NCBI GenBank assembly: GCA_001560915.1
Contig: CP014214.1
Location: 1,488,001-1,552,000, forward strand
Origin: a methanogenic archaeon ISO4-H5
GTDB lineage: Archaea; Thermoplasmatota; Thermoplasmata; Methanomassiliicoccales; Methanomethylophilaceae
Direction: 5' to 3'
Length of the DNA: 64,000 nucleotides
Each line of letters opens with the position of its first letter. Positions within the stretch are counted from its first letter, which is position 1. Positions 1-64,000 of the stretch are shown piece after piece. The notes under the pieces are model-generated. The model had not been told where the DNA came from. It worked only from the letters and a program-made list of their open reading frames with translations, and did not search any database. The translations under genes and the position numbers were made by a program.

Positions 1-681
1 CGGGATCGCAGGTTCGCCGTACTGCAGGAACTGCACCAGGGGACGGGTTCCCCTGCCGAAGAAGCGTATTCCGTACGATACCTCCATGTCCCCGCGGTCC
101 ACGGCATCCTGCAGTATTACACGGTTCCATCCGACCAGCTTCGATTCACGGCTGTCCTGAAAATCCCCTATAGCGCCGATGACTGCGAGATATGCCAGAT
201 CGGTATTGTTGGGGTCGATTGCACGGGACAGGAGATAGGTCATACCGGCTCCGCTGACCTCGTAGGAACCTGATGCCCCGTAGAGATGGGGGTTAAGCTG
301 ATAGGAGGCGCTGAACGCATCGAGCATCGACTGTCCGCTGCGCCACTTGGTATCCGGTACGTGGTGGTCGGTGACCACTATACCGCTGCGGGTGAACTGC
401 CCCATATAGGCACTGCCGAGGTCGCATATCCAGACATAGTCGCTTGGGTCATTGTTGATCTTCTCGACGGTCTCCTCGGTGATCTTCTTCTCGAAGGAAA
501 GGGTGTAGGTCTTGCCGAGACGGCGGAGGGTCTCCGCCGCGATGGCTCCCGCGGTTATTCCGTCTGCATCGATGTGGGTGATCACATCGACAGTGCGTGC
601 ACTCATGAGAGCGGAAGCAGCACGCTTCAGATCGGTCAGAAGTCTCGGCGGGAGACTTACGGAGGCCTCTTCTTCGGACAT
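1..681 (-). CDS. DHH-family phosphoesterase, RecJ-like (3' end outside window)
   Basis: I translated this frame by hand because it runs off the window edge; 227 codons are visible from ATG at 681. It carries the DHH-family metal-binding signatures HIDADG (about residues 36-41) and TDHH (about 104-107), as in archaeal RecJ/GAN-like single-strand exonucleases and related DHH phosphoesterases. The missing C-terminus should hold DHHA1, so exonuclease versus oligonucleotidase function cannot be decided. It is divergent from the phosphoesterase at 742, and an AT-rich box at 711-720 lies at promoter distance from both starts. Confidence 0.8.
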   Translation of the reverse strand, partial: MSEEEASVSLPPRLLTDLKRAASALMSARTVDVITHIDADGITAGAIAAETLRRLGKTYTLSFEKKITEETVEKINNDPSDYVWICDLGSAYMGQFTRSGIVVTDHHVPDTKWRSGQSMLDAFSASYQLNPHLYGASGSYEVSGAGMTYLLSRAIDPNNTDLAYLAVIGAIGDFQDSRESKLVGWNRVILQDAVDRGDMEVSYGIRFFGRGTRPLVQFLQYGEPAIP

Positions 682-710
682 ATTACGGCACTGTATCGTC
701 CCAGCGCTAT

Positions 711-720
711 TTCTTTTTAA
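711..720. promoter_or_regulatory. Shared TATA-like box between divergent genes
   Basis: The stretch ttctttttaa lies about 27 nt before ATG 742 on the plus strand and about 30 nt before ATG 681 on the minus strand. It fits a TATA box serving near-leaderless transcripts in both directions. Inferred from spacing only. Confidence 0.45.
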
Positions 721-741
721 GGGAAAGGCTTCCCCACAGCA

Positions 742-1470
742 ATGGGAGCTAAACGCATCAGGGTGATGCCCGGGGTCACCATAACCAACGACCGGTGCCT
801 CATCCTCGACGAAGGACCGACAGCGGTCATCGGGGACCTCCATCTTGGGTACGAGAGCGCACTCGAGGAGGAGGGCATGTTCATACCCCGCATCAACACC
901 GAGTCCGTGCGCGACGCCCTCAACCGCATCGTGGACGATTACGAACCCGCCCGCATAGTCCTGCTGGGAGACATCAAGCACGATTTCAAGAGATCCAGCT
1001 ACCAGGCCCGCGAGGACGTCCGCAGCATCATCAGACTGGTTGACGAGGCCGCGGAGGCCATCGTGATCAGAGGCAACCACGACAACTTCCTGCAGACCAT
1101 CCTCTCCGACACCGGCGTGAACACCCTCGACTACTTCGACATCATGGGATTCCGCCTGGAACACGGACATGTGGATTCCGGAGTGAGGCCCGTGATCATA
1201 GGTCACGAGCATCCCTCCATCAGGATACCGGGGGAACTGAGCGGCTACATGAAACTCCAATGCTATGTGGTGGCCGAGAAGGAGGGAGTCATCGTCATCC
1301 CCCCGTTCAGCCCCTTCGCATCCGGCAACGACCTGAACCCCGGTCAGGATGCTGTCATGGCCCCCGCCCTGAAATCCTGCGACATCCGTCAGGCCAAGGT
1401 ATACGGGGTGTCCGAGATGGGGCTGATGGAGTTCGGGCAACTGGACGATGTCTCTTTACTTACAATATAA
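742..1470 (+). CDS. Archaeal metallophosphoesterase (MJ0037/SbcD-like family)
   Basis: A 242-residue calcineurin-like phosphoesterase with all metal-binding blocks: GDLH (31-34), GDIKH (76-80), GNHD (111-114), HGH (141-143) and GHEH (154-157). The size and motif order fit the archaeal single-domain SbcD-like family. Its substrate is unknown; nuclease or phosphodiesterase activity is inferred from the fold. The neighbouring divergent DHH gene makes a nucleic-acid role plausible. The start ATG at 742 has no clear Shine-Dalgarno sequence and probably gives a leaderless mRNA. Confidence 0.85.
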   Translation: MGAKRIRVMPGVTITNDRCLILDEGPTAVIGDLHLGYESALEEEGMFIPRINTESVRDALNRIVDDYEPARIVLLGDIKHDFKRSSYQAREDVRSIIRLVDEAAEAIVIRGNHDNFLQTILSDTGVNTLDYFDIMGFRLEHGHVDSGVRPVIIGHEHPSIRIPGELSGYMKLQCYVVAEKEGVIVIPPFSPFASGNDLNPGQDAVMAPALKSCDIRQAKVYGVSEMGLMEFGQLDDVSLLTI

Positions 1471-1502
1471 GATGAGTGAAGCGCTGTTAGGGCACTTCCG
1501 AT

Positions 1503-1540
1503 ACCCATCCGATTCTCCTCCGATGGGTGCTTGTTTTATA
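1503..1540 (+). terminator. Hairpin and T-rich tail after the phosphoesterase
   Basis: Arms acccatc (1503-1509) and gatgggt (1522-1528) form a stem followed by the T-rich stretch at 1531-1537. The same T-rich stretch holds the TATA box of the next gene, so the two functions overlap. Confidence 0.4.
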
Positions 1541-1541
1541 C
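1533..1541 (+). promoter_or_regulatory. TATA box of the methyltransferase gene
   Basis: gttttatac sits about 40 nt before ATG 1578. Transcription about 25 nt downstream would leave a short leader containing the aaggag Shine-Dalgarno sequence at 1563-1568. Confidence 0.5.
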
Positions 1542-1577
1542 CTTCAGCGTATTCTTATCCCCAAGGAGTATCATATC

Positions 1578-2645
1578 ATGGCAATGACCCCTAGAGAAAG
1601 AGTACAAGCCGCTATGAACAAAGAGAACCTCGACAGGCCCCCTGTAGCCATCTTCACCCAGTCCGCAACCCTCGGACAGATGGACGCACTCGGAGCAGCA
1701 TGGCCCGAGGCTCACAAGAACCCTGACCTCATGGCAACCCTTGCCGCCGGAACCATCGAGTGTTTCGACATGGAGGGCGCAAGGACCGCATTCTGCCTTA
1801 CCGCAGAGAGCGAGAGGTTCGGCCTCACCGTTGCAGTCGACAAAAAAGACGCAGCACCCATGATTAAAGACCACAGCTACCACTTCGACTGCATGAACGG
1901 AGAGTACGACGATCTTGCAGAGAAGCTCATGCCCGTTGACGAGTTCCTCGCCGGCGGAAGGCCCGCAGTCGTTATCGAGTCCTGCAGGATCCTCAAGGAG
2001 AACAAGGTCAAGGGAGTCAAGAAATGGGACTCCGAGAAATACCCCATCGTTGCAGGAAACACCGGAGTTTTCACCATCTGCGGAAACCTCTGCGACACCG
2101 AGAACATGATCTTCGGTATGATGATGGCTGAGGACGAGGTCAAGAAGTGGACCGCAGCCATGACCCCCTACGTCAAGGCATACACCCAGGCACTCATCGA
2201 CGCTGGAGCAGATGTCGTCCAGTGTTCCGAGCCTTCCGGATCAACCGACATGCTCTCCCCTGACATGTTCGAGACCGCAGCAGGAAAAGCTTGCCGTGAG
2301 GCACTCGGATCCACCAAGGGCGGATTCGGAAACATCCTCCACATCTGCGGAGACACCACCCCCATCCTCGACCAGATGGTCACCGTCTGTAAGGGTATCT
2401 CCATCGAGGAGAAAGTCGACTCCTACACCGCAGTCGAGAAGGTCGGCGACAAGACCGTCCTCGTCGGAAACGTCGGATCCGTCAGGCCTCTCTACCAGGG
2501 AACCGCGGAAGAGACCAGAGATGGCGTCCTGAAGTCCATCAAGGCCGGATTCAACATCATCTCCTCCGGATGCGGAATTGCACCTGCAACTCCCAACGAG
2601 AACATGCAGATGATGTCTGACACTGTCAAGAACTACTCTGCCTGA
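1578..2645 (+). CDS. mtbA: Methylcobamide:coenzyme M methyltransferase, MtbA/MtaA type
   Basis: A uroporphyrinogen-decarboxylase-fold protein of 355 residues that moves the methyl group from a methylated corrinoid protein to coenzyme M, the last step before methyl-CoM reductase in methylotrophic methanogenesis. The zinc ligands of the family are present as H255-x-C257 and C332. I chose ATG 1578 over an upstream in-frame start because aaggag at 1563-1568 precedes it at good spacing and the conserved N-terminus begins here. MtbA (methylamine) and MtaA (methanol) cannot be told apart from sequence alone. No corrinoid protein or substrate methyltransferase lies beside it. Confidence 0.85.
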   Translation: MAMTPRERVQAAMNKENLDRPPVAIFTQSATLGQMDALGAAWPEAHKNPDLMATLAAGTIECFDMEGARTAFCLTAESERFGLTVAVDKKDAAPMIKDHSYHFDCMNGEYDDLAEKLMPVDEFLAGGRPAVVIESCRILKENKVKGVKKWDSEKYPIVAGNTGVFTICGNLCDTENMIFGMMMAEDEVKKWTAAMTPYVKAYTQALIDAGADVVQCSEPSGSTDMLSPDMFETAAGKACREALGSTKGGFGNILHICGDTTPILDQMVTVCKGISIEEKVDSYTAVEKVGDKTVLVGNVGSVRPLYQGTAEETRDGVLKSIKAGFNIISSGCGIAPATPNENMQMMSDTVKNYSA

Positions 2646-2671
2646 ACTGGTAACAGTCACTAAACCTCTTA

Positions 2672-2698
2672 CACAGGCTTCGGCCTGTGGCCCTTTTT
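2672..2698 (+). terminator. Terminator after the methyltransferase gene
   Basis: A GC-rich hairpin, cacaggc-ttcg-gcctgtg (2672-2689), is followed by a T run at 2694-2698. Confidence 0.7.
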
Positions 2699-2761
2699 CT
2701 TCAATTTCAAAAAGCCAGTAAGGTTTATTAACCACAAGTCTATGGTCGGATTACCTTAATT

Positions 2762-2836
2762 GGCTGGGGTAGGCTAGCTTGGTTAGACTGGGGGACTGTG
2801 GATCCCCCGACGTGGGTTCAAATCTCGCCCCCGGCC
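2762..2836 (+). tRNA. tRNA-His (GTG)
   Basis: Acceptor arms gctgggg (2763-2769) and ccccggc (2829-2835) pair. The anticodon arm gggga-ctgtgga-tcccc gives anticodon GTG, and the T arm is gtggg-ttcaaat-ctcgc. The encoded extra G at 2762 (G-1) faces discriminator C73 at 2836, the identity pair specific to tRNA-His. CCA is not encoded. The D stem has one mismatch. Confidence 0.92.
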
Positions 2837-2883
2837 CTTCCTTTTAAAATCCGTCCGGATGTGCGGTTCTCCCGCGTATTAAG

Positions 2884-2904
2884 AAAAATAGGGGTTGTCC
2901 CCCT
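2884..2904 (-). terminator. Terminator of the YcaO gene
   Basis: Read on the minus strand, a hairpin aggggg-acaa-cccct (2890-2904) is followed by a T run (2884-2889), directly after the stop codon at 2912. Confidence 0.6.
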
Positions 2905-2911
2905 TGAAGTT

Positions 2912-4141
2912 TTACTCGGTTTCGGGTCTGATCGGAGGCCACATACCCTGGAGACGTCCGCCTTCCCTCTCGGGATCCATGGTGGAAACCTCGAGACCGG
3001 GGACGATCATTCTAACCGCAGGGACTCCGAGTTCGGGCCTGGTGAGATCCACGGCGATGACCTTATCGAATCCCGCATCCATGAGTTTTCCGAGGACGAC
3101 CTCGATATCATCCAGGACATAGGGCGTGGATTCGTCGGGAATATCCTCCAGATAGATCTGCTTGTCATTGGGTCCGTACCAGAGGCGGTTGAGTTCTTTG
3201 ATCTTCTCGTATCCAAGCTCCTGAGAGGTCTTCTGAAGCTGGGCGTTAATCTTCATTCCGTGCTTGTGGGTCGTACGGCTCTGGGCAACTTCGGTGATGG
3301 CACGGATGGCTGCAATCTGCGGATTGAGGTGAGTACCCACTCCGATGGTCAGAAGCTCTGGGTCTTTGGTGACTGTATCATCGGCTGCAGCTCCGATGGT
3401 GGGCACGCCGATGTCATTGGTCAGGTCCTTCAGATGGATCTTGATTCCCTTCTCCTCGAATTTCGCGATGAGCTGTGCGGGGACCGAATCCTTGTCGCGG
3501 ATCAGCACCTCCGCGTTCGACCTGTCATAGGCCTCAGCAATCGACCAGGCATCCCTCTCGATATCCTCGAAGAGTGCATGCAGGATCGCTTCCTCCATGG
3601 TGTTTCCCGCCGCGATACCGTTGGTATGCCATTTGAAGAGCTGATAGTCTCCCTTGGGATAGTACGGATAGTAGACCGCACACGCGGGAACGAGAATGTG
3701 CTCGCCCCTGAACATCTCGAATCCCCTGCACCAGGCGATCTCGGCATTCCTATAGAAATCCAATACAGGAAGAGGTAAGATGAGATCCGCAGGATCCACG
3801 GTAAGCATCGCTTCGCATGCTTCGTCATAGGTCCCGACCACGATTGGATCGGATTCGCGCTGTTCCGCGCTGTACCTCTCGATGCATTCCATGACGGCAG
3901 AGGCTTCCGCCTGCTCGACGGTCGCACCCTTTCCGTTATAGTATTTGGGCTTGCCGAGGGCGGTCTCCTGACGGTCGATGGAGAACACGGGGATTCCGAT
4001 GTTATCCTTGTCGGTGATGTTCTCGGGCTCACCCATACCTGCCGGCGCCAGCAGAGGCAGTACTTTCTTCAGAGTCTCATCCGGGGGCATGACACGGATT
4101 CCCGTATCGGGGGAGCATTTCGGACAACGGTTTAGAATCAT
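2912..4141 (-). CDS. ycaO: YcaO-domain protein (ATP-dependent thioamide/azoline installer)
   Basis: A 409-residue YcaO protein with the ATP-binding signature region GKGATVEQAEASAVMECIER near the middle of the N-terminal half. In methanogens YcaO with TfuA installs the thioglycine of McrA, and that is the most likely job here, though no TfuA or mcr gene is in the window. The N-terminus carries a CPKC pair (about residues 8-11). Ribosomal-protein S12 accessory-factor labels used for this family in databases are probably misleading for an archaeon. It is transcribed alone, convergent with tRNA-His. Confidence 0.8.
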   Translation of the reverse strand: MILNRCPKCSPDTGIRVMPPDETLKKVLPLLAPAGMGEPENITDKDNIGIPVFSIDRQETALGKPKYYNGKGATVEQAEASAVMECIERYSAEQRESDPIVVGTYDEACEAMLTVDPADLILPLPVLDFYRNAEIAWCRGFEMFRGEHILVPACAVYYPYYPKGDYQLFKWHTNGIAAGNTMEEAILHALFEDIERDAWSIAEAYDRSNAEVLIRDKDSVPAQLIAKFEEKGIKIHLKDLTNDIGVPTIGAAADDTVTKDPELLTIGVGTHLNPQIAAIRAITEVAQSRTTHKHGMKINAQLQKTSQELGYEKIKELNRLWYGPNDKQIYLEDIPDESTPYVLDDIEVVLGKLMDAGFDKVIAVDLTRPELGVPAVRMIVPGLEVSTMDPEREGGRLQGMWPPIRPETE

Positions 4142-4318
4142 GGTCTAACCAGCTTATGCCGAGTGAATCGTATCGATAGTTAAAAAACGATTCTAACGTG
4201 CTGGGATATTAACACGTGTTGCACATCGAGAACCGTCTGGGCAATCGATGTTAACGATAGAAAAGACACATTACAGAGGGACGCGGAACAGCCTACACAA
4301 TTCTGCCGGTTGCCATAG

Positions 4319-4328
4319 GATATAAATC
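4319..4328 (+). promoter_or_regulatory. TATA box of rtcB
   Basis: gatataaatc is centred about 27 nt before ATG 4351, which suggests a leaderless or near-leaderless rtcB mRNA. Confidence 0.55.
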
Positions 4329-4350
4329 TGCAGTCCTGTTAAAGAAGAAC

Positions 4351-5802
4351 ATGGCATGGAACGGCAAGATCGAGAAGATCGATGAAAACAGGTGGAAGAT
4401 CGACAGGGATTACCTTCCCGGCATGAACGCAGACGCGATCATCTACTCCAACGACAATCTCATCAAGCACGTTCTGGAAGACAATTCTCCCCAGCAGGCG
4501 GCCAACGTGGCCTGCATGCCCGGGATCGTCGGCAACTCCATGGCCATGCCCGACATCCACTGGGGCTACGGTTTCCCCATCGGAGGTGTCGCCGCCGTCG
4601 ACGCCTACCAGGGTTCGATCTCCCCCGGAGGAATCGGATTCGATATCAACTGCGGCGTACGTCTGATCAAGACGGACCTCACCCTGCAGGACATCGACGG
4701 AAAGGTGAAGGAACTCATCGACGCACTCTACAAGAATGTCCCTTCCGGACTCGGTTCCAAGGGACTTACCCGTATCGGTCAGAAGGAGCTCTCCGATATC
4801 CTCGACGTAGGTTCGGAATGGGCCGTCGAGAACGGATACGGATGGGAGGAGGACCTCGCCGTCACCGAAGAGGGCGGACACATGAAGGATGCCGACCAGA
4901 CTGGTGTCGGAGAGAAATCCCGCAAGAGGGGTCTCCCCGAATTGGGATCCCTCGGTTCCGGAAACCACTTCCTCGAACTCGATGTGGTGGACGAGATCTT
5001 CGACGAGAGGACCGCCAAGGCCTACGGTCTGAAGAAGGGCGCCATTACCGTCACAGTGCACTGCGGATCCCGCGGATGCGGCCACCAGATCGCCACCGAT
5101 TACCTCCAGAAGATGGAGCACTACGTGAAGACCCAGGCAGTTAATCTTCCGGACAGGCAGCTGGCCTGCGCACCCCTCGCTTCAAGGCTCGGAGAAGAGT
5201 ACTACAGGGCCATGTGCTGCGGAGCCAACTATGCATGGGCCAACAGGCAGATGATTACCCACTGGACCAGGGAATCCTTCGAGCAGGTCCTCGGAGACTC
5301 CGCCGAGAACATGGGTATGAACGTTGTTTACGACGTGGCCCACAACATCGCCAAGATGGAGACCCACGACTACGACGGCCACAAGACCGAGGTCCTGGTC
5401 CACAGGAAGGGAGCCACCCGCGCATTCGCTCCCGGCAGGTCCGAGATTACCCAGAAGTACAGGGATTACGGACAGCCTGTGCTGATTCCCGGCGACATGT
5501 CCACCGGTACCTACGTCCTCGCGGGACGCAAGGGTGCCATGACCGACACCTTCGGTTCCACATGCCACGGTGCCGGCAGACAGATGTCCAGGAAGGCTGC
5601 CATCGAGAACCTCAATCTGGAAACGGTCAGGAAGAAACTGGCTGACGAAGGCATCTACCTCAGGAACGGTTCCGATTCCGGACTCCTGGAGGAAGCTCCC
5701 GACGCATACAAGGATGTCAACGAGATCATCGAGGTCGTCTGCAACGCGGGACTCACCGGAAAGGTTGCTAAGCTCACGCCCATCGGTGTAGTGAAGGGCT
5801 GA
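4351..5802 (+). CDS. rtcB: RNA-splicing ligase RtcB
   Basis: This 483-residue protein is full length for RtcB, which joins 2',3'-cyclic phosphate and 5'-OH ends of tRNA exons using GTP and Mn2+. The metal-site motif DINCGVR lies at 98-104 with the manganese-binding cysteine C101, and GSGNHFLE and the HCGSRG region follow. Many archaeal RtcB genes carry inteins; this one does not. Its stop codon directly abuts the stop of the convergent HD gene at 5803, with no intergenic base. Confidence 0.95.
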   Translation: MAWNGKIEKIDENRWKIDRDYLPGMNADAIIYSNDNLIKHVLEDNSPQQAANVACMPGIVGNSMAMPDIHWGYGFPIGGVAAVDAYQGSISPGGIGFDINCGVRLIKTDLTLQDIDGKVKELIDALYKNVPSGLGSKGLTRIGQKELSDILDVGSEWAVENGYGWEEDLAVTEEGGHMKDADQTGVGEKSRKRGLPELGSLGSGNHFLELDVVDEIFDERTAKAYGLKKGAITVTVHCGSRGCGHQIATDYLQKMEHYVKTQAVNLPDRQLACAPLASRLGEEYYRAMCCGANYAWANRQMITHWTRESFEQVLGDSAENMGMNVVYDVAHNIAKMETHDYDGHKTEVLVHRKGATRAFAPGRSEITQKYRDYGQPVLIPGDMSTGTYVLAGRKGAMTDTFGSTCHGAGRQMSRKAAIENLNLETVRKKLADEGIYLRNGSDSGLLEEAPDAYKDVNEIIEVVCNAGLTGKVAKLTPIGVVKG

Positions 5803-7116
5803 TCAGAGGCCCAGAACTTTTACGGCGGCCTTCTGGACCACTTCACGGGACTCTTCGGGACAGGCCACGGCCAGCGACCAACCGAACGAATCCCTGGACT
5901 GCAGAGCCTTTGCAATGGATGAAGTCTTGACAAGGGATCTGACCTTGCCCTCTTCATTGACTATGGAGACATCGGTCTTACCGATCTTCATCGTCGATCT
6001 GAGATCGGAGGAAGGCGGCATCTCCACACAGACGTCGGCGGTCTCCACGCCGGCACGGTCGGCGATCTCCTTCTCGAGGACCAGACGCTTAGCGGGGGAT
6101 TCGTACTCCGATAGGAGATGTGCCAGATCATCGGTCATCTCCTCGTTGGAAAGGAAGACTGCCTTCTTGTAGAACATGCGGTTCTGCAGTCTGCGCATGA
6201 TACGGGAGGCGTCTCCTCCGCAGGAGAACATGGCCTGCGCCATATCCGCATCGTCCCACAGATACATATCGCGGAGATCGAGACCGGATGCCAGGGCGGC
6301 CTTGGTTATCATGCGATTCATCACCCTGACGGTGGGGTGGAAATACACCGAGGTGTACATCAGGGAACGGGAAACCATCAGACCCTCGGCCGCAGGTGCT
6401 CCGCTGTGGAAAATGCATATCCTGTCGTTGACGACCCTCATGGTCGACAGTATACGGTCAATGTCGATGTTGCCCATGACCACGCCGGTGTAATGAGCAT
6501 CCCTCATCAGGTAGTCCATCTGATCGCAGTCCACGGGTCCGTGGATGATCTGATGGATATAGTCCCTGGAGGGGAAATGGTCGTCGCGGCCCCTCTCGAA
6601 AGTGAGGAGGTCCGATTCACGTTTGGTGGTCTCTGGGTATGCGATGAGATCGCATACGGCCTGGGGGTCGATGCCTTCGGCCTCCATGACCTCGGCCATG
6701 GTCTCCTCTCCGTCGAAGAGGTCCCGGTCCCTCTCGCGGAAGGTCCTGATTTTTCCGAACACCAGATTCCTGGCCAGTTCCATATGGTCCAGGCCGGTCA
6801 CTTCCTCCATGATTCCCTCGAGGGTGTGGGAATAGGGTGCGTGGCAGATGTCATGCAAAAGACCTGCCGCACGGACCTCGTCGCTGTCCTCCTTGGACAG
6901 GGAGATGGCATCCGCCATCTGGCCTCCGAGATGATATGCACCGAGACAGTGTTCGAAACGGGTATGGTTCGCACCGGGGAAAACGAGATTGGCGAAGCCC
7001 AGCTGCTTGACCCCTCTCAGCCTCTGCATCTCGTGCCTGTTGAGGAGTTCGAGGAACGGTCCGTCCACCTTGATGCTTCCGTGGACCGGATCGTGAACTG
7101 TCTTCGCCTGGGTCAT
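5803..7116 (-). CDS. HD-domain phosphohydrolase (COG1078/SAMHD1-dGTPase-like)
   Basis: A 437-residue HD protein with the metal-binding set H51-x4-H56, LLHD (HD at 88-89) and CHAPYSH (91-97), the pattern of the dGTPase/SAMHD1-like archaeal COG1078 family. Likely activity is hydrolysis of nucleotides, inferred from family. I placed the start at ATG 7116 because the longer frame upstream runs into the PUA gene; only 4 nt separate the two genes, so they are co-transcribed. Confidence 0.8.
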   Translation of the reverse strand: MTQAKTVHDPVHGSIKVDGPFLELLNRHEMQRLRGVKQLGFANLVFPGANHTRFEHCLGAYHLGGQMADAISLSKEDSDEVRAAGLLHDICHAPYSHTLEGIMEEVTGLDHMELARNLVFGKIRTFRERDRDLFDGEETMAEVMEAEGIDPQAVCDLIAYPETTKRESDLLTFERGRDDHFPSRDYIHQIIHGPVDCDQMDYLMRDAHYTGVVMGNIDIDRILSTMRVVNDRICIFHSGAPAAEGLMVSRSLMYTSVYFHPTVRVMNRMITKAALASGLDLRDMYLWDDADMAQAMFSCGGDASRIMRRLQNRMFYKKAVFLSNEEMTDDLAHLLSEYESPAKRLVLEKEIADRAGVETADVCVEMPPSSDLRSTMKIGKTDVSIVNEEGKVRSLVKTSSIAKALQSRDSFGWSLAVACPEESREVVQKAAVKVLGL

Positions 7117-7120
7117 GCTC

Positions 7121-7612
7121 TCACTCGCCGGCTTTCCAAAGCTTGTCGCCAACGTTGTTGATGCTCTTGATTGCCTTGCCGGGCTTCTTCGCCTTGAGGT
7201 CCGCTCCCGAGCGGAGGGCCTGTCCGACGGCCAGGGGCACCTGGTTCTTGATGTCCCTGATCCATACGAAGTCCCCTTCCTGGATGGATTCATCAGCATC
7301 AACGATGCCAGGACCCATGCAGTCGGCTCCGTTAGTGAGGAACGGTACGGCACCCATATCAACGGTCACGAAACGTTTCACAGGCTTGTACTTCAGAACT
7401 CCCCTGACAGTCAGGAACGGCTTCTCGTCGATAATGAAACCGAGGATGTCGTTGGACACGATGATAAGGTCCATATCGGTGCTCTCGGCACGGTCGACAG
7501 GTTCGCTGTCTGAGAATACCGGCACGCCGAGAACGGATTCCAGTTCCTCGGAGAGCGCCTTGGTCTCCTTGTTTCTGAGCCTCTTCCTCTTGCGTATTCT
7601 GATGTCTGCCAT
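7121..7612 (-). CDS. PUA-domain RNA-binding protein (MCTS1/Tma20-like archaeal family)
   Basis: A 163-residue protein with a basic N-terminus, a middle DUF1947-type region and a C-terminal PUA fold (TVDMGAVPFLTNGADCMGPG, then a DFVWIRD strand). Archaeal members resemble eukaryotic MCT-1/Tma20, which act on ribosomal subunits; an RNA-binding or translation role is inferred. It is first in a two-gene operon with the HD hydrolase. Confidence 0.75.
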   Translation of the reverse strand: MADIRIRKRKRLRNKETKALSEELESVLGVPVFSDSEPVDRAESTDMDLIIVSNDILGFIIDEKPFLTVRGVLKYKPVKRFVTVDMGAVPFLTNGADCMGPGIVDADESIQEGDFVWIRDIKNQVPLAVGQALRSGADLKAKKPGKAIKSINNVGDKLWKAGE

Positions 7613-7772
7613 AATGGTAGTTAATGTCTAGGCAGGGATAAATGATTGTCGGGCTGGACGTCCTCTAAAATATGGGTACTGCATTGTCGGTTGCATGGTC
7701 GACATCGCGGTATGCGAGATGGATGCTGAGAGGGCACCCTGCAGGGCTCTTAAGCTCCAGCTCGTCAAGGTT

Positions 7773-8411
7773 ATGGTCAACAAAGAAGATTTCGTAGAAC
7801 TCCAGGAATATGACGAAGCGGTATCCATCGAGGATGCCAAGAAAGCATTCCCCGACTACGAGGCATTCATGAAGAGGAACAGGTTCAGCGACAAGAACAC
7901 CCTCTTCCTCATGGACAGGATCAAGAACGAGGAGGACCTGGCGATCCTGAAACCCCTCGCCAAAAAGATCCCCAACGGATGGGTCGACCTCACCAAACTG
8001 GACGAGTCCAAGAAAGCGGAGGTCATGTCCAAATGCAGTCAGACCGACCGCATCAACGCATGGGACAATCTCACCTTCGAGGAGATGGACGAGGCATGTG
8101 CCAGCTGTCCTCTCGCATGGAACAAGGGCAAGGACTGCATCGGTACCTTCGGCCCCGAATCCTCCAAGCTCCCGGAGATCGCCCAGAAGTACAACTGCCC
8201 CATCATCGCATCCGCGATCGATGCTGCGGCCGACGGCAGGAAGTTCTCCGCCGAGGACGCCAAGGAACTCCTCAGGGAATGCGAGGTCCTGAAGCCCGCA
8301 CTCATCGAGGAAGGAAAGATGGCGGCCCACCGCTACTCCGGACCCGTGGAAAGGATGGAGACCATGGCCAAGGCCTGCGTCGCCGAGAACTGCGGATTCT
8401 TCTTTATCTGA
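7773..8411 (+). CDS. Uncharacterised cysteine-rich protein
   Basis: I do not recognise a family. From ATG 7773 the product has 212 residues, with a central block CASCPLAWNKGKDC, later single cysteines, and a C-terminal CVAENCGFFFI. The clustering suggests a metal or iron-sulfur site. The frame is open from an upstream ATG at 7695, but caagg before 7773 and the unprotein-like extra 26 residues favour the shorter form. No membrane segments. It stands alone between a PUA operon and convergent flavoprotein genes. Confidence 0.7.
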   Translation: MVNKEDFVELQEYDEAVSIEDAKKAFPDYEAFMKRNRFSDKNTLFLMDRIKNEEDLAILKPLAKKIPNGWVDLTKLDESKKAEVMSKCSQTDRINAWDNLTFEEMDEACASCPLAWNKGKDCIGTFGPESSKLPEIAQKYNCPIIASAIDAAADGRKFSAEDAKELLRECEVLKPALIEEGKMAAHRYSGPVERMETMAKACVAENCGFFFI

Positions 8412-8423
8412 AACCCGATAAAC

Positions 8424-8439
8424 AGGGCCTTCGGGCCCT
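8424..8439. terminator. Hairpin between convergent genes
   Basis: agggcc-ttcg-ggccct forms a stem in the 29-nt gap between two convergent genes and can serve both strands. The T-rich tract is weak on either side. Confidence 0.45.
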
Positions 8440-8440
8440 A

Positions 8441-9007
8441 TCATTCCTTGTCTGCGATCTCCAGGATATGGGAGATCAGGTTCTTGAGACCCTTCATTCC
8501 GAAGACATCCTTGCGGTAGTCGTCGAAACCGGTCTTGAAGGAAGTGAGAGGACAGCTGCCGATCACGAGCATCTCGCTGTGCAGCATCCAGTAGACGAGT
8601 TCGTTGTATGTGGCATCGGCACCGTCATGCTCCGCCACGGAGATGACCGCACCGTACTTGCCATGGAGTCCCCTGTCGCCTTTGGACAGGACGAAGGCAG
8701 CCTTCTCCAGGAACAGCTTCATGACTCCGGGTGCTCCGCCCGCATAACCCGGCGCGGCCAGGATTATGAGGTCGGCCTGCCTCATCACGTCGAGGATCTC
8801 GTTGGTCCCGTCGGTGACGTCGGCACACATGCCGTCACCTCTCATCTCGCAGGTACGGCAGGCATTGCACGGGGTGAAATGATACTCATAGAGAGGAACG
8901 TGCAGGGTCTCGACCCCGCCTTTCTCCAATTCTTCGATGATATCTCCCACGATGTTGCCGGTGCTGCCGATGGGGCGGGCACTGCCGTTGAGGATGAGGG
9001 CTCTCAT
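8441..9007 (-). CDS. Iron-sulfur flavoprotein / NADPH-dependent FMN reductase family
   Basis: A 188-residue flavodoxin-fold protein beginning with the ILNGSARPIGSTGN FMN-phosphate loop. The block CNACRTCEMRGDGMC (C-x2-C-x2-C-x7-C, near residue 50) is the compact cysteine motif of archaeal iron-sulfur flavoproteins (Isf), which bind FMN plus a 4Fe-4S cluster and move electrons from ferredoxin. The physiological partner is not evident. The VOC gene lies 18 nt upstream on the same strand, so they are probably co-transcribed. Confidence 0.8.
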   Translation of the reverse strand: MRALILNGSARPIGSTGNIVGDIIEELEKGGVETLHVPLYEYHFTPCNACRTCEMRGDGMCADVTDGTNEILDVMRQADLIILAAPGYAGGAPGVMKLFLEKAAFVLSKGDRGLHGKYGAVISVAEHDGADATYNELVYWMLHSEMLVIGSCPLTSFKTGFDDYRKDVFGMKGLKNLISHILEIADKE

Positions 9008-9025
9008 AGGACTCTCAATCCCCGC

Positions 9026-9439
9026 TCAGGATTTATGTTCTTCGCAGGGCACGGCACCTGTCTCGATGACATACAGGACATTGTTGTCATCGTCGAAGAA
9101 GGAGGTCGCCACACCCATGGGAAGCCTCTTGGGATCCATCTTGAAACGTACGCCCTCATCGATCATCCTGCGGTGGAAATCGTAAGGCTCCTCCACACCG
9201 ATGAAGATGCCTGTGTCTACCCCCGTGTTCTCCGAACGGAATATACGTAAGGTAGCGCTTCCGCGGCGGACAACGGCCTCTTCGGGACCGTGATAGATCA
9301 CATCCATCATCAGTATGTCACGGTAGAACCTCAGGGCCTTCTCCGGGTCCTTCGAAGGGACGCTCGCCATGAAAACGGATTCGGGAAGTCCTTCGTCGGT
9401 GTATGTGAAGTTTCCCCCGTGGGGATCTCCTATAGGCAT
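9026..9439 (-). CDS. VOC-superfamily (glyoxalase/bleomycin-resistance fold) protein
   Basis: A 137-residue protein with a single VOC repeat pair: VFMASVPSKDPEKALRFYRD near the N-terminus and a C-terminal NNVLYVIETG strand. The fold supports metal-dependent lyase, dioxygenase or binding roles; substrate unknown. Acidic residues at the usual metal positions are present but I cannot assign activity. It precedes the iron-sulfur flavoprotein gene in the same direction. Confidence 0.7.
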   Translation of the reverse strand: MPIGDPHGGNFTYTDEGLPESVFMASVPSKDPEKALRFYRDILMMDVIYHGPEEAVVRRGSATLRIFRSENTGVDTGIFIGVEEPYDFHRRMIDEGVRFKMDPKRLPMGVATSFFDDDNNVLYVIETGAVPCEEHKS

Positions 9440-9557
9440 AATCCTGATACAGGGAAGAAATTAGTTAAACATGTCTGTCTGGACCCGGATAAAGTTAACG
9501 GCCCTACAGGACAGATTTTTAACTGTATAGCGGATTGCATGGCTCAGGAGTAATCTC

Positions 9558-10430
9558 ATGAGCAAACCAATGTTCACCGGAGAAGAGATCGAGGAGGAGA
9601 CCAGGCGTCTCAGGACCCTCGAGAACATCAAACACGTCATCATTGTCATTTCCGGAAAGGGAGGAGTCGGAAAGAGTACCGTCTCCGCCAACATCGCAGA
9701 GACCCTTTCCATGCAGGGATACCAGACCGGTATCATGGATGTGGACATCACCGGACCCAACATCCCCAAGATGTTCCATGTGGAGGACGAGAAGCTCAGC
9801 GTGGACGACAACCGTCTCCTCGTGCCCGTGGACGTCCCTCCGTCCCTCAAACTGGTCTCCATGGCCTTCCTCCTGCCCAGCAAGGACTCCGCCCTCACCT
9901 GGAGGGGTCCCGTAAGGTCCAGCGCAGTACAGCAGTTCATCGAGGACGTCAACTGGGGTCCCCTGGACTACCTCATCATCGACATGCCCCCGGGAACCGG
10001 AGACGAGGCACTGTCCATCATCCAGCTCATCCCCAAGGCGGACGGTACCGTCATCGTCACCACGCCCCAGGAGGTCTCCCTCCTCGACGCCAGGAAGACC
10101 GTCACCTTCTCCAGCATCGCCAACATCCCCATCATCGGTATCGTGGAGAACATGAGCGGATTCGTCTGCCCCCACTGCGGAGAGGTTACCAACATCTTCA
10201 AATCCGGCGGAGGAGAGGACGCCGCCAACCAGCTCGGAATCCAGTTCCTCGGACGCATCCCTCTCGAGGCAGGCGTCGTGAACTCCGGTGACAAGGGAAT
10301 GCCCGTCGTCATCGCCGAGCCCGACAGCGCATCCGCCAAGGCCTTCAAGTCGGTGGTAGCAAAGATCGTCGACACGATCGAGAACCACCCTGAGGTCCTC
10401 AAGGCCCAGAAGAAGGATATGTCCCAATGA
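9558..10430 (+). CDS. mrp: Mrp/NBP35-family iron-sulfur carrier ATPase (ApbC)
   Basis: A 290-residue P-loop NTPase with the deviant Walker A GKGGVGKST at 33-41, a DVDITGPN block, and the C-terminal CPHC pair (C204, C207) that bridges a 4Fe-4S cluster in the dimer. The family delivers Fe-S clusters to apo-proteins. It overlaps the NifX-like gene by ATGA at 10427-10430, suggesting the two proteins act together in cluster handling. Confidence 0.9.
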   Translation: MSKPMFTGEEIEEETRRLRTLENIKHVIIVISGKGGVGKSTVSANIAETLSMQGYQTGIMDVDITGPNIPKMFHVEDEKLSVDDNRLLVPVDVPPSLKLVSMAFLLPSKDSALTWRGPVRSSAVQQFIEDVNWGPLDYLIIDMPPGTGDEALSIIQLIPKADGTVIVTTPQEVSLLDARKTVTFSSIANIPIIGIVENMSGFVCPHCGEVTNIFKSGGGEDAANQLGIQFLGRIPLEAGVVNSGDKGMPVVIAEPDSASAKAFKSVVAKIVDTIENHPEVLKAQKKDMSQ

Positions 10431-10771
10431 AAGTGGGAGTCATCGCCGAGGGGGACAACCTCGGTGCACTCGTCGGGGAGGACTTCGGTCACTCCCCCTA
10501 CTTCCTCATGGTCGATCTGGACACCTACGATTACACCGTGGTCCAAAACGAATTCTCCGAGAAAGAGATGGCCGGCTACAAAGTGGCCGAGGCCATCGCC
10601 TCCCTCAAAGTGGACGCAGTGATCTGCGGAGGTATCGGAATGCACGGTCTCGAGATCCTGCAGAAGGCCGGGATCCGTGTGTGGTACGATGCCGACGGCA
10701 CCGTCGAGGAGAACCTCGACGACCTGAAAAGAAGAATCGATCTAGAAAAGAAATTCGAAGGGAAGCAGTGA
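10427..10771 (+). CDS. NifX/NifB-C-terminal-like iron-cluster-binding protein
   Basis: A 114-residue single-domain member of the dinitrogenase iron-molybdenum cofactor family (NifX/NafY/NifB-C). These small proteins bind Fe-S or Fe-Mo cluster precursors; in organisms without nitrogenase their role is unknown. Translationally coupled to mrp by a 4-nt overlap. A second copy of this domain is fused to NifB at 45.8 kb in this same window. Confidence 0.85.
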   Translation: MKVGVIAEGDNLGALVGEDFGHSPYFLMVDLDTYDYTVVQNEFSEKEMAGYKVAEAIASLKVDAVICGGIGMHGLEILQKAGIRVWYDADGTVEENLDDLKRRIDLEKKFEGKQ

Positions 10772-10780
10772 GGCTCCGCC

Positions 10781-11410
10781 TCACACTCCCTGCTTATCTC
10801 CCCAGATAATCTTATGGAGCTGGGGAAGCACCCTTACATCCAACTTTTTGGAAACGACCTCTTCCGCCAGGAAACCGAGGTCCATTCCGCCCACCGGACT
10901 GAATATGACGTTGGTGTCAACAGGATGTTCCTCTAGGAACCTCTCGGCATAGATGAGATCGGTCCTGTCGGAGATCACGAACTTGAGCTGATCCTTCTTG
11001 GAAAGGATTCCGAGATTGGACATGCACATGCGGTCCTGCATCCCCGAAGAGGGACACTTGATGTCCATACTGATGATGATCCTTTCGGATGCTGGCACAT
11101 CGGAAAGATCCTTAGAACCGTTAGTCTCCAGGACCACTGTCTTCCCTGCGTCGACGAGACGCTGAAGGAGCTCCGCCGCATCGGGCTGCTCCAAAGGCTC
11201 CCCGCCCGTGAAACATACGTTCTCGGTGGATCCGACCGCTTCAATCAGCTGGTCCACGGTCATGTCAGTGCCTGCTTTGTGATCGAGGGAGAACTTCGTA
11301 TCGCACCATGCGCACCTGAGATTGCATCCTGCCGCCCTTATGAAGAATGTGAGGCGGCCGATCATCAGGCCTTCGCCCTGGATAGACAGGAAGGTCTCCA
11401 CTATCCTCAC
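10781..11410 (-). CDS. queE: 7-carboxy-7-deazaguanine synthase QueE
   Basis: A 209-residue radical SAM enzyme with the cluster motif C29-x3-C33-x2-C36 in AAGCNLRCAWC, converting carboxytetrahydropterin to 7-carboxy-7-deazaguanine on the way to preQ0 and archaeosine in tRNA. The start is GTG at 11410, overlapping the queC stop (GTGA, 11407-11410). It is the last gene of the mmp4-queD-queC-queE operon. Confidence 0.92.
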   Translation of the reverse strand: MRIVETFLSIQGEGLMIGRLTFFIRAAGCNLRCAWCDTKFSLDHKAGTDMTVDQLIEAVGSTENVCFTGGEPLEQPDAAELLQRLVDAGKTVVLETNGSKDLSDVPASERIIISMDIKCPSSGMQDRMCMSNLGILSKKDQLKFVISDRTDLIYAERFLEEHPVDTNVIFSPVGGMDLGFLAEEVVSKKLDVRVLPQLHKIIWGDKQGV

Positions 11411-12093
11411 TGCTGGACACCGTCCTCGTAGGGGATCTCGTCCCTGTATCCGGCCTGCCTGAATCCCTCCAGTCTCAGACGGCAGGAGTCACAGTGGCCG
11501 CATGCCTTGTCCCCGCCGTTGTAGCAGGACCAGGTGAGCTCCAGCGGTGCCCCGAGCCTCTTCCCGGTACGGACTATGTCCGCCTTGGAACTGTGGAGAA
11601 TGGGCAGCATGATCTTGATAGGGTGACCCTCGACACCGGTCTTGGTGCCTTTGGCTAGCATCTGCTCGTAGGCTTCGAAGAACTCGGGCCTGCAGTCGGG
11701 ATATCCGGAGTAGTCGACCACGTTGGCTCCGATGTAGATCCTGTCGGCATCGATGGATTCACAAAGTCCGGCGGCGATGCTCAGGAACACGATGTTCCTG
11801 GCAGGAACGTAGGTTATGGGGATGTTCTCCGCCAGGTTCCCCTCGCGGTCCATGGGGACGTCTATGTCCTTGCGGGTGAGGGCCGAACGGAACGAGGAGA
11901 GGTTGAGGTCGATGACGACGTGGTTCACATTGTAGTGCTTGCAGACATTCTCGGCAGAGGTCAGCTCCCTGGTGTGCCTCTGACCGTATCTGAAACTGAG
12001 CGCGGTGACCTCGCATCCGTCCTCGATGGCCTGGGCCAGGGTAGTGGTCGAATCGAGTCCTCCGGAAAGGAGTACGACAGCCTTCTGGGTCAT
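11407..12093 (-). CDS. queC: 7-cyano-7-deazaguanine (preQ0) synthase QueC
   Basis: A 228-residue ATP-dependent enzyme that turns 7-carboxy-7-deazaguanine into preQ0. The PP-loop SGGLDST is at 10-16, and the C-terminal zinc-binding cysteines appear as CYNG...CGHCDSC. The start ATG 12093 overlaps the queD stop by 4 nt. A longer frame upstream is only the shadow of queD. Confidence 0.93.
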   Translation of the reverse strand: MTQKAVVLLSGGLDSTTTLAQAIEDGCEVTALSFRYGQRHTRELTSAENVCKHYNVNHVVIDLNLSSFRSALTRKDIDVPMDREGNLAENIPITYVPARNIVFLSIAAGLCESIDADRIYIGANVVDYSGYPDCRPEFFEAYEQMLAKGTKTGVEGHPIKIMLPILHSSKADIVRTGKRLGAPLELTWSCYNGGDKACGHCDSCRLRLEGFRQAGYRDEIPYEDGVQQ

Positions 12094-12572
12094 TTCAGTT
12101 CCACCGTGTACCAGGCGGTCTGACCGCGTTCCTCGTCGAGACCTACTGAGACGGATCTCACGTTCTTGGGGAAGTCGACCTCGCGGACCATGCGCTCGGT
12201 CATCATCTTGGTCATCTCCTCCGCAGTGGTGGTGGGGACGTCGAGAAGGACCACGTCCATACGGGGGAACATGTACCTCTTTCCGTTGCATTCCACGTGG
12301 ATGAGCCCGTCCTTCTCCTCCAGGTGGACGATGTCCGACTTGGTGGGCAGGAGGACCATATGGTCCATCTCGTTCATCATCTGCTTCAGCATCTTCTTGA
12401 GGATGACGAAATCCATGATCATGCCGTTCTCCTCGTTGATGTCCCCTTCGAGACGGAGACGCATGACATAGCTGTGGCCGTGGAGCCTGGAGCACTTCTC
12501 GTGATTCGGGATGAAGTGGCAGGCGGAGTACTTGATTCCCGCATGTTCGCCGTCAATCTCGAGGATGCTCAT
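12090..12572 (-). CDS. queD: 6-carboxytetrahydropterin synthase QueD (PTPS family)
   Basis: 160 residues. Zinc ligands H19, H31 and H33 (from HFIPNHEKC and HGHSY) and catalytic C27 match the 6-carboxy-tetrahydropterin synthase pattern. The reaction gives the substrate for QueE in deazaguanine synthesis. The start ATG 12572 overlaps the stop of the marker-4 gene by 4 nt, so it is translationally coupled on both sides. Confidence 0.9.
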   Translation of the reverse strand: MSILEIDGEHAGIKYSACHFIPNHEKCSRLHGHSYVMRLRLEGDINEENGMIMDFVILKKMLKQMMNEMDHMVLLPTKSDIVHLEEKDGLIHVECNGKRYMFPRMDVVLLDVPTTTAEEMTKMMTERMVREVDFPKNVRSVSVGLDEERGQTAWYTVELK

Positions 12573-13318
12573 TGCTTCATCCCCGCCAGCTTCATCGCGA
12601 GAACGATCGAATCGGTGAAATCGGTCTTGACACGGGAGGTGTCCACGAAGACCTTGTCGCTGTTGATGAGGGGCGCTCCGAATGCGGGTGCGTTGCCGAG
12701 GAAGTGCATGACCCTGAAGATCAGGTTGCCGGTGATGCCGTTGGGTGCGATGATGAGATCGGCATCCTCCATTGCATCCTCGATGAGGATCTCCGCATCG
12801 TATGCGTTGTATCCCTTCCTCTTGAGCTGTTTGACGATCTCGACGGCATCGGTGATGCTCTCGTCGACAACATCGATCCTTCCGATGTCCTCGTCCCTTC
12901 CGCCGGACATCACGGCGATATGGACGTCGCCGCATCCGAGCTTCTGCATGAGGGCCTCAGAACGTTCGGCCATGGAGACACGGTCCTCGACGGTCCATCC
13001 CTCGTCGATTCCGACGGGTGCGATGAACACTGCCCTGTCCCTGTAGCCCATGATGACTACCCTCTGAAGCATCTCGAGACCCAGGGCCTTCTTGACGAGG
13101 GGGAGCAGTTTGGAAGATGACATATCTCCGCGGACCGCCGCATCGATGGCACCGCTGGCCAGATCGTCAGCGAGCTTCTGGGGATCCCTGTAGATGATGA
13201 CATTGGGATTGTTGAGTGCGCGCACACTGACCTCTACGAACTTCGAATCGGGGGCGCATCCGATTCCGACCTTGACGTTCGGAAGGTCATCGTCCAAAAG
13301 AATATCGGACTTGAGCAT
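12569..13318 (-). CDS. mmp4: Methanogenesis marker protein 4 (MtxX-like)
   Basis: A 249-residue protein of the methanogenesis marker 4 family, distantly related to phosphotransacetylases; features include VGIGCAPDSKFVEVS near residues 17-31, MSGGRDEDIGRID and the late APNGITGNLIFRVMHFLG block. The family is found mainly in methanogens and its function is unknown. Here it heads a tightly overlapping operon with queD, queC and queE. Family assignment is by recognition of sequence blocks. Confidence 0.82.
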   Translation of the reverse strand: MLKSDILLDDDLPNVKVGIGCAPDSKFVEVSVRALNNPNVIIYRDPQKLADDLASGAIDAAVRGDMSSSKLLPLVKKALGLEMLQRVVIMGYRDRAVFIAPVGIDEGWTVEDRVSMAERSEALMQKLGCGDVHIAVMSGGRDEDIGRIDVVDESITDAVEIVKQLKRKGYNAYDAEILIEDAMEDADLIIAPNGITGNLIFRVMHFLGNAPAFGAPLINSDKVFVDTSRVKTDFTDSIVLAMKLAGMKQ

Positions 13319-13418
13319 ACCCCGAATATCCTGCGCAGATTATTTAGGACTATCGTGCGGGCGCGCGTGTGCACGGTAACCCCTTAACAGGGGGTTGCAT
13401 TCCTTCACAAGTCGTGTT

Positions 13419-13849
13419 ATGGAACGCAAACAGGCTATCTTATTAGTTGCATTGGGCTGCAGCCTTTTCGGATTCCTCGGAGTCTGCACCCGCCACTTCT
13501 TCGCCCTCGGTCTTAACTCATTCGATCTCTCGTTCATCAGGCAGTCGCTCACCTCCGCGGCCCTGTTCGTCATCATTGTCCTGACCAACAGGAAGATCCT
13601 GTCGGTAGACAGGAAGGACATCCTGTTCCTGATCGCATTCGGTGCGGCCAAACTGCTCTCTGACATCGCCTGTTCAAAGGACAGGAAAACACGATGCTGG
13701 CACTGTCAGCTTTACTGCAGATGACCTTCCCCTATTACACCCTTATTCTGTCGGTGGTCATCCTGAATATCAGGATAAAGAAGGGTGCGGAGAAGTACAT
13801 GAAAGAGCACGGCATCAAAAATCCGCGTCAGATCGAATCGAAGACGTAA
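13419..13849 (+). pseudogene. Decayed EamA/DMT-family transporter
   Basis: From ATG 13419 the frame encodes two to three membrane helices typical of the drug/metabolite transporter superfamily (ILLVALGCSLFGFLGVCTRHF and following), then shifts near 13673, where one missing base in gcctgttc breaks the frame. In the next frame the text resumes as QENTMLALSALLQMTFPYYT and runs to TAA 13847. The total is about 143 codons, roughly half a normal 280-300-residue DMT protein, so both a frameshift and a large deletion are present. Its 3' end overlaps the convergent dph2 stop. Confidence 0.75.
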
Positions 13850-14811
13850 TCATCCCATGTGCGGAGGCCTAAGACTATCTCGGTCTCCGGGATCGTGAGC
13901 ATAGGATGATCGTATCTCACAGAGTCGTCCATGGCTATCCTGGGACATGCCGTGTTCACGTATGCGTCGACCCTGTAATGTATCAATGCGGCCGGAGAGA
14001 CCTCGTCCGTCACCAGACGGTAGACCTCCTTGCCTGCGGCCCTCAGTTTCTCCTCGATATCATCGGCCGCAGCCATACGGCACTGACCGATTTTCCCGCA
14101 CACGATCACGAGGAACCTCTCTGCCTTGTCGGCAGCGCAGATGGCGGCGAAACGCCTCCTCAGGATGCGGTCGCGCTTATCATCGAGGTCACGGATCTCT
14201 CCCGTGACGGGATTGAGGATGATGACATGTTTCTTCACTCCGAAGGTGGCTGCGAGCGGATGGAAATCGCCCTCGCCCAGGAACAGGTAGCAGTCCACCT
14301 CGTCCTGGACAGCGATGGCGGACGAACAGTTGCATCCGAGTACCTGTCCCGGATAGAATATACGCCCGTCGCCCTTGCCGATGAGTGCCTTCCTGCCTGT
14401 GGATTCGATTATCTCCTTGGCCCTGGGCAGAAGGTGCACGTACTGTACCGAAGCGAGAAGCCCCACCGACCCCGGGAGTTTGTCGGTATATGCGGTAAGG
14501 GGTGCGTCGATCTCCACCTCGGCGCGTGCCTCGATGTAGAGCACGTCATCGTCCTGGGGGAGATTGGGTATGGGGGAATGGCCGAAATGGACCAGACCAT
14601 GTGCGTATGATTTGTAACCGGTGAAAAGGTCGCAGGCACCGTAGCACGGATATCCCAGAATTACGACCTTGGCTCCCGTATCTTTGAAAATTTGTTCAGA
14701 AAGTTCTATGGCCCGGAGCTTGAGCCCTTCAGGAAGCTGGAGGGCGACAGAGGTGAACCCCCTGTCGCGGATCCAGCTTTCGATAGTATCAATCTGTAGA
14801 TTGAACAGCAT
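13828..14811 (-). CDS. dph2: Diphthamide biosynthesis enzyme Dph2
   Basis: A 327-residue member of the Dph1/Dph2 family, a non-canonical radical SAM enzyme transferring 3-amino-3-carboxypropyl from SAM to the EF-2 histidine. Cysteines C56/C60 (YPCYGAC), C160/C162 (LGCNC) and the late NTACPRIA block supply the 4Fe-4S ligands. ATG 14811 overlaps the L10e stop by one base (TGATG). Its substrate, EF-2, is encoded at 54.4-56.7 kb with the target histidine conserved. Confidence 0.92.
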   Translation of the reverse strand: MLFNLQIDTIESWIRDRGFTSVALQLPEGLKLRAIELSEQIFKDTGAKVVILGYPCYGACDLFTGYKSYAHGLVHFGHSPIPNLPQDDDVLYIEARAEVEIDAPLTAYTDKLPGSVGLLASVQYVHLLPRAKEIIESTGRKALIGKGDGRIFYPGQVLGCNCSSAIAVQDEVDCYLFLGEGDFHPLAATFGVKKHVIILNPVTGEIRDLDDKRDRILRRRFAAICAADKAERFLVIVCGKIGQCRMAAADDIEEKLRAAGKEVYRLVTDEVSPAALIHYRVDAYVNTACPRIAMDDSVRYDHPMLTIPETEIVLGLRTWDDYVFDSI

Positions 14812-15332
14812 CAGTGGACGAGTTCCAGTCCCTTCTCTACGTCGACGTAGCAGGGGGAGGGGAGCTTCATGGATGCTCTCCAGAGAGCGTCCTTGACTGC
14901 GGCAGCGTTGTTGGGGTTGGTGTAGACAGTGTAGATTGCCTGGTTGCACTCAAGCCTTGCAGCAGTTCCGACGGTCTTTCCGAATGCACGGCGCATTCCG
15001 CTGGAAACACGGTCCGCTCCTGCTCCGGTTGCGAGCTTGTTCTCCCTGAGAACGACGTGGGGGTATGCCCTGACCTTGAAGTGGTAGCTCTCGAGGGGGA
15101 GCTTGGAAAGCACCCTGTTGGCGGCGATACGTCCTGCCTCGATGGCAGTGTGCCTGACCTGAACGCGGTTCTTTACTTTGAGGGTGAAAACGACGGGGAA
15201 CTCTGCTTCCTTCCTGACGTTTCCCATTTCAAACTGACTGATCCTAACAGCGGGAACTCCGCCCATGTACTCGCGGCGAGTGTAGGCCATTCCCGTGATC
15301 CTTCTGTACATCGATGCTGGTTTTCTTACCAT
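14811..15332 (-). CDS. rpl10e: Large-subunit ribosomal protein L10e (uL16)
   Basis: 173 residues from ATG 15332, starting MVRKPASMYRRITGMAYTRR as in archaeal L10e. An upstream GTG (15341) is possible but the ggtgg at about -10 and family alignment favour 15332. It sits at the tRNA-facing surface near the peptidyl-transferase centre. Co-transcribed with dph2. Confidence 0.93.
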   Translation of the reverse strand: MVRKPASMYRRITGMAYTRREYMGGVPAVRISQFEMGNVRKEAEFPVVFTLKVKNRVQVRHTAIEAGRIAANRVLSKLPLESYHFKVRAYPHVVLRENKLATGAGADRVSSGMRRAFGKTVGTAARLECNQAIYTVYTNPNNAAAVKDALWRASMKLPSPCYVDVEKGLELVH

Positions 15333-15435
15333 TGATGCCACCTTTTATTTAGTGAATAGAACACCCAAACTCCAAACGCTATATAACCCTATTGCTGGTG
15401 ATTTGGGGGAAAACATCGTTCCGAAAATGAAGAGC

Positions 15436-17124
15436 TCACTTCAGCTTGCCGGCGATCTTCTGTTTGAGAGCGAAAGGCAGCTGGGATGCCCTGAACAGCA
15501 GGGGACGGTAATCCAGGTGTCCCTTGTCGACTCCCCATTTGAATCCCGAGAGCCTCTCGGTGTCGTTCCCCTTCTCGTACGAAATCAGGACCTTCAGCCA
15601 CCCGTCCACGGTATCCGGATCGTAGCAGATCCTCCTGCCGTGGAAGATACTGGACGCGAAACGGATGTAATCGAGCTGGCCTTCTTCCATCGATGGCTGT
15701 ACTTTCTGGCGCATGGCTTCCTCGGGAGGCACGTCGCTGCTGAATACCGGTTTCCCGTCCCTGACATCCTCCAGCGGGGATTCCTGACTGCTAAAGAAGA
15801 ATTCGGCCAGGTTGACGTATGACCATGTGAGACGCTGTCCGGTACGGTCAGTGTAGACGATATGCTTCAGAGTGCTTCCCGCGGTGGTCGCGTAATAGGC
15901 GCCGGTGATCTCGGCATCGGTGCATCCGGTCACCAGGGACTGCGAGGTGTACCTCATGGTGGTGGTATCCACTGCGAGCACCTTGCGTGCACCGGAAAGC
16001 TCGTTCTCCAAGTAGGAACGGTAGCCTTCGAGAGCTTCGTCGCATGCCTTGCGGACCGCCTCAGAGTTCTTCTCGAAATAGTCTCTGGCACTTTCGAAAT
16101 CATCGATAGAAGCGATGTTTTCATCCGCCAGTCTGCCGGTGGCATACAGGTACTTCAGGACCGTGTACGGTGCATCCCTGTCGGTGAGGTTCAGGTTCGC
16201 CATCGCGGTGCACAGCTTGCGGGAACAGTACACATAACTGACCGGAAGATCCCCGCCGAGCTCCTGGTAGGCAAGCATCGGGATGTGTCCGTCGCGCGAG
16301 AAGAAGATTATCCTGTCGAACCCGGATGAATTGCGGATCAGGTAATTTCCGAAAGAGTATGCCATGGGCCCTCCGAACCTTCTGGCTATATCGTACCAGT
16401 ACCCTTTCTCCGCATCGACGGCTCCCATGAGCATGTCGGTCGCTACGAGCATCGAGGCCCCGGCACTCCTGTCCTTCCGGCAGAAGGCCATCTCCTTCCG
16501 GTGGGACACGGCATACCTCTCTTTCAGGGGGATCCATCTGACCGCCCTGAGTCCGTATTTGACGGCGTTGTCCACATCCGCTTTCCTGTTGTCGCCGATC
16601 ATCACTATGCGGTCTGCGGATATTCCTAAGTCCCCGAGGATGTATCTGTACAGGGCACCGGAAGCCTTGTTGCAGTCTGCCGCATTGGAAAGATAGAGCT
16701 TCTCATAACCCCAGTAGTTGTTGGCATCGAGCATGCCTCTGAGGACGGATTCGGGCAGATACATGTCCGAGACGAGGATCACCCTCTTCCCCTGTGCCAG
16801 CACTGACTCGTAGAGAGCCTTGGCGTAAGGATCGGCCACAGAGAATTCGGTCTCCAGCTCAATCTCCTTCTCTTCCAGGCTGCGGTACTTCCCGTCCATC
16901 AGGGAGTATATCTCGTCCAGATTGACCTCCTGACGGATCTCCTTGCGGGCCAGCTTCTCGGCCAGAACACGGGCTTTGGCGAAACCTTCGGCCTGATACT
17001 CGTTCTCCATGAAAAAGAACAGATCGGTCGGCCTCATGAACGGGCGTGTGATCAGGGTGTCGAATACATCGAAAGCCACGACCTCAGCCGTTAGGGTTGC
17101 CTGCTCGTATCCCGATGTCTGCAC
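15436..17124 (-). CDS. HAD-superfamily protein (COG5610-like) with large C-terminal region
   Basis: About 562 residues. The N-terminal 220 residues are a HAD phosphatase-like domain: FDVFDTLITRP (motif I), VILVSDMYLP (motif II) and VMIGDNRKADVDNAVKYG (motif IV). The C-terminal 340 residues are unassigned and include FFSRDGHIPMLAYQELGG. Related proteins occur with surface-polysaccharide genes, but none lies here. GTG 17124 is preferred because aaaggtg precedes it and a TATA-like ttattatatag (17156-17166) would place transcription near 17135; GTG 17154 and 17133 are alternatives. The IS481 element inserted just upstream. Confidence 0.7.
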   Translation of the reverse strand: MQTSGYEQATLTAEVVAFDVFDTLITRPFMRPTDLFFFMENEYQAEGFAKARVLAEKLARKEIRQEVNLDEIYSLMDGKYRSLEEKEIELETEFSVADPYAKALYESVLAQGKRVILVSDMYLPESVLRGMLDANNYWGYEKLYLSNAADCNKASGALYRYILGDLGISADRIVMIGDNRKADVDNAVKYGLRAVRWIPLKERYAVSHRKEMAFCRKDRSAGASMLVATDMLMGAVDAEKGYWYDIARRFGGPMAYSFGNYLIRNSSGFDRIIFFSRDGHIPMLAYQELGGDLPVSYVYCSRKLCTAMANLNLTDRDAPYTVLKYLYATGRLADENIASIDDFESARDYFEKNSEAVRKACDEALEGYRSYLENELSGARKVLAVDTTTMRYTSQSLVTGCTDAEITGAYYATTAGSTLKHIVYTDRTGQRLTWSYVNLAEFFFSSQESPLEDVRDGKPVFSSDVPPEEAMRQKVQPSMEEGQLDYIRFASSIFHGRRICYDPDTVDGWLKVLISYEKGNDTERLSGFKWGVDKGHLDYRPLLFRASQLPFALKQKIAGKLK

Positions 17125-17173
17125 GGTGAACACCTTTCGTTCCCGTACGCCCACCTATATAATAAAGGGATTG

Positions 17174-17188
17174 GCTGGGACGATGGCT
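17174..17188 (+). repeat. Left target-site duplication of the IS481-like element
   Basis: gctgggacgatggct is repeated exactly at 18572-18586 on the other side of the element, a 15-bp duplication within the 4-15 bp range of IS481-family insertions. Confidence 0.88.
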
Positions 17189-17227
17189 TGTTTTAGAAAC
17201 AAGATAAGTTTACAGCAGAATGAATCT

Positions 17228-17290
17228 GAGCGAACAGACACGAGTGAGTGAGCTGACGAAGTCGGCGAACGAACGAGTGTCTGTTCGCTC
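17228..17290 (+). repeat. Left subterminal hairpin of the IS
   Basis: A perfect 14-bp stem (17228-17241 with 17277-17290) surrounds a 35-nt loop containing gagctgacgaagtcg. The same core, in inverted orientation, occupies the loop of the right-end hairpin. Confidence 0.85.
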
Positions 17291-17337
17291 CTGCAAAGAC
17301 TTATCAAAAGTTAGGGTTTTTTCCAGGTTGTCGAAAC

Positions 17338-18339
17338 ATGCAAAAAACCCTAAGTCATCATGAGAAACAAAGGTTAAAAAAGATAGCCTTGACCGAGCGG
17401 AAAAGAGCCCTCGTTTTGGAGAGGTTCTGCTTTGAAAATGGGCGTTCCGATAAGGAACGCTCCTCGCTGAGGGATATCGGAAAGAAATTCGGATATTCCC
17501 ACACGCACATCCGTTCCCTTCGCAACCGTTTCCTGAAGGCAAAGCATTACCACAGATTCGGAGTGCCCTACACCAAATACACCAAGATCGAGGGCTACAC
17601 GAAAATGCTGGCCCCGAAACGCCCGGGGCCGGCAAAAGGACAGTACACTCCGAAACGCGATGAAATCAGGGACGCTGTGATCGAAACGAAGCAAGCCTAC
17701 ATGAAACTGGGTGCCGCCAAGATCGGCAAGATCTCGGGTGTCAATGCATCCCATCCCACAGTACATGCGGTGCTCCGGGAAGCGGGATTCGAGAATGTCA
17801 CGATGCGCATCGGGAAGGTCTACAAATCCTTCGAGATGCCACATGCCAACGACATGTGGCAGATCGACTACGTGGAGCTGGGAACAGACAGAACTACAGG
17901 CAGAAAGGTAGAGTTCCTGTCGGTCATAGACGACAAGTCACGCAGGATGCTGTCTCATACCGTCGACGTGTATGCGACGACGGATAACGTTCTCAGGATA
18001 CTGGAAGAATGCATAGAGGAATACGGTACACCCAGAGCCATACTTTCGGATCATGGTACCCAATGGGCTGCCAATAACGGAGGGGATACGAGATTCGACG
18101 AGTGGTGCGAATCCAAAGGTATCCGTCATGTTATGGGTGGCGTACGCAAACCGACGACCCAAGGCAAGGTGGAACGCTGGCACGGGTCGATTCGCCGCGA
18201 GGCGAATCTTCCCGGAGAAGCAACCCTGGAGGAATATGACGCACTCATGAGCCAGTATATCGAATTCTACAACGAAACACGCCCGCATTGGGCATTGGAT
18301 CTGAAGACTCCTTCTTCCGTATTCTGTGAAGACAGATAG
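17338..18339 (+). CDS. IS481-like transposase (DDE integrase core)
   Basis: A 333-residue transposase: an N-terminal helix-turn-helix region (about 40-75, DIGKKFGYSHTHIRSLRNRF), then an rve-type catalytic core with D177 (QIDYVE), D238 (LSDHGTQ) and E279 (GKVERWH). Terminal YNETRPHWALDLKTPSSVF is typical of IS481/IS3 relatives. It ends in TAG, the only CDS here that does; read-through would add just nine residues before TGA at 18367-18369. Confidence 0.92.
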   Translation: MQKTLSHHEKQRLKKIALTERKRALVLERFCFENGRSDKERSSLRDIGKKFGYSHTHIRSLRNRFLKAKHYHRFGVPYTKYTKIEGYTKMLAPKRPGPAKGQYTPKRDEIRDAVIETKQAYMKLGAAKIGKISGVNASHPTVHAVLREAGFENVTMRIGKVYKSFEMPHANDMWQIDYVELGTDRTTGRKVEFLSVIDDKSRRMLSHTVDVYATTDNVLRILEECIEEYGTPRAILSDHGTQWAANNGGDTRFDEWCESKGIRHVMGGVRKPTTQGKVERWHGSIRREANLPGEATLEEYDALMSQYIEFYNETRPHWALDLKTPSSVFCEDR

Positions 18340-18446
18340 CTGCAGTGTGCGATTTTGATTGCACAGTGAAGCCCTGCATCGGTTTCTGTCAGCGTGAGCT
18401 ATGGAGATTTTTCGCCGGATACAGTTCGAAAGAGTAGGCGCGCGCG

Positions 18447-18508
18447 TAGAAAGACCGTGTTTACTCACTCGCGACTCCGTCAGCTCGTTCGTAAACACGG
18501 TCTTTCTA
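18447..18508 (+). repeat. Right subterminal hairpin of the IS
   Basis: A perfect 18-bp stem (18447-18464 with 18491-18508) surrounds a 26-nt loop. The reverse complement of the loop contains gagctgacggagtcg, one base different from the left hairpin core. It may also act as a transcription barrier downstream of the transposase. Confidence 0.85.
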
Positions 18509-18571
18509 TGATTCTGTTTTATATTTCCAACTAAATCACTTCTTCTGGAAACAAATCCTCTTTCTAAAACA

Positions 18572-18586
18572 GCTGGGACGATGGCT
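18572..18586 (+). repeat. Right target-site duplication of the IS481-like element
   Basis: Exact copy of the 15-bp sequence at 17174-17188. Confidence 0.88.
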
Positions 18587-18730
18587 CGGGGAAGAAGAGT
18601 GCCAATCTGCTCCCTTTTAGGATGGGAACAATCATCATTTCGACATCTGGGTATATCGGAAGATCCTGCCTTCGGCGGTGCCTTCCGCTGCGGTCGGCAA
18701 TCCTTACACGCACGCCCGTGCGAGAGAACG

Positions 18731-18738
18731 TTTTATAG
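18731..18738 (+). promoter_or_regulatory. TATA box of the rnp4-yhbY genes
   Basis: ttttatag is centred about 31 nt before ATG 18766, giving a very short leader. The spacing also argues against using the upstream GTG at 18754. Confidence 0.55.
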
Positions 18739-18765
18739 TAGTCCCACGGTAGGGTGGCCGATACG

Positions 18766-19080
18766 ATGGCTAAACGCATACCCCGCAAGGACGTCCGTAA
18801 GATCGGCGACGAGCGCGTGTCCATCCTGACCGGACTCGCCTGCGAGGCCGTCAGGGACGGCAGGGACGACCGCGCCAGACGCTACGTCGAACTGGCCCGT
18901 GCGATATGCGGGAAAGCCCAAACGGAGATGCCCCGTGATTTCAGGTACTGCAAGAAGTGCCTGCTCCCGATGATGCCCGGGATCAACTGCAGAGTCAGAT
19001 TGACCGGCGGAAAGATTACATCGGGATGTGCCTGCGGCGAGGTCCGGCGCATGCCCTATCTCAAGGAGCAGAGAAAATGA
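18766..19080 (+). CDS. rnp4: RNase P protein component 4 (Rpr2/Rpp21)
   Basis: 104 residues from ATG 18766. A helical basic N-terminus is followed by a zinc ribbon with CKKC and the later GINC and CACG cysteines, as in archaeal Rnp4, which binds the specificity domain of RNase P RNA with Rnp1-Rnp3 partners. An in-frame GTG at 18754 would add four residues. Overlaps yhbY by ATGA. Confidence 0.87.
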   Translation: MAKRIPRKDVRKIGDERVSILTGLACEAVRDGRDDRARRYVELARAICGKAQTEMPRDFRYCKKCLLPMMPGINCRVRLTGGKITSGCACGEVRRMPYLKEQRK

Positions 19081-19376
19081 CCGCAAGCCAGGCGAAGAAG
19101 GAACTCATGAGGCGCGCACTCGAGATCGACCCCACTGTCCATGTGGGAAAGGACGGGGTCGACGAGAACCTCAACAACGAGGTCGTCCAGCAGCTGAAGA
19201 AGAGACGCCTCATCAAGGTGAAAGTACTGAACAACGCGGAGACAGACACGAAGACCGTGGCGGAAGAGATCGCCGCGGCCACCGGCTCCGTGATAGTCGA
19301 TGTCCGCGGAGGAGTGATCATCCTCACGGACAAGAGGACCTGGGATTCCCAGTGTCAGAAGAAATCCGATAACTAA
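19077..19376 (+). CDS. yhbY: CRM-domain (CRS1/YhbY) RNA-binding protein
   Basis: A 99-residue CRM domain protein: LMRRALEIDPTVHVGKDGV, a LIKVKVLNN strand and GGVIILTDK. Stand-alone YhbY-like proteins bind pre-ribosomal RNA. The ATG at 19077 overlaps the rnp4 stop, and serS follows 11 nt after its TAA, so the three form an operon for RNA and tRNA metabolism. Confidence 0.88.
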   Translation: MTASQAKKELMRRALEIDPTVHVGKDGVDENLNNEVVQQLKKRRLIKVKVLNNAETDTKTVAEEIAAATGSVIVDVRGGVIILTDKRTWDSQCQKKSDN

Positions 19377-19387
19377 GGTGACATACC

Positions 19388-20677
19388 GTGCTCGATATTG
19401 AAGTGATTAGGTCCAACCCCGATAAGATCAGGGAAATGCTCGTCCACAGGAACAAAGATACTGCCATCCTCGACAGATTCCTCGAGGCCGACGGAAGGTG
19501 GAGACAGCTGACCCAGGAGAACAACCAGCTCAGGAAGGTCAGGAACACCGTCTCCCAGGAGATCTCCAAGATGCCCAAGGGCGAGGAGAAGGATAAGAAG
19601 ATCGCCGAGATGCGCGAGGTCGGGGACAAGATCAAGGCCAACGATGACGAGATGGCCAAACTCGAGGAAATCCGCATGGACTGCATCCTCAACATCCCCA
19701 ACATCCCCGCCGACGACGTTCCCATCGGAAAGGACGACACCGAGAACGTGGTCGTCTACGAGTGGGGAGAGAAGAGGAAGTTCGACTTCACCCCCAAGGA
19801 CCACGCCCAGCTGATGATGGACCTCAACATCGTCGACTTCGAGAGGGCCGTCAAGGTCGCAGGATCCGGATTCTACTGCCTCAAGGGCGACGGAGCAAGG
19901 CTGGAGAGGGCACTCATCAGCTTCTTCCTCGACATGCACAAGAAGCAGGGCTACACCGAGGTGTTCCCCCCTGTGGTCGTGAACACCGCGGCCGTCACCG
20001 GAACCGGACAGTACCCCAACCTCAAGGACGACATGTACTGGCTGGAGAGGGACGACCTGTGGCTCAACCCCACCGCCGAGGTCCCCGTGACCAACCTGCT
20101 CCAGGACGAGATCCTCACCAAGGAGGACCTGCCCCTCAAGCTCACCGCCTACCTGCCTTCCTTCAGGAGGGAGGTCGGAAAGCACGCCGACACCAACGGA
20201 ATCATCCGTGTCCACGAGTTCAACAAGGTCGAGATGGTCAGGTTCGTGGAGCCCTCCACCTCCTGGCAGGCACTCGAGGAACTCAGGGGCGACGCAGAGG
20301 AACTCGTGAAGGCTCTGGGTCTTCCGTACCACGTCCTCCTGCTGTGCACCGGCGACCAGAGCTTCTCCTGCGCCAAGTGCTACGACATCGAGCTCTTCGC
20401 ACCCGGCAGCAACAGGTGGCTCGAGGCCTCCTCCTGCTCCAACTTCCTCGACTTCCAGGCCAGGCGCGCCAGGATCAAGTACAGGCCCGAACCTCACCTC
20501 AAGAGCGAGTTCGTCCACACCCTCAACGGATCCGGAATGGCCCTTCCCAGGACCATGGTCGCCATCCTAGAGAACTATCAGAATGCTGACGGAAGCGTCA
20601 CCATCCCTGAGGTCCTCAGGCCTTACATGGGCGGGCAGGAGAAGATCGTGCCCCCCGAGAAGAAGAAAACCTTCTGA
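19388..20677 (+). CDS. serS: Serine--tRNA ligase
   Basis: 429 residues with a GTG start. The first 110 residues form the coiled-coil tRNA-binding arm; the class II catalytic core follows with NPTAEVPVTN, the motif 2 region LPSFRREVGKHADTNG and the motif 3 region NGSGMALPRTM. It is the canonical SerRS rather than the divergent SerRS2 of some methanogens. It charges tRNA-Ser. Confidence 0.95.
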   Translation: MLDIEVIRSNPDKIREMLVHRNKDTAILDRFLEADGRWRQLTQENNQLRKVRNTVSQEISKMPKGEEKDKKIAEMREVGDKIKANDDEMAKLEEIRMDCILNIPNIPADDVPIGKDDTENVVVYEWGEKRKFDFTPKDHAQLMMDLNIVDFERAVKVAGSGFYCLKGDGARLERALISFFLDMHKKQGYTEVFPPVVVNTAAVTGTGQYPNLKDDMYWLERDDLWLNPTAEVPVTNLLQDEILTKEDLPLKLTAYLPSFRREVGKHADTNGIIRVHEFNKVEMVRFVEPSTSWQALEELRGDAEELVKALGLPYHVLLLCTGDQSFSCAKCYDIELFAPGSNRWLEASSCSNFLDFQARRARIKYRPEPHLKSEFVHTLNGSGMALPRTMVAILENYQNADGSVTIPEVLRPYMGGQEKIVPPEKKKTF

Positions 20678-20718
20678 GATAAACAGTAAACCTGGGGTCC
20701 GGGGATTTCTCCCGGACC

Positions 20719-21882
20719 TCAGATGGTCATCTTTTCGAAATCTGCCAGGATTTGCGAAGCGCCGATACGGGCGCCCTTCCTGTCGGTCATGAGCTTGTAA
20801 CCGGTCTGGACCTTCGCATCGCGGAGGATCTTGGAGGATACACCGTACTGTATGGAGACATATGCTTCGATCCATGCCGCCATGAGGTCGCATGCCTTGA
20901 CGGCCTCGTAATCCCTTTCCAGGCCCTTCACGGGTTCGAACGGACGGAGAGCCATGTTGCCCAGCTCTCCGACCCAATGGCCGTCCAGGAGCAGGGGGAT
21001 AACCTTCTTGTTGAACATCATGACCTCGATGTCGCCGAGGCTGTCGGTAAGGTCCTGCGAACTGGTCTTCACGGGCGTGATGACGTCCTTCGTGAGCACC
21101 TCGGGGAGGTCGTGGAACAGACCGCTGTAGAAGTCGTTGTAGATCTCGTGATCGCTCACACCGCCCCTGTCGAGATCGTTCAGGAACACGCTGTTGGCCA
21201 CGAAGATGCAATGACCCAGCACGGTGGTCTTGGGTTCACGGGGAGTCCTCGCCCACCTCTGCTGACACCTCAGCTGTCCTACGAGTTTGATGAAATCCTG
21301 GAACTTGCGGTCCTCCTCGGGAGGCAGCACCAATCCTGCGAGATTGTGCTCGCGGTGGCTCTCCACCTGCCCCTCGATCTCTTCGCGGGTCTCCTCGATA
21401 TCGATGACGGACGCGTTCACATCCTTGATGAGGTCGAACTCGTACCTGGTCGCCATGTAATGGGCGGCACCCAGGATGTAATCCTCCCTGAGATTGCTGC
21501 CCTCGCAGATGTACTCCCTGAACCTCTCTCTGAAACCTTCGTCCATCTGGGGGACCAGGTCCTGGAACACACTGTATGCGTATTCATTGATGGCCCTGCG
21601 GTTATCCTCTTTCTTGATGAGCTCGTAGTATACCGGGGGCTTCAGGTCGGTGATGGCGATACGGTAGATGAAGGCGAACAACTGATGCTCGATGAGTGTC
21701 CTCCAGTCAACGGTATTGCCTGCCCTCTCCTCGCATTTGCCGAGATACCATGCGATGGCCGCTTTGTGAGCCTGTTTGTCGAGCTCCGTGAGATCGATGG
21801 TGCGGTAGTGATCGTTCCACCTGTGCATATTGGCCGAATCGAACATGTAGTAGAGCATGGCGGCCGTGAGATGCTTTCCCAT
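20719..21882 (-). CDS. HD-domain protein (YfbR-like nucleotidase-type)
   Basis: 387 residues. The C-terminal half carries an HD pattern: VLGHCIFVANSVF (about residue 220), then GLFHDLPEVLTKDVITPVK and a later aspartate region, resembling YfbR/YpgQ-type HD hydrolases. The N-terminal half is unassigned. Hydrolysis of deoxynucleotides is plausible but inferred. It follows a small membrane protein gene with a one-base TGATG overlap. Confidence 0.72.
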   Translation of the reverse strand: MGKHLTAAMLYYMFDSANMHRWNDHYRTIDLTELDKQAHKAAIAWYLGKCEERAGNTVDWRTLIEHQLFAFIYRIAITDLKPPVYYELIKKEDNRRAINEYAYSVFQDLVPQMDEGFRERFREYICEGSNLREDYILGAAHYMATRYEFDLIKDVNASVIDIEETREEIEGQVESHREHNLAGLVLPPEEDRKFQDFIKLVGQLRCQQRWARTPREPKTTVLGHCIFVANSVFLNDLDRGGVSDHEIYNDFYSGLFHDLPEVLTKDVITPVKTSSQDLTDSLGDIEVMMFNKKVIPLLLDGHWVGELGNMALRPFEPVKGLERDYEAVKACDLMAAWIEAYVSIQYGVSSKILRDAKVQTGYKLMTDRKGARIGASQILADFEKMTI

Positions 21883-22118
21883 CAGTCCGCCTCCGACTCT
21901 TCGTCATCCGCAGGCACTTCATAGTCATCCCAGAAGTAACCCGAGACCAGTCCTGCGATGATGAGTCCCCATCCCACGAACATGACCGCACGCGGAAGGG
22001 ACAGAGCGATGAGCTCCGTATAACTCAGCATACCCACTATCGCCAGGACCAAACCGACCACGATTATGACAATCCTGATGAGCGCAGGTGAATATTCCAT
22101 GGGGGCGTATATGCTCAC
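21882..22118 (-). CDS. Small two-helix membrane protein
   Basis: 78 residues with two hydrophobic helices (about 14-30 and 43-61) and an acidic tail EVPADDEESEAD. No family recognised. ATG 22118 or the in-frame ATG 22100 could be used. Its stop overlaps the HD gene start by one base, so the pair is translationally coupled. Confidence 0.65.
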   Translation of the reverse strand: MSIYAPMEYSPALIRIVIIVVGLVLAIVGMLSYTELIALSLPRAVMFVGWGLIIAGLVSGYFWDDYEVPADDEESEAD

Positions 22119-22152
22119 TCAGTTATATATCCAAACCGACGCAAGACATTAT

Positions 22153-22162
22153 TCATATAAAT
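22153..22162 (+). promoter_or_regulatory. TATA box of the aminotransferase operon
   Basis: tcatataaat is centred about 25 nt before ATG 22183, consistent with a leaderless transcript. Confidence 0.5.
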
Positions 22163-22182
22163 GCAGTCAAACATACGCCCGT

Positions 22183-23334
22183 ATGAACAAAGGCATGAAG
22201 GTGTCCGACAGACTGCAATCCGTCCCGATGTCCGGGATCAGGAAGATGTTCGACCTTGCCAAACCAGATTCCATCAACCTCGGTCTGGGAGAGCCCGACC
22301 TCGAGCCCCCGGCAGAAGCCATCAAAGCGATGGTTAAAGCCGCCGAGGAGGGCAAGAACAAATACTCCCCCACCGCAGGTATCCCCGAACTCAGAGACGC
22401 GGTCGCAGAGAGGTACAGCCGTTACAATCCCGAACTGAAGGGAAAGAACGTCATCATCACCCCCAGCGGCTCCACCGCCCTTCTCGAGATCTCGCAGGCG
22501 TTCGTAGACCCCGGGGACGAGGTCCTCGTGCCCAGCCCGGGATTCGTCATCTACGCACCGCATGCCAAGCTCGCAGGCGGAATCCCCGTGGAGTACAAAC
22601 TCACCGAGGGGGATTTCCAGCCCGACATCGATTACATTCAGTCGAAGATCACCTCGAAGACCAAGATGATCGTGATCAACAACCCCGCGAACCCCACCGG
22701 AGGCGTCCTCTCTGAGGAGAACCGCAATGCCCTGGCCGATATCGCGAAGGACAAAGGCATCATGATCCTCTCCGACGAGGTCTACGATTCGTTCATCTAC
22801 GAAGGAAAGCACAGCTCCTTCCTTCCCTATCTCGACAGGGCCATAGTGGCCGGCGGATTCTCCAAGATGATGGCTGTCACCGGCTGGAGGCTGGGATTCG
22901 CCATGGCCAACGAGGAGTGCATGGACGCCCTCATCAAGATGCAGTACCATGTGTGCGCAAGTCCCAGCATGCCCGGCATGTACGGAGTGCTCGGAGCACT
23001 GCCCAGCATCGACCCCTACATCGAGAATGCCAGGAAGGTCTACAAGGCCAGGCGCGACCTCATCACCAAGAGAATCAACGAGATCGAGGGCATGAGCCTC
23101 ATCCCGCCCAGGGGAGCGTTCTACGCATTCCCGTCCTACGACATGGATATGCCGTCGCAGGAACTCGCCAACGAACTCGTGAAGGCAGGACTCATCTGCA
23201 CTCCCGGTTCCGCATTCGGAACCTTCGGCGAGAAACACCTCAGGTTCTCCTATGCGGCCAGCGAGGAAAAGATCGATAAGGGAATGGACATACTGGCCGA
23301 CACCGTCAGGAAAATCAGAGGAGGAAGGATATGA
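22183..23334 (+). CDS. Class I pyridoxal-phosphate aminotransferase
   Basis: 383 residues from ATG 22183. Signatures: NNPANPTGG, SDEVYDSFIYEG and the PLP lysine K228 in GGFSKMMAVTGWRLGF, followed by FSYAAS at the C-terminus. The family covers aspartate, aromatic and alanine aminotransferases; specificity is not assigned. It overlaps the next gene by ATGA, and an operon with mevalonate kinase follows. Confidence 0.9.
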   Translation: MNKGMKVSDRLQSVPMSGIRKMFDLAKPDSINLGLGEPDLEPPAEAIKAMVKAAEEGKNKYSPTAGIPELRDAVAERYSRYNPELKGKNVIITPSGSTALLEISQAFVDPGDEVLVPSPGFVIYAPHAKLAGGIPVEYKLTEGDFQPDIDYIQSKITSKTKMIVINNPANPTGGVLSEENRNALADIAKDKGIMILSDEVYDSFIYEGKHSSFLPYLDRAIVAGGFSKMMAVTGWRLGFAMANEECMDALIKMQYHVCASPSMPGMYGVLGALPSIDPYIENARKVYKARRDLITKRINEIEGMSLIPPRGAFYAFPSYDMDMPSQELANELVKAGLICTPGSAFGTFGEKHLRFSYAASEEKIDKGMDILADTVRKIRGGRI

Positions 23335-23855
23335 GCGAATTCGACGATCCCAACGCACGTCTCTTCGGAGGCGAGGACGACGAGCCCGAGAAGAGCGAGG
23401 AAGAAGAGGCTTTCGAATACGTGTACGGCAAGAACCCCATGCGTGTCAGCGCACTGAAGGACCTGTGGTACGACAACCTCATGCTCAAGCTCAAGGAGAT
23501 GGACCTCCCCAACGAGGAGGCCAAGATGCAGATGATCTTCAAGCTCACCTGCGGAGGACTCCTCGACATGCTCGGCGATTCGCAGGAGCCCGGAGTGGCT
23601 CCCGAGGTCATGTCCGGACTCGACATGTTCATCGCTCTGGCACTTACGAACCTCAGGTACAAGGTGGACCTCCTCGGAGAACAGCAGAAGGCGCTCCAGA
23701 CCATCGACCGCGAGAAGTACCAGGACGACGAGGAATACCTCAGGGTCCTGTCCGATGCGGAGGACGCATGGTGGGATATCCCCCAGCCTCTCCTCGACAA
23801 GAGGACTCCCAAGGACGCCATCAGGGAAACACTCAGAAAATACGGATTGGAATGA
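23331..23855 (+). CDS. Uncharacterised acidic protein in the mevalonate kinase operon
   Basis: 174 residues, no family recognised. The first 25 residues are very acidic and probably disordered (DDEPEKSEEEEAFEY); the rest is predicted helical, with RVSALKDLWYDNLMLKLKEM and AEDAWWDIPQPLLDKR. No membrane segment or cysteine motif. Four-base overlaps on both sides (ATGA at 23331 and 23852) couple it to the aminotransferase and mevalonate kinase. Confidence 0.75.
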   Translation: MSEFDDPNARLFGGEDDEPEKSEEEEAFEYVYGKNPMRVSALKDLWYDNLMLKLKEMDLPNEEAKMQMIFKLTCGGLLDMLGDSQEPGVAPEVMSGLDMFIALALTNLRYKVDLLGEQQKALQTIDREKYQDDEEYLRVLSDAEDAWWDIPQPLLDKRTPKDAIRETLRKYGLE

Positions 23856-24802
23856 TAACCGTCACCGCCTCCGCACCGGGCAAGTTCGTGGTATTGGGCG
23901 AACATGCAGTCGTTTACGGGAAACCAGCCATAGCTTTGGCCATGGACATGAGGTTCAGCATGCAGGCCCACTTCAGCAAGGAGTTCAGGGTCAACAATGC
24001 TCCCGCCAACAGCTTCAACATGAGCCCCCACATGAGGTACATCTCCGAACAGCACGGTGACGACCCGCTCTCCATCTACATCGGGGACAGGGTCCCTTCG
24101 GGATCCGGCCTGGGTTCCTCCGCGGCACTGTCGGTCGCATATTCGGCGGCTCTCCGCAAACTGAAAGGTCTACCGACAGATAAGACGACCATCGCCAAGG
24201 AGGCATATGAGGCGGAATACTTCGCCCAGGGCAGGGGAAGCCCCATGGATACCTCCGCATCCACCAACGGAGGCGGTATCGCCCTCAACATCCCCTACAA
24301 ACAGGAGGACTTCCTCTGGAGGATCGAGAAGGGAGAACATGCCTGGGACGTGTCCCGCGTACACGTGCCCAAGATGACCTTCGTCATCGGCAACACCGGG
24401 ATCAGGGCACCCACCGGACCCCTGGTGGAGAAGGTCCGCAAGTACAGAGCCAGCAACACCTTTGCGGCGGAAATCGTCGACGAGATCGCCAACATTACTC
24501 TGGAGGGAATGGAGCGTATGAAACAGGACGACCGGGTGGGTCTCGGCTCCCTCATGACCAAGAACCACAAGCTCCTGTCCATCCTCGGAGTGTCCTGCCC
24601 TCAACTCAACAAACTGGTGGAATGCTCCCTGCCTTACTCCTACGGTGCCAAGCTCACCGGTTCGGGCGGAGGAGGATGCATAATCGCTCTGACCGACCAT
24701 CCCGACAAGGTAGCAAGGGCCATCACACTGCACGGAGGCACCCCGTACATCGTCAACACCGGTGTCCCAGGAGTGCAGGTAGACGTCAAGAAATCCAAGT
24801 GA
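23852..24802 (+). CDS. mvk: Mevalonate kinase
   Basis: A 316-residue GHMP kinase. The ATP loop PSGSGLGSSAA is at 82-92, the N-terminal motif ASAPGKFVVLGEHAVVYGKP at 7-26, and the C-terminal KLTGSGGGGCIIAL completes the family pattern. It phosphorylates mevalonate at the start of the isoprenoid-lipid pathway. The ATG overlaps the previous stop. The lipid genes for GGR, ferredoxin and tetraether synthase lie less than 1 kb downstream on the opposite strand. Confidence 0.93.
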   Translation: MITVTASAPGKFVVLGEHAVVYGKPAIALAMDMRFSMQAHFSKEFRVNNAPANSFNMSPHMRYISEQHGDDPLSIYIGDRVPSGSGLGSSAALSVAYSAALRKLKGLPTDKTTIAKEAYEAEYFAQGRGSPMDTSASTNGGGIALNIPYKQEDFLWRIEKGEHAWDVSRVHVPKMTFVIGNTGIRAPTGPLVEKVRKYRASNTFAAEIVDEIANITLEGMERMKQDDRVGLGSLMTKNHKLLSILGVSCPQLNKLVECSLPYSYGAKLTGSGGGGCIIALTDHPDKVARAITLHGGTPYIVNTGVPGVQVDVKKSK

Positions 24803-24814
24803 CCCAGACGTTGA

Positions 24815-24851
24815 TTTTTTTTAAAAAAAAAGGATACGGGGAAAAACCCCG
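24815..24851. terminator. Bidirectional terminator between mvk and a membrane protein
   Basis: An eight-T run (24815-24822) follows mvk on the plus strand. On the minus strand a hairpin (24837-24851, cgggg/ccccg) is followed by a run of nine T, ending the membrane-protein transcript. Confidence 0.7.
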
Positions 24852-24859
24852 CTGAAGTT

Positions 24860-25249
24860 TCATTTCCTGGCCTTGTGATAGGACCAGATAATCATCAAGA
24901 TGATCACCGCGACAGGGATCACCGCATCCATGAGCCTTCCGAGGAGGTAGTATGCGGCGATCAATGCGATGACTCCGATGATTCCGAAGCGCTTGAAGAT
25001 GGCGCTTCCGCCGAAGACCATGGAGAATATGACCCAGACGATGAACATCACGATGGTGACGAGGGTTCCGGAGGACAGCGATGCGATAGCGGTGTCACCG
25101 ATGAGGTCCACGACTATGGGCTGGATGATGATGTTACTGATGATCGGTACGGCAACGACCAGAAGCAGGGTGCAGATGAGTCCTCCCGCGAAAGACATGA
25201 GGAATCCGCTATCGCCCTGCGCTTTGACGATTTTCTTCTTTGTAGCCAA
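24860..25249 (-). CDS. Uncharacterised membrane protein, about four helices
   Basis: 129 residues: a lysine-rich start (MATKKKIVKAQ) followed by four hydrophobic segments (about 17-40, 52-80, 86-103 and 107-124) and a basic C-terminus. No recognised domain. Transcribed alone; a terminator follows. Confidence 0.7.
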   Translation of the reverse strand: MATKKKIVKAQGDSGFLMSFAGGLICTLLLVVAVPIISNIIIQPIVVDLIGDTAIASLSSGTLVTIVMFIVWVIFSMVFGGSAIFKRFGIIGVIALIAAYYLLGRLMDAVIPVAVIILMIIWSYHKARK

Positions 25250-25287
25250 AAAGCATCCCTTCAGCCGGCGGTAGGGGAAGGTTCGAT

Positions 25288-25316
25288 AAAAAGGGTACGG
25301 GGCCCCGGAGGGCCCC
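25288..25316 (-). terminator. Terminator of the tes-ferredoxin-GGR operon
   Basis: On the minus strand a 7-bp GC stem with a tetraloop (25299-25316) is followed by five T (25288-25292), just after the GGR stop at 25329. Confidence 0.65.
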
Positions 25317-25328
25317 TTGGATAGGGTT

Positions 25329-26552
25329 TCAGATCAGGTCTTCGAAGCCTTCCACGACCTTGGGGAACTTCTCCTTGATGGCCTTGAGAAGGTTGTAGAC
25401 GGTGACGTTCTTGATGTCGGCGGTGGAGATGAGCTTCATCAGCTTGTTGATGGTCTCGTCGTCCAGGGTGGCGAGCCTCTCCTTGGCCCACCAGTTCCTG
25501 TAGAGCTTGTCCTCCATCCTGTCGCGCCACATCTTCTCGTAGGGCTTGAGGGCCTCTTTGGAGTAGTCGCCGGTCTTGGCGCACTCGGTCAGGACCTTTC
25601 CTGCGTACATTCCGGTCCTGCATGCATGGCAGATACCTCCTCCGGTGATGGGGTCGATGATCCTTGCGGCATCTCCAACCAGGAGGATGTTGTCAGCGAT
25701 TGCACCGTCCTCGAGTCCGGGACAGGTCGATACGAATCCACCCATGACCTCGACAGCACAGGACTTGTCGAACCTGCTGTCCTTGGCGATGAATTCGTCG
25801 AGACACTATTTGGCGAGTCCGGGCCTCTTCTTGGCTTCGGTTCCGATGACTCCGATACCGACGTTGGCGACTCCGTTGCCCTTGGGGAAGATCCAGATGT
25901 ATCCTCCGGGTGCCTCGGATCCGATGATGAACTCGCAATAGTCGGGTGCGACATCGGCGTTGACCATCCTGTACTGGATGCAGGAGTCGATATCGCTGAG
26001 CTTGAGCTTGGTGTCGATTCCGGCCCACCTTCCGATCTGGGACTCGTATCCGTCGGCTCCGACGATACAGTCGCAGTAGATCTCGATGGGTTCTCCGTAC
26101 TCGATGGCCTTGACTCCGATGATCTTGCCGGCCTCGTTGCGGATGACGTCGGTGGCGGAGGTCCTCATCATGACCTTGGCACCGGCGGCGATTCCGTCCC
26201 TGACGAGGGCCTTGTCGAAGAGGTGCCTCTCGAGGACGTATCCGACCTCGGCACCTGCTTTGGATTCGTCGAGCTGGAAGGTGGTCCTGTCGGGGGATTT
26301 GAGGATTGCTCCCTTCATGTCTCCCCTGATCCAAGTGGGGTCGGGGGTGATTCCGACCTCGTCGAGCCAGGATTTGGAGACTCCCTCGGCGCACCTGAGG
26401 GGTGCTCCGACCTCGGCCTTCTTCTCGATGAGAAGGGTGTCGAGTCCGCCCTTGGCACACCATTTGGCGGCCATTCCTCCGGCGGGTCCTCCTCCGACGA
26501 TCAGGATCTGACAGGTGATCCTCTTGACACCGTTGACGATCTCGGTCTTCAT
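25329..26552 (-). CDS. Geranylgeranyl reductase family enzyme with an in-frame TAG codon
   Basis: The whole frame is 408 codons; codon 249 is TAG (25806-25808), and everything else is uninterrupted. Before it lie the FAD motif GGGPAGG (20-26) and PLRCAEG with C54; after it lies the second FAD-binding block GDAARIIDPITGGG (293-306). The enzyme saturates the isoprenoid chains of archaeal lipids using ferredoxin. A product ending at TAG would lack the second FAD block, so function requires read-through, most plausibly as pyrrolysine. A fresh nonsense mutation (for example from GAG) or a sequencing error is the alternative. It overlaps the upstream ferredoxin gene by 4 nt in an operon with tes. 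Confidence 0.82.
25806..25808 (-). other. In-frame amber codon, candidate pyrrolysine site
   Basis: Codon 249 of the geranylgeranyl reductase reads TAG in the context GGA CTC GCC AAA TAG TGT CTC. The flanking protein text (PGLAK and CLDEFIAKD) is contiguous and in frame. No stem-loop that I could recognise as a PYLIS-like element follows directly. Confidence 0.6.
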
Positions 26553-26731
26553 TGCTTAGCCTCCTTGGGTTCAAGAGAGAGGGCCTGCACGGGGCAGAGC
26601 CCGACGCAGATTCCGCACTTGGTGCACTTGTCGCTGAACTGGAGTACATAGTCGTTGAGGAAAATGGCGTTGTGAGGGCAGGAACCCACGCATCCTCCGC
26701 AGTGAAGGCATTTCGATTCGTTTACTATCAT
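26549..26731 (-). CDS. Two-cluster 4Fe-4S ferredoxin
   Basis: 60 residues with two C-x2-C-x2-C-x3-C motifs (C8, C11, C14, C18 and C36, C39, C42, C46). ATG 26731 has ggagtga upstream; a GTG at 26740 overlapping the tes stop is the alternative. It probably supplies electrons to the adjacent geranylgeranyl reductase, as shown for the equivalent ferredoxin in Methanosarcina, and perhaps to the tetraether synthase. Confidence 0.88.
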   Translation of the reverse strand: MIVNESKCLHCGGCVGSCPHNAIFLNDYVLQFSDKCTKCGICVGLCPVQALSLEPKEAKQ

Positions 26732-26736
26732 GTCGT

Positions 26737-28389
26737 TCACTCCTTGGGAGCTTCTTCCTCGTCCTTGGGGACGATGGGGTAGTTTTTCTGGATCTCTCCG
26801 ACGGTCTGGTCATACTCAGCCTTGTTCTTCTCCTTCCACTCGGAGAGTGAGATGGAGAACTTCTTCTCGACCTCCTGACGGAGTTCGACACCGCTGTTGT
26901 ATGCGCAGAAGGGGATGATCCTGCAGTCGGGGGTCACATAGTGGATGGAACAGCGCTTGACCCTCTCGAAGTCGTAGTTGTAGTGGTCCTGGAAGTGCAT
27001 GGCACCGACGTACATCATTCCCCAGGAGAATCCGGCAAGGGTGTCCTTGGACTTCTTGCTCATGATTCCGAGCAGGGTGCTGATAAGACCGTTCTTGGTG
27101 AGTCCCTCAGGCATCTTCTCCTCGATGAGGCACTGGAGCAGGAGCTTCCTGACCTTGAGTGCGGTGAGCTTCTTGAACTTCTTCTTCTCGGCGATGGCTG
27201 CGATCTCGTCAAGACCCTTGACGAACTCCTCGACCTTCATGAAGGAGGGGAGGGGGATGACCTTGCTGCCGTCCTCGGAGATGAAGAAGTAGGTCGCGAG
27301 ACCGCAGTGGGGGTGGGTCGGGAAGGTGATCTTGTTCTGACCCAGGATGATGGATGCGTAGTTGGAGATTCCGGCCACGGTGGGTACGGGGTACCAGTCG
27401 TCCATGGTGGTGTATCCGGTGTCCTCACAGATGCGCTTGGCGACGTCGGTAAGGGTGATCCTTCCCTGGGAGACCTCTTCGTTGGTGACCCTTCCGGTGA
27501 ATGCAACAGGCTGGTAGTTGACTCCTCTGACAACGTCCCTGTTCTTGATGGCGAATTTCAGGATGTCTCCGATCTCGTGGTCGTTGAGTCCCATGACGGT
27601 GGTGACCACAAGAACGATGGAGGGGCTGTGTCCGGTCTCCTGCCTGAGCTTCCTGCAGTTCTCGATAACGCCCTCTTTCACGGACATCATCTTCCTTCCC
27701 CTGGACCTCATGTAGATGTCGTCCTCGAGTCCGTCGAACTGGAGGTAGATGGTGTTGAGTCCGGCCTGTGCGCACTCCTTGAGCTTCTCGTAGTTCTTGG
27801 AGAATACGATACCGTTGGTGGCGATCTGTACCTGGGCGAACTTCTTCTCCTTGGCGGCGGCGATGACCTCTACCAGCTTGGGGTAGACAGTGGGCTCTCC
27901 TCCGGAGAACTGGATAGCGGTACAGGCGATGGGCTTCTCGTTGCGGAGAGCGTCCATCATCTTGCAGACGGTGTCGAAATCGGGCTCGTACACGTATCCG
28001 CAGTCCATTGCGTTGGCGAAACAGATGGGACATTTCATGTTGCATCTGTTGGTGAGATCGAGGTTTGCGAGGGCGGTGGGGGACATCATGTCGAGCCTAT
28101 GGCCGTCGACGAAGACGTGGACGTTCTCGCCCTCTTTGAGGGTCTCGTCCATGGAGTTGAAGAGTCCGGTTCCGTCCTTGGCGAACTTCTCGGCCTGGAG
28201 GTACTTCTTCGCGTCGGACCAGTAGATGTCCTTGAATATTCCGTGCTCGGGGCATTTCTTCTCCATGAAGACCTTTCCGTCTTTCTCGAAGATTGTTGCC
28301 TCGATAGCCTTGCTGCACTCGGGGCAGAGAGAAGTGGTCTTTTTGGGAAGACCGACTGCCGCCGAATAAGGTTTAACCGTAGCGCACAT
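26737..28389 (-). CDS. tes: Tetraether lipid synthase Tes (radical SAM, MJ0619-like)
   Basis: 550 residues. The radical SAM cluster is C116-x3-C120-x2-C123 (NRCNMKCPIC), preceded by an N-terminal cysteine cluster (C22, C25, C46) and followed by a C-terminal one (CSIHYVTPDCRIIPFC), the three-region layout of MJ0619/MA_1486 enzymes that join two phytanyl chains to make glycerol dialkyl glycerol tetraethers. The SAM-binding FSGGEPTVYP follows near 155. It leads the operon tes-ferredoxin-GGR, the same neighbourhood as in Methanosarcina acetivorans. Confidence 0.87.
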   Translation of the reverse strand: MCATVKPYSAAVGLPKKTTSLCPECSKAIEATIFEKDGKVFMEKKCPEHGIFKDIYWSDAKKYLQAEKFAKDGTGLFNSMDETLKEGENVHVFVDGHRLDMMSPTALANLDLTNRCNMKCPICFANAMDCGYVYEPDFDTVCKMMDALRNEKPIACTAIQFSGGEPTVYPKLVEVIAAAKEKKFAQVQIATNGIVFSKNYEKLKECAQAGLNTIYLQFDGLEDDIYMRSRGRKMMSVKEGVIENCRKLRQETGHSPSIVLVVTTVMGLNDHEIGDILKFAIKNRDVVRGVNYQPVAFTGRVTNEEVSQGRITLTDVAKRICEDTGYTTMDDWYPVPTVAGISNYASIILGQNKITFPTHPHCGLATYFFISEDGSKVIPLPSFMKVEEFVKGLDEIAAIAEKKKFKKLTALKVRKLLLQCLIEEKMPEGLTKNGLISTLLGIMSKKSKDTLAGFSWGMMYVGAMHFQDHYNYDFERVKRCSIHYVTPDCRIIPFCAYNSGVELRQEVEKKFSISLSEWKEKNKAEYDQTVGEIQKNYPIVPKDEEEAPKE

Positions 28390-28500
28390 GTTCTCTGGAA
28401 AAACTTTGCCCTATATAATATATAGGAGAAGCAGGCCCAGGGGACTAACTGACTAACTGTAATCCGTGCTTTATTATGCGCTTTCGCAGAAAGAACGGTC

Positions 28501-31500
28501 ATGAATCACAGTGCCTTCGGAAAAAACAGAAGAACACGGTCTGGCAGCATGCCGTTCGCTGTCATTGCGGTAACCCTGCTGGTGGTATCCTCCGCATACT
28601 GCGCGGCGGCGGCCTCCGTCAGGCAGACCGAGGAAGAGGGCGAACGCGGTATCGAAAACCTCTCCTCGCATGAGATCTCCGCGGAGGAGATCAGGACCTC
28701 CGTCGAGACCGAGATGGGGAGGATGCTCTTCGACGCGTGCGTATCGCCCTCCGGCGGTTCCCTCGACGAACGCGGGAACGCATTCCGCAGTACCGCCTGC
28801 AGATGGCTGGAACTGCAGTTCCCGATGCTCTGCAGAGGCATCACCGTCACCATGACCGATTACTCCCTCGATCTGAACGTGGAGAAGCTCCGGGCGGAGG
28901 GGCAGACCGCCGAAGGCTACATCCCGTCCTTCCTCCGGGCCTCAGGAACTCTCACAGCGGTGTTCGAGTCGGATGCGGGGAAGGACACCAAGGTCATCCC
29001 GTTCTCCACCGACGGGAGCTGCGCCCTCCCGCTGACGGCCGAGATGGGTTCGCTCTTCGAGAACGCCGTATCGGGCGACGGGACCCTCCTCTCGCAGATG
29101 ATGGACTATCAGCTGACCTCTCTGGCACAATACAGGGTGATCAACGGATACGGCGCTTTCTCCAGGTACGGCGATAAGGGTACCGAGTCGATCATCACCG
29201 AGGATGATGTGGAGAAGGCCTACCGCAGCGCCCTCGCCACCCTCAGCTGCATCTACTTCAGGGACAGCGACGGGAAGACCGTCGGCATGGTGGACCTGGC
29301 CTCCAGACTGGCCGCCCCCGATGGGAAGCTGGAGATCGACCTCAACTCGGTGTATGCACAGGCACTGTACTCCGAGATGGACGGTATCATAGGGAAATGG
29401 TTCGATTATTTCCTGGGCAATTCCCTGCTGAACGTATGCGAGTACATCTCGGACACTCTGAAGAACGCCTGGGACTCCTTCACATCGTTCGTCACCGGCC
29501 GCAACAATTTCTCCGCTGAACCGTATCTCAAGTCGGTCATAGGCGACACCTATACCGGTCTCCGCACGGAGCAGAGCTTCACGTTCACCGTCGTCGGACC
29601 GTCCGGCAGCGAAGTGGGATATACGGTACCTTATCCGACCGTAGACCTCTACGGTTCCGACGTTATCAGCAAGTTCAAGAGCAATTACCGCAGCAACACC
29701 AACGCGCTCAGGGAATGGATCGCCGGGATCGTCAACAGCGCCATCGTCAAGGTGGCCAACGGCAAGGGCATGGGGACCGTGACCCTGAGCGTCAGCGAGC
29801 AGGAATCCTTCGCGGACACCCTGACCGATGCAGTGGAGGCCGCCCTCAGGGGGAATACCGAATCCTTCGAGAACGTGGCCCGCGGGATGATGGAATCGGG
29901 CAGGGTCCCGGACCAGTTCTACTCAGCCATTTACACAGACATCGACAGCCACAAGGACTCACTCTTCACCTACAGCAGAGGGTGCTTCGAGACGATGGTG
30001 AGGGACAAGATCATCGACAGGGTTATCGAAGATTTCTCGGAGCCTGGGTATTCGCTTACACGTGCCGATGCAGAGTCGCTCATCTCGGATTCTTTCCTAG
30101 ATAGTCGCAACGACCGCATCTACACCGAATACAGGGCGGAGGTGGATTCCCTCATGGGTGTCCTGTCTGCTCTCAGGGAGAAGGAGGAGTCCGGGAACAC
30201 GGTCATCCGCAAGGCCTGCATCGGCATGCTCTCGGCAGGATTCTTCGCATTGGACTGCACCGCAGACATACGCAAAGTGGCTCTGGGCATGTGCGAGGAG
30301 TTCAGGACCAACATGGGCATCAACCCTGAGGCACTGCCCACGGATATCGGATACGATAGGGATTTCGCGCTGACTTCCGGGGACCGCACCTACTCCGAAC
30401 GTCTGACTGCGGAGGTATCCTCCTCCCCTTCCGTCTCCGTGGGATTCGCCAACGGACGCAGCACCCACTTCACCGGTTTCGACGAGAGCCGCGACGCCCC
30501 GTTCTGCACTGTGTTCCCGGTGACTCTGGAGGACAAGCTCCGCGTCAAGGTATCATCTGCTGGCACATTGATGCAGGCCCTCGGAATGTCCGACTCCGTC
30601 TACACGGAGATTATCGATGTAAGCATCAGCATAGACGTGGCGGTGGTCTCGGGCTGGGGTCTGTACGGAGTGGATTATCCTGCGAGCACCGACATCCTGC
30701 ACGACCTCTACGATCTGCTCCTGAAGGCACTGGAACCGCTTCTGGAGCCCCTCAGGGAACTGCTCTCCATGGCTGAGGACCTGATGGGTGTACTGTCCGA
30801 GGCCATCATGACCGTCTCTCAATATGTCAACGAGATCATCGAGAAAGTCTACGACAGAATCTTCGGACCGCTCGAAAGACTGACGGACTACGTATCGAAT
30901 GTGCTGACAATGGTGTTCTGCGATGCGCTGCTGTCGCTCATCGACGGCGCACAGGCGATTGTCGACATATCGGCGGTGAGTCAGATCGTGGGGTTCACCT
31001 ACATGGGTTTCACGCTGAAATTCACATTCAACCTGAAGACCCTCGAGAATTACACCAAATACCTGGTGAAGGCGGAGTTCTCCGGCAATGTCAGCGGAGT
31101 CGATGTGAATGCCTTCCTCAACGTGAAGACCAAGGGCGAAGACAAAAAAATTCCCTGCATCACGGGAGGCTTCAGTCTGAAGGGCGGCGATTGGGATCTG
31201 TCAGCCACGGTCGATCCGACCATGGCAGTGAACAAGAACCTCATGACCCTGACCGGCACGGTCAAGGGGGTCAGGATCGATGCAGTCCTGCCGGAGGCGG
31301 TACAGTACAACGAGATCGGCATCGCACTCTCGGATTTCCCCGGGATAGAGACCATCCTCTCCAACATCCCCTCCCCCATCGCCGGAACGAAGATAGCGCT
31401 CGACGCGGGACTCTCCCTGAAGTACGACTTCCCGCTGATCAGCGGCATACTGATCAACGAGTTCGAACCCAACCCCGAGGGGACCGACAAGGACCGCGAA

Positions 31501-32469
31501 TGGGTGGAGATCCTCAACCTCACCGGTTCCCCGGTGGACCTGAACGATTGGACTATCACCACCTCCAAGAAGAAGGTCTTCATCATCAAGGATGTCGAAT
31601 TGGCCCCCGGCGGGAGGACGGTCATCTACTTCCCCGGGACCTTCCTGGTGAATTCCAAGGAGTACCTGATACTGAAAGACCCAGACGGGGAAGAGATAGA
31701 CCGTTCGGCCACCATGTCGGACAGCCGCAACGACAGTGCTACTTGTCAGCGTGCCATGGACGGTTCGACGGAATGGTCGCTCATGGAAGGCACCGAGGAC
31801 GGGGCCAACAAAGGCGGTCTCCTTGGTACCGACGGCATCCTGAGGAGCGTAGCCATCGATATCATCAAGAGAGCGGCCGTGAAGGCCATGACGGAGATGA
31901 GGCACGTCTATTCCCCGGAGGCCCTCGGGGAACTCATAACCAGGACCGTTAGATATGCGGTCGACGACGGCATCAACCGCCTCTCCTCCTGCATGGTCGA
32001 AGGCTCCGCCTACGTATCGGTGGAATTCACGGATCTGGTCTCGGCCAACCGCACCGGGTTCAAGGCGTACCTCGCCGCCGATAAGGAATTGGTCGGAGAT
32101 ATCCTGAAGTTCCTCCTTGGAAAGATAGAGGCGCTGCTGCTGGGTATCGGGGACCCATACAACATCGACCTGGGGAAGGTGCTGTACGAGGATGTCTACC
32201 TGGGGGTCACCGTATACGGAGGAATCAAGCTGCCCGAGATGCTCAAGGGCGATAAGGAATTCGGAGGGAAGGTGCTGCTGGGGGTAGACATTGCATCCAA
32301 CATCGCCGCCGTCGGAGGACTGCTGGGTCATGACCTCGGCACCCCGAAGGTGAAGGCCCGTATCGGCATCACCAACTGCCCCTACGAGCTCATCCCCAAG
32401 GCACTGGGCATGAAGAAGAACATGACCTACGACTACTGGCTGCTGAGTATGTCATTCACAACAGTATGA
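28501..32469 (+). CDS. Giant secreted or membrane-anchored protein with lamin-tail domain
   Basis: 1322 residues. A short basic N-terminus (KNRRTRSGS) precedes one hydrophobic helix (about 17-37), after which the protein is extracellular by prediction. A lamin-tail (LTD) domain lies at about 980-1100: LINEFEPNP, EWVEILNLTGSPVDLNDW and a C-terminal strand set. The middle is rich in amphipathic helices (about 740-830) and lacks recognised catalytic motifs. No C-terminal anchor is evident. Similar large pilin-like or envelope proteins with N-terminal helices occur in Thermoplasmata; a cell-surface role is inferred. It is monocistronic. Confidence 0.7.
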   Translation: MNHSAFGKNRRTRSGSMPFAVIAVTLLVVSSAYCAAAASVRQTEEEGERGIENLSSHEISAEEIRTSVETEMGRMLFDACVSPSGGSLDERGNAFRSTACRWLELQFPMLCRGITVTMTDYSLDLNVEKLRAEGQTAEGYIPSFLRASGTLTAVFESDAGKDTKVIPFSTDGSCALPLTAEMGSLFENAVSGDGTLLSQMMDYQLTSLAQYRVINGYGAFSRYGDKGTESIITEDDVEKAYRSALATLSCIYFRDSDGKTVGMVDLASRLAAPDGKLEIDLNSVYAQALYSEMDGIIGKWFDYFLGNSLLNVCEYISDTLKNAWDSFTSFVTGRNNFSAEPYLKSVIGDTYTGLRTEQSFTFTVVGPSGSEVGYTVPYPTVDLYGSDVISKFKSNYRSNTNALREWIAGIVNSAIVKVANGKGMGTVTLSVSEQESFADTLTDAVEAALRGNTESFENVARGMMESGRVPDQFYSAIYTDIDSHKDSLFTYSRGCFETMVRDKIIDRVIEDFSEPGYSLTRADAESLISDSFLDSRNDRIYTEYRAEVDSLMGVLSALREKEESGNTVIRKACIGMLSAGFFALDCTADIRKVALGMCEEFRTNMGINPEALPTDIGYDRDFALTSGDRTYSERLTAEVSSSPSVSVGFANGRSTHFTGFDESRDAPFCTVFPVTLEDKLRVKVSSAGTLMQALGMSDSVYTEIIDVSISIDVAVVSGWGLYGVDYPASTDILHDLYDLLLKALEPLLEPLRELLSMAEDLMGVLSEAIMTVSQYVNEIIEKVYDRIFGPLERLTDYVSNVLTMVFCDALLSLIDGAQAIVDISAVSQIVGFTYMGFTLKFTFNLKTLENYTKYLVKAEFSGNVSGVDVNAFLNVKTKGEDKKIPCITGGFSLKGGDWDLSATVDPTMAVNKNLMTLTGTVKGVRIDAVLPEAVQYNEIGIALSDFPGIETILSNIPSPIAGTKIALDAGLSLKYDFPLISGILINEFEPNPEGTDKDREWVEILNLTGSPVDLNDWTITTSKKKVFIIKDVELAPGGRTVIYFPGTFLVNSKEYLILKDPDGEEIDRSATMSDSRNDSATCQRAMDGSTEWSLMEGTEDGANKGGLLGTDGILRSVAIDIIKRAAVKAMTEMRHVYSPEALGELITRTVRYAVDDGINRLSSCMVEGSAYVSVEFTDLVSANRTGFKAYLAADKELVGDILKFLLGKIEALLLGIGDPYNIDLGKVLYEDVYLGVTVYGGIKLPEMLKGDKEFGGKVLLGVDIASNIAAVGGLLGHDLGTPKVKARIGITNCPYELIPKALGMKKNMTYDYWLLSMSFTTV

Positions 32470-32525
32470 GCGCGCGGGCGCGCACCCACGAATAACCTTA
32501 ATAACGCGATTACGATAGAGAGCCT

Positions 32526-33530
32526 ATGGCCGGAATGAAATCAACTATACCGACAGTCCTCACAGCAGAGGAACTCATGGACAAGGCATTCCGCAGGGCC
32601 GCCAAGATATCCAAAAAGGGCAGCGACTCCTTGGACACCAAGAAGAAGACCACCCTCGCCAGGATCACGGCCTCGGGCGACATAGTCGAGACGACTCTCG
32701 TCGGCTACATCCAAAAATTCCCGAGAATGGAGAAGCAGGATGACTTCTTCCCCGAGCTTGTTAACCTGGTAATCGGAATCGACCGCTACAAGAAGGCGCT
32801 GGGAGCGCTCAACTGGGCGGCCGGCAGGACGGAACTGCTGAAGAACCAATCGCTCAGAGAGGTCAGGCGCACGAAGGACCCCGCGATAATCGACTCCATC
32901 AAGAAGGGATTCTACGGACGTCTCGGATCGTACATCAAGCAGATCTCCAAGGACCTCCTGTTCCTGCAGGATGCCAAGAACAAATTCAGGGAGCTCCCCA
33001 CCATCGACCCCAACATCCCCACCGCCGTGGTGGCAGGATTCCCGAACGTGGGAAAGAGCAGCCTGGTGACCTACATCAGCACCGCCGCTCCTGAGATCGC
33101 ACCATATCCCTTCACCACCAAGGGAATCACCATCGGTCATATCGAGGACGGATGGAGGAAATTCCAGATTGTGGACACCCCCGGACTCCTGGACCGTACC
33201 TTCGAGGACAGGAACGATATCGAGAAACAGGCTGTTCTCGCCCTCAGGTATCTGACCGACATCATGATATTCATCCTGGATCCCAGCGAGAGCTGCGGAT
33301 ACAGCCTCGAGGTGCAGAACAAGCTCCTCGACAACATCAGGACCAACTTCTCGGACGTACCCATCATCGTGGTGCAGAGCAAATGCGACATCATGACCAC
33401 CGATGACGATGTCTGGCACATATCCACGGTCAGCGGCGACGGCATGAAGGCGTTCAAAGAGGAACTGGTCACCATGCTGAGGAAGATCTTCAGAGAGAAG
33501 GCCAGGGAAGCCCCGTTAGAGGAAGAGTGA
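32526..33530 (+). CDS. nog1: Nog1-family GTPase
   Basis: 334 residues. An N-terminal helical domain (about 1-165) precedes the G domain with GFPNVGKSS (171-179), DTPG in VDTPGLLDRT, and a C-terminal VQSKCD (G4 variant of NKxD). Nog1 acts in large ribosomal-subunit assembly. ATG 32526 has no clear Shine-Dalgarno sequence. It overlaps the polymerase gene by GTGA when the upstream GTG is used, and otherwise ends 2 nt before ATG 33533. Confidence 0.88.
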   Translation: MAGMKSTIPTVLTAEELMDKAFRRAAKISKKGSDSLDTKKKTTLARITASGDIVETTLVGYIQKFPRMEKQDDFFPELVNLVIGIDRYKKALGALNWAAGRTELLKNQSLREVRRTKDPAIIDSIKKGFYGRLGSYIKQISKDLLFLQDAKNKFRELPTIDPNIPTAVVAGFPNVGKSSLVTYISTAAPEIAPYPFTTKGITIGHIEDGWRKFQIVDTPGLLDRTFEDRNDIEKQAVLALRYLTDIMIFILDPSESCGYSLEVQNKLLDNIRTNFSDVPIIVVQSKCDIMTTDDDVWHISTVSGDGMKAFKEELVTMLRKIFREKAREAPLEEE

Positions 33531-33532
33531 AC

Positions 33533-36500
33533 ATGGCAGAAGTGGCGACCAGTCAGGAGATGAAGGAGTACTTCAAGAAACTCGATGCAGACACCGAGGT
33601 CCTGTACCAGATCGCCGAGAAAGCCAGGAAGAAAGGAAAGGATCCGACCGAGGTCGTGGAAATCCCCCGTGCGGAGGACCTCGCATCCCGTGTGGAGAAA
33701 CTCCTGGAGGATTATCACGTCGAAGGCCTGGCGGACGATATCCGCAGGCTCACCGCCGAATACGGGAACCGTGAGATCGTCGCCCTGAAGGTGGCGGAGG
33801 AATACGCCAACAAACCTGCCGAGAGCAAGGAGAAGACCCTCGACCGTGCAGTCAGGATCGGACTCGCCATCATCACCGAGGGTATCCTCGTCGCACCTCT
33901 CGAAGGAATCGCCTACACACGCATCAGATCGAACAACGACGGGACCGAATTCGCCGATCTCGTCTTCGCAGGACCCATCCGTGCGTCCGGAGGTACCGGA
34001 CAGGCAATGAGCGTCCTGATCTGCGACGTCGTACGTCAGAAAATGGGTATCGACAGGTACAAGCCAACTCCCGAGGAGATCGGAAGGATGCAGGAGGAGA
34101 TCCCCCTGTACAAGCAGTGCGCCAACCTGCAGTTCATGCCCGAACCGGACGATATCGAACTAATCGTCTCGGAATGCCCTGTCATGGTCGACGGAGAGGG
34201 TACCGAGAAAGTCGAACTGGGAGGATTCAGGGACCTGCCCCGTATCGAGACCAACCAGGTCAGAGGAGGTGCCTGCCTCGTCATCGCCGAGGGTATGTGC
34301 CTGAAGGCATCCAAGCTCAAGAAGCACGTAGACAAGCTCAAGATCCAGGGCTGGGACTTCATCGGGGAGTACCTCAACCGCCACAAGACCGTAGATACCG
34401 GTGACAAGGGCGAGACCAAGAAGAAGGTCGAACCCGCCACCAAATACCTGAGGGACATGGTCGCCGGACGTCCCATCTTCGGACACCCCTGCGCCAAAGG
34501 TGCATTCAGACTCAGATACGGAAGGGCCAGGACCTCCGGACTGGCATCCCTCGCATACAATCCCGCCAGTATGTACGCCATGGACGAGTTCATGGCGCTC
34601 GGCACCCAATGCAAGATCGAGAGGCCCGGAAAGGCCTGCGTCGTCACCCCCGTCGATACCATCGAGGGGCCCACCGTCCTCCTTTCGAACGGTGACCTGG
34701 TCTACTGTCAGACCAAGGAGGATTATCTGAAGATCAAACACATCGTCTCCGAGGTCGTGGACAACGGAGAGATCCTCGTCCCCTACGGGGAGTTCTGCGA
34801 GAACAACCATGTCCTGGTACCCTGCGGATACGCCCTCGAATGGCACCGCGAGGAGATCAAGGCGGTCAACGACGGCAACCTCCCCGATGACTGGGAGGAC
34901 CCCACCTACGACCGCGCCAAAGAGATGTGCCAGCAGTACAATGTTGCACTGCATCCCAAGTTCAATCTGTTCTGGAACGAGATCGATATGCCCGCTCTAA
35001 TCGAGCTGAGGGACTTCGTCCTGAACAGTGGCGAGATAACCGAGGGCAACCTCACCCTCCCCCGCGAGGCAGGTCCCAAGAGGATCCTCGAGGACCTTAA
35101 CGCCACCCACAAAGTGCGCAACAACAGGATCATCGTCGACGAGAGGTACACCAGACCCATCATCGACTGCCTCGGCCTCGAGGAAAAAGACGGCAAGCTC
35201 TCCAAGAGGGCGGAACTCGAAGGAGAGGAGACCCTCGAAGCCATAAGCAAGGCCGCAGGATACGAGGTCAGGGCCAGAGTGATGACCCGTATCGGAACCA
35301 GGATGGGACGTCCGGAGAAGGCCAAGGAAAGGGCCGGTGCTCCTCTGGTCCAGGTCCTCATGGCCCTGGAGGACGAGAACCACCCCGCTATCAGAGACAC
35401 CATCAGTGCCGCCAAAGCACTTGACGCAGACAATAACACCATCGACGGGGCCAACAAGAGGCTGCTGCACGTGGACATGGGATTCCGCAAATGTCCGGAA
35501 TGCGGAAACCTCACCTATCGTGTGTGGTGCCGGGATTGCGGAGTACATACCCAGCCGATTCCCAAACCCAAGGGCAAGGATGTCGATACGACGATCCCCG
35601 TGGATATCGAGGCCGAGTACAAAGCAGCGCTCGATGCCATCAAAGCCATATCCGACCGCAACAGAGCCATCCTCACCGACAGAGGAGAAGACCCCGGCTA
35701 CGCACCCGAACTGAGCCCCAAAGAGACCCTCAGGTGCTGCGATGTCCTCACCTCCCGCACCAAGACCCCTGAGACCCTGGAAAAGGGTATTCTCAGGCGT
35801 AAGAACAAGGTGTCCATCTTCAGGGACGGCACCATCCGTTACGATATGACTGATATCCCGCTCACCCACTTCAAACCCAGGGAAATCGGGCTCAGCATCG
35901 AGAACGCACACAAGCTCGGCTACACCCACGACTGGAACGGAGCCCCCCTCACGGACCCTGAACAGACCGTGGAACTCAAGGTACAGGATATCATCCCCGC
36001 CAGGGATTGCGGAAAGTACCTGGTCAAGGTCGCCAACTTCATCGACGACGAGCTGGAATACATCTACGACCAGCCCCGGTTCTACAATGCGACCAACGAA
36101 TCCGACCTCATCGGAAGCATCGCCTTCGGTCTGGCTCCCCACACCTCCGGATGTATCCTCTGCAGGATCATCGGATACAGCGAGGTCAGGGGCTGTTACG
36201 GCCACCCGTTCTACCACGCATCCAAGAGGAGGAACTGCGACGGTGACGAGGACTGTGTCATCCTCGCCCTCGACGGTCTCCTCAACTTCTCCAGGGTTTT
36301 CCTGCCCGACAGGCGTGGAGGACTCATGGACAGTCCTCTCGTTCTGACCACCAGGCTCGACCCCAACGAGATCGACAAGGAAGCGCATAACGTGGACTGC
36401 AGGAGATATTATCCCCTGGAATTCTACCGCGCGGCCATGGATATGAAGGATCCCAAGGAGATCGAGAAGATCATGGACCTGGTCGGAGGACGTATCGGTT

Positions 36501-36988
36501 CGCCCGCACAGTACGAGGGCCTGGGATTCACCCACGACACGGCAGACATCTCGGAAGGCCCCAAGGAATCGGCATACACGACCTTGGGAAGCATGACCGA
36601 CAAGATGATGGCCCAACTGGAACTCGGTAAGAAATGCCGCGGTGTGGACGAGAGGGATGTCGCAAGCAAGGTCATCAACAAACACTTCATGCCCGACATG
36701 ATCGGAAACCTGAGGAGTTTCGCCACCCAGACCGTCAGGTGCGTCAAATGCGGTTCCAAGTACCGCAGGGTACCTCTCTCGGGAGTGTGCACCAAATGCG
36801 GGAACTCGCTCACCATGACCGTCCACGAGGCTTCCGTCCGCAAGTACCTGAGGGTATCTCAGGAGGTCTGCGAGAAATACGACCTCGACGACTACACCCG
36901 CAACAGGATCAAGATCATCGAGCTCAGCATGGATTCCCTGTTCAACAACGACAAGGTCAAGAAGTGCAAGCTGAACGACTTCTTCTGA
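33533..36988 (+). CDS. polC: DNA polymerase II (PolD) large subunit DP2
   Basis: 1151 residues from ATG 33533 (a GTG at 33527 is also in frame). The catalytic motif NxDGDxD is at N901-D903-D905-D907 in the DPBB core, and two zinc ribbons appear as CPECGN...CRDCG (about 660) and CVKCGS...CTKCGN (about 1075). It is the replicative polymerase of most non-crenarchaeal archaea, working with the DP1 nuclease subunit, which is outside the window. The length matches intein-free DP2 proteins. Confidence 0.95.
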   Translation: MAEVATSQEMKEYFKKLDADTEVLYQIAEKARKKGKDPTEVVEIPRAEDLASRVEKLLEDYHVEGLADDIRRLTAEYGNREIVALKVAEEYANKPAESKEKTLDRAVRIGLAIITEGILVAPLEGIAYTRIRSNNDGTEFADLVFAGPIRASGGTGQAMSVLICDVVRQKMGIDRYKPTPEEIGRMQEEIPLYKQCANLQFMPEPDDIELIVSECPVMVDGEGTEKVELGGFRDLPRIETNQVRGGACLVIAEGMCLKASKLKKHVDKLKIQGWDFIGEYLNRHKTVDTGDKGETKKKVEPATKYLRDMVAGRPIFGHPCAKGAFRLRYGRARTSGLASLAYNPASMYAMDEFMALGTQCKIERPGKACVVTPVDTIEGPTVLLSNGDLVYCQTKEDYLKIKHIVSEVVDNGEILVPYGEFCENNHVLVPCGYALEWHREEIKAVNDGNLPDDWEDPTYDRAKEMCQQYNVALHPKFNLFWNEIDMPALIELRDFVLNSGEITEGNLTLPREAGPKRILEDLNATHKVRNNRIIVDERYTRPIIDCLGLEEKDGKLSKRAELEGEETLEAISKAAGYEVRARVMTRIGTRMGRPEKAKERAGAPLVQVLMALEDENHPAIRDTISAAKALDADNNTIDGANKRLLHVDMGFRKCPECGNLTYRVWCRDCGVHTQPIPKPKGKDVDTTIPVDIEAEYKAALDAIKAISDRNRAILTDRGEDPGYAPELSPKETLRCCDVLTSRTKTPETLEKGILRRKNKVSIFRDGTIRYDMTDIPLTHFKPREIGLSIENAHKLGYTHDWNGAPLTDPEQTVELKVQDIIPARDCGKYLVKVANFIDDELEYIYDQPRFYNATNESDLIGSIAFGLAPHTSGCILCRIIGYSEVRGCYGHPFYHASKRRNCDGDEDCVILALDGLLNFSRVFLPDRRGGLMDSPLVLTTRLDPNEIDKEAHNVDCRRYYPLEFYRAAMDMKDPKEIEKIMDLVGGRIGSPAQYEGLGFTHDTADISEGPKESAYTTLGSMTDKMMAQLELGKKCRGVDERDVASKVINKHFMPDMIGNLRSFATQTVRCVKCGSKYRRVPLSGVCTKCGNSLTMTVHEASVRKYLRVSQEVCEKYDLDDYTRNRIKIIELSMDSLFNNDKVKKCKLNDFF

Positions 36989-37031
36989 GCATCACGGCAA
37001 AGTGCCAGATGTCCGTTTTCTAAGTGTAAGT

Positions 37032-37059
37032 AAAAGGGACGGCCCCGTTTACGGGGCCG
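37032..37059 (-). terminator. Terminator of the rps13-rpo3 operon
   Basis: On the minus strand a stem cggccccgt/acggggccg (37040-37059) is followed by four T (37032-37035), just after the rpo3 stop. It also lies at the 3' end of polC in the convergent direction. Confidence 0.65.
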
Positions 37060-37074
37060 GTTATTGTTTAGGTT

Positions 37075-37908
37075 TCACAGAGCTTCGACGGCTGCGGTGA
37101 ACTCGGTGGCCTTAGCCTCGAGAATCTCGACCGCTTTGTCGAGGACCTGCTGTGCGGTGAGCGAACCGTCAGTCTCGTACTTGAAGATGAAGTTGGAATC
37201 ATCCCACTCGATGGAGACCGCGTCCTGGAGGGCTGCGTCCTGCTGGACTGCCTTTCCGTAACGGCTGGCACAGTAGATGTCGTCAACGACCAGCTTTCCG
37301 CCCTCGACCTTGAAGAGTCCGGGATACTCGGCTGCGGCTGCCTGTACATCGGAATCGGCTGCCTTGGAGGCATCGATCTTAACGATGGGCATGTAGGAGT
37401 AGCCGACGCCGAAGGCAGCCTGCCATTTGACGTGCTGCTTGGCGGTTCCCATGACTGCGGTCGCGTAGATCAGCACGGCCTGGGTGTCGGTAAGCTCGAC
37501 GATAGGGATGTACTCATCCTTTACCTTGAGGGAGGAGTCCCCGAGGGGGAGCAGATCGCCGGAGAGGACGGTCGCGGGACCGACCTTGTTAAGGCTGTAC
37601 ATGATGCTGCAGCCGGGGCATCCTACTCCACCGCAGGAACAGTCCTTCTGGAAGGTGAACTGGTCGGTGGTGGGTACGGGAATGAGTCCCAGCCTGTGGG
37701 CGATGATCTCGTCGAACAGGGAGGTCACACTCTCGTACTCTTTGTCGTCCTGCATGATGGGACCGAGGTGGAAATCCACCTTGTCGATGGCCATCTTGGG
37801 AATGTCCTGGAGCATGGTGCGCCTGAGGGCGTTCGCCATAGCGGGCGAGGAGTTCTTGAGGATGAACTTAGCCCTGGTGTCCTCCATTTTGACAATCTCG
37901 ATTTGCAT
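37075..37908 (-). CDS. rpo3: RNA polymerase subunit Rpo3 (D)
   Basis: A 277-residue alpha-like subunit that nucleates polymerase assembly with Rpo11. The N-terminal dimerisation motif NALRRTMLQDIP (26-37) is clear. A four-cysteine cluster C90-x-C92-x4-C97-x2-C100 sits in the insertion domain, of the type that can bind a 4Fe-4S cluster or zinc in some archaeal subunit D proteins. It is the last gene of its operon. Confidence 0.93.
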   Translation of the reverse strand: MQIEIVKMEDTRAKFILKNSSPAMANALRRTMLQDIPKMAIDKVDFHLGPIMQDDKEYESVTSLFDEIIAHRLGLIPVPTTDQFTFQKDCSCGGVGCPGCSIMYSLNKVGPATVLSGDLLPLGDSSLKVKDEYIPIVELTDTQAVLIYATAVMGTAKQHVKWQAAFGVGYSYMPIVKIDASKAADSDVQAAAAEYPGLFKVEGGKLVVDDIYCASRYGKAVQQDAALQDAVSIEWDDSNFIFKYETDGSLTAQQVLDKAVEILEAKATEFTAAVEAL

Positions 37909-37920
37909 GACGAATCCTCC

Positions 37921-38307
37921 TCAGACCCTGCGTCCTCTGCGTCCGCCCTTGGGTTTGGTACCGTCGTGGGGTATGGGGGTGACGTCCTCGATGCGTCCGA
38001 TCTTGAGACCGGCACGTGCGAGGGCACGGATTGCTGCCTGGGCTCCGGGTCCAGGGGAGGTGGATTTGTTTCCTCCGGGTGCCCTTACCTTGACGTGGAT
38101 TCCGATGATCTCCTTCTCTGCTGCGATCTCGGCGATCTTCTCGGCCGCTTTCTGTGCAGCGTAGGGAGAGGACTGGTCCTTTGCCTGCTTGACAATCATT
38201 CCACCGGTGACCTTGCCGAGGGTCTCGGCGCCGGTGATGTCGGTCAGGGTGATCATGACGTTGTTGTAGCTGGCGAAGATGTTGGCGATTCCCCATTTTG
38301 CGGTCAT
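37921..38307 (-). CDS. rps11: Small-subunit ribosomal protein S11 (uS11)
   Basis: 128 residues, complete, starting [20 protein letters not shown] and ending GGRRGRRV. It lies at the platform of the small subunit. The ATG at 38307 overlaps the S4 stop by one base (TGATG), so translation is coupled. Confidence 0.96.
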
Positions 38308-38909
38308 CAGTTAGCCTCCTCTGCGGGTTCTGCGGTTTCTTCTGCTTCCTCGACGGGGGCGGGTGCGGCAGCGGGTGCTGCTCCGGGTCCGGCCCTCATG
38401 GGGTGCATCTCGTCGGTGAAGGGGGATGCAGGGTTGTAGGAAACGGATCCCTCCTCCTCACGGAGAACGATGTATCCGGGGACGGTGACCTTGTGACCGT
38501 CGACGAAGATGTGTCCGTGGTTGATGAGCTGCCTTGCCTGTTTGATGGTGGTGGCGAGGCCTTTCTGGAAGACGATGGTCTGAAGACGCCTGCTGAGGAT
38601 ATCCTCGTTCTGGAGAACGAGGATTGCGTTGAGGTCTCCGCCGGTAACGGGGAGGACACCCATGCGTGCGCACTTTGCGATGAGTGCGTCTGCCTCGATC
38701 TTTGCCTGTGCGTCTCCGGTCCTGAGGCGTGCCTGCAGGGACCTGGACTGCTTCCTGAAGTTCTTCAGCATGGTTGCTGCTTTCCAGACCTCGGTCTTGT
38801 TCTTGAGTCCGAACTGGCGTACGACCTCGTTCTCTGCCTTGATCCTCTCGCCCTGCCAGGGGTGGGAAGGAGTGTCGAAGGTCTTTCTCGAAAATTTAGG
38901 ATCTCCCAT
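38307..38909 (-). CDS. rps4: Small-subunit ribosomal protein S4 (uS4)
   Basis: 200 residues. The archaeal [20 protein letters not shown] start and the S4-type RNA-binding domain ([21 protein letters not shown]) are present. The C-terminal alanine/glutamate-rich tail is long. First rRNA-binding protein in small-subunit assembly; it sits between S13 and S11 as in other archaea. Confidence 0.96.
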
Positions 38910-38919
38910 TCAAATCACC

Positions 38920-39441
38920 TCAGCTCTTCCTCTTGACTCCGAGTCCAAGGCCTTTCCTTCCGTTGGACTTGGTCTTCTGTCCCCTCACCTTGTGGTGGGT
39001 GGAGTGCCTGACTCCGCGGTAGCTGCGGGCCATCTGCATCCTGTTGATGTCGTCGCCCTGGATGATGTCGAGGTCGTTTCCGAGGAGGTGCATGTCTGCG
39101 CCGGTCTCGTAGTCGAGCTGGCGGTTGACTGCCCAGCTGGGTGCGTACTCGACGTAGCTGAGAACGAGCTTCTCGAGGTTGGCGACGGTTGCCTCGTCGA
39201 GGGAACCGATCTTTGCAGAGGGGTCCACTGCGGCTTTCTTGACGATAATCTGTGCGACCCTCTTTCCGACTCCCTTGATGCTCTGGAGTCCGATGACGGT
39301 GTATTTCAGTCCATCGATATCGGTGTTGGCCATACGGACGATGTAGTTGAAGTCATCGCCCTCGGTCTTTGCAGACTTCTTTGCGCCCTTCTTTTTCTCG
39401 GCGGGTGCGGCGGCGTCTGCTTTCTGGTTAGGTGCTGCCAT
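38920..39441 (-). CDS. rps13: Small-subunit ribosomal protein S13 (uS13)
   Basis: 173 residues. The conserved body begins near residue 30 (FNYIVRMANTDIDG) after an alanine- and lysine-rich extension, and ends in a basic tail (RGVRHSTHHKVRGQKTKSNG). First gene of the operon rps13-rps4-rps11-rpo3. The usual archaeal continuation (rpl18e, rpl13, rps9) is missing here. Confidence 0.95.
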   Translation of the reverse strand: MAAPNQKADAAAPAEKKKGAKKSAKTEGDDFNYIVRMANTDIDGLKYTVIGLQSIKGVGKRVAQIIVKKAAVDPSAKIGSLDEATVANLEKLVLSYVEYAPSWAVNRQLDYETGADMHLLGNDLDIIQGDDINRMQMARSYRGVRHSTHHKVRGQKTKSNGRKGLGLGVKRKS

Positions 39442-39573
39442 AATTCATTCCTCCGTAAATGTTCCGCCTTCCGGCGGAAAGCTCAAGCGCAGACCGGATT
39501 CGGACCGCGCTCTCAGTGTTCGTTCCGATGTACGGGACGGGTCCTGAGTTTACGTACCCTGGACGATTGCCTC

Positions 39574-39586
39574 TTTATTTATAAAA
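39574..39586 (-). promoter_or_regulatory. TATA box of the rps13-rps4-rps11-rpo3 operon
   Basis: On the minus strand ttttataaataaa lies about 135 nt before ATG 39441, leaving a leader of about 110 nt, longer than most in the window and perhaps a site of autogenous control. Confidence 0.5.
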
Positions 39587-39619
39587 GTTCGCGTGCCTAT
39601 ATTACGCGTATAATAAGGA

Positions 39620-39704
39620 TGGTGCCGTCGACCGGATTCGAACCGGTGAACCTCTACGGAGCAGATCTTGAGTCTGACGCCTTTGGCCGCTCGGCTACGA
39701 CGGC
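39620..39704 (-). tRNA. tRNA-Leu (CAA), CCA encoded
   Basis: Acceptor arms gccgtcg and cgacggc pair. The anticodon loop ctcaaga gives anticodon CAA, and a long variable arm (class II) fits tRNA-Leu. Discriminator A is followed by an encoded CCA. It lies 34 nt downstream of map and could be released from that transcript, or have its own weak TATA element near 39730. Confidence 0.93.
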
Positions 39705-39738
39705 GGTGATTCCCCCAAGGTGGGGAGTTTATTTTAGT

Positions 39739-40659
39739 TTATGGGAGGGTAGTGACCTCTGCCCTCTTGCCGATGGCGTAGAAGGTGTACTCGTGCTGGG
39801 TCACGATGGCTCCCGGGACCTCAACGAGCTGTGCGAAACTACTCAGGATACCCATGCGCACCAGTTTCTTCACGCACTTCTCGGAATCGGTGGAATCGTT
39901 CAACTGCCAATCGCCGCGGCTCCTGTCGCAGCTCCTGGCACAGAAGGGGAGACCGTGGAACTCCTGGTCGATGAAGGCGATGAAATCCTTCAGTTCGGGG
40001 TCGCTTACGGGCTTGTCCCTGACCTTGATCACGATATTGCCGGGCTTGCCGTTGTTGACGTATCCCTTTCCGTTGGTGGCGAAGGGTTCCACAGCAAAGG
40101 TCTGTCCTGCCTGGATCTTGGTCTCGTCGCCCGCATCGTAAGGGGGGATGGAGTAACCCGCATGCAGGTCCCAGAAATCGATCTGGTGTCCGCAGAGGTT
40201 CTCCACGACGTTGAATCCGTCACGTTTGACGCTCATCTCGATGGCACGTCCAATCTCGCGGATGGGGGTACCCTCGCCGACGAACTCCGCAACGGTGTTC
40301 CTCGCACGTTTGGAGGCCTCCACGAGGTCCCTGTAGGCGTTGGTGGCAACTTCCACGGTGGCGGCGGTATCTCCGATGTATCCGTCGAGGACGGCACCGC
40401 AGTCGACCTTGATGACGTCGCCGATCTCGAGGCGGGTCTGGTCGTTGGGAGTAGGGGTGTAATGTGCAGCGACCTCGTTGATGCTGAGGTTGCAGGGGAA
40501 TGCAACACCGCATCCGTGGTCGCGGATGTATCCCTCGACCTCCTGTGCGATATCGAATAGTTTCGCTCCGGGCTTGCAGAGGCTGATACCCAGGTCGCGT
40601 GCCGCGGCAGAGACCTCCCCTGCTTTACGGAGTTTGGCGAGCTGGTCCTCGTTCAGCAT
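39739..40659 (-). CDS. map: Methionine aminopeptidase (type II)
   Basis: 306 residues, type II by its helical insertion. Metal ligand blocks: VDCGAVLDGYIGDTAATVE, GHQIDFWDLHAG, then the late glutamate in IDQEFHGLPFC. It removes N-terminal methionine co-translationally. The ATG overlaps the sua5 stop by 7 nt, giving an MBL-sua5-map operon. Confidence 0.93.
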   Translation of the reverse strand: MLNEDQLAKLRKAGEVSAAARDLGISLCKPGAKLFDIAQEVEGYIRDHGCGVAFPCNLSINEVAAHYTPTPNDQTRLEIGDVIKVDCGAVLDGYIGDTAATVEVATNAYRDLVEASKRARNTVAEFVGEGTPIREIGRAIEMSVKRDGFNVVENLCGHQIDFWDLHAGYSIPPYDAGDETKIQAGQTFAVEPFATNGKGYVNNGKPGNIVIKVRDKPVSDPELKDFIAFIDQEFHGLPFCARSCDRSRGDWQLNDSTDSEKCVKKLVRMGILSSFAQLVEVPGAIVTQHEYTFYAIGKRAEVTTLP

Positions 40660-41291
40660 GATAAGACCTCGTTGATCATTTCTTCGGTGATGGTTCCTTG
40701 GCGGATGATCTCGTATTCCTTGTCCTTAATCCAGACAATGGTGGAGGGTTTTCCGAGGGGACTTGGTCCGCAGTCTACGTAGGTGGAGACGCTGTCGCCG
40801 AAGGCATCGAGGGCCATGTCTATGTTGACAGCATCGGGATGGAAGTGGGTGTTGGCGGAAGTGGCCACGATGGGTCCGGAACGCTTTGCGATCTCGACCG
40901 CCATAGGGTGGTCAGGGATACGGAGTCCGACCTTCTGAGAGCACGATGTAACGATGTCTGGCACATCGGGCTGCTTCTGGATGATGATGGTCAAAGGACC
41001 GGGCAGGAACGCCTTGATGAGCTTGTCCGCATTCTCGTTGAGGACAGCAACCTTCTCCATCATTGCCCTGTCGGCAACGGCCACGGAAAGGGCCATATCG
41101 AACGGCCTCTTCTTGGCAAGGTAGAGTGCCTTGACGGCGTTCTGGTTATAGATGTCCGCACCGATACCGTAGACTGTGTCGGTAGGGTATACGATAAGCT
41201 GTCCGTCTGAAACGGACTTGGCTGCGGCCTCTGCCGCACGGACGCATTCCTGGTCAAATCCCTTAGAGATGTCGCACTTGTAGATGCTCAA
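40653..41291 (-). CDS. sua5: L-threonylcarbamoyladenylate synthase (Sua5/YrdC)
   Basis: A 212-residue single YrdC domain protein with YPTDTVYGIGAD (35-46), the KKRPFDMALSV substrate loop and SANTH. It makes threonylcarbamoyl-AMP for the t6A37 modification of tRNA. It lacks the C-terminal Sua5 domain. The t6A methylthiotransferase e-MtaB, which acts on this product, is encoded at 60.2 kb. Confidence 0.9.
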   Translation of the reverse strand: MSIYKCDISKGFDQECVRAAEAAAKSVSDGQLIVYPTDTVYGIGADIYNQNAVKALYLAKKRPFDMALSVAVADRAMMEKVAVLNENADKLIKAFLPGPLTIIIQKQPDVPDIVTSCSQKVGLRIPDHPMAVEIAKRSGPIVATSANTHFHPDAVNIDMALDAFGDSVSTYVDCGPSPLGKPSTIVWIKDKEYEIIRQGTITEEMINEVLSC

Positions 41292-41932
41292 TAGGTTCCC
41301 TCCATCATTGATATTGCTTCTGCAACTGCCCTGTTACCGTCCTCGGTAACAGGTCCATGCCCAGGGTAGAGTGTACCTATATTTACGTTTCTCAGTGATT
41401 GGAGTGATTTGTACATGCTGGAGTAAGAACCGGTGGGCAGATCGGTACGGCCGAATCCGCTGCTGAAAAGCGTATCTCCGGAGAACAGGGAACCTGTGGG
41501 ACGGTCGTAGAAACAGACACCTCCCGCAGTGTGTCCGGGGGTAGGTATCACCTCAAGTAGATGGTCTCCGAGATCGAAGGTGTCGGTGGACCTAAGGGCC
41601 TTGCAGGGGACGGGTCTGAGCGGGATGCCGAACATGCCTGCGACAGATACGTGTTGGTCTCCGGAAGAGATAACCGAAGCGTCTGGGTCATATGCGTATA
41701 CCTGACATCCGAACTCCTCCGATACGGCCTGCAGACCGCCAATGTGATCGGCATGGCAATGGGTGAGGAGGATGGCCGACAGCCTGATTCCGTCGAGCTC
41801 CCTCCATATGGAATCAATTGTGTTATGAGAATCCAGACCGGTACCGGTATCGATAAGAACGGCCGAACGGCCCTTCACGAGATAGATGTTCGAATCGTAG
41901 GGAATGGATGTATCGATACGGACAATTGACAT
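41288..41932 (-). CDS. Metallo-beta-lactamase-fold hydrolase
   Basis: A 214-residue glyoxalase II-like hydrolase with LLTHCHADHIGG (HxHxDH), the later PTPGHTAGG histidine and FSGDTLFSSGFGRTDLP aspartate. The substrate may be an S-acyl-glutathione analogue or another thioester; not assigned. It overlaps sua5 by 4 nt. Confidence 0.85.
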   Translation of the reverse strand: MSIVRIDTSIPYDSNIYLVKGRSAVLIDTGTGLDSHNTIDSIWRELDGIRLSAILLTHCHADHIGGLQAVSEEFGCQVYAYDPDASVISSGDQHVSVAGMFGIPLRPVPCKALRSTDTFDLGDHLLEVIPTPGHTAGGVCFYDRPTGSLFSGDTLFSSGFGRTDLPTGSYSSMYKSLQSLRNVNIGTLYPGHGPVTEDGNRAVAEAISMMEGTY

Positions 41933-42013
41933 CGCATGAACATCTATTCATGATACAAAACGAAATCGGGGAAAATTGCTGTAGCCCTTTTCCTCCCGAA
42001 CCCAACCGATGAC

Positions 42014-42036
42014 AAAAAAGAAGATGAGTTTCTCAT
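42014..42036 (-). terminator. Terminator downstream of 23S rRNA
   Basis: On the minus strand a small hairpin atgag-aaa-ctcat (42024-42036), partly within the processing stem, is followed by cttctttttt (T run 42014-42019). Confidence 0.5.
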
Positions 42037-42046
42037 ACGTAACCTG
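42034..42046 (-). repeat. 3' arm of the 23S rRNA processing stem
   Basis: The 13-nt sequence catacgtaacctg (plus strand) is the exact reverse complement of 44994-45006. Together they close a stem around the 23S gene, as the bulge-helix-bulge processing stems of archaeal pre-rRNA do. Confidence 0.8.
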
Positions 42047-42049
42047 TTT

Positions 42050-44990
<2,941 letters not shown>

Positions 44991-44993
44991 GTC

Positions 44994-45006
44994 CAGGTTA
45001 CGTATG
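44994..45006 (-). repeat. 5' arm of the 23S rRNA processing stem
   Basis: caggttacgtatg pairs perfectly with 42034-42046. A 150-nt pre-rRNA leader without recognisable genes precedes it up to the TATA element at 45155-45167. Confidence 0.8.
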
Positions 45007-45298
45007 ATCGGTTGTCATCAGCCTTTTAATCCGCCCTCATCTTCCATAGCGGAGGCCTCGACCTCTTCCCCGGTAGAAATTCTCTTTTCTCCGAGTGCAT
45101 GTTCAAGAAGCTGGTTTATTACCGCCATCTTCTGTGGAATCGTTGTATATCGAGGTTATATTTAAACCCTATTGATACAGCGTCACAGCGCCAAACGCCA
45201 TCAGCTTCGATAATCCGCAAAGACTTGCGAATCACCCGATGTCTTCATCGAGCAACTCGGAGAGAACCACCCCCTATAAAATAGTTGGGGATAAGGGC
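45007..45298 (-). other. Intergenic region: 23S leader, promoter and DUF61 3' end
   Basis: Contains no gene that I can support. The left half is the pre-23S leader, the middle holds the 23S TATA element, and the right edge holds a second TATA-like tattttatag (about 45277-45286) on the minus strand with only noncoding sequence below it. Confidence 0.5.
45155..45167 (-). promoter_or_regulatory. TATA box of the 23S rRNA gene
   Basis: On the minus strand gtttaaatataac lies at a position that would start a pre-rRNA leader of about 150 nt ahead of the processing stem. Confidence 0.6.
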
Positions 45299-45712
45299 TC
45301 ACGGCATGAAAAGAGTGTACACCAGATCGGGTATGAGCTTCTTCAGTTGGAACAGGTCCGGATAGTACAAAGACATGCGATCCTCGCTGTGAACCCTCTT
45401 GCCGAGCATGCGTGCGACCACCGCCACCTCGGTCCTTCCGTCGACCCTCCATCCCCCCGACTCTGAGGAGGGGTCGGTGGATACGAAGATGGGCAGCTTC
45501 AGAGTGAGCTTCTCCTGTTCGGTGCAGATGCTCTCCAGATAATCTATCCCTTCTTTACTGAAGGAACAGACATCCCCTCCCTTGGTCTCATAGGTATATC
45601 CTCCGTTATCGATGTAATCGATCAGCGAGCGTCTCTTCACGGGCACGTTGCTGTTCATGTGGGCAAGCATGCGGGTGATGTCGCGGGGATCGTCCTCGAT
45701 TCCATAGGGCAT
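45299..45712 (-). CDS. DUF61 (UPF0216) archaeal protein
   Basis: A 137-residue member of the DUF61/UPF0216 family, common in methanogens and of unknown function. Conserved text includes VPVKRRSLIDYID and RTEVAVVARMLGK. A TATA-like ttattatataat at 45730-45741 lies about 25 nt upstream of ATG 45712, suggesting a leaderless mRNA. No cysteine cluster or membrane segment. Confidence 0.75.
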   Translation of the reverse strand: MPYGIEDDPRDITRMLAHMNSNVPVKRRSLIDYIDNGGYTYETKGGDVCSFSKEGIDYLESICTEQEKLTLKLPIFVSTDPSSESGGWRVDGRTEVAVVARMLGKRVHSEDRMSLYYPDLFQLKKLIPDLVYTLFMP

Positions 45713-45761
45713 ACTTCTCTATTATTCTCATTATATAATAAGAGGAGGAATTGAGAATCGG

Positions 45762-45769
45762 GTTTTTAT
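45762..45769 (+). promoter_or_regulatory. TATA box of nifB
   Basis: gtttttat is centred about 25 nt before GTG 45791, so the nifB transcript is probably leaderless from a GTG codon. Confidence 0.5.
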
Positions 45770-45790
45770 CCTGCATGCGGATATAACTGC

Positions 45791-47035
45791 GTGGACGCAG
45801 ACAAGCAACTTATGGACATGCTCGGAACCCATCCGTGTTACAACGAAGAGGCCCACAGGAAATATGCGCGCATGCATGTGCCCGTGGCTCCCAAGTGCAA
45901 CATACAGTGCAACTACTGCAACAGGAAGTACGACTGCAGCAACGAGTCGCGTCCCGGCGTGACCAGCGAGGTGCTCTCTCCTGAAGAGGCGGTATCCAAA
46001 GTAGGATACGTCCTGGAGAAGATCCCCAACCTGAAGGTCATAGGCATCGCAGGGCCGGGAGACCCCCTTGCAAACGAAGAGACTTTCGCCACGCTGGCAC
46101 TTCTCAAAGAAAGGTATCCTTCCCTCACTCCGTGCATATCCACGAACGGTCTCGCCCTGCCCGCTTCGGTGCAGAGGCTGTACGACCTCGGAGTGAGATT
46201 CGTCACCGTCACCATCAACGCCCCCGACGCGGAGACCGGTGCCAAGATCTACGGCTCTGTCCTCTGGAAGGGGAAGAGATACAAAGGCAAGGAAGGCGCC
46301 GAGATCCTCCTCCGCAACCAGCTGGAAGGCATCAGGATGTGCCACGAGCTGGGTATCCTCGTGAAAGCCAACATAGTCATGGTCCCGGATATGAACGCCA
46401 AAGCCATCCCGGAACTGGTCCGCCTGGTGAAAAAACTCGGTGCGTTCATAGTGAACATCCTCCCGCTCATCCCCGTACCGGGAACCGCTTTCGAGAACGT
46501 CCGCGGACCCACGCCCGCTGAAAGGAAAGCGCTCATGGACGAATGTTCCCTCGACGCGAAGATGATGAGGCACTGCAAACAGTGCCGTGCCGATGCCATC
46601 GGCCTCCTGGGAGAGGACCGCTCCGCAGAATTCACCGGCTGCGGCCTCGGTAAGGGGGACGGATGCGGACCCACCGAATCCTGGTCCAGTCTCGTGAAGA
46701 TCGATACCGGCAAGAGGTTCACCGTCGCGGTCGCCAGCGAAGGCGGGAAGACCGTCGATGCGGGGTTCGGAAGCGCGGGCAGATTCCTCGTGTACAGGGT
46801 GGACGGAGAGGATGTCGAACTGCTCAGAGAAGTAAGACCCAGAGACATGGATTCGTCAACCGCGGGACTCCCCCACAGGGAGCACATCGAAGCTCTCATC
46901 AACCTCCTCGACGACTGCGATATCATCGTCGTGAAGGAGATCGGCGACATGCCGAGGAACGCCATCGAGCACAGGAACAAGAGGATAGTCGTAACCTCCG
47001 ATACCGTGAGAAAGGCAGTTTCCCAACTCTCCTGA
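45791..47035 (+). CDS. nifB: NifB-type radical SAM protein fused to a NifX-like domain
   Basis: 414 residues from a GTG start without Shine-Dalgarno sequence. The radical SAM cluster motif is C36-x3-C40-x2-C43 (PKCNIQCNYCNRKYDC), and the C-terminal core cysteines HCKQCRADAIGLLGE are present. Residues about 300-414 form a NifX/NafY-like domain (FTVAVASEGGKTVDAGFGSA). In nitrogen fixers NifB makes the 8Fe-9S-C cluster of FeMo-co. No nif structural genes are in this window. Bacterial NifB often has this fusion, while many methanogen NifB proteins are the short core. Confidence 0.82.
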   Translation: MDADKQLMDMLGTHPCYNEEAHRKYARMHVPVAPKCNIQCNYCNRKYDCSNESRPGVTSEVLSPEEAVSKVGYVLEKIPNLKVIGIAGPGDPLANEETFATLALLKERYPSLTPCISTNGLALPASVQRLYDLGVRFVTVTINAPDAETGAKIYGSVLWKGKRYKGKEGAEILLRNQLEGIRMCHELGILVKANIVMVPDMNAKAIPELVRLVKKLGAFIVNILPLIPVPGTAFENVRGPTPAERKALMDECSLDAKMMRHCKQCRADAIGLLGEDRSAEFTGCGLGKGDGCGPTESWSSLVKIDTGKRFTVAVASEGGKTVDAGFGSAGRFLVYRVDGEDVELLREVRPRDMDSSTAGLPHREHIEALINLLDDCDIIVVKEIGDMPRNAIEHRNKRIVVTSDTVRKAVSQLS

Positions 47036-47090
47036 ACACCCATCGTATATATGGGAGGAGAATATCCCAGGTTCATTGGAGAGCATCACT

Positions 47091-48866
47091 ATGGAAGCTC
47101 AGGAACTCAGAGACGCATACGTCAATTTCTTCAAATCGAAAGGGCACGCGCACATCAAGTCCGCCTCCCTCATCCCCGAGAACGACCCCACCGTTCTGTT
47201 CACCACCGCAGGAATGCACCCCCTGGTACCCTACCTGCTCGGAGAGAAGCACCCCGCAGGAACCAGGCTCACCGATTACCAGAAATGCGTAAGGACCGGC
47301 GACATCGAGGATGTCGGCGACGCCAGCCACCTCACCTTCTTCGAGATGCTGGGTAACTGGTCCCTCGGAGACTACTTCAAGAAGGAGTCCATCGCCTGGA
47401 GCTTCGAACTCCTCCGCGACGTGCTCCACCTCACCCCCGATCAGCTGGCTGTGACCGCTTTCGCAGGTGACGAGGACGCACCCAAGGACGAGGAGACCGC
47501 CCAGCTCTGGGAGGAACAGGGAATCGCCAAGGACCACATCTTCTTCCTCCCCAAGGAGGACAACTGGTGGGGTCCCGCCGGACAGACCGGTCCCTGCGGT
47601 CCCGACACCGAGATCTTCTTCATCGACAAGACCAAGAAACCCTGCGGTCCCGAGTGCAGGCCCGGCTGCCACTGCGGCTACTACACCGAGATCTGGAACA
47701 ATGTCTTCATGCAGTACTTCAAGGACAAGGACGGAAAGTTCACTCCCCTGAAGCAGAAGAACGTGGACACCGGTATGGGTCTGGAGAGGGCGCTCCGTGT
47801 CCTCTGCGGTACCGAGACCGTCTACGAGACCCCTCTCTTCACCGGCATCATCGGCAAAATCGAGGAGCTCTCCGGCAAGAAGTACGCCGACGACATGAAG
47901 GCATTCAGGGTCGTCGCCGACCACCTCAGGGCATCCACCTTCCTCATCGCCGACGGAGTGGTCCCCACCAAGATGGGTGCGGGTTACATCCTCAGGCGTC
48001 TCATCAGGAGGGCCAGCAGGTACATGTCCTCCCTCGGAATCGAGGAATCCGGCCACATGAAGGATGTGTCCCAGGTCGTCATCAACGAATACTCCGCGGC
48101 ATACCCAGAGCTCAAGCAGAACGAGCAGACCATCCTCACCACCATCACCGAGGAGGAGGAGAAATTCCACAAGAACCTCAGGAAGGGAATGAGGAGGTTC
48201 GAGGAGATGGTCGCCAACAACGGCGATGCCAAGGTGCTCCCCGGAGACAAGGTGTTCCAGCTCTACGACACCTTCGGATTCCCCATCGAACTCACCAAGG
48301 AACTGGCGGAGGAGCGCGGATTCCAGGTCGACGTGGATGACTTCAACGGCAGGTTCAAGCAGCACCAGGAGACCTCTAGGATGGATACCAACCAGACCTT
48401 CAAGGGAGGTCTTGCGGACCACAGCGAGGAGACCACCAAACTCCACACCGCGACCCACCTGCTCAACGCGGCACTCAGGACTCTCATCGACCCTGACATC
48501 CGCCAGAAGGGAAGCAACATCACTCCCGAGAGGCTGAGGTTCGACTTCAACATCGACAGGAAGCTGACTCCCGAGGAGCTCGCATCCATCGAGAAGTACG
48601 TCAACGATGCCATCAAGGCCGACATCCCTGTCGTCTGCGAGGAGATGACCCTCGAAGAGGCACGTGCCAGGAACGCCATCGGTGTCTTCGACAGCAAGTA
48701 CGGCGAGAAGGTCAAGGTCTACACCATGGGCGATGTCTCCTGCGAGATCTGCGGAGGCCCGCACGTACAGCACACCGGCGAACTCCAGGGATTCAAGATC
48801 CAGAAACAGGAGAACGTCGCGGCAGGTGTCAAGCGTATCAAAGCAGTCGTCGGAAAGTTCGACTGA
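47091..48866 (+). CDS. alaS: Alanine--tRNA ligase, short form lacking the C-Ala domain
   Basis: 591 residues. The class II core is complete (FFEMLGNWSLGDYF, GxGLERALRV) and the editing domain has its zinc/water ligands H452, H456, C551 and H558. It stops right after the editing domain, about 280 residues before the end of a standard AlaRS, so the DHHA1/C-Ala region is absent. Length and text resemble short bacterial AlaRS rather than the 900-residue archaeal form. ATG 47091 is supported by ggag at 47078. It faces tRNA-Ala, 123 nt downstream. Confidence 0.9.
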   Translation: MEAQELRDAYVNFFKSKGHAHIKSASLIPENDPTVLFTTAGMHPLVPYLLGEKHPAGTRLTDYQKCVRTGDIEDVGDASHLTFFEMLGNWSLGDYFKKESIAWSFELLRDVLHLTPDQLAVTAFAGDEDAPKDEETAQLWEEQGIAKDHIFFLPKEDNWWGPAGQTGPCGPDTEIFFIDKTKKPCGPECRPGCHCGYYTEIWNNVFMQYFKDKDGKFTPLKQKNVDTGMGLERALRVLCGTETVYETPLFTGIIGKIEELSGKKYADDMKAFRVVADHLRASTFLIADGVVPTKMGAGYILRRLIRRASRYMSSLGIEESGHMKDVSQVVINEYSAAYPELKQNEQTILTTITEEEEKFHKNLRKGMRRFEEMVANNGDAKVLPGDKVFQLYDTFGFPIELTKELAEERGFQVDVDDFNGRFKQHQETSRMDTNQTFKGGLADHSEETTKLHTATHLLNAALRTLIDPDIRQKGSNITPERLRFDFNIDRKLTPEELASIEKYVNDAIKADIPVVCEEMTLEEARARNAIGVFDSKYGEKVKVYTMGDVSCEICGGPHVQHTGELQGFKIQKQENVAAGVKRIKAVVGKFD

Positions 48867-48988
48867 AACCCATTACATTCCAACTGTCTGGGTCATACCC
48901 GGACAGCACTTTTTTCCATTTTCTGACGGGATTAAAAATCAAAATAAATGACGATGGCTCCGCCCATCCGATAGAATTGAAGAATGAG

Positions 48989-49061
48989 TGGACTGGGCGC
49001 GATTTGAACGCGCGACTTCTTGCTTGCAAAGCAAGCGATCTTCCAGCTGATCTACCAGCCC
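48989..49061 (-). tRNA. tRNA-Ala (TGC)
   Basis: Acceptor arms gggctgg/ccagtcc contain the G3:U70 pair that identifies tRNA-Ala to AlaRS. The anticodon arm cttgc-tttgcaa-gcaag gives anticodon TGC, and discriminator A is present. CCA is not encoded. It is convergent with alaS, whose stop lies 122 nt away. Confidence 0.95.
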
Positions 49062-49208
49062 GTTATTTCCCACCATTGAGGTAAATAATATAAATCTTTC
49101 GTCAACGGCCAGATTATCTGGCTGTTAACAAAAGCACACCATCATAACGGATTTTTATAGAATTGCGACAATCCCTTCGCATATCCCAGATATGCGGAAA
49201 GGTGCAAC

Positions 49209-50270
49209 ATGTACGCCCTAGGAAAGAAACTGAGAATGTCCGTCTTCGGAAAGAGCCATGCCCCCTGCGTAGGCTGCGTATTGGAGGGTGTCCCCCGCGG
49301 AACGGAGATAGATACCGAGGCGATGATACATGAGCTCGCACTCCGCAAGCCTTCCAAAGGCATCGGTACCGACCGTGTCGAGAAGGACCTTCCCCACATC
49401 GTGACCGGAATTGCTGACGGCAAGGCTGACGGCAACCCGATTATAATCGAGATCATGAACGGCGATGTGGACGATTCCAAGTATCTGCCGTTCATGGAGA
49501 CTCCCCGCCCCGGACATGCGGACCTCCCTGCATTGCTGGAACTCCCCAAATTCGATATCACCGGCGGAGGCCAATTCTCCGGCAGACTCACCGCCCCCAT
49601 CGTGGCGGCAGGCAGCATCGCCAGGAAACTCCTGGAGGAGAAGGGGATCCGCATCGGTGCCTTCTGCAGATCCATCGGACCCGTGAAGGATGGATCCGAC
49701 CGCACCCTGGAAGATACGAGGGAATCCAGAAAATATCCCACCCGCGCCTGCGACGAAACACTCAACAGAAGATTCGACGAATGCATCATGGCCGCCAGAG
49801 CGGACAAGGACAGTGTCGGAGGAGTGGTGGAATGTATCATCACCGGTGTCCCCATAGGTTTCGGCGGCATCTGGTTCGAATCGCTTGACGCAGAGCTGGC
49901 ACATGCCATGTTCGGTATCCCCGCTTGTAAGGGCGTGGAATTCGGAAAGGGCTTTGCCATCACCGAGATGAGGGGTTCGCAGTCCAACGACGCATACCGC
50001 TTCGATGACGGAAGGATAATCACAAAGACAAACAACATGGGCGGAATAGTCGGCGGAATGGCCGACGGTGCGGATATCGTGTTCCGCGTAGCGTTCAAGC
50101 CCACCCCGTCCATAGGCGCCAAACAAGAAACGGTCAATCTCAAGACCTGCGAGAATGCCGAGCTTGAGATCAAGGGCAGGCACGACCCGTGCATAGCACC
50201 GCGTGCAGTATCCGTGGTCGAGGCCGTAGCGGCACTCGTACTGGCGGACCAGATGGAGAGAGGACTATGA
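49209..50270 (+). CDS. aroC: Chorismate synthase
   Basis: 353 residues, complete, with the family blocks GKSHAPCVGCVLEGVPRG, RPGHAD, SGRLTAPIVAAGSIARKLL and TKTNNMGGIVGGMADGADI. It makes chorismate from EPSP with reduced FMN, feeding aromatic amino acids. Overlaps the chorismate mutase gene by ATGA, an obvious functional operon. Confidence 0.95.
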   Translation: MYALGKKLRMSVFGKSHAPCVGCVLEGVPRGTEIDTEAMIHELALRKPSKGIGTDRVEKDLPHIVTGIADGKADGNPIIIEIMNGDVDDSKYLPFMETPRPGHADLPALLELPKFDITGGGQFSGRLTAPIVAAGSIARKLLEEKGIRIGAFCRSIGPVKDGSDRTLEDTRESRKYPTRACDETLNRRFDECIMAARADKDSVGGVVECIITGVPIGFGGIWFESLDAELAHAMFGIPACKGVEFGKGFAITEMRGSQSNDAYRFDDGRIITKTNNMGGIVGGMADGADIVFRVAFKPTPSIGAKQETVNLKTCENAELEIKGRHDPCIAPRAVSVVEAVAALVLADQMERGL

Positions 50271-50548
50271 GCGATATGCTGGAAGTACTGAGAACCGACA
50301 TAGCCGAATGCGACCGCGAGATAATGGTCATCCTCAGGAAGAGACTCGATCTGGCGATCTCCATCGGAAAGTACAAGGCAGAGCACGGTATGGGGGCACA
50401 TAATCCCTCCGTCGAGAAACGTGTAATCGAGAGATACCGTGAGATTGCGGTGGAACTCGGGATGAACCCTGACATCGCAGAGAGGATCTGCAGATGCATC
50501 ATGGAAGAATCCGTCGCCAACGAAGAGGCAGTAATCGATAAGGTATGA
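50267..50548 (+). CDS. Chorismate mutase (AroQ class)
   Basis: A 93-residue all-helical AroQ-type mutase: VLRTDIAECDREIMVILRKR, IGKYKAEHGM and the C-terminal ERICRCIMEES helix. It converts chorismate to prephenate and follows aroC with a 4-nt overlap. The next gene, a membrane protein, also overlaps by ATGA. Confidence 0.88.
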   Translation: MSDMLEVLRTDIAECDREIMVILRKRLDLAISIGKYKAEHGMGAHNPSVEKRVIERYREIAVELGMNPDIAERICRCIMEESVANEEAVIDKV

Positions 50549-50859
50549 ACATGACAGACGTTGCCAACCTGAAGAAAAGAATGCTCATCCTGGGTATCGC
50601 ATCCGCAGTAATCCTTGTGGGACTTACAGTGCTCTGCGCCCTGAAGTTCAGCACCCTCGAAAAATCCGGGATGATTCTGTACATGATGGCCGTTCCGATC
50701 TTCATGACCGTACTGGCCTTTGCCTTCGGATATCTGGATATCAACGAGAAGATGGATGACGATGATATCACGTACATGCTCCGCAGGACCTACATCTTCG
50801 GAGGCGTGATGTTCACCATCACTCTCATCGCAGAACTGGCACTGTATCTCAGCACCTGA
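50545..50859 (+). CDS. Uncharacterised three-helix membrane protein
   Basis: 104 residues with hydrophobic segments at about 13-34, 42-63 and 83-101 and no recognised domain. Translationally coupled to chorismate mutase (ATGA overlap). A role related to aromatic metabolism is guesswork. Confidence 0.7.
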   Translation: MNMTDVANLKKRMLILGIASAVILVGLTVLCALKFSTLEKSGMILYMMAVPIFMTVLAFAFGYLDINEKMDDDDITYMLRRTYIFGGVMFTITLIAELALYLST

Positions 50860-50873
50860 TTTTTGAATCTAAT

Positions 50874-50894
50874 AAAACCGGCCGTAAGGCCGGT
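50874..50894 (-). terminator. Terminator of ilvD
   Basis: accggcc-gtaa-ggccggt (50877-50894), followed on the minus strand by a T run (50874-50877), just after the ilvD stop. Confidence 0.65.
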
Positions 50895-50902
50895 AAATAG
50901 TT

Positions 50903-52549
50903 TCACTCGAGGTAAGCTCCGTTCACACCGTTGGTGACGAGCTTCCTGTACTTCTTCTGAACGCCGGTGACGGGGCGCTCGACGATCTTGACCTTCTCGA
51001 GACGGGCTTTGATCTCCTCGTCGGTGAGTCTCGCGTTGAGCTTCCTGTTGGGGATGTCGATATCGATGATGTCCCCGTCCTGGAGAGCGGCGATGGGTCC
51101 GCGCTCGTAGGCTTCGGGAGAGATGTGTCCGATGGCTCCTCCCCTGGTGGCTCCGGAGAACCTACCGTCGGTGATGAGGGCGACGGACTCTCCGAGTCCC
51201 ATTCCCTGGATGATACTGGTGGGGGAGAGCATCTCAGGCATTCCGGGAGCTCCCTTGGGTCCCTCGTACCTGATGACGATGACGTCTCCTGCGACGATCT
51301 TGCCTGCCCTGATGGCGGCGTTGGCATCGAGCTCGGAGTCGAAACACTTGGCCTTTCCGGAGAAGACCATCATCTTGGGGCTCACGGCAGCCTGCTTGAT
51401 GACGGATCCGAGAGGAGCGATGTTTCCCTTCAGAATGGCGATTCCGCCCTGCTTATGGTAGGGATTGTCGACTGGCCTGAGAACGTCCTCGTCGAGGACC
51501 TTGGCACTGTTGGCGATCTCCATGACGGAACGTCCGTTGACGGTGTCAGCATCCTCCAGGAACTGCTGCAGCCTCTTGAGCACTGCAGGGATTCCTCCCG
51601 CATTGTCGAGGTCGCGGATGTGGTATGCTCCTGCGGGCCTGAGGCTGGTGATGTGGGGGATGACACGGGAGATCTTGTCGAACTCGTCGAGAGATACGGG
51701 GCATCCGAACTCCTTGGAAATGGCGGGGATATGGAGGGCGGTGTTGGTGGATCCTCCGATGGCCATGTCGACGCAGATCGCATTGTGAATGGAGTGTGCG
51801 TTGACGATGTCGCGGGGCTTGATGCCTTTCCTGGCGAGCTCTACGATTTTCTTTCCGGATTCCTTGGCGATCTCCAGCTTCTTTGCATCGAGTGCGAGGG
51901 AGGTTCCGCAGCCGGTCAGGGACATTCCCATGGTCTCGGTCAGACAGGCCATGGTGTTGGCGGTGAAGAGTCCGGAGCAGCTTCCCGCGCCGGGACAGGC
52001 CTGACACTCCACCTTGTGGAGGTATTCCTCGTTCTCCTTGCCTACCTGGACCTTTCCGATGGCCTCGAAGACTGTCTGGAGGTCCATGCCGCTCTCGACG
52101 CCGTTTCCTGCCTCCATGGCACCTCCGGTGACGATGATGGCGGGGATGTTCATCCTTCCGGCAGCCATGAGCATACCGGGGGTGACCTTGTCACAGTTGC
52201 TGACTCCGACCCAACCGTCCATGGCGTGTCCTTCCACCATGACCTCGCAGCAGTCGGAGATGACCTCACGGGAGATGAGAGAGTATCTCATTCCCTTGTG
52301 TCCCATGGCGATTCCGTCGCAGACAGCGGGGGTTCCGAATACGAAGGGGACTCCTCCCGCTTCCCTGATTCCCTCTTTGACGGCTTCCACGATCTTGTTG
52401 AGGTGGATGTGCCCGGGAACTACCTCGTTCCAGGAGTTGGCTATTCCGATGAAAGGTTTGTCAAAATCCTCGTCCACAAGTCCGTCGGCCCTGAGCAGAC
52501 TCCTTGCGGGTGCGGCATCGACTCCGTGTTTGATGACGTCGCTTCTCAT
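50903..52549 (-). CDS. ilvD: Dihydroxy-acid dehydratase
   Basis: 548 residues from ATG 52549. Fe-S cluster ligands include C119 in VGVSNCDK and the CQACPGAGSCSG block near 190; the C-terminal GRFSGATRG is also typical. It makes 2-keto acids for branched-chain amino acids. A longer frame is shadowed by promoter sequence, and ATG 52549 matches the family start (MRSDVIKHG). Monocistronic. Confidence 0.94.
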   Translation of the reverse strand: MRSDVIKHGVDAAPARSLLRADGLVDEDFDKPFIGIANSWNEVVPGHIHLNKIVEAVKEGIREAGGVPFVFGTPAVCDGIAMGHKGMRYSLISREVISDCCEVMVEGHAMDGWVGVSNCDKVTPGMLMAAGRMNIPAIIVTGGAMEAGNGVESGMDLQTVFEAIGKVQVGKENEEYLHKVECQACPGAGSCSGLFTANTMACLTETMGMSLTGCGTSLALDAKKLEIAKESGKKIVELARKGIKPRDIVNAHSIHNAICVDMAIGGSTNTALHIPAISKEFGCPVSLDEFDKISRVIPHITSLRPAGAYHIRDLDNAGGIPAVLKRLQQFLEDADTVNGRSVMEIANSAKVLDEDVLRPVDNPYHKQGGIAILKGNIAPLGSVIKQAAVSPKMMVFSGKAKCFDSELDANAAIRAGKIVAGDVIVIRYEGPKGAPGMPEMLSPTSIIQGMGLGESVALITDGRFSGATRGGAIGHISPEAYERGPIAALQDGDIIDIDIPNRKLNARLTDEEIKARLEKVKIVERPVTGVQKKYRKLVTNGVNGAYLE

Positions 52550-52576
52550 GATATCTGGATGAGTATCTGCGTCACG

Positions 52577-52585
52577 TATAAAAAC
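52577..52585 (-). promoter_or_regulatory. TATA box of ilvD
   Basis: On the minus strand gtttttata, about 30 nt before ATG 52549, gives a very short leader. Confidence 0.6.
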
Positions 52586-52676
52586 TATGGACTGACCTGA
52601 TAAGGATGGTTTCACCATCCTAAAGGGGGGATACCCCGATAGAAATGTACAGGAATTACCTGGGAAGTGGTTTTAT

Positions 52677-52991
52677 TCAGTTGCTGCGGAGGACGATCTC
52701 GATGTTGACGCCATCGGGAACCTGGATCCTCATCAGCTGCCTGAGAGCACGCTCGTCCGCGTCGAGGTCGATAAGCCTCTTGTGGATGCGCATCTCCCAC
52801 CTGTCATAGGTCTCGCTTCCCTCTCCGTCAGGAGATTTCCTGCAGGCGACCTTGAGCTTCTTGGTAGGGAGGGGAACGGGTCCGCGGATGGCTACGCCGG
52901 TCCTCTGAGAAATGCCCTTGATCTGGTTGCAAACGCTGTCAACCATGGTAGGGTCGGTGCCGCTGAGAGAGATTCTAGCACGCTGGGACAT
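52677..52991 (-). CDS. rps10: Small-subunit ribosomal protein S10 (uS10)
   Basis: 104 residues from ATG 52991, starting [14 protein letters not shown] and containing [20 protein letters not shown]. Last gene of the str operon, following tuf in the conserved archaeal order. An in-frame ATG upstream at 53015 is less likely. Confidence 0.95.
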
Positions 52992-53051
52992 TTGTATACC
53001 TCTTAGGTTTGACAAGGGAGAGGGGCGAACCCCTCATCCCTTATCGGGAAT

Positions 53052-54314
53052 TCAGTTTGCGCGCTCGACTGCGGTGCAGACACCAGCAGCGACAGTCTGT
53101 CCCATGTCACGGATTGCAAACCTTCCGAGCGGGGGGAAGTCCTTTGCGGGCTCGATGACGAGGGGCTTCATGGGCTTGAGCTTGACGACTGCGTTGTCAC
53201 CGTTCTTCAGGAAGGACAGGTCGGTGAGGGGCTTTCCAGCGCGGGATGCCTGGATGATCTCAACGAACTGGCATGCGACCTGAGCGGTGTGGACGTGGAA
53301 CACAGGAGTGTATCCGACGGTGATGACAGAGGGGTGGTTGAGCACGATGATCTGTGCGGTGAAGGTCTTTGCGACTGCAGGGGGGTTGTCAACAGGTCCT
53401 GCGACGTCTCCCCTCTTGATGTCGTTCTTTGCGACTCCACCGACGTTGAATCCGATGTTGTCTCCGGGCTCTGCCTTGGCCATCTGCTCGTGGTGCATCT
53501 CGATGGATTTGACGACTCCGCTGACGTGGGAAGGCTCGAAGATGACCTTGGTGTTGGGGGTCATGACTCCGGTCTCGACACGGCCGACAGGAACGGTTCC
53601 GATACCGGTGATGGTGTAGACATCCTGAACGGGGACACGGAGGGGCTTCTCGGTGTGCTTCTCGGGAACGCTGAGTGCGTCGAGTGCCTGGATGAGGGTG
53701 GGGCCCTTGTACCAGGGGGTGTTGGCGGAAGCGGTCTTGATGTTGTCGCCCATGTATGCGGAGACGGGGATGAAGGGGATGTTCTCGACCTTGTTTCCGA
53801 CCATCTTCAGGAGCTTGGACATTCCCTCTTTGGCCTCGTTGTACTTGGCCTCGTCGTATTTGACGGCGTCCATCTTGTTGATGGCGATGATGATCTGCTT
53901 TACACCGAGGGTGGTTGCAAGGAAGACGTGCTCCTTGGTCTGTGCCTGAGGACCCTCGATTGCGGAACAGGTGATGATAGCTGCATCGGCCTGGGAGGTA
54001 CCAGTGATCATGTTCTTGACGAAGTCACGGTGTCCGGGTGCGTCGATGACGGTGAAGAAGTACTTGTCGGTCTCGAACTTCTTGTGGGCAACGTCGATGG
54101 TAACTCCACGCTCCCTCTCCTCCTTGAGTCCATCCATGACCCAGGCGAAGTAGAAGGATCCCTTTCCTTTCTCCTCAGCTTCTTTCTTGTATTTCTCGAT
54201 GATGTGGGGGTCGATTGCACCGGTCTCGAGCAGGATCCTTCCGGTCAGGGTGGATTTTCCGTGGTCGACGTGTCCGATGATGACGAGGTTCATGTGCGGT
54301 TTGTTGCTTGCCAT
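53052..54314 (-). CDS. tuf: Elongation factor 1-alpha
   Basis: 420 residues. GTP motifs GHVDHGKS (14-21), DAPGHRDF and NKMD are present, followed by domains II and III. It delivers aminoacyl-tRNA to the ribosome. Fourth gene of the str operon. Confidence 0.97.
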
Positions 54315-54397
54315 GTCTGTCTCTCCTTTTAGTTAACTGCGAACTAGGTTTTTTGTCGATAAGGGTGTTTATATTTAAAGGTTTTAGATGCTCACGC

Positions 54398-56686
54398 TCA
54401 CATTCCAGAGTAGTACTTGGAGTCGTAGGGCTCAGGGTTCATTCCCTTGCGGGTCCTGATCTCTGCAACGACCTTCTTCTGGAGGTCGGGCATAAGCTGC
54501 TTGAATCCGGCGTTCTCGATGGACCAGATAGCGCGTCCCTGGGTAGAGCCGCGGATATCGGACGAGAATCCGAACATGTCAGCGACGGGGACCTCTGCGG
54601 TGACAGTGGAGTCAGCTCCGTCCTGTCCCATCTCGAGGATGGTTCCACGCCTCTGGGTGATCTGGTTGGTCACACCTCCCATGTAGTCGGGGGGTACGGA
54701 TACGAAGAGCTTCTGCATAGGCTCAAGGAGGATCCTGCCTGCCTCGCACATAGCTCCGTAGATACCGTCCCTGACAGCGGGGATGATCTGGGCGGGACCC
54801 CTGTGGATGGTATCCTCGTGGAGTTTTGCATCCATAAGGACGACCTTGAGTCCGGAGACCTTCTCTGCTGCGAGAGGACCTTTCATCATTGCCTCTTCGA
54901 AGGACTGCTTTACGAGCTCCATGGTCTCGTGGAGGTACTGGATACCTTTGGTGCAGTCGATGAGGACGTTGTTGTTCTTGAATCCTACAACTCCCTTGGC
55001 CTCGACATCCTTCATTCCGAGATCCATGAGCTGTTTGGCCAGGGCCTTGGGGTCCTTAATCTTGGCTTCGGTGTCGATGTCTCCCCTGTGGATGGCCTGC
55101 TGAACGGCATCCTCGAGAGGGGATACGATGAAGTAGAACTTGTTGTGCTTGTTGGGGGACTTACCCTCGAACTCGGTGGGGTTGGTTCCCTTGACGCACT
55201 CCTGGTACACGACGATAGGTGCGGATGCAACGATGTCGACACCCTGCTCGTTCTTGATCCTGTACTCAGTGATCTCAAGGTGAAGCTCACCCATACCGGA
55301 CATGAGGTGCTCTCCGGTCTCCTGGTTGATCTCGATGTTCAGGGAGGGGTCGGCTTTTCCGATGACCCTGAGGACCTCGATCAGCTTGGGGAGGTCGGAC
55401 ATGTTCTTTGCTTCGATAGCTTTGGTGATGACAGGCTCGGAGTAGTGGGTCATCTTCTCGAAGGGCTCCATGTCGGGGATGGAGGATACGGAAGATCCTG
55501 CGATTGCATCCTTGAGTCCGGTAAGTGCGACGATGTTTCCTGCCTTACATTCCTCGACAGCGATCCTGTCCGCTCCGACCATGAGGTAAACTCCCTGGAC
55601 ACGCTGAGCGGCCTGGACACCGGAGATGTAGAGGGTGTCTCCCTTCTTGACGGTTCCGGAGAACAGCCTTCCGATTGCGATCTCTCCTGCCTGCTTGTCC
55701 ATGATGATCTTGTTGACCATCAGTGCGACGTCTCCCTTGGGGTCGCAGGCGAGCATGTCCTTTCCGATCTTGCTGTTGAGGTCTCCGTGCCAGATGGTGG
55801 GGATCCTGATCTTCTGGGAGTCGACGGGGTTCTGGATGTGGTTGATGGCCATCTCGAGAACGACGTCTGCGATGGGGATGATCTTGGCGAGCTTCTCCTG
55901 TCCGCCCTCCTGTGCACACAGGTCGAAAACGGTGTTGAGGTTGAAGGGCTTGCCGTTGAGCTTGTCTGCGATCTCGGGTGCGAGCTCGAGTGCCCTCTTG
56001 GTGACCTCAGGCCTGCTGAGGTAGGGGATGGAGACTGCCCAGTTGTTGTATGCGGAACCGAGTGCGACGGTTCCGTCCTGGAGACTGACCTGCCACTGCT
56101 TGTTGAGGGGTGCAGGGAGGATGTCCATGATCTTCTGGTTGAAGGCGGTGATGATCTTGGAGAACTTCTCGATCATCATCTGGGGGGTGAGCTGCTGCTC
56201 GACGATGGCCCTGTCGACCTTGTTGATGAAGAGCATGGGCTTGACACGCTCTTTGAGTGCCTGCCTGATGACAGTCTCGGTCTGGGGCATGATACCCTCG
56301 ACAGCACAGCAGAGGATGTATACTCCGTCGAGTGCCCTCATGGCCCTGGTGACGTCTCCACCGAAGTCGACGTGTCCGGGGGTGTCGATGAGGTTGACGA
56401 GGTAGTGCTCCACTGCGTTGCCGTGCTTGGGGTTCCTGTAGGGAACGACCATTGCGGCGGATGCTGCGTTGATGGTGATTCCACGGGCTGCCTCCTGCTC
56501 ATCGTAGTCGAGGACACGCTGGGATCCAGCGTTGTCCGCGGACATCATTCCGGCACCTGCAATCAGGTTGTCGGAGAAGGTGGTCTTTCCGTGGTCGATA
56601 TGTGCTGCGGTTCCGAGGTTCCTGATGAGGGTCTGATCCTTCATCAGCTCTACTGCTTTCTTTGCGTTGTCCTCTTTACGTCCCAT
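54398..56686 (-). CDS. fusA: Elongation factor 2
   Basis: 762 residues from ATG 56686, chosen over a GTG at 56692 by the ggtga upstream. GTPase motifs AHIDHGKTTF and DTPGHVDFGG are clear. The diphthamide histidine is H628 in DTIHRGPAQIIPA, and its modifying enzyme Dph2 is encoded at 13.8 kb. It catalyses translocation. Confidence 0.96.
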   Translation of the reverse strand: MGRKEDNAKKAVELMKDQTLIRNLGTAAHIDHGKTTFSDNLIAGAGMMSADNAGSQRVLDYDEQEAARGITINAASAAMVVPYRNPKHGNAVEHYLVNLIDTPGHVDFGGDVTRAMRALDGVYILCCAVEGIMPQTETVIRQALKERVKPMLFINKVDRAIVEQQLTPQMMIEKFSKIITAFNQKIMDILPAPLNKQWQVSLQDGTVALGSAYNNWAVSIPYLSRPEVTKRALELAPEIADKLNGKPFNLNTVFDLCAQEGGQEKLAKIIPIADVVLEMAINHIQNPVDSQKIRIPTIWHGDLNSKIGKDMLACDPKGDVALMVNKIIMDKQAGEIAIGRLFSGTVKKGDTLYISGVQAAQRVQGVYLMVGADRIAVEECKAGNIVALTGLKDAIAGSSVSSIPDMEPFEKMTHYSEPVITKAIEAKNMSDLPKLIEVLRVIGKADPSLNIEINQETGEHLMSGMGELHLEITEYRIKNEQGVDIVASAPIVVYQECVKGTNPTEFEGKSPNKHNKFYFIVSPLEDAVQQAIHRGDIDTEAKIKDPKALAKQLMDLGMKDVEAKGVVGFKNNNVLIDCTKGIQYLHETMELVKQSFEEAMMKGPLAAEKVSGLKVVLMDAKLHEDTIHRGPAQIIPAVRDGIYGAMCEAGRILLEPMQKLFVSVPPDYMGGVTNQITQRRGTILEMGQDGADSTVTAEVPVADMFGFSSDIRGSTQGRAIWSIENAGFKQLMPDLQKKVVAEIRTRKGMNPEPYDSKYYSGM

Positions 56687-56706
56687 GTTCACTCACCTTA
56701 CAGGAA

Positions 56707-57336
56707 TCACCTAGCGGACTGTGCGACCCTCTCGGTCTCCTCTTTCTTGGCGACGGAGAAGGAGGTCATGTCTCCCTTGGCGGCGAGCATGATCTCGTCG
56801 GCGAGACAGTCCTGGATTGCTTTCTTGTTCTTTGCGGATGCGGCAACGACTCCTGCGGAGAGATTCCTGAGGGCGATGTCAAGCCTCCTCTGAGGGGAGA
56901 TGTCGACTGCCTTGGGGACAGAGATACCGCCGAACTGCAGCCTGGTGACTTCCTCACGTGGTGCTGCGTTCTGGAGTGCCTCGACGAGGACCTGAACGGG
57001 GTTCTTCTTGGTCTTCGCAGCGATGATGTCGAATGCATCGGAAACTGCCTTGTAGGCTTTGAGTTTCTTTCCGGTGTATTTCTCGGTCCTCATGATGTTG
57101 TTGATGAGCCTCTCGACGATGGAGAGCTTGGATTTTCCGAACCACATGTTGGCGTGCTTTCCGCCGGAGTGGGGGACCATCATGGACTCGAGGTCGATGT
57201 ACTTAGCGAGACCGGCATCCTCGATGACGATGTCGTTGGTGCTGTATTTTCCGAAGATGAGGACTTCGGGCTTGTCAACCTTGGGCCTCTCTGCGGGTGC
57301 TGCTTCCTGGTTCTGAACTGCTACTTCTTCTGCCAT
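56707..57336 (-). CDS. rps7: Small-subunit ribosomal protein S7 (uS7)
   Basis: 209 residues. An acidic N-terminal extension is followed by the S7 fold (VERLINNIMRTEKYTGKK and later RRLDIALRNLSAG). Second gene of the str operon, between rps12 and fusA. Confidence 0.95.
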   Translation of the reverse strand: MAEEVAVQNQEAAPAERPKVDKPEVLIFGKYSTNDIVIEDAGLAKYIDLESMMVPHSGGKHANMWFGKSKLSIVERLINNIMRTEKYTGKKLKAYKAVSDAFDIIAAKTKKNPVQVLVEALQNAAPREEVTRLQFGGISVPKAVDISPQRRLDIALRNLSAGVVAASAKNKKAIQDCLADEIMLAAKGDMTSFSVAKKEETERVAQSAR

Positions 57337-57347
57337 AACTTACACCT

Positions 57348-57776
57348 TCACCTGGTAGGCTTCTGGACCCTTCCCCTGACCATTTCGTCAAGAGAAACGT
57401 TGTTGACCTTGATGACTTTGTAACGGACTCCGGGAATATCTCCGTAAGACCTTCCCATCCTTCCGCCGATACCCTCGATGAGGACCTCGTCGTGCTCGTC
57501 GATGAAGTTGATAGCTCCGTCTCCGACTGCGAATGCGGTAATCTGACGTCCGTTCTTGATGAGCTGGACCTTGACGCACTTACGGATAGCGGAGTTGGGC
57601 TGTTTTGCCTCGACTCCGACTTTCTCAAGGACGATTCCGCGTCCCTGTGCGGATCCCTCGAGAGGGTCGGATTTCTCCCTCAGCTCGAGCACTCTCTTCT
57701 TGTATCCCCTGTCCTGCCAGCGGAATTTCTGCCTGTCCGCCTTCATTTTCCTGGCGGTAAATAGACCGTTTCCCAT
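57348..57776 (-). CDS. rps12: Small-subunit ribosomal protein S12 (uS12)
   Basis: 142 residues from ATG 57776 ([20 protein letters not shown]), preceded by ggtga; a start three codons upstream is possible but unlike the family. The decoding-site loop [15 protein letters not shown] is intact. First gene of the str operon rps12-rps7-fusA-tuf-rps10. Confidence 0.96.
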
Positions 57777-57880
57777 GTTTTTCACCTGTGGTTTCTTTTC
57801 GTTTGCAAACGAGATTGCCTCGCTGGCCCAGTGTCAGTACACTGTTAAGCGTGGCTATGCTGGGGGTGGCTATCCTAATT

Positions 57881-57891
57881 TGATATATAAC
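57881..57891 (-). promoter_or_regulatory. TATA box of the str operon
   Basis: On the minus strand gttatatatca lies about 110 nt before ATG 57776, leaving a leader of about 85 nt. The first part of the leader repeats atagccac twice (57850-57875), a feature of unknown meaning. Confidence 0.6.
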
Positions 57892-58008
57892 TGTTTCATA
57901 GCATCCCCCTATAATAGAGAACAAAGAAGGGGAATGCCCTCGTAAACGGGGTTTTCTGACCCTATTTCGGTGCAACAGCGTATTGCGGAGGAGGTTTTTA
58001 TGCCTTTT

Positions 58009-58017
58009 CCCACAGCG
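58009..58017 (+). repeat. Left target-site duplication of the IS5-like element
   Basis: cccacagcg is repeated exactly at 59427-59435. A 9-bp duplication matches the IS903 group of the IS5 family. Confidence 0.8.
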
Positions 58018-59426
58018 TACAACGTTCGATAATTAATTCGCAACAATGATTGCTGCCAGAACCGATGCCGGCATCAGGATGATGCCAGGCATCCGCTCAG
58101 CAGAATCGCCCTCTGTTCCTTGTACCGGCTGAATGTCTCCGTCTTCATCAGCAGCTTGCGGACAGCCCCTTTCATCGTGAACGCATGTATCGACTCTCCG
58201 AAGAGACGTTTCACGTCGCTGAATCCGCATTCCGATTTCCAACGGCGTCCGTAACCGCTTTTCTCAACCCATTCCGCATATGGCATGCTGCACCAGAGTC
58301 TGGTCGCCTCTCCTCTGTAACGAGAACCGCCGTTCACAGGCTTCGTGTTCACTTTGAAGCTGGTGACGAATCTTGACCCGAGTCTTCCGCAGACGTGATC
58401 GAAGTTCTCCGCCGAGCTGTATGCCCCGTCGGCATACACAGTGCCGATACGGTGGCCTGCGGCCACCGCCGCATCCAGCAGGGGGATCATCAGCGGCGAA
58501 TCGCCCACGGTCTTGTCCGTCACCGCGAACGCGATGACTTCTCCCGTATCCACATCGGACAGCACATGGAGTTTCAGCCATCCCCTGCGTTTCGGACCAG
58601 TCCCCCATTTCTCCTTCCTCCAGAGACAGGTGTTCGAGAGGTTGAATCCGGAAGAATCTATGCCTACGTTGCGCGGGCGGCCGATGACGTTGCTTCCTGC
58701 CCTGAGGATGTACGTTCCGCCATTCTCTGAAAGAAGCCTGTCCAGTATTTCCGCAGAACGTTCGAAGAGTCTGGAATACGAAGGTGCCTTCATGCCGTGG
58801 CCCTCCAGTATGGCCGCCGCCAAGCCGGCGGCCGTACGGTACGTGCCCTTGATCAGTGTCTGGAGGGAGATGATCCAGAAAATCATCGAATCACAGAAAG
58901 AATAAGGTCTCCCGACCTTCCCCGAGTTCATCTCCGCCAGTTCCTTCCGGAACAGCGGGATCCAGTTTCCGACCGAAGCCGATTCCCTGGAGAATTCGAC
59001 CGGGGCGAGGTTGTTCGCCCGCTGTTCCTCGGAAGTCGGTTTCCTCGGCGGAAGCTTCTCTTTCTTAGGCGGTTCGGCGAATGTGCCCTTAACCTTCACA
59101 TCGTAGGGGGTCATCCGAGCATCGGTCTTTAAATTCCTCTGAGCCTTATTCCTTCTTGTCATCTGTTGTCATCTCCAGGTGGCCGCCCGCAAGGTGTGGT
59201 AATCGATACGGGCGTACTTCTGTTTTCGAATGAGCCAGCAGTTGTTTTTACTGGCAGTATACGGTATGCATTTCTACTATTTAATACCGAAAAAACTAAA
59301 TATTAGAAGTGCACACGAAACGGTGGTTTATTTAAATACTATTTCCACTGGAAACTAAAACAGGCGGTCGAGATTACCGCAGATCGGGGCCGTCACAAGT
59401 CATTCGGAGAATTGCCGAACGTTGTA
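58018..59426 (-). mobile_element. Complete IS5-family-like insertion sequence, 1409 bp
   Basis: Ends are inverted: tacaacgttcg (58018-58028) and its complement cgaacgttgta (59416-59426), with partial identity continuing inward (aatt). A 9-bp duplication cccacagcg flanks both ends. One intact transposase gene lies on the minus strand. The 264 bp upstream of the transposase inside the element are noncoding and contain an AT-rich promoter-like stretch near 59270-59300. It sits between the str operon promoter and aIF2-beta. Confidence 0.85.
58074..59162 (-). CDS. IS5-like DDE transposase
   Basis: 362 residues. N-terminal helices with RPYSFCDSMIFWIISLQTL are followed by the catalytic domain with VGIDSSGF (first Asp), TVYADGAYSS (second Asp) and WKSECGFSDVKRLFGE (Glu with the Y/R-x-E-like context). 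This is the DDE_Tnp_1 layout of IS5/IS903 relatives. The stop is TGA, unlike that of the other transposase. Confidence 0.88.
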   Translation of the reverse strand: MTRRNKAQRNLKTDARMTPYDVKVKGTFAEPPKKEKLPPRKPTSEEQRANNLAPVEFSRESASVGNWIPLFRKELAEMNSGKVGRPYSFCDSMIFWIISLQTLIKGTYRTAAGLAAAILEGHGMKAPSYSRLFERSAEILDRLLSENGGTYILRAGSNVIGRPRNVGIDSSGFNLSNTCLWRKEKWGTGPKRRGWLKLHVLSDVDTGEVIAFAVTDKTVGDSPLMIPLLDAAVAAGHRIGTVYADGAYSSAENFDHVCGRLGSRFVTSFKVNTKPVNGGSRYRGEATRLWCSMPYAEWVEKSGYGRRWKSECGFSDVKRLFGESIHAFTMKGAVRKLLMKTETFSRYKEQRAILLSGCLASS

Positions 59427-59435
59427 CCCACAGCG
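59427..59435 (+). repeat. Right target-site duplication of the IS5-like element
   Basis: Exact copy of 58009-58017. Confidence 0.8.
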
Positions 59436-59495
59436 TTCCGCGACTGCACAGAGACCTTGAGAGACACAATCCCGATGGGACTGTGTCGGTCAACC

Positions 59496-59504
59496 CTTTA
59501 TAGT
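59496..59504 (+). promoter_or_regulatory. TATA box of aIF2-beta
   Basis: ctttatagt lies about 40 nt before ATG 59541, giving a leader of about 15-20 nt that contains aaggcgac. Confidence 0.5.
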
Positions 59505-59540
59505 ATATCACTTATAGAGCAGATTATAGAAGGCGACAAC

Positions 59541-60173
59541 ATGGACGCGAACGATTACTTGGCAATGCTCGACAGGGCTAAAGAGCAGCTCCCCGAGACC
59601 ATCGAGACCCACGAGAGGTTCGAGCTGCCCGAGCTGGACATCATCCAGGAAGGAAAGATCACCGTTTTCAAGAACTTCATCGATGTCACCGACAAGATCA
59701 GGAGGGATCCCCAGCACCTCCTCCAGTACCTGCTGAAGGAGCTCGGAACCCCCGGTACCCTCGAGAACCGCAGGGTAGTTTTCAAAGCGAAAATCAACCC
59801 CAACCACATCGACGAGAAGATCAGGGACTACACCGAGACCTACGTCATCTGTTCTGAGTGCGGCAGGCCCGATACCCATATCGACAAGGAGGACAGGACC
59901 TTCATCCTCGTCTGCGAGGCATGCGGTGCACGCAGGCCCATCATGATAAGGAAGGCTGCCAGGCCCGAGGATGCCAACACCCTCCACGTCGGCGATGTCG
60001 TCGAAGTAACCATCAACGACGTCGGAAAGAAAGGCGACGGAGTCGCGAAGTACCTCGACTACCTGATCGTCGTACCCGGCACCACCAGGGGAACCAGGGC
60101 GAACGTCAAGATCACCAACATCTCGGCGAAGACGGCGTTCGGTCAGGTCACCAGCGAAGCCGTGAACCACTGA
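59541..60173 (+). CDS. Translation initiation factor aIF2 subunit beta with C-terminal TRAM domain
   Basis: 210 residues. Residues 1-135 are a normal aIF2-beta ending in a zinc ribbon (C104, C107, C125, C128). About residues 148-207 form a TRAM RNA-binding domain (VGDVVEVTINDVGKKGDGVAKY), a fusion known in some euryarchaea such as Methanosarcina. It brings initiator tRNA to the ribosome with the alpha and gamma subunits. Followed 4 nt later by the t6A methylthiotransferase gene. Confidence 0.93.
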   Translation: MDANDYLAMLDRAKEQLPETIETHERFELPELDIIQEGKITVFKNFIDVTDKIRRDPQHLLQYLLKELGTPGTLENRRVVFKAKINPNHIDEKIRDYTETYVICSECGRPDTHIDKEDRTFILVCEACGARRPIMIRKAARPEDANTLHVGDVVEVTINDVGKKGDGVAKYLDYLIVVPGTTRGTRANVKITNISAKTAFGQVTSEAVNH

Positions 60174-60177
60174 TCCC

Positions 60178-61410
60178 ATGAAGTACTACGTCGAGTCGTA
60201 CGGCTGCACGATGAACTTCGGAGAGGGTGAGGAACTCGCCGAGCGCATGGATGCACTCGGCCATGTCCGCACCTCTTCCGCCGACGACGCCGACATAGTC
60301 ATCCTCAATACATGCACCGTGGTGGAGACCACGGAGAAGAGGATGATCAAACGCATGAACGACCTCCGTGCCGCAGGCAAGGAGGTCATCGTCACCGGGT
60401 GCATGGCGAAGGTGCAGCCGAACAGGGTCCTGATAAGACTCCCCGGCGCCCTCGTCATCCCTCCCCAGGAGTATTCCGGTTTTTCAGATGCCGTGGCCGA
60501 GAGGTACGGCTGCCATGATTCAATACCCAGCCCCAGGAACGCTACCACCGCGATCATCCCCATAGCGCAGGGGTGCAGGGGGAACTGCACATACTGCATC
60601 ACCAGATTTGCGAGGGGAGGACTGAAGAGTTACGATCCCGCTTCGATCAAGGAACGTTTCGACCGCCTGGTGGACGGAGGTGCCAGGGAGATCCTTATCA
60701 CCGCCCAAGATACCGGGTGCTACGGTATCGACATCGGAACCGACCTGGGAGAACTTATCAGACTCCTGCTCACCAAGGAAGGGGACTACCGCATCCGCAT
60801 CGGGATGATGAATCCCAACAGTCTGAAGCCCGTACTGAACAGCCTGCTGCCCGTGTTCGAGGACATGAGGGTGTACAGGTTCCTCCATATACCTGTACAG
60901 AGCGGGAGCGATGCAGTACTCGAGAGGATGAGGAGGCATTACACGGCCGGAGACTTCTTCCAGATCGTGGAAACAATCAGGGAAAGGTATCCCGACCTCA
61001 GCATCGCCACCGACCTCATCGCCGGTTTCCCCGGAGAGACGGAGGAGGATCACCAGGCCAGTCTGGCACTCATAAGGAAGCTTAGGGCGGACACCATCAA
61101 TATCACCCGTTTCTCCCCCAGGCCCGGTACCGCCGCATTCAAGATGCCGCAGCTCAACGGAAGGATCCTGAAGGAGAGATCCACCGAACTTACCGACGAG
61201 AAGAACCGTACCGAAGCCGACGTGAACAGCAGACTCGTCGGGAAGAGATTCGAGGCTCTGGTGAGCGAGGTTTCGGAAGACGGATCCGTAATAGCCAGGA
61301 ACGAGAATTACCGCCCCATAGCTGTCAAAGAGGAGATCCCTCTGGGCACTATGATCACGGTTGAAGTGACCGAGAGCTTCTCCACATACCTCATGGGCAA
61401 AAGAGTCTGA
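60178..61410 (+). CDS. tRNA t6A37 methylthiotransferase (e-MtaB / CDKAL1 family)
   Basis: 410 residues. The N-terminal UPF0004 domain has cluster cysteines C10, C46 and C75, and the radical SAM domain C133-x3-C137-x2-C140 (GCRGNCTYC). A TRAM-like C-terminus closes the protein (about 350-408). It adds a methylthio group to threonylcarbamoyl-adenosine at tRNA position 37. The t6A precursor enzyme Sua5 is encoded at 40.7 kb. Confidence 0.92.
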   Translation: MKYYVESYGCTMNFGEGEELAERMDALGHVRTSSADDADIVILNTCTVVETTEKRMIKRMNDLRAAGKEVIVTGCMAKVQPNRVLIRLPGALVIPPQEYSGFSDAVAERYGCHDSIPSPRNATTAIIPIAQGCRGNCTYCITRFARGGLKSYDPASIKERFDRLVDGGAREILITAQDTGCYGIDIGTDLGELIRLLLTKEGDYRIRIGMMNPNSLKPVLNSLLPVFEDMRVYRFLHIPVQSGSDAVLERMRRHYTAGDFFQIVETIRERYPDLSIATDLIAGFPGETEEDHQASLALIRKLRADTINITRFSPRPGTAAFKMPQLNGRILKERSTELTDEKNRTEADVNSRLVGKRFEALVSEVSEDGSVIARNENYRPIAVKEEIPLGTMITVEVTESFSTYLMGKRV

Positions 61411-61425
61411 AGCACCAAAACAGAA

Positions 61426-61433
61426 TTTTATAG
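61426..61433 (+). promoter_or_regulatory. TATA box of tRNA-Gln
   Basis: ttttatag is centred 27 nt before the first tRNA base at 61457. Confidence 0.6.
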
Positions 61434-61456
61434 GTGCACCCTATCACTGAATCAAC

Positions 61457-61529
61457 AGTCCTGTAGTGTAGTGGTCAATCATGCTGGCCTTTGGAGCCGG
61501 TGACCTCGGTTCGAATCCGGGCAGGACTA
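61457..61529 (+). tRNA. tRNA-Gln (TTG), CCA encoded
   Basis: Acceptor arms agtcctg/caggact pair. The anticodon arm ctggc-ctttgga-gccgg gives anticodon TTG, and the T arm contains ggttcgaatcc. Discriminator A is followed by an encoded CCA at 61530-61532. Confidence 0.92.
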
Positions 61530-61584
61530 CCATATGTTTTCAGCAACTTATAACAGGAAACAAATCTGGGTATCCGAAGATTAT

Positions 61585-61627
61585 AAAAAGGGTCATGGAC
61601 CGAGATCCGGAATCCGGACCCCGGCCC
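61585..61627 (-). terminator. Strong hairpin terminator of the acetolactate decarboxylase gene
   Basis: On the minus strand a 14-bp GC-rich stem with a 3-nt loop (61597-61627) is followed, after a few bases, by a T run (61585-61590). It lies about 90 nt after the stop codon. The 182 nt between tRNA-Gln and this gene hold no gene I can support. Confidence 0.65.
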
Positions 61628-61714
61628 ATTCCGTTGGAAAGGGATTTACCGCCGCCTGGGGCTCCGGATTTACCCGGAACGTACTCCCATGACGGTGGCT
61701 TGAAGACGGAAGAC

Positions 61715-62539
61715 TCAGCCTTCCACCTGTGCTATGTCATCACTCTGATCCTTGCTGAAATCAAATCCCTGGAAACGTTCAGTATCAGGGGTGACCATGA
61801 CGAAATTGGTCAGTTTGTTGAAATCAGCTTTTGCATCGGAAACAGAGAGATCCAGGACATGTCCTCCGAAGGACCTGTCATCCGAGATGAAATGAAGATG
61901 CCATCCGGGCGTGTTGACCTTGTCCAGGTATACGGGACAGTACAGAGCGACGATGGTTCCGGTCACATCGGAGCGGGTCCATTCCCTCTGGTCGTTTTCG
62001 AGGACCTTGGCAAGGGGCTTGTATGGCTCGGACTGGGCATACTCGCTGCGGACGGTCAGACTGCTGAACTTCGCGTGAATGACTGCGAAGTACATGGAGT
62101 TAGCCCCGTGCGCATTGGTGTTGTTGGTCAAGAAGGTCTTCATAGCATCCATGCTGTCCGCGGTAAGACCGGTTGCGGTGAAATCAGTCTTCATGTTAGC
62201 GGTGTTGGCAAAAGGTACGGTCTCGGAATCCTCAACCACGGTGACGGAACATGTATCGTTTTCGCCTACAGCGGCACGGTACACGACACCGTTAAGCATG
62301 ATCAGCTCACCGTTCAGGCCGTCAAAGGTCCCGATTCCCACGGAACCATGCTGTTTCAGTTCACCTACGGTGATGGAACCGGTGTAATCACCGAACATCA
62401 GATCCTGCAGTAAGGATACCTGGTACAGGGTGTCGGATTCGGCCTCGGAATCCGCGGAAGCGGATTTGATAGCGAAACCGCACGCACCTGCAACGCACAG
62501 GAACGTTACCGCAAGGAGTGCAGTTGTTTTGTTATCCAT
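61715..62539 (-). CDS. Secreted alpha-acetolactate decarboxylase
   Basis: 274 residues. An N-terminal signal peptide or anchor (KTTALLAVTFLCVAGACGFA) precedes the acetolactate decarboxylase fold: YQVSLLQDLMFGDYTGSITV, GELIMLNGVVYRA and the zinc-site GWHLHFISDDRSFGGHVLD. The enzyme turns acetolactate into acetoin. Export from an archaeal cell is unusual for a step of central metabolism and its purpose is unclear. The cysteine at the end of the hydrophobic stretch could be a lipid anchor, but the lipobox is imperfect. Confidence 0.87.
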   Translation of the reverse strand: MDNKTTALLAVTFLCVAGACGFAIKSASADSEAESDTLYQVSLLQDLMFGDYTGSITVGELKQHGSVGIGTFDGLNGELIMLNGVVYRAAVGENDTCSVTVVEDSETVPFANTANMKTDFTATGLTADSMDAMKTFLTNNTNAHGANSMYFAVIHAKFSSLTVRSEYAQSEPYKPLAKVLENDQREWTRSDVTGTIVALYCPVYLDKVNTPGWHLHFISDDRSFGGHVLDLSVSDAKADFNKLTNFVMVTPDTERFQGFDFSKDQSDDIAQVEG

Positions 62540-62806
62540 GAGGCACCGAAAACCGTGTTATAAAAGAATATTTCTGATAGTAGCAGACATCTTAACTCCG
62601 ATATACTGCAATCACAGCTAAAAGTAACATGTTTTGCAGTGGAAATTAAGGGGTGATAAACAACAGAAAAATGGAGAAGGGCGTTCGATGCTACGTTTAG
62701 TGCGTGATAAGCTGCCAAGGAACTGAAGGGAAAACAACTTACGTGTTTTCCTTGCAATTATTTCGCTTTTATATGTGTGAGGGTGGGCTCGAGGCCCACC
62801 CTGCGT
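62540..62806. other. Intergenic region before the 16S 3' end
   Basis: 267 nt between the start of the acetolactate decarboxylase gene and the 3' end of 16S rRNA. It should contain the minus-strand promoter of the decarboxylase and the end of the 16S transcript. I see no coding potential. Confidence 0.4.
62781..62801 (-). terminator. Hairpin after 16S rRNA (processing or termination)
   Basis: An 8-bp stem gggtgggc/gcccaccc lies six bases beyond the mature 16S 3' end. There is no clear T run, so it may be a processing signal or one arm of a larger stem whose partner is outside the window. Confidence 0.45.

Positions 62807-64000
<1,194 letters not shown>

Follow-up and report, generated by a model that had tools for sequence, protein, structure and literature searches.

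An in-frame amber codon in the geranylgeranyl reductase gene of a tetraether-lipid operon

The window analyzed here, a 64,000-nucleotide stretch of the ISO4-H5 genome (1,937,883 bases in one contig), carries on its minus strand three consecutive genes that correspond to the tetraether-lipid operon named in the initial annotation. The first (26737-28389) encodes the 550-residue radical SAM enzyme Tes, the tetraether lipid synthase (NF045702, 565 bits against a cut-off of 450). The second (26549-26740, minus strand) matches ferredoxin families and encodes a two-cluster ferredoxin of 63 residues, which is the likely electron donor for the product of the third, a geranylgeranyl reductase (GGR) gene (25329-26552, minus strand) whose start it overlaps by 4 bases. 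When 63 related loci were searched with tblastn, Tes was found in 57, all of which (57/57) have the order Tes-ferredoxin-GGR; the six loci without a Tes match include some with little upstream sequence.

Read with TAG as a sense codon, the GGR frame extends from 26552 to 25329 on the minus strand and comprises 408 codons, that is, 407 residues and a TGA. Its only internal stop is the TAG at codon 249 (CTA on the plus strand at window positions 25806-25808), exactly as first annotated. The translation matches Pfam GGR_cat (4e-29), TIGR02032 (194 bits, above the cut-off of 158.8) and the solved structure of a digeranylgeranylglycerophospholipid reductase, 3OZ2 (E 3e-104), the source of which we take to be T. 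acidophilum; against the equivalog NF041160 it scores 388 bits, under the 780-bit cut-off of that model. It contains FAD-binding motifs and the YxWxFP motif, here YIWIFP (residues 218-223), and orthologues are present across the family. These family matches and motifs identify the product as an archaeal geranylgeranyl reductase. The part 3′ of the TAG encodes the block GDAARIIDP as well as the C-terminal helices. Two further GGR paralogues are present in the genome, both distant (28-30% identity). Judged by its position, the gene at 25329-26552 is probably AR505_1433 of ISO4-H5.

The amber codon is shared by three species and is followed by sequence under purifying selection

The same codon of GGR is also TAG in two members of the same genus, G021 (RUG10898) and G022 (RUG13270), metagenome-assembled genomes (MAGs) whose names point to a rumen origin and whose GGR proteins are 96% identical to that of ISO4-H5. 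All three species encode pylS, and all three GGR frames end in TGA. A sequencing or assembly error as the source of the TAG was ruled out by its presence in two independent MAGs.

To either side of the TAG the frame has the character of coding sequence, with a coding score per codon of 0.70 in front and 0.65 behind. In the three species pairs, dN/dS (Nei-Gojobori) was 0.122, 0.089 and 0.068 in front of the codon and 0.073, 0.051 and 0.080 behind it. The probability of so few nonsynonymous changes behind the TAG under neutrality ranged from 2e-14 to 3e-9; in 5000 neutral simulations a count as low as that observed never occurred. By this measure purifying selection behind the TAG is as strong as in front. 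Because dN/dS is 0.05-0.08 there, the substitution pattern identifies the downstream part of GGR as translated and needed, and the initial description of this part, with its GDAARIIDP block, as intact is borne out by a frame that stays open to the TGA.

Two features of the surrounding sequence were also observed. Among the three TAG species dS is higher behind the codon (0.24-0.37) than in front of it (0.14-0.21), and the TAG is flanked by a short insert (codons 243-244) and by a Tyr-to-Cys change at codon 250; recombination is a possible source of both. Separately, a frameshift near codon 230, either real or an assembly error, interrupts the GGR gene of another genome (L059, G013:C47).

The genome encodes pyrrolysine machinery and makes little use of TAG as a stop

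The genome holds pylT, pylS, pylB, pylC and pylD, the genes that the initial annotation had named as the ones to look for. The pylS, pylB, pylC and pylD genes score above curated cut-offs and form one cluster, which is adjoined by two mtmB genes with in-frame TAG codons and by a corrinoid protein gene. The pylT gene (71 nt, anticodon CUA; L041, 10247-10177, minus strand) lies just 5′ of pylS; it was found through an anticodon-loop pattern that is at chance level alone, and was accepted on its position and on tRNA features recognized by eye, ARAGORN having returned no pylT match in the 19.5 kb around pylS. Besides pylT, no CUA anticodon was found among 44 tRNA hits in the genome, of which ARAGORN assigned anticodons to 42; the other two, an insert-containing Met tRNA and an Arg tRNA with UCU, were assigned by eye.

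Stop codon usage was then counted. The 46 genes called in the window by codon-usage score end in TGA (41), TAA (4) or TAG (1), the last being GGR itself. In a 340-kb sample, which includes regions picked for holding known amber genes, the 237 genes end in TGA (209), TAA (20) or TAG (8). Seven of these eight TAG 'stops' run on into coding sequence: those of two mtmB genes, mtbB, mtaC, two GGR genes and a sugar-phosphate isomerase gene. The eighth belongs to an adenylate kinase-like gene (L079, 2471-1938), where TAG stands 20 codons before a TGA; this gene is the sole candidate in the sample for a true TAG stop, or else may have a C-terminal extension. In this sample TAG terminates no more than roughly one gene in 240 and is essentially no terminator. 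The mtmB pair and the mtbB-like gene lie near 1.42 Mb, and mtaC (~1.00 Mb), the isomerase (~0.565 Mb), the adenylate kinase (~1.902 Mb) and the second GGR (~1.734 Mb) were identified by sequence inspection against a published list (PMC5011839). In the mtaC-like gene for a methanol corrinoid protein (L074, 5018-4809 onward, ~1.005 Mb), which also appears in the 2016 paper, the in-frame TAG is codon 70; it would make methanol use, too, depend on pyrrolysine.

Codon 249 lies at a variable position

The initial annotation had proposed aligning the codon with its orthologues, and the outcome was divided: TAG is shared by two further species, but 59 of the 62 GGR orthologues have a sense codon, encoding ten ordinary residues. 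The column contains Tyr (30), Lys (9), Arg (5), Met (5), TAG (3), Thr (3), Glu (2), Ala (2) and single Val, His and Asp residues, and its entropy ranks 11th among 396 columns. In the gene tree the TAG species form one clade (support 1.0) beside G017 (AAG) and G019 (AGG), followed by G014 (AAA). On this topology the TAG had a single origin, one substitution away from the Lys codon seen in relatives (AAG to TAG). A structure model (pLDDT 80.9) places residue 249 in a helix, residues 246-257, in which 249 varies among the conserved positions 248, 251, 252, 254 and 255; the side chain of 249 would face outward. The tree of the three species is ~0.33 synonymous changes per site in length, and a TAG free to become any sense codon has a probability of ~0.41 of surviving on all of its branches; its retention in three species is therefore no evidence of selection. 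Neutrality of the codon is argued here from the variability of the site and from this retention time.

The second GGR paralogue has an in-frame TAG of its own (RMAG-O-VAADN; C1:1733679-1734770, L037/L042). At this site G021 has Gln and G022 has Glu. In G009, which belongs to another genus, the TAG of paralogue 2 lies elsewhere, at a position that is Gln in the others; the remaining 97 genomes in which paralogue 2 was matched have no TAG in it. On this distribution, two genera gained TAG codons in paralogue 2 by separate events and at different sites. That TAGs lie scattered over unrelated sites of two lipid genes agrees with drift under constant decoding of the codon.

A model for expression of the reductase

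The presence of the pyl genes and the selection behind the TAG make pyrrolysine insertion, as proposed in the initial annotation, the best reading of these sequence data. The product is very probably a full-length 407-residue reductase with, at position 249, a residue that we take to be pyrrolysine. We propose that tRNA-Pyl(CUA) decodes UAG 249 as pyrrolysine, yielding one full-length GGR. Since TAG is nearly never a terminator in this lineage, a point mutation that turned a Lys-like codon into TAG would, at so tolerant a site, have been close to neutral; the TAG would then have been fixed in the ancestor of the three rumen species and have persisted by drift. Pyrrolysine at 249 is probably neither catalytic nor regulatory. 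We infer both the efficiency of read-through at UAG 249 and the neutrality of the site, and some termination at this codon may give a 248-residue product.

The initial annotation had gone further, suggesting that the TAG could tie membrane-lipid saturation to pyrrolysine supply and so to growth on methylamines. In such an adaptive dependence the level of GGR, and with it core-lipid saturation and membrane composition, would track pyrrolysine supply and methylamine use in the three-species clade. Retention of the TAG in all three species of the clade would agree with this, and, provided that UAG is read by tRNA-Pyl alone, dependence on pyrrolysine is a formal consequence. However, almost all orthologues have a sense codon in this hypervariable column, drift alone would have kept the TAG with a chance of ~41%, and TAG also occurs in unrelated genes such as those for the isomerase and MtaC (46 genes by the published count). 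The proposed tie to lipid saturation is thus left unsupported by the variable column and by a drift probability of ~0.4, and we consider regulation of lipid synthesis by pyrrolysine very improbable, and less likely than the neutral reading.

Selection on both halves of the gene, together with an in-frame ATG 21 codons 3′ of the TAG, would also be compatible with a split gene, in which a 248-residue N-terminal polypeptide assembles with a C-terminal one started at the ATG of codon 270. However, codons 250-269, which would lie outside the C-terminal piece, are conserved too, with one replacement (E253Q) in the three species, and this argues against a split. Furthermore, relatives without the TAG have nearly the same sequence ahead of the ATG, and helix 246-257 would be cut, so that two assembling polypeptides seem highly unlikely. 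No more credible is the insertion of a standard amino acid at 249 by a near-cognate or other suppressor tRNA; Tyr and Lys are indeed common at this site in relatives, but the genome provides a dedicated tRNA with a CUA anticodon, together with its synthetase, and no further CUA tRNA was found. Least probable of all is termination at the TAG in a decaying pseudogene or after a recent nonsense mutation, the alternative that the initial annotation had kept: TAG is a standard stop and the genome has two distant paralogues (28-30% identity), but a recent mutation is rejected because three species share the codon and dN/dS behind it is low, values that rule out a pseudogene as well, and the frames have no frameshift and end in the same TGA.

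The comparison of three species supports the view that a core enzyme other than a methyltransferase is made through a UAG codon. It also supports TAG behaving in this lineage like any other sense codon, gained and lost by genes through drift; gene callers using the standard code would truncate such genes at the TAG.

Comparison with known amber-decoding systems

In MtmB, MtbB and MttB pyrrolysine is catalytic, and TAG is general in the archaeal genes. The UAG of GGR would be read by the same tRNA, but its site is variable, unlike that of the methyltransferases; conservation of the TAG across orthologues at a functional site was not seen in GGR, where 3 of 62 have it at a variable helix position. 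Closer in kind is tRNA-His guanylyltransferase, in which, as Heinemann and colleagues are said to have reported in 2009, pyrrolysine arose by neutral evolution; like GGR it is encoded by a non-methyltransferase gene with a TAG explained neutrally, in a different protein. Archaea that read all TAG codons as pyrrolysine were reportedly described in 2025, and our literature search for an archaeal 'Pyl code' found no paper.

The genome paper of ISO4-H5 (Li et al. 2016, PMC5011839) lists 46 genes with in-frame amber codons; an adenylate kinase is among them, as are AR505_1433 and AR505_1618, both GGR genes. The latter two are almost certainly the present GGR and its paralogue, and other amber genes lie at matching places. 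Because two amber GGR genes are listed there, the basic claim is already published: the in-frame amber in GGR has been in print since 2016 (PMC5011839). The main text of that paper is without an analysis of the conservation, selection or site of the amber GGR genes. For Ca. Methanomethylophilus alvus, where TAG makes up 1.6% of stops, Borrel et al. (2014, PMC4153887) predicted pyrrolysine in digeranylgeranylglyceryl phosphate synthase along with 15 other proteins and argued that, where amber is suppressed, a new in-frame TAG becomes a stable mutation. That case resembles GGR in having a sporadic TAG in a conserved lipid gene where TAG stops are few, and differs from it in concerning another enzyme of the pathway in another species.
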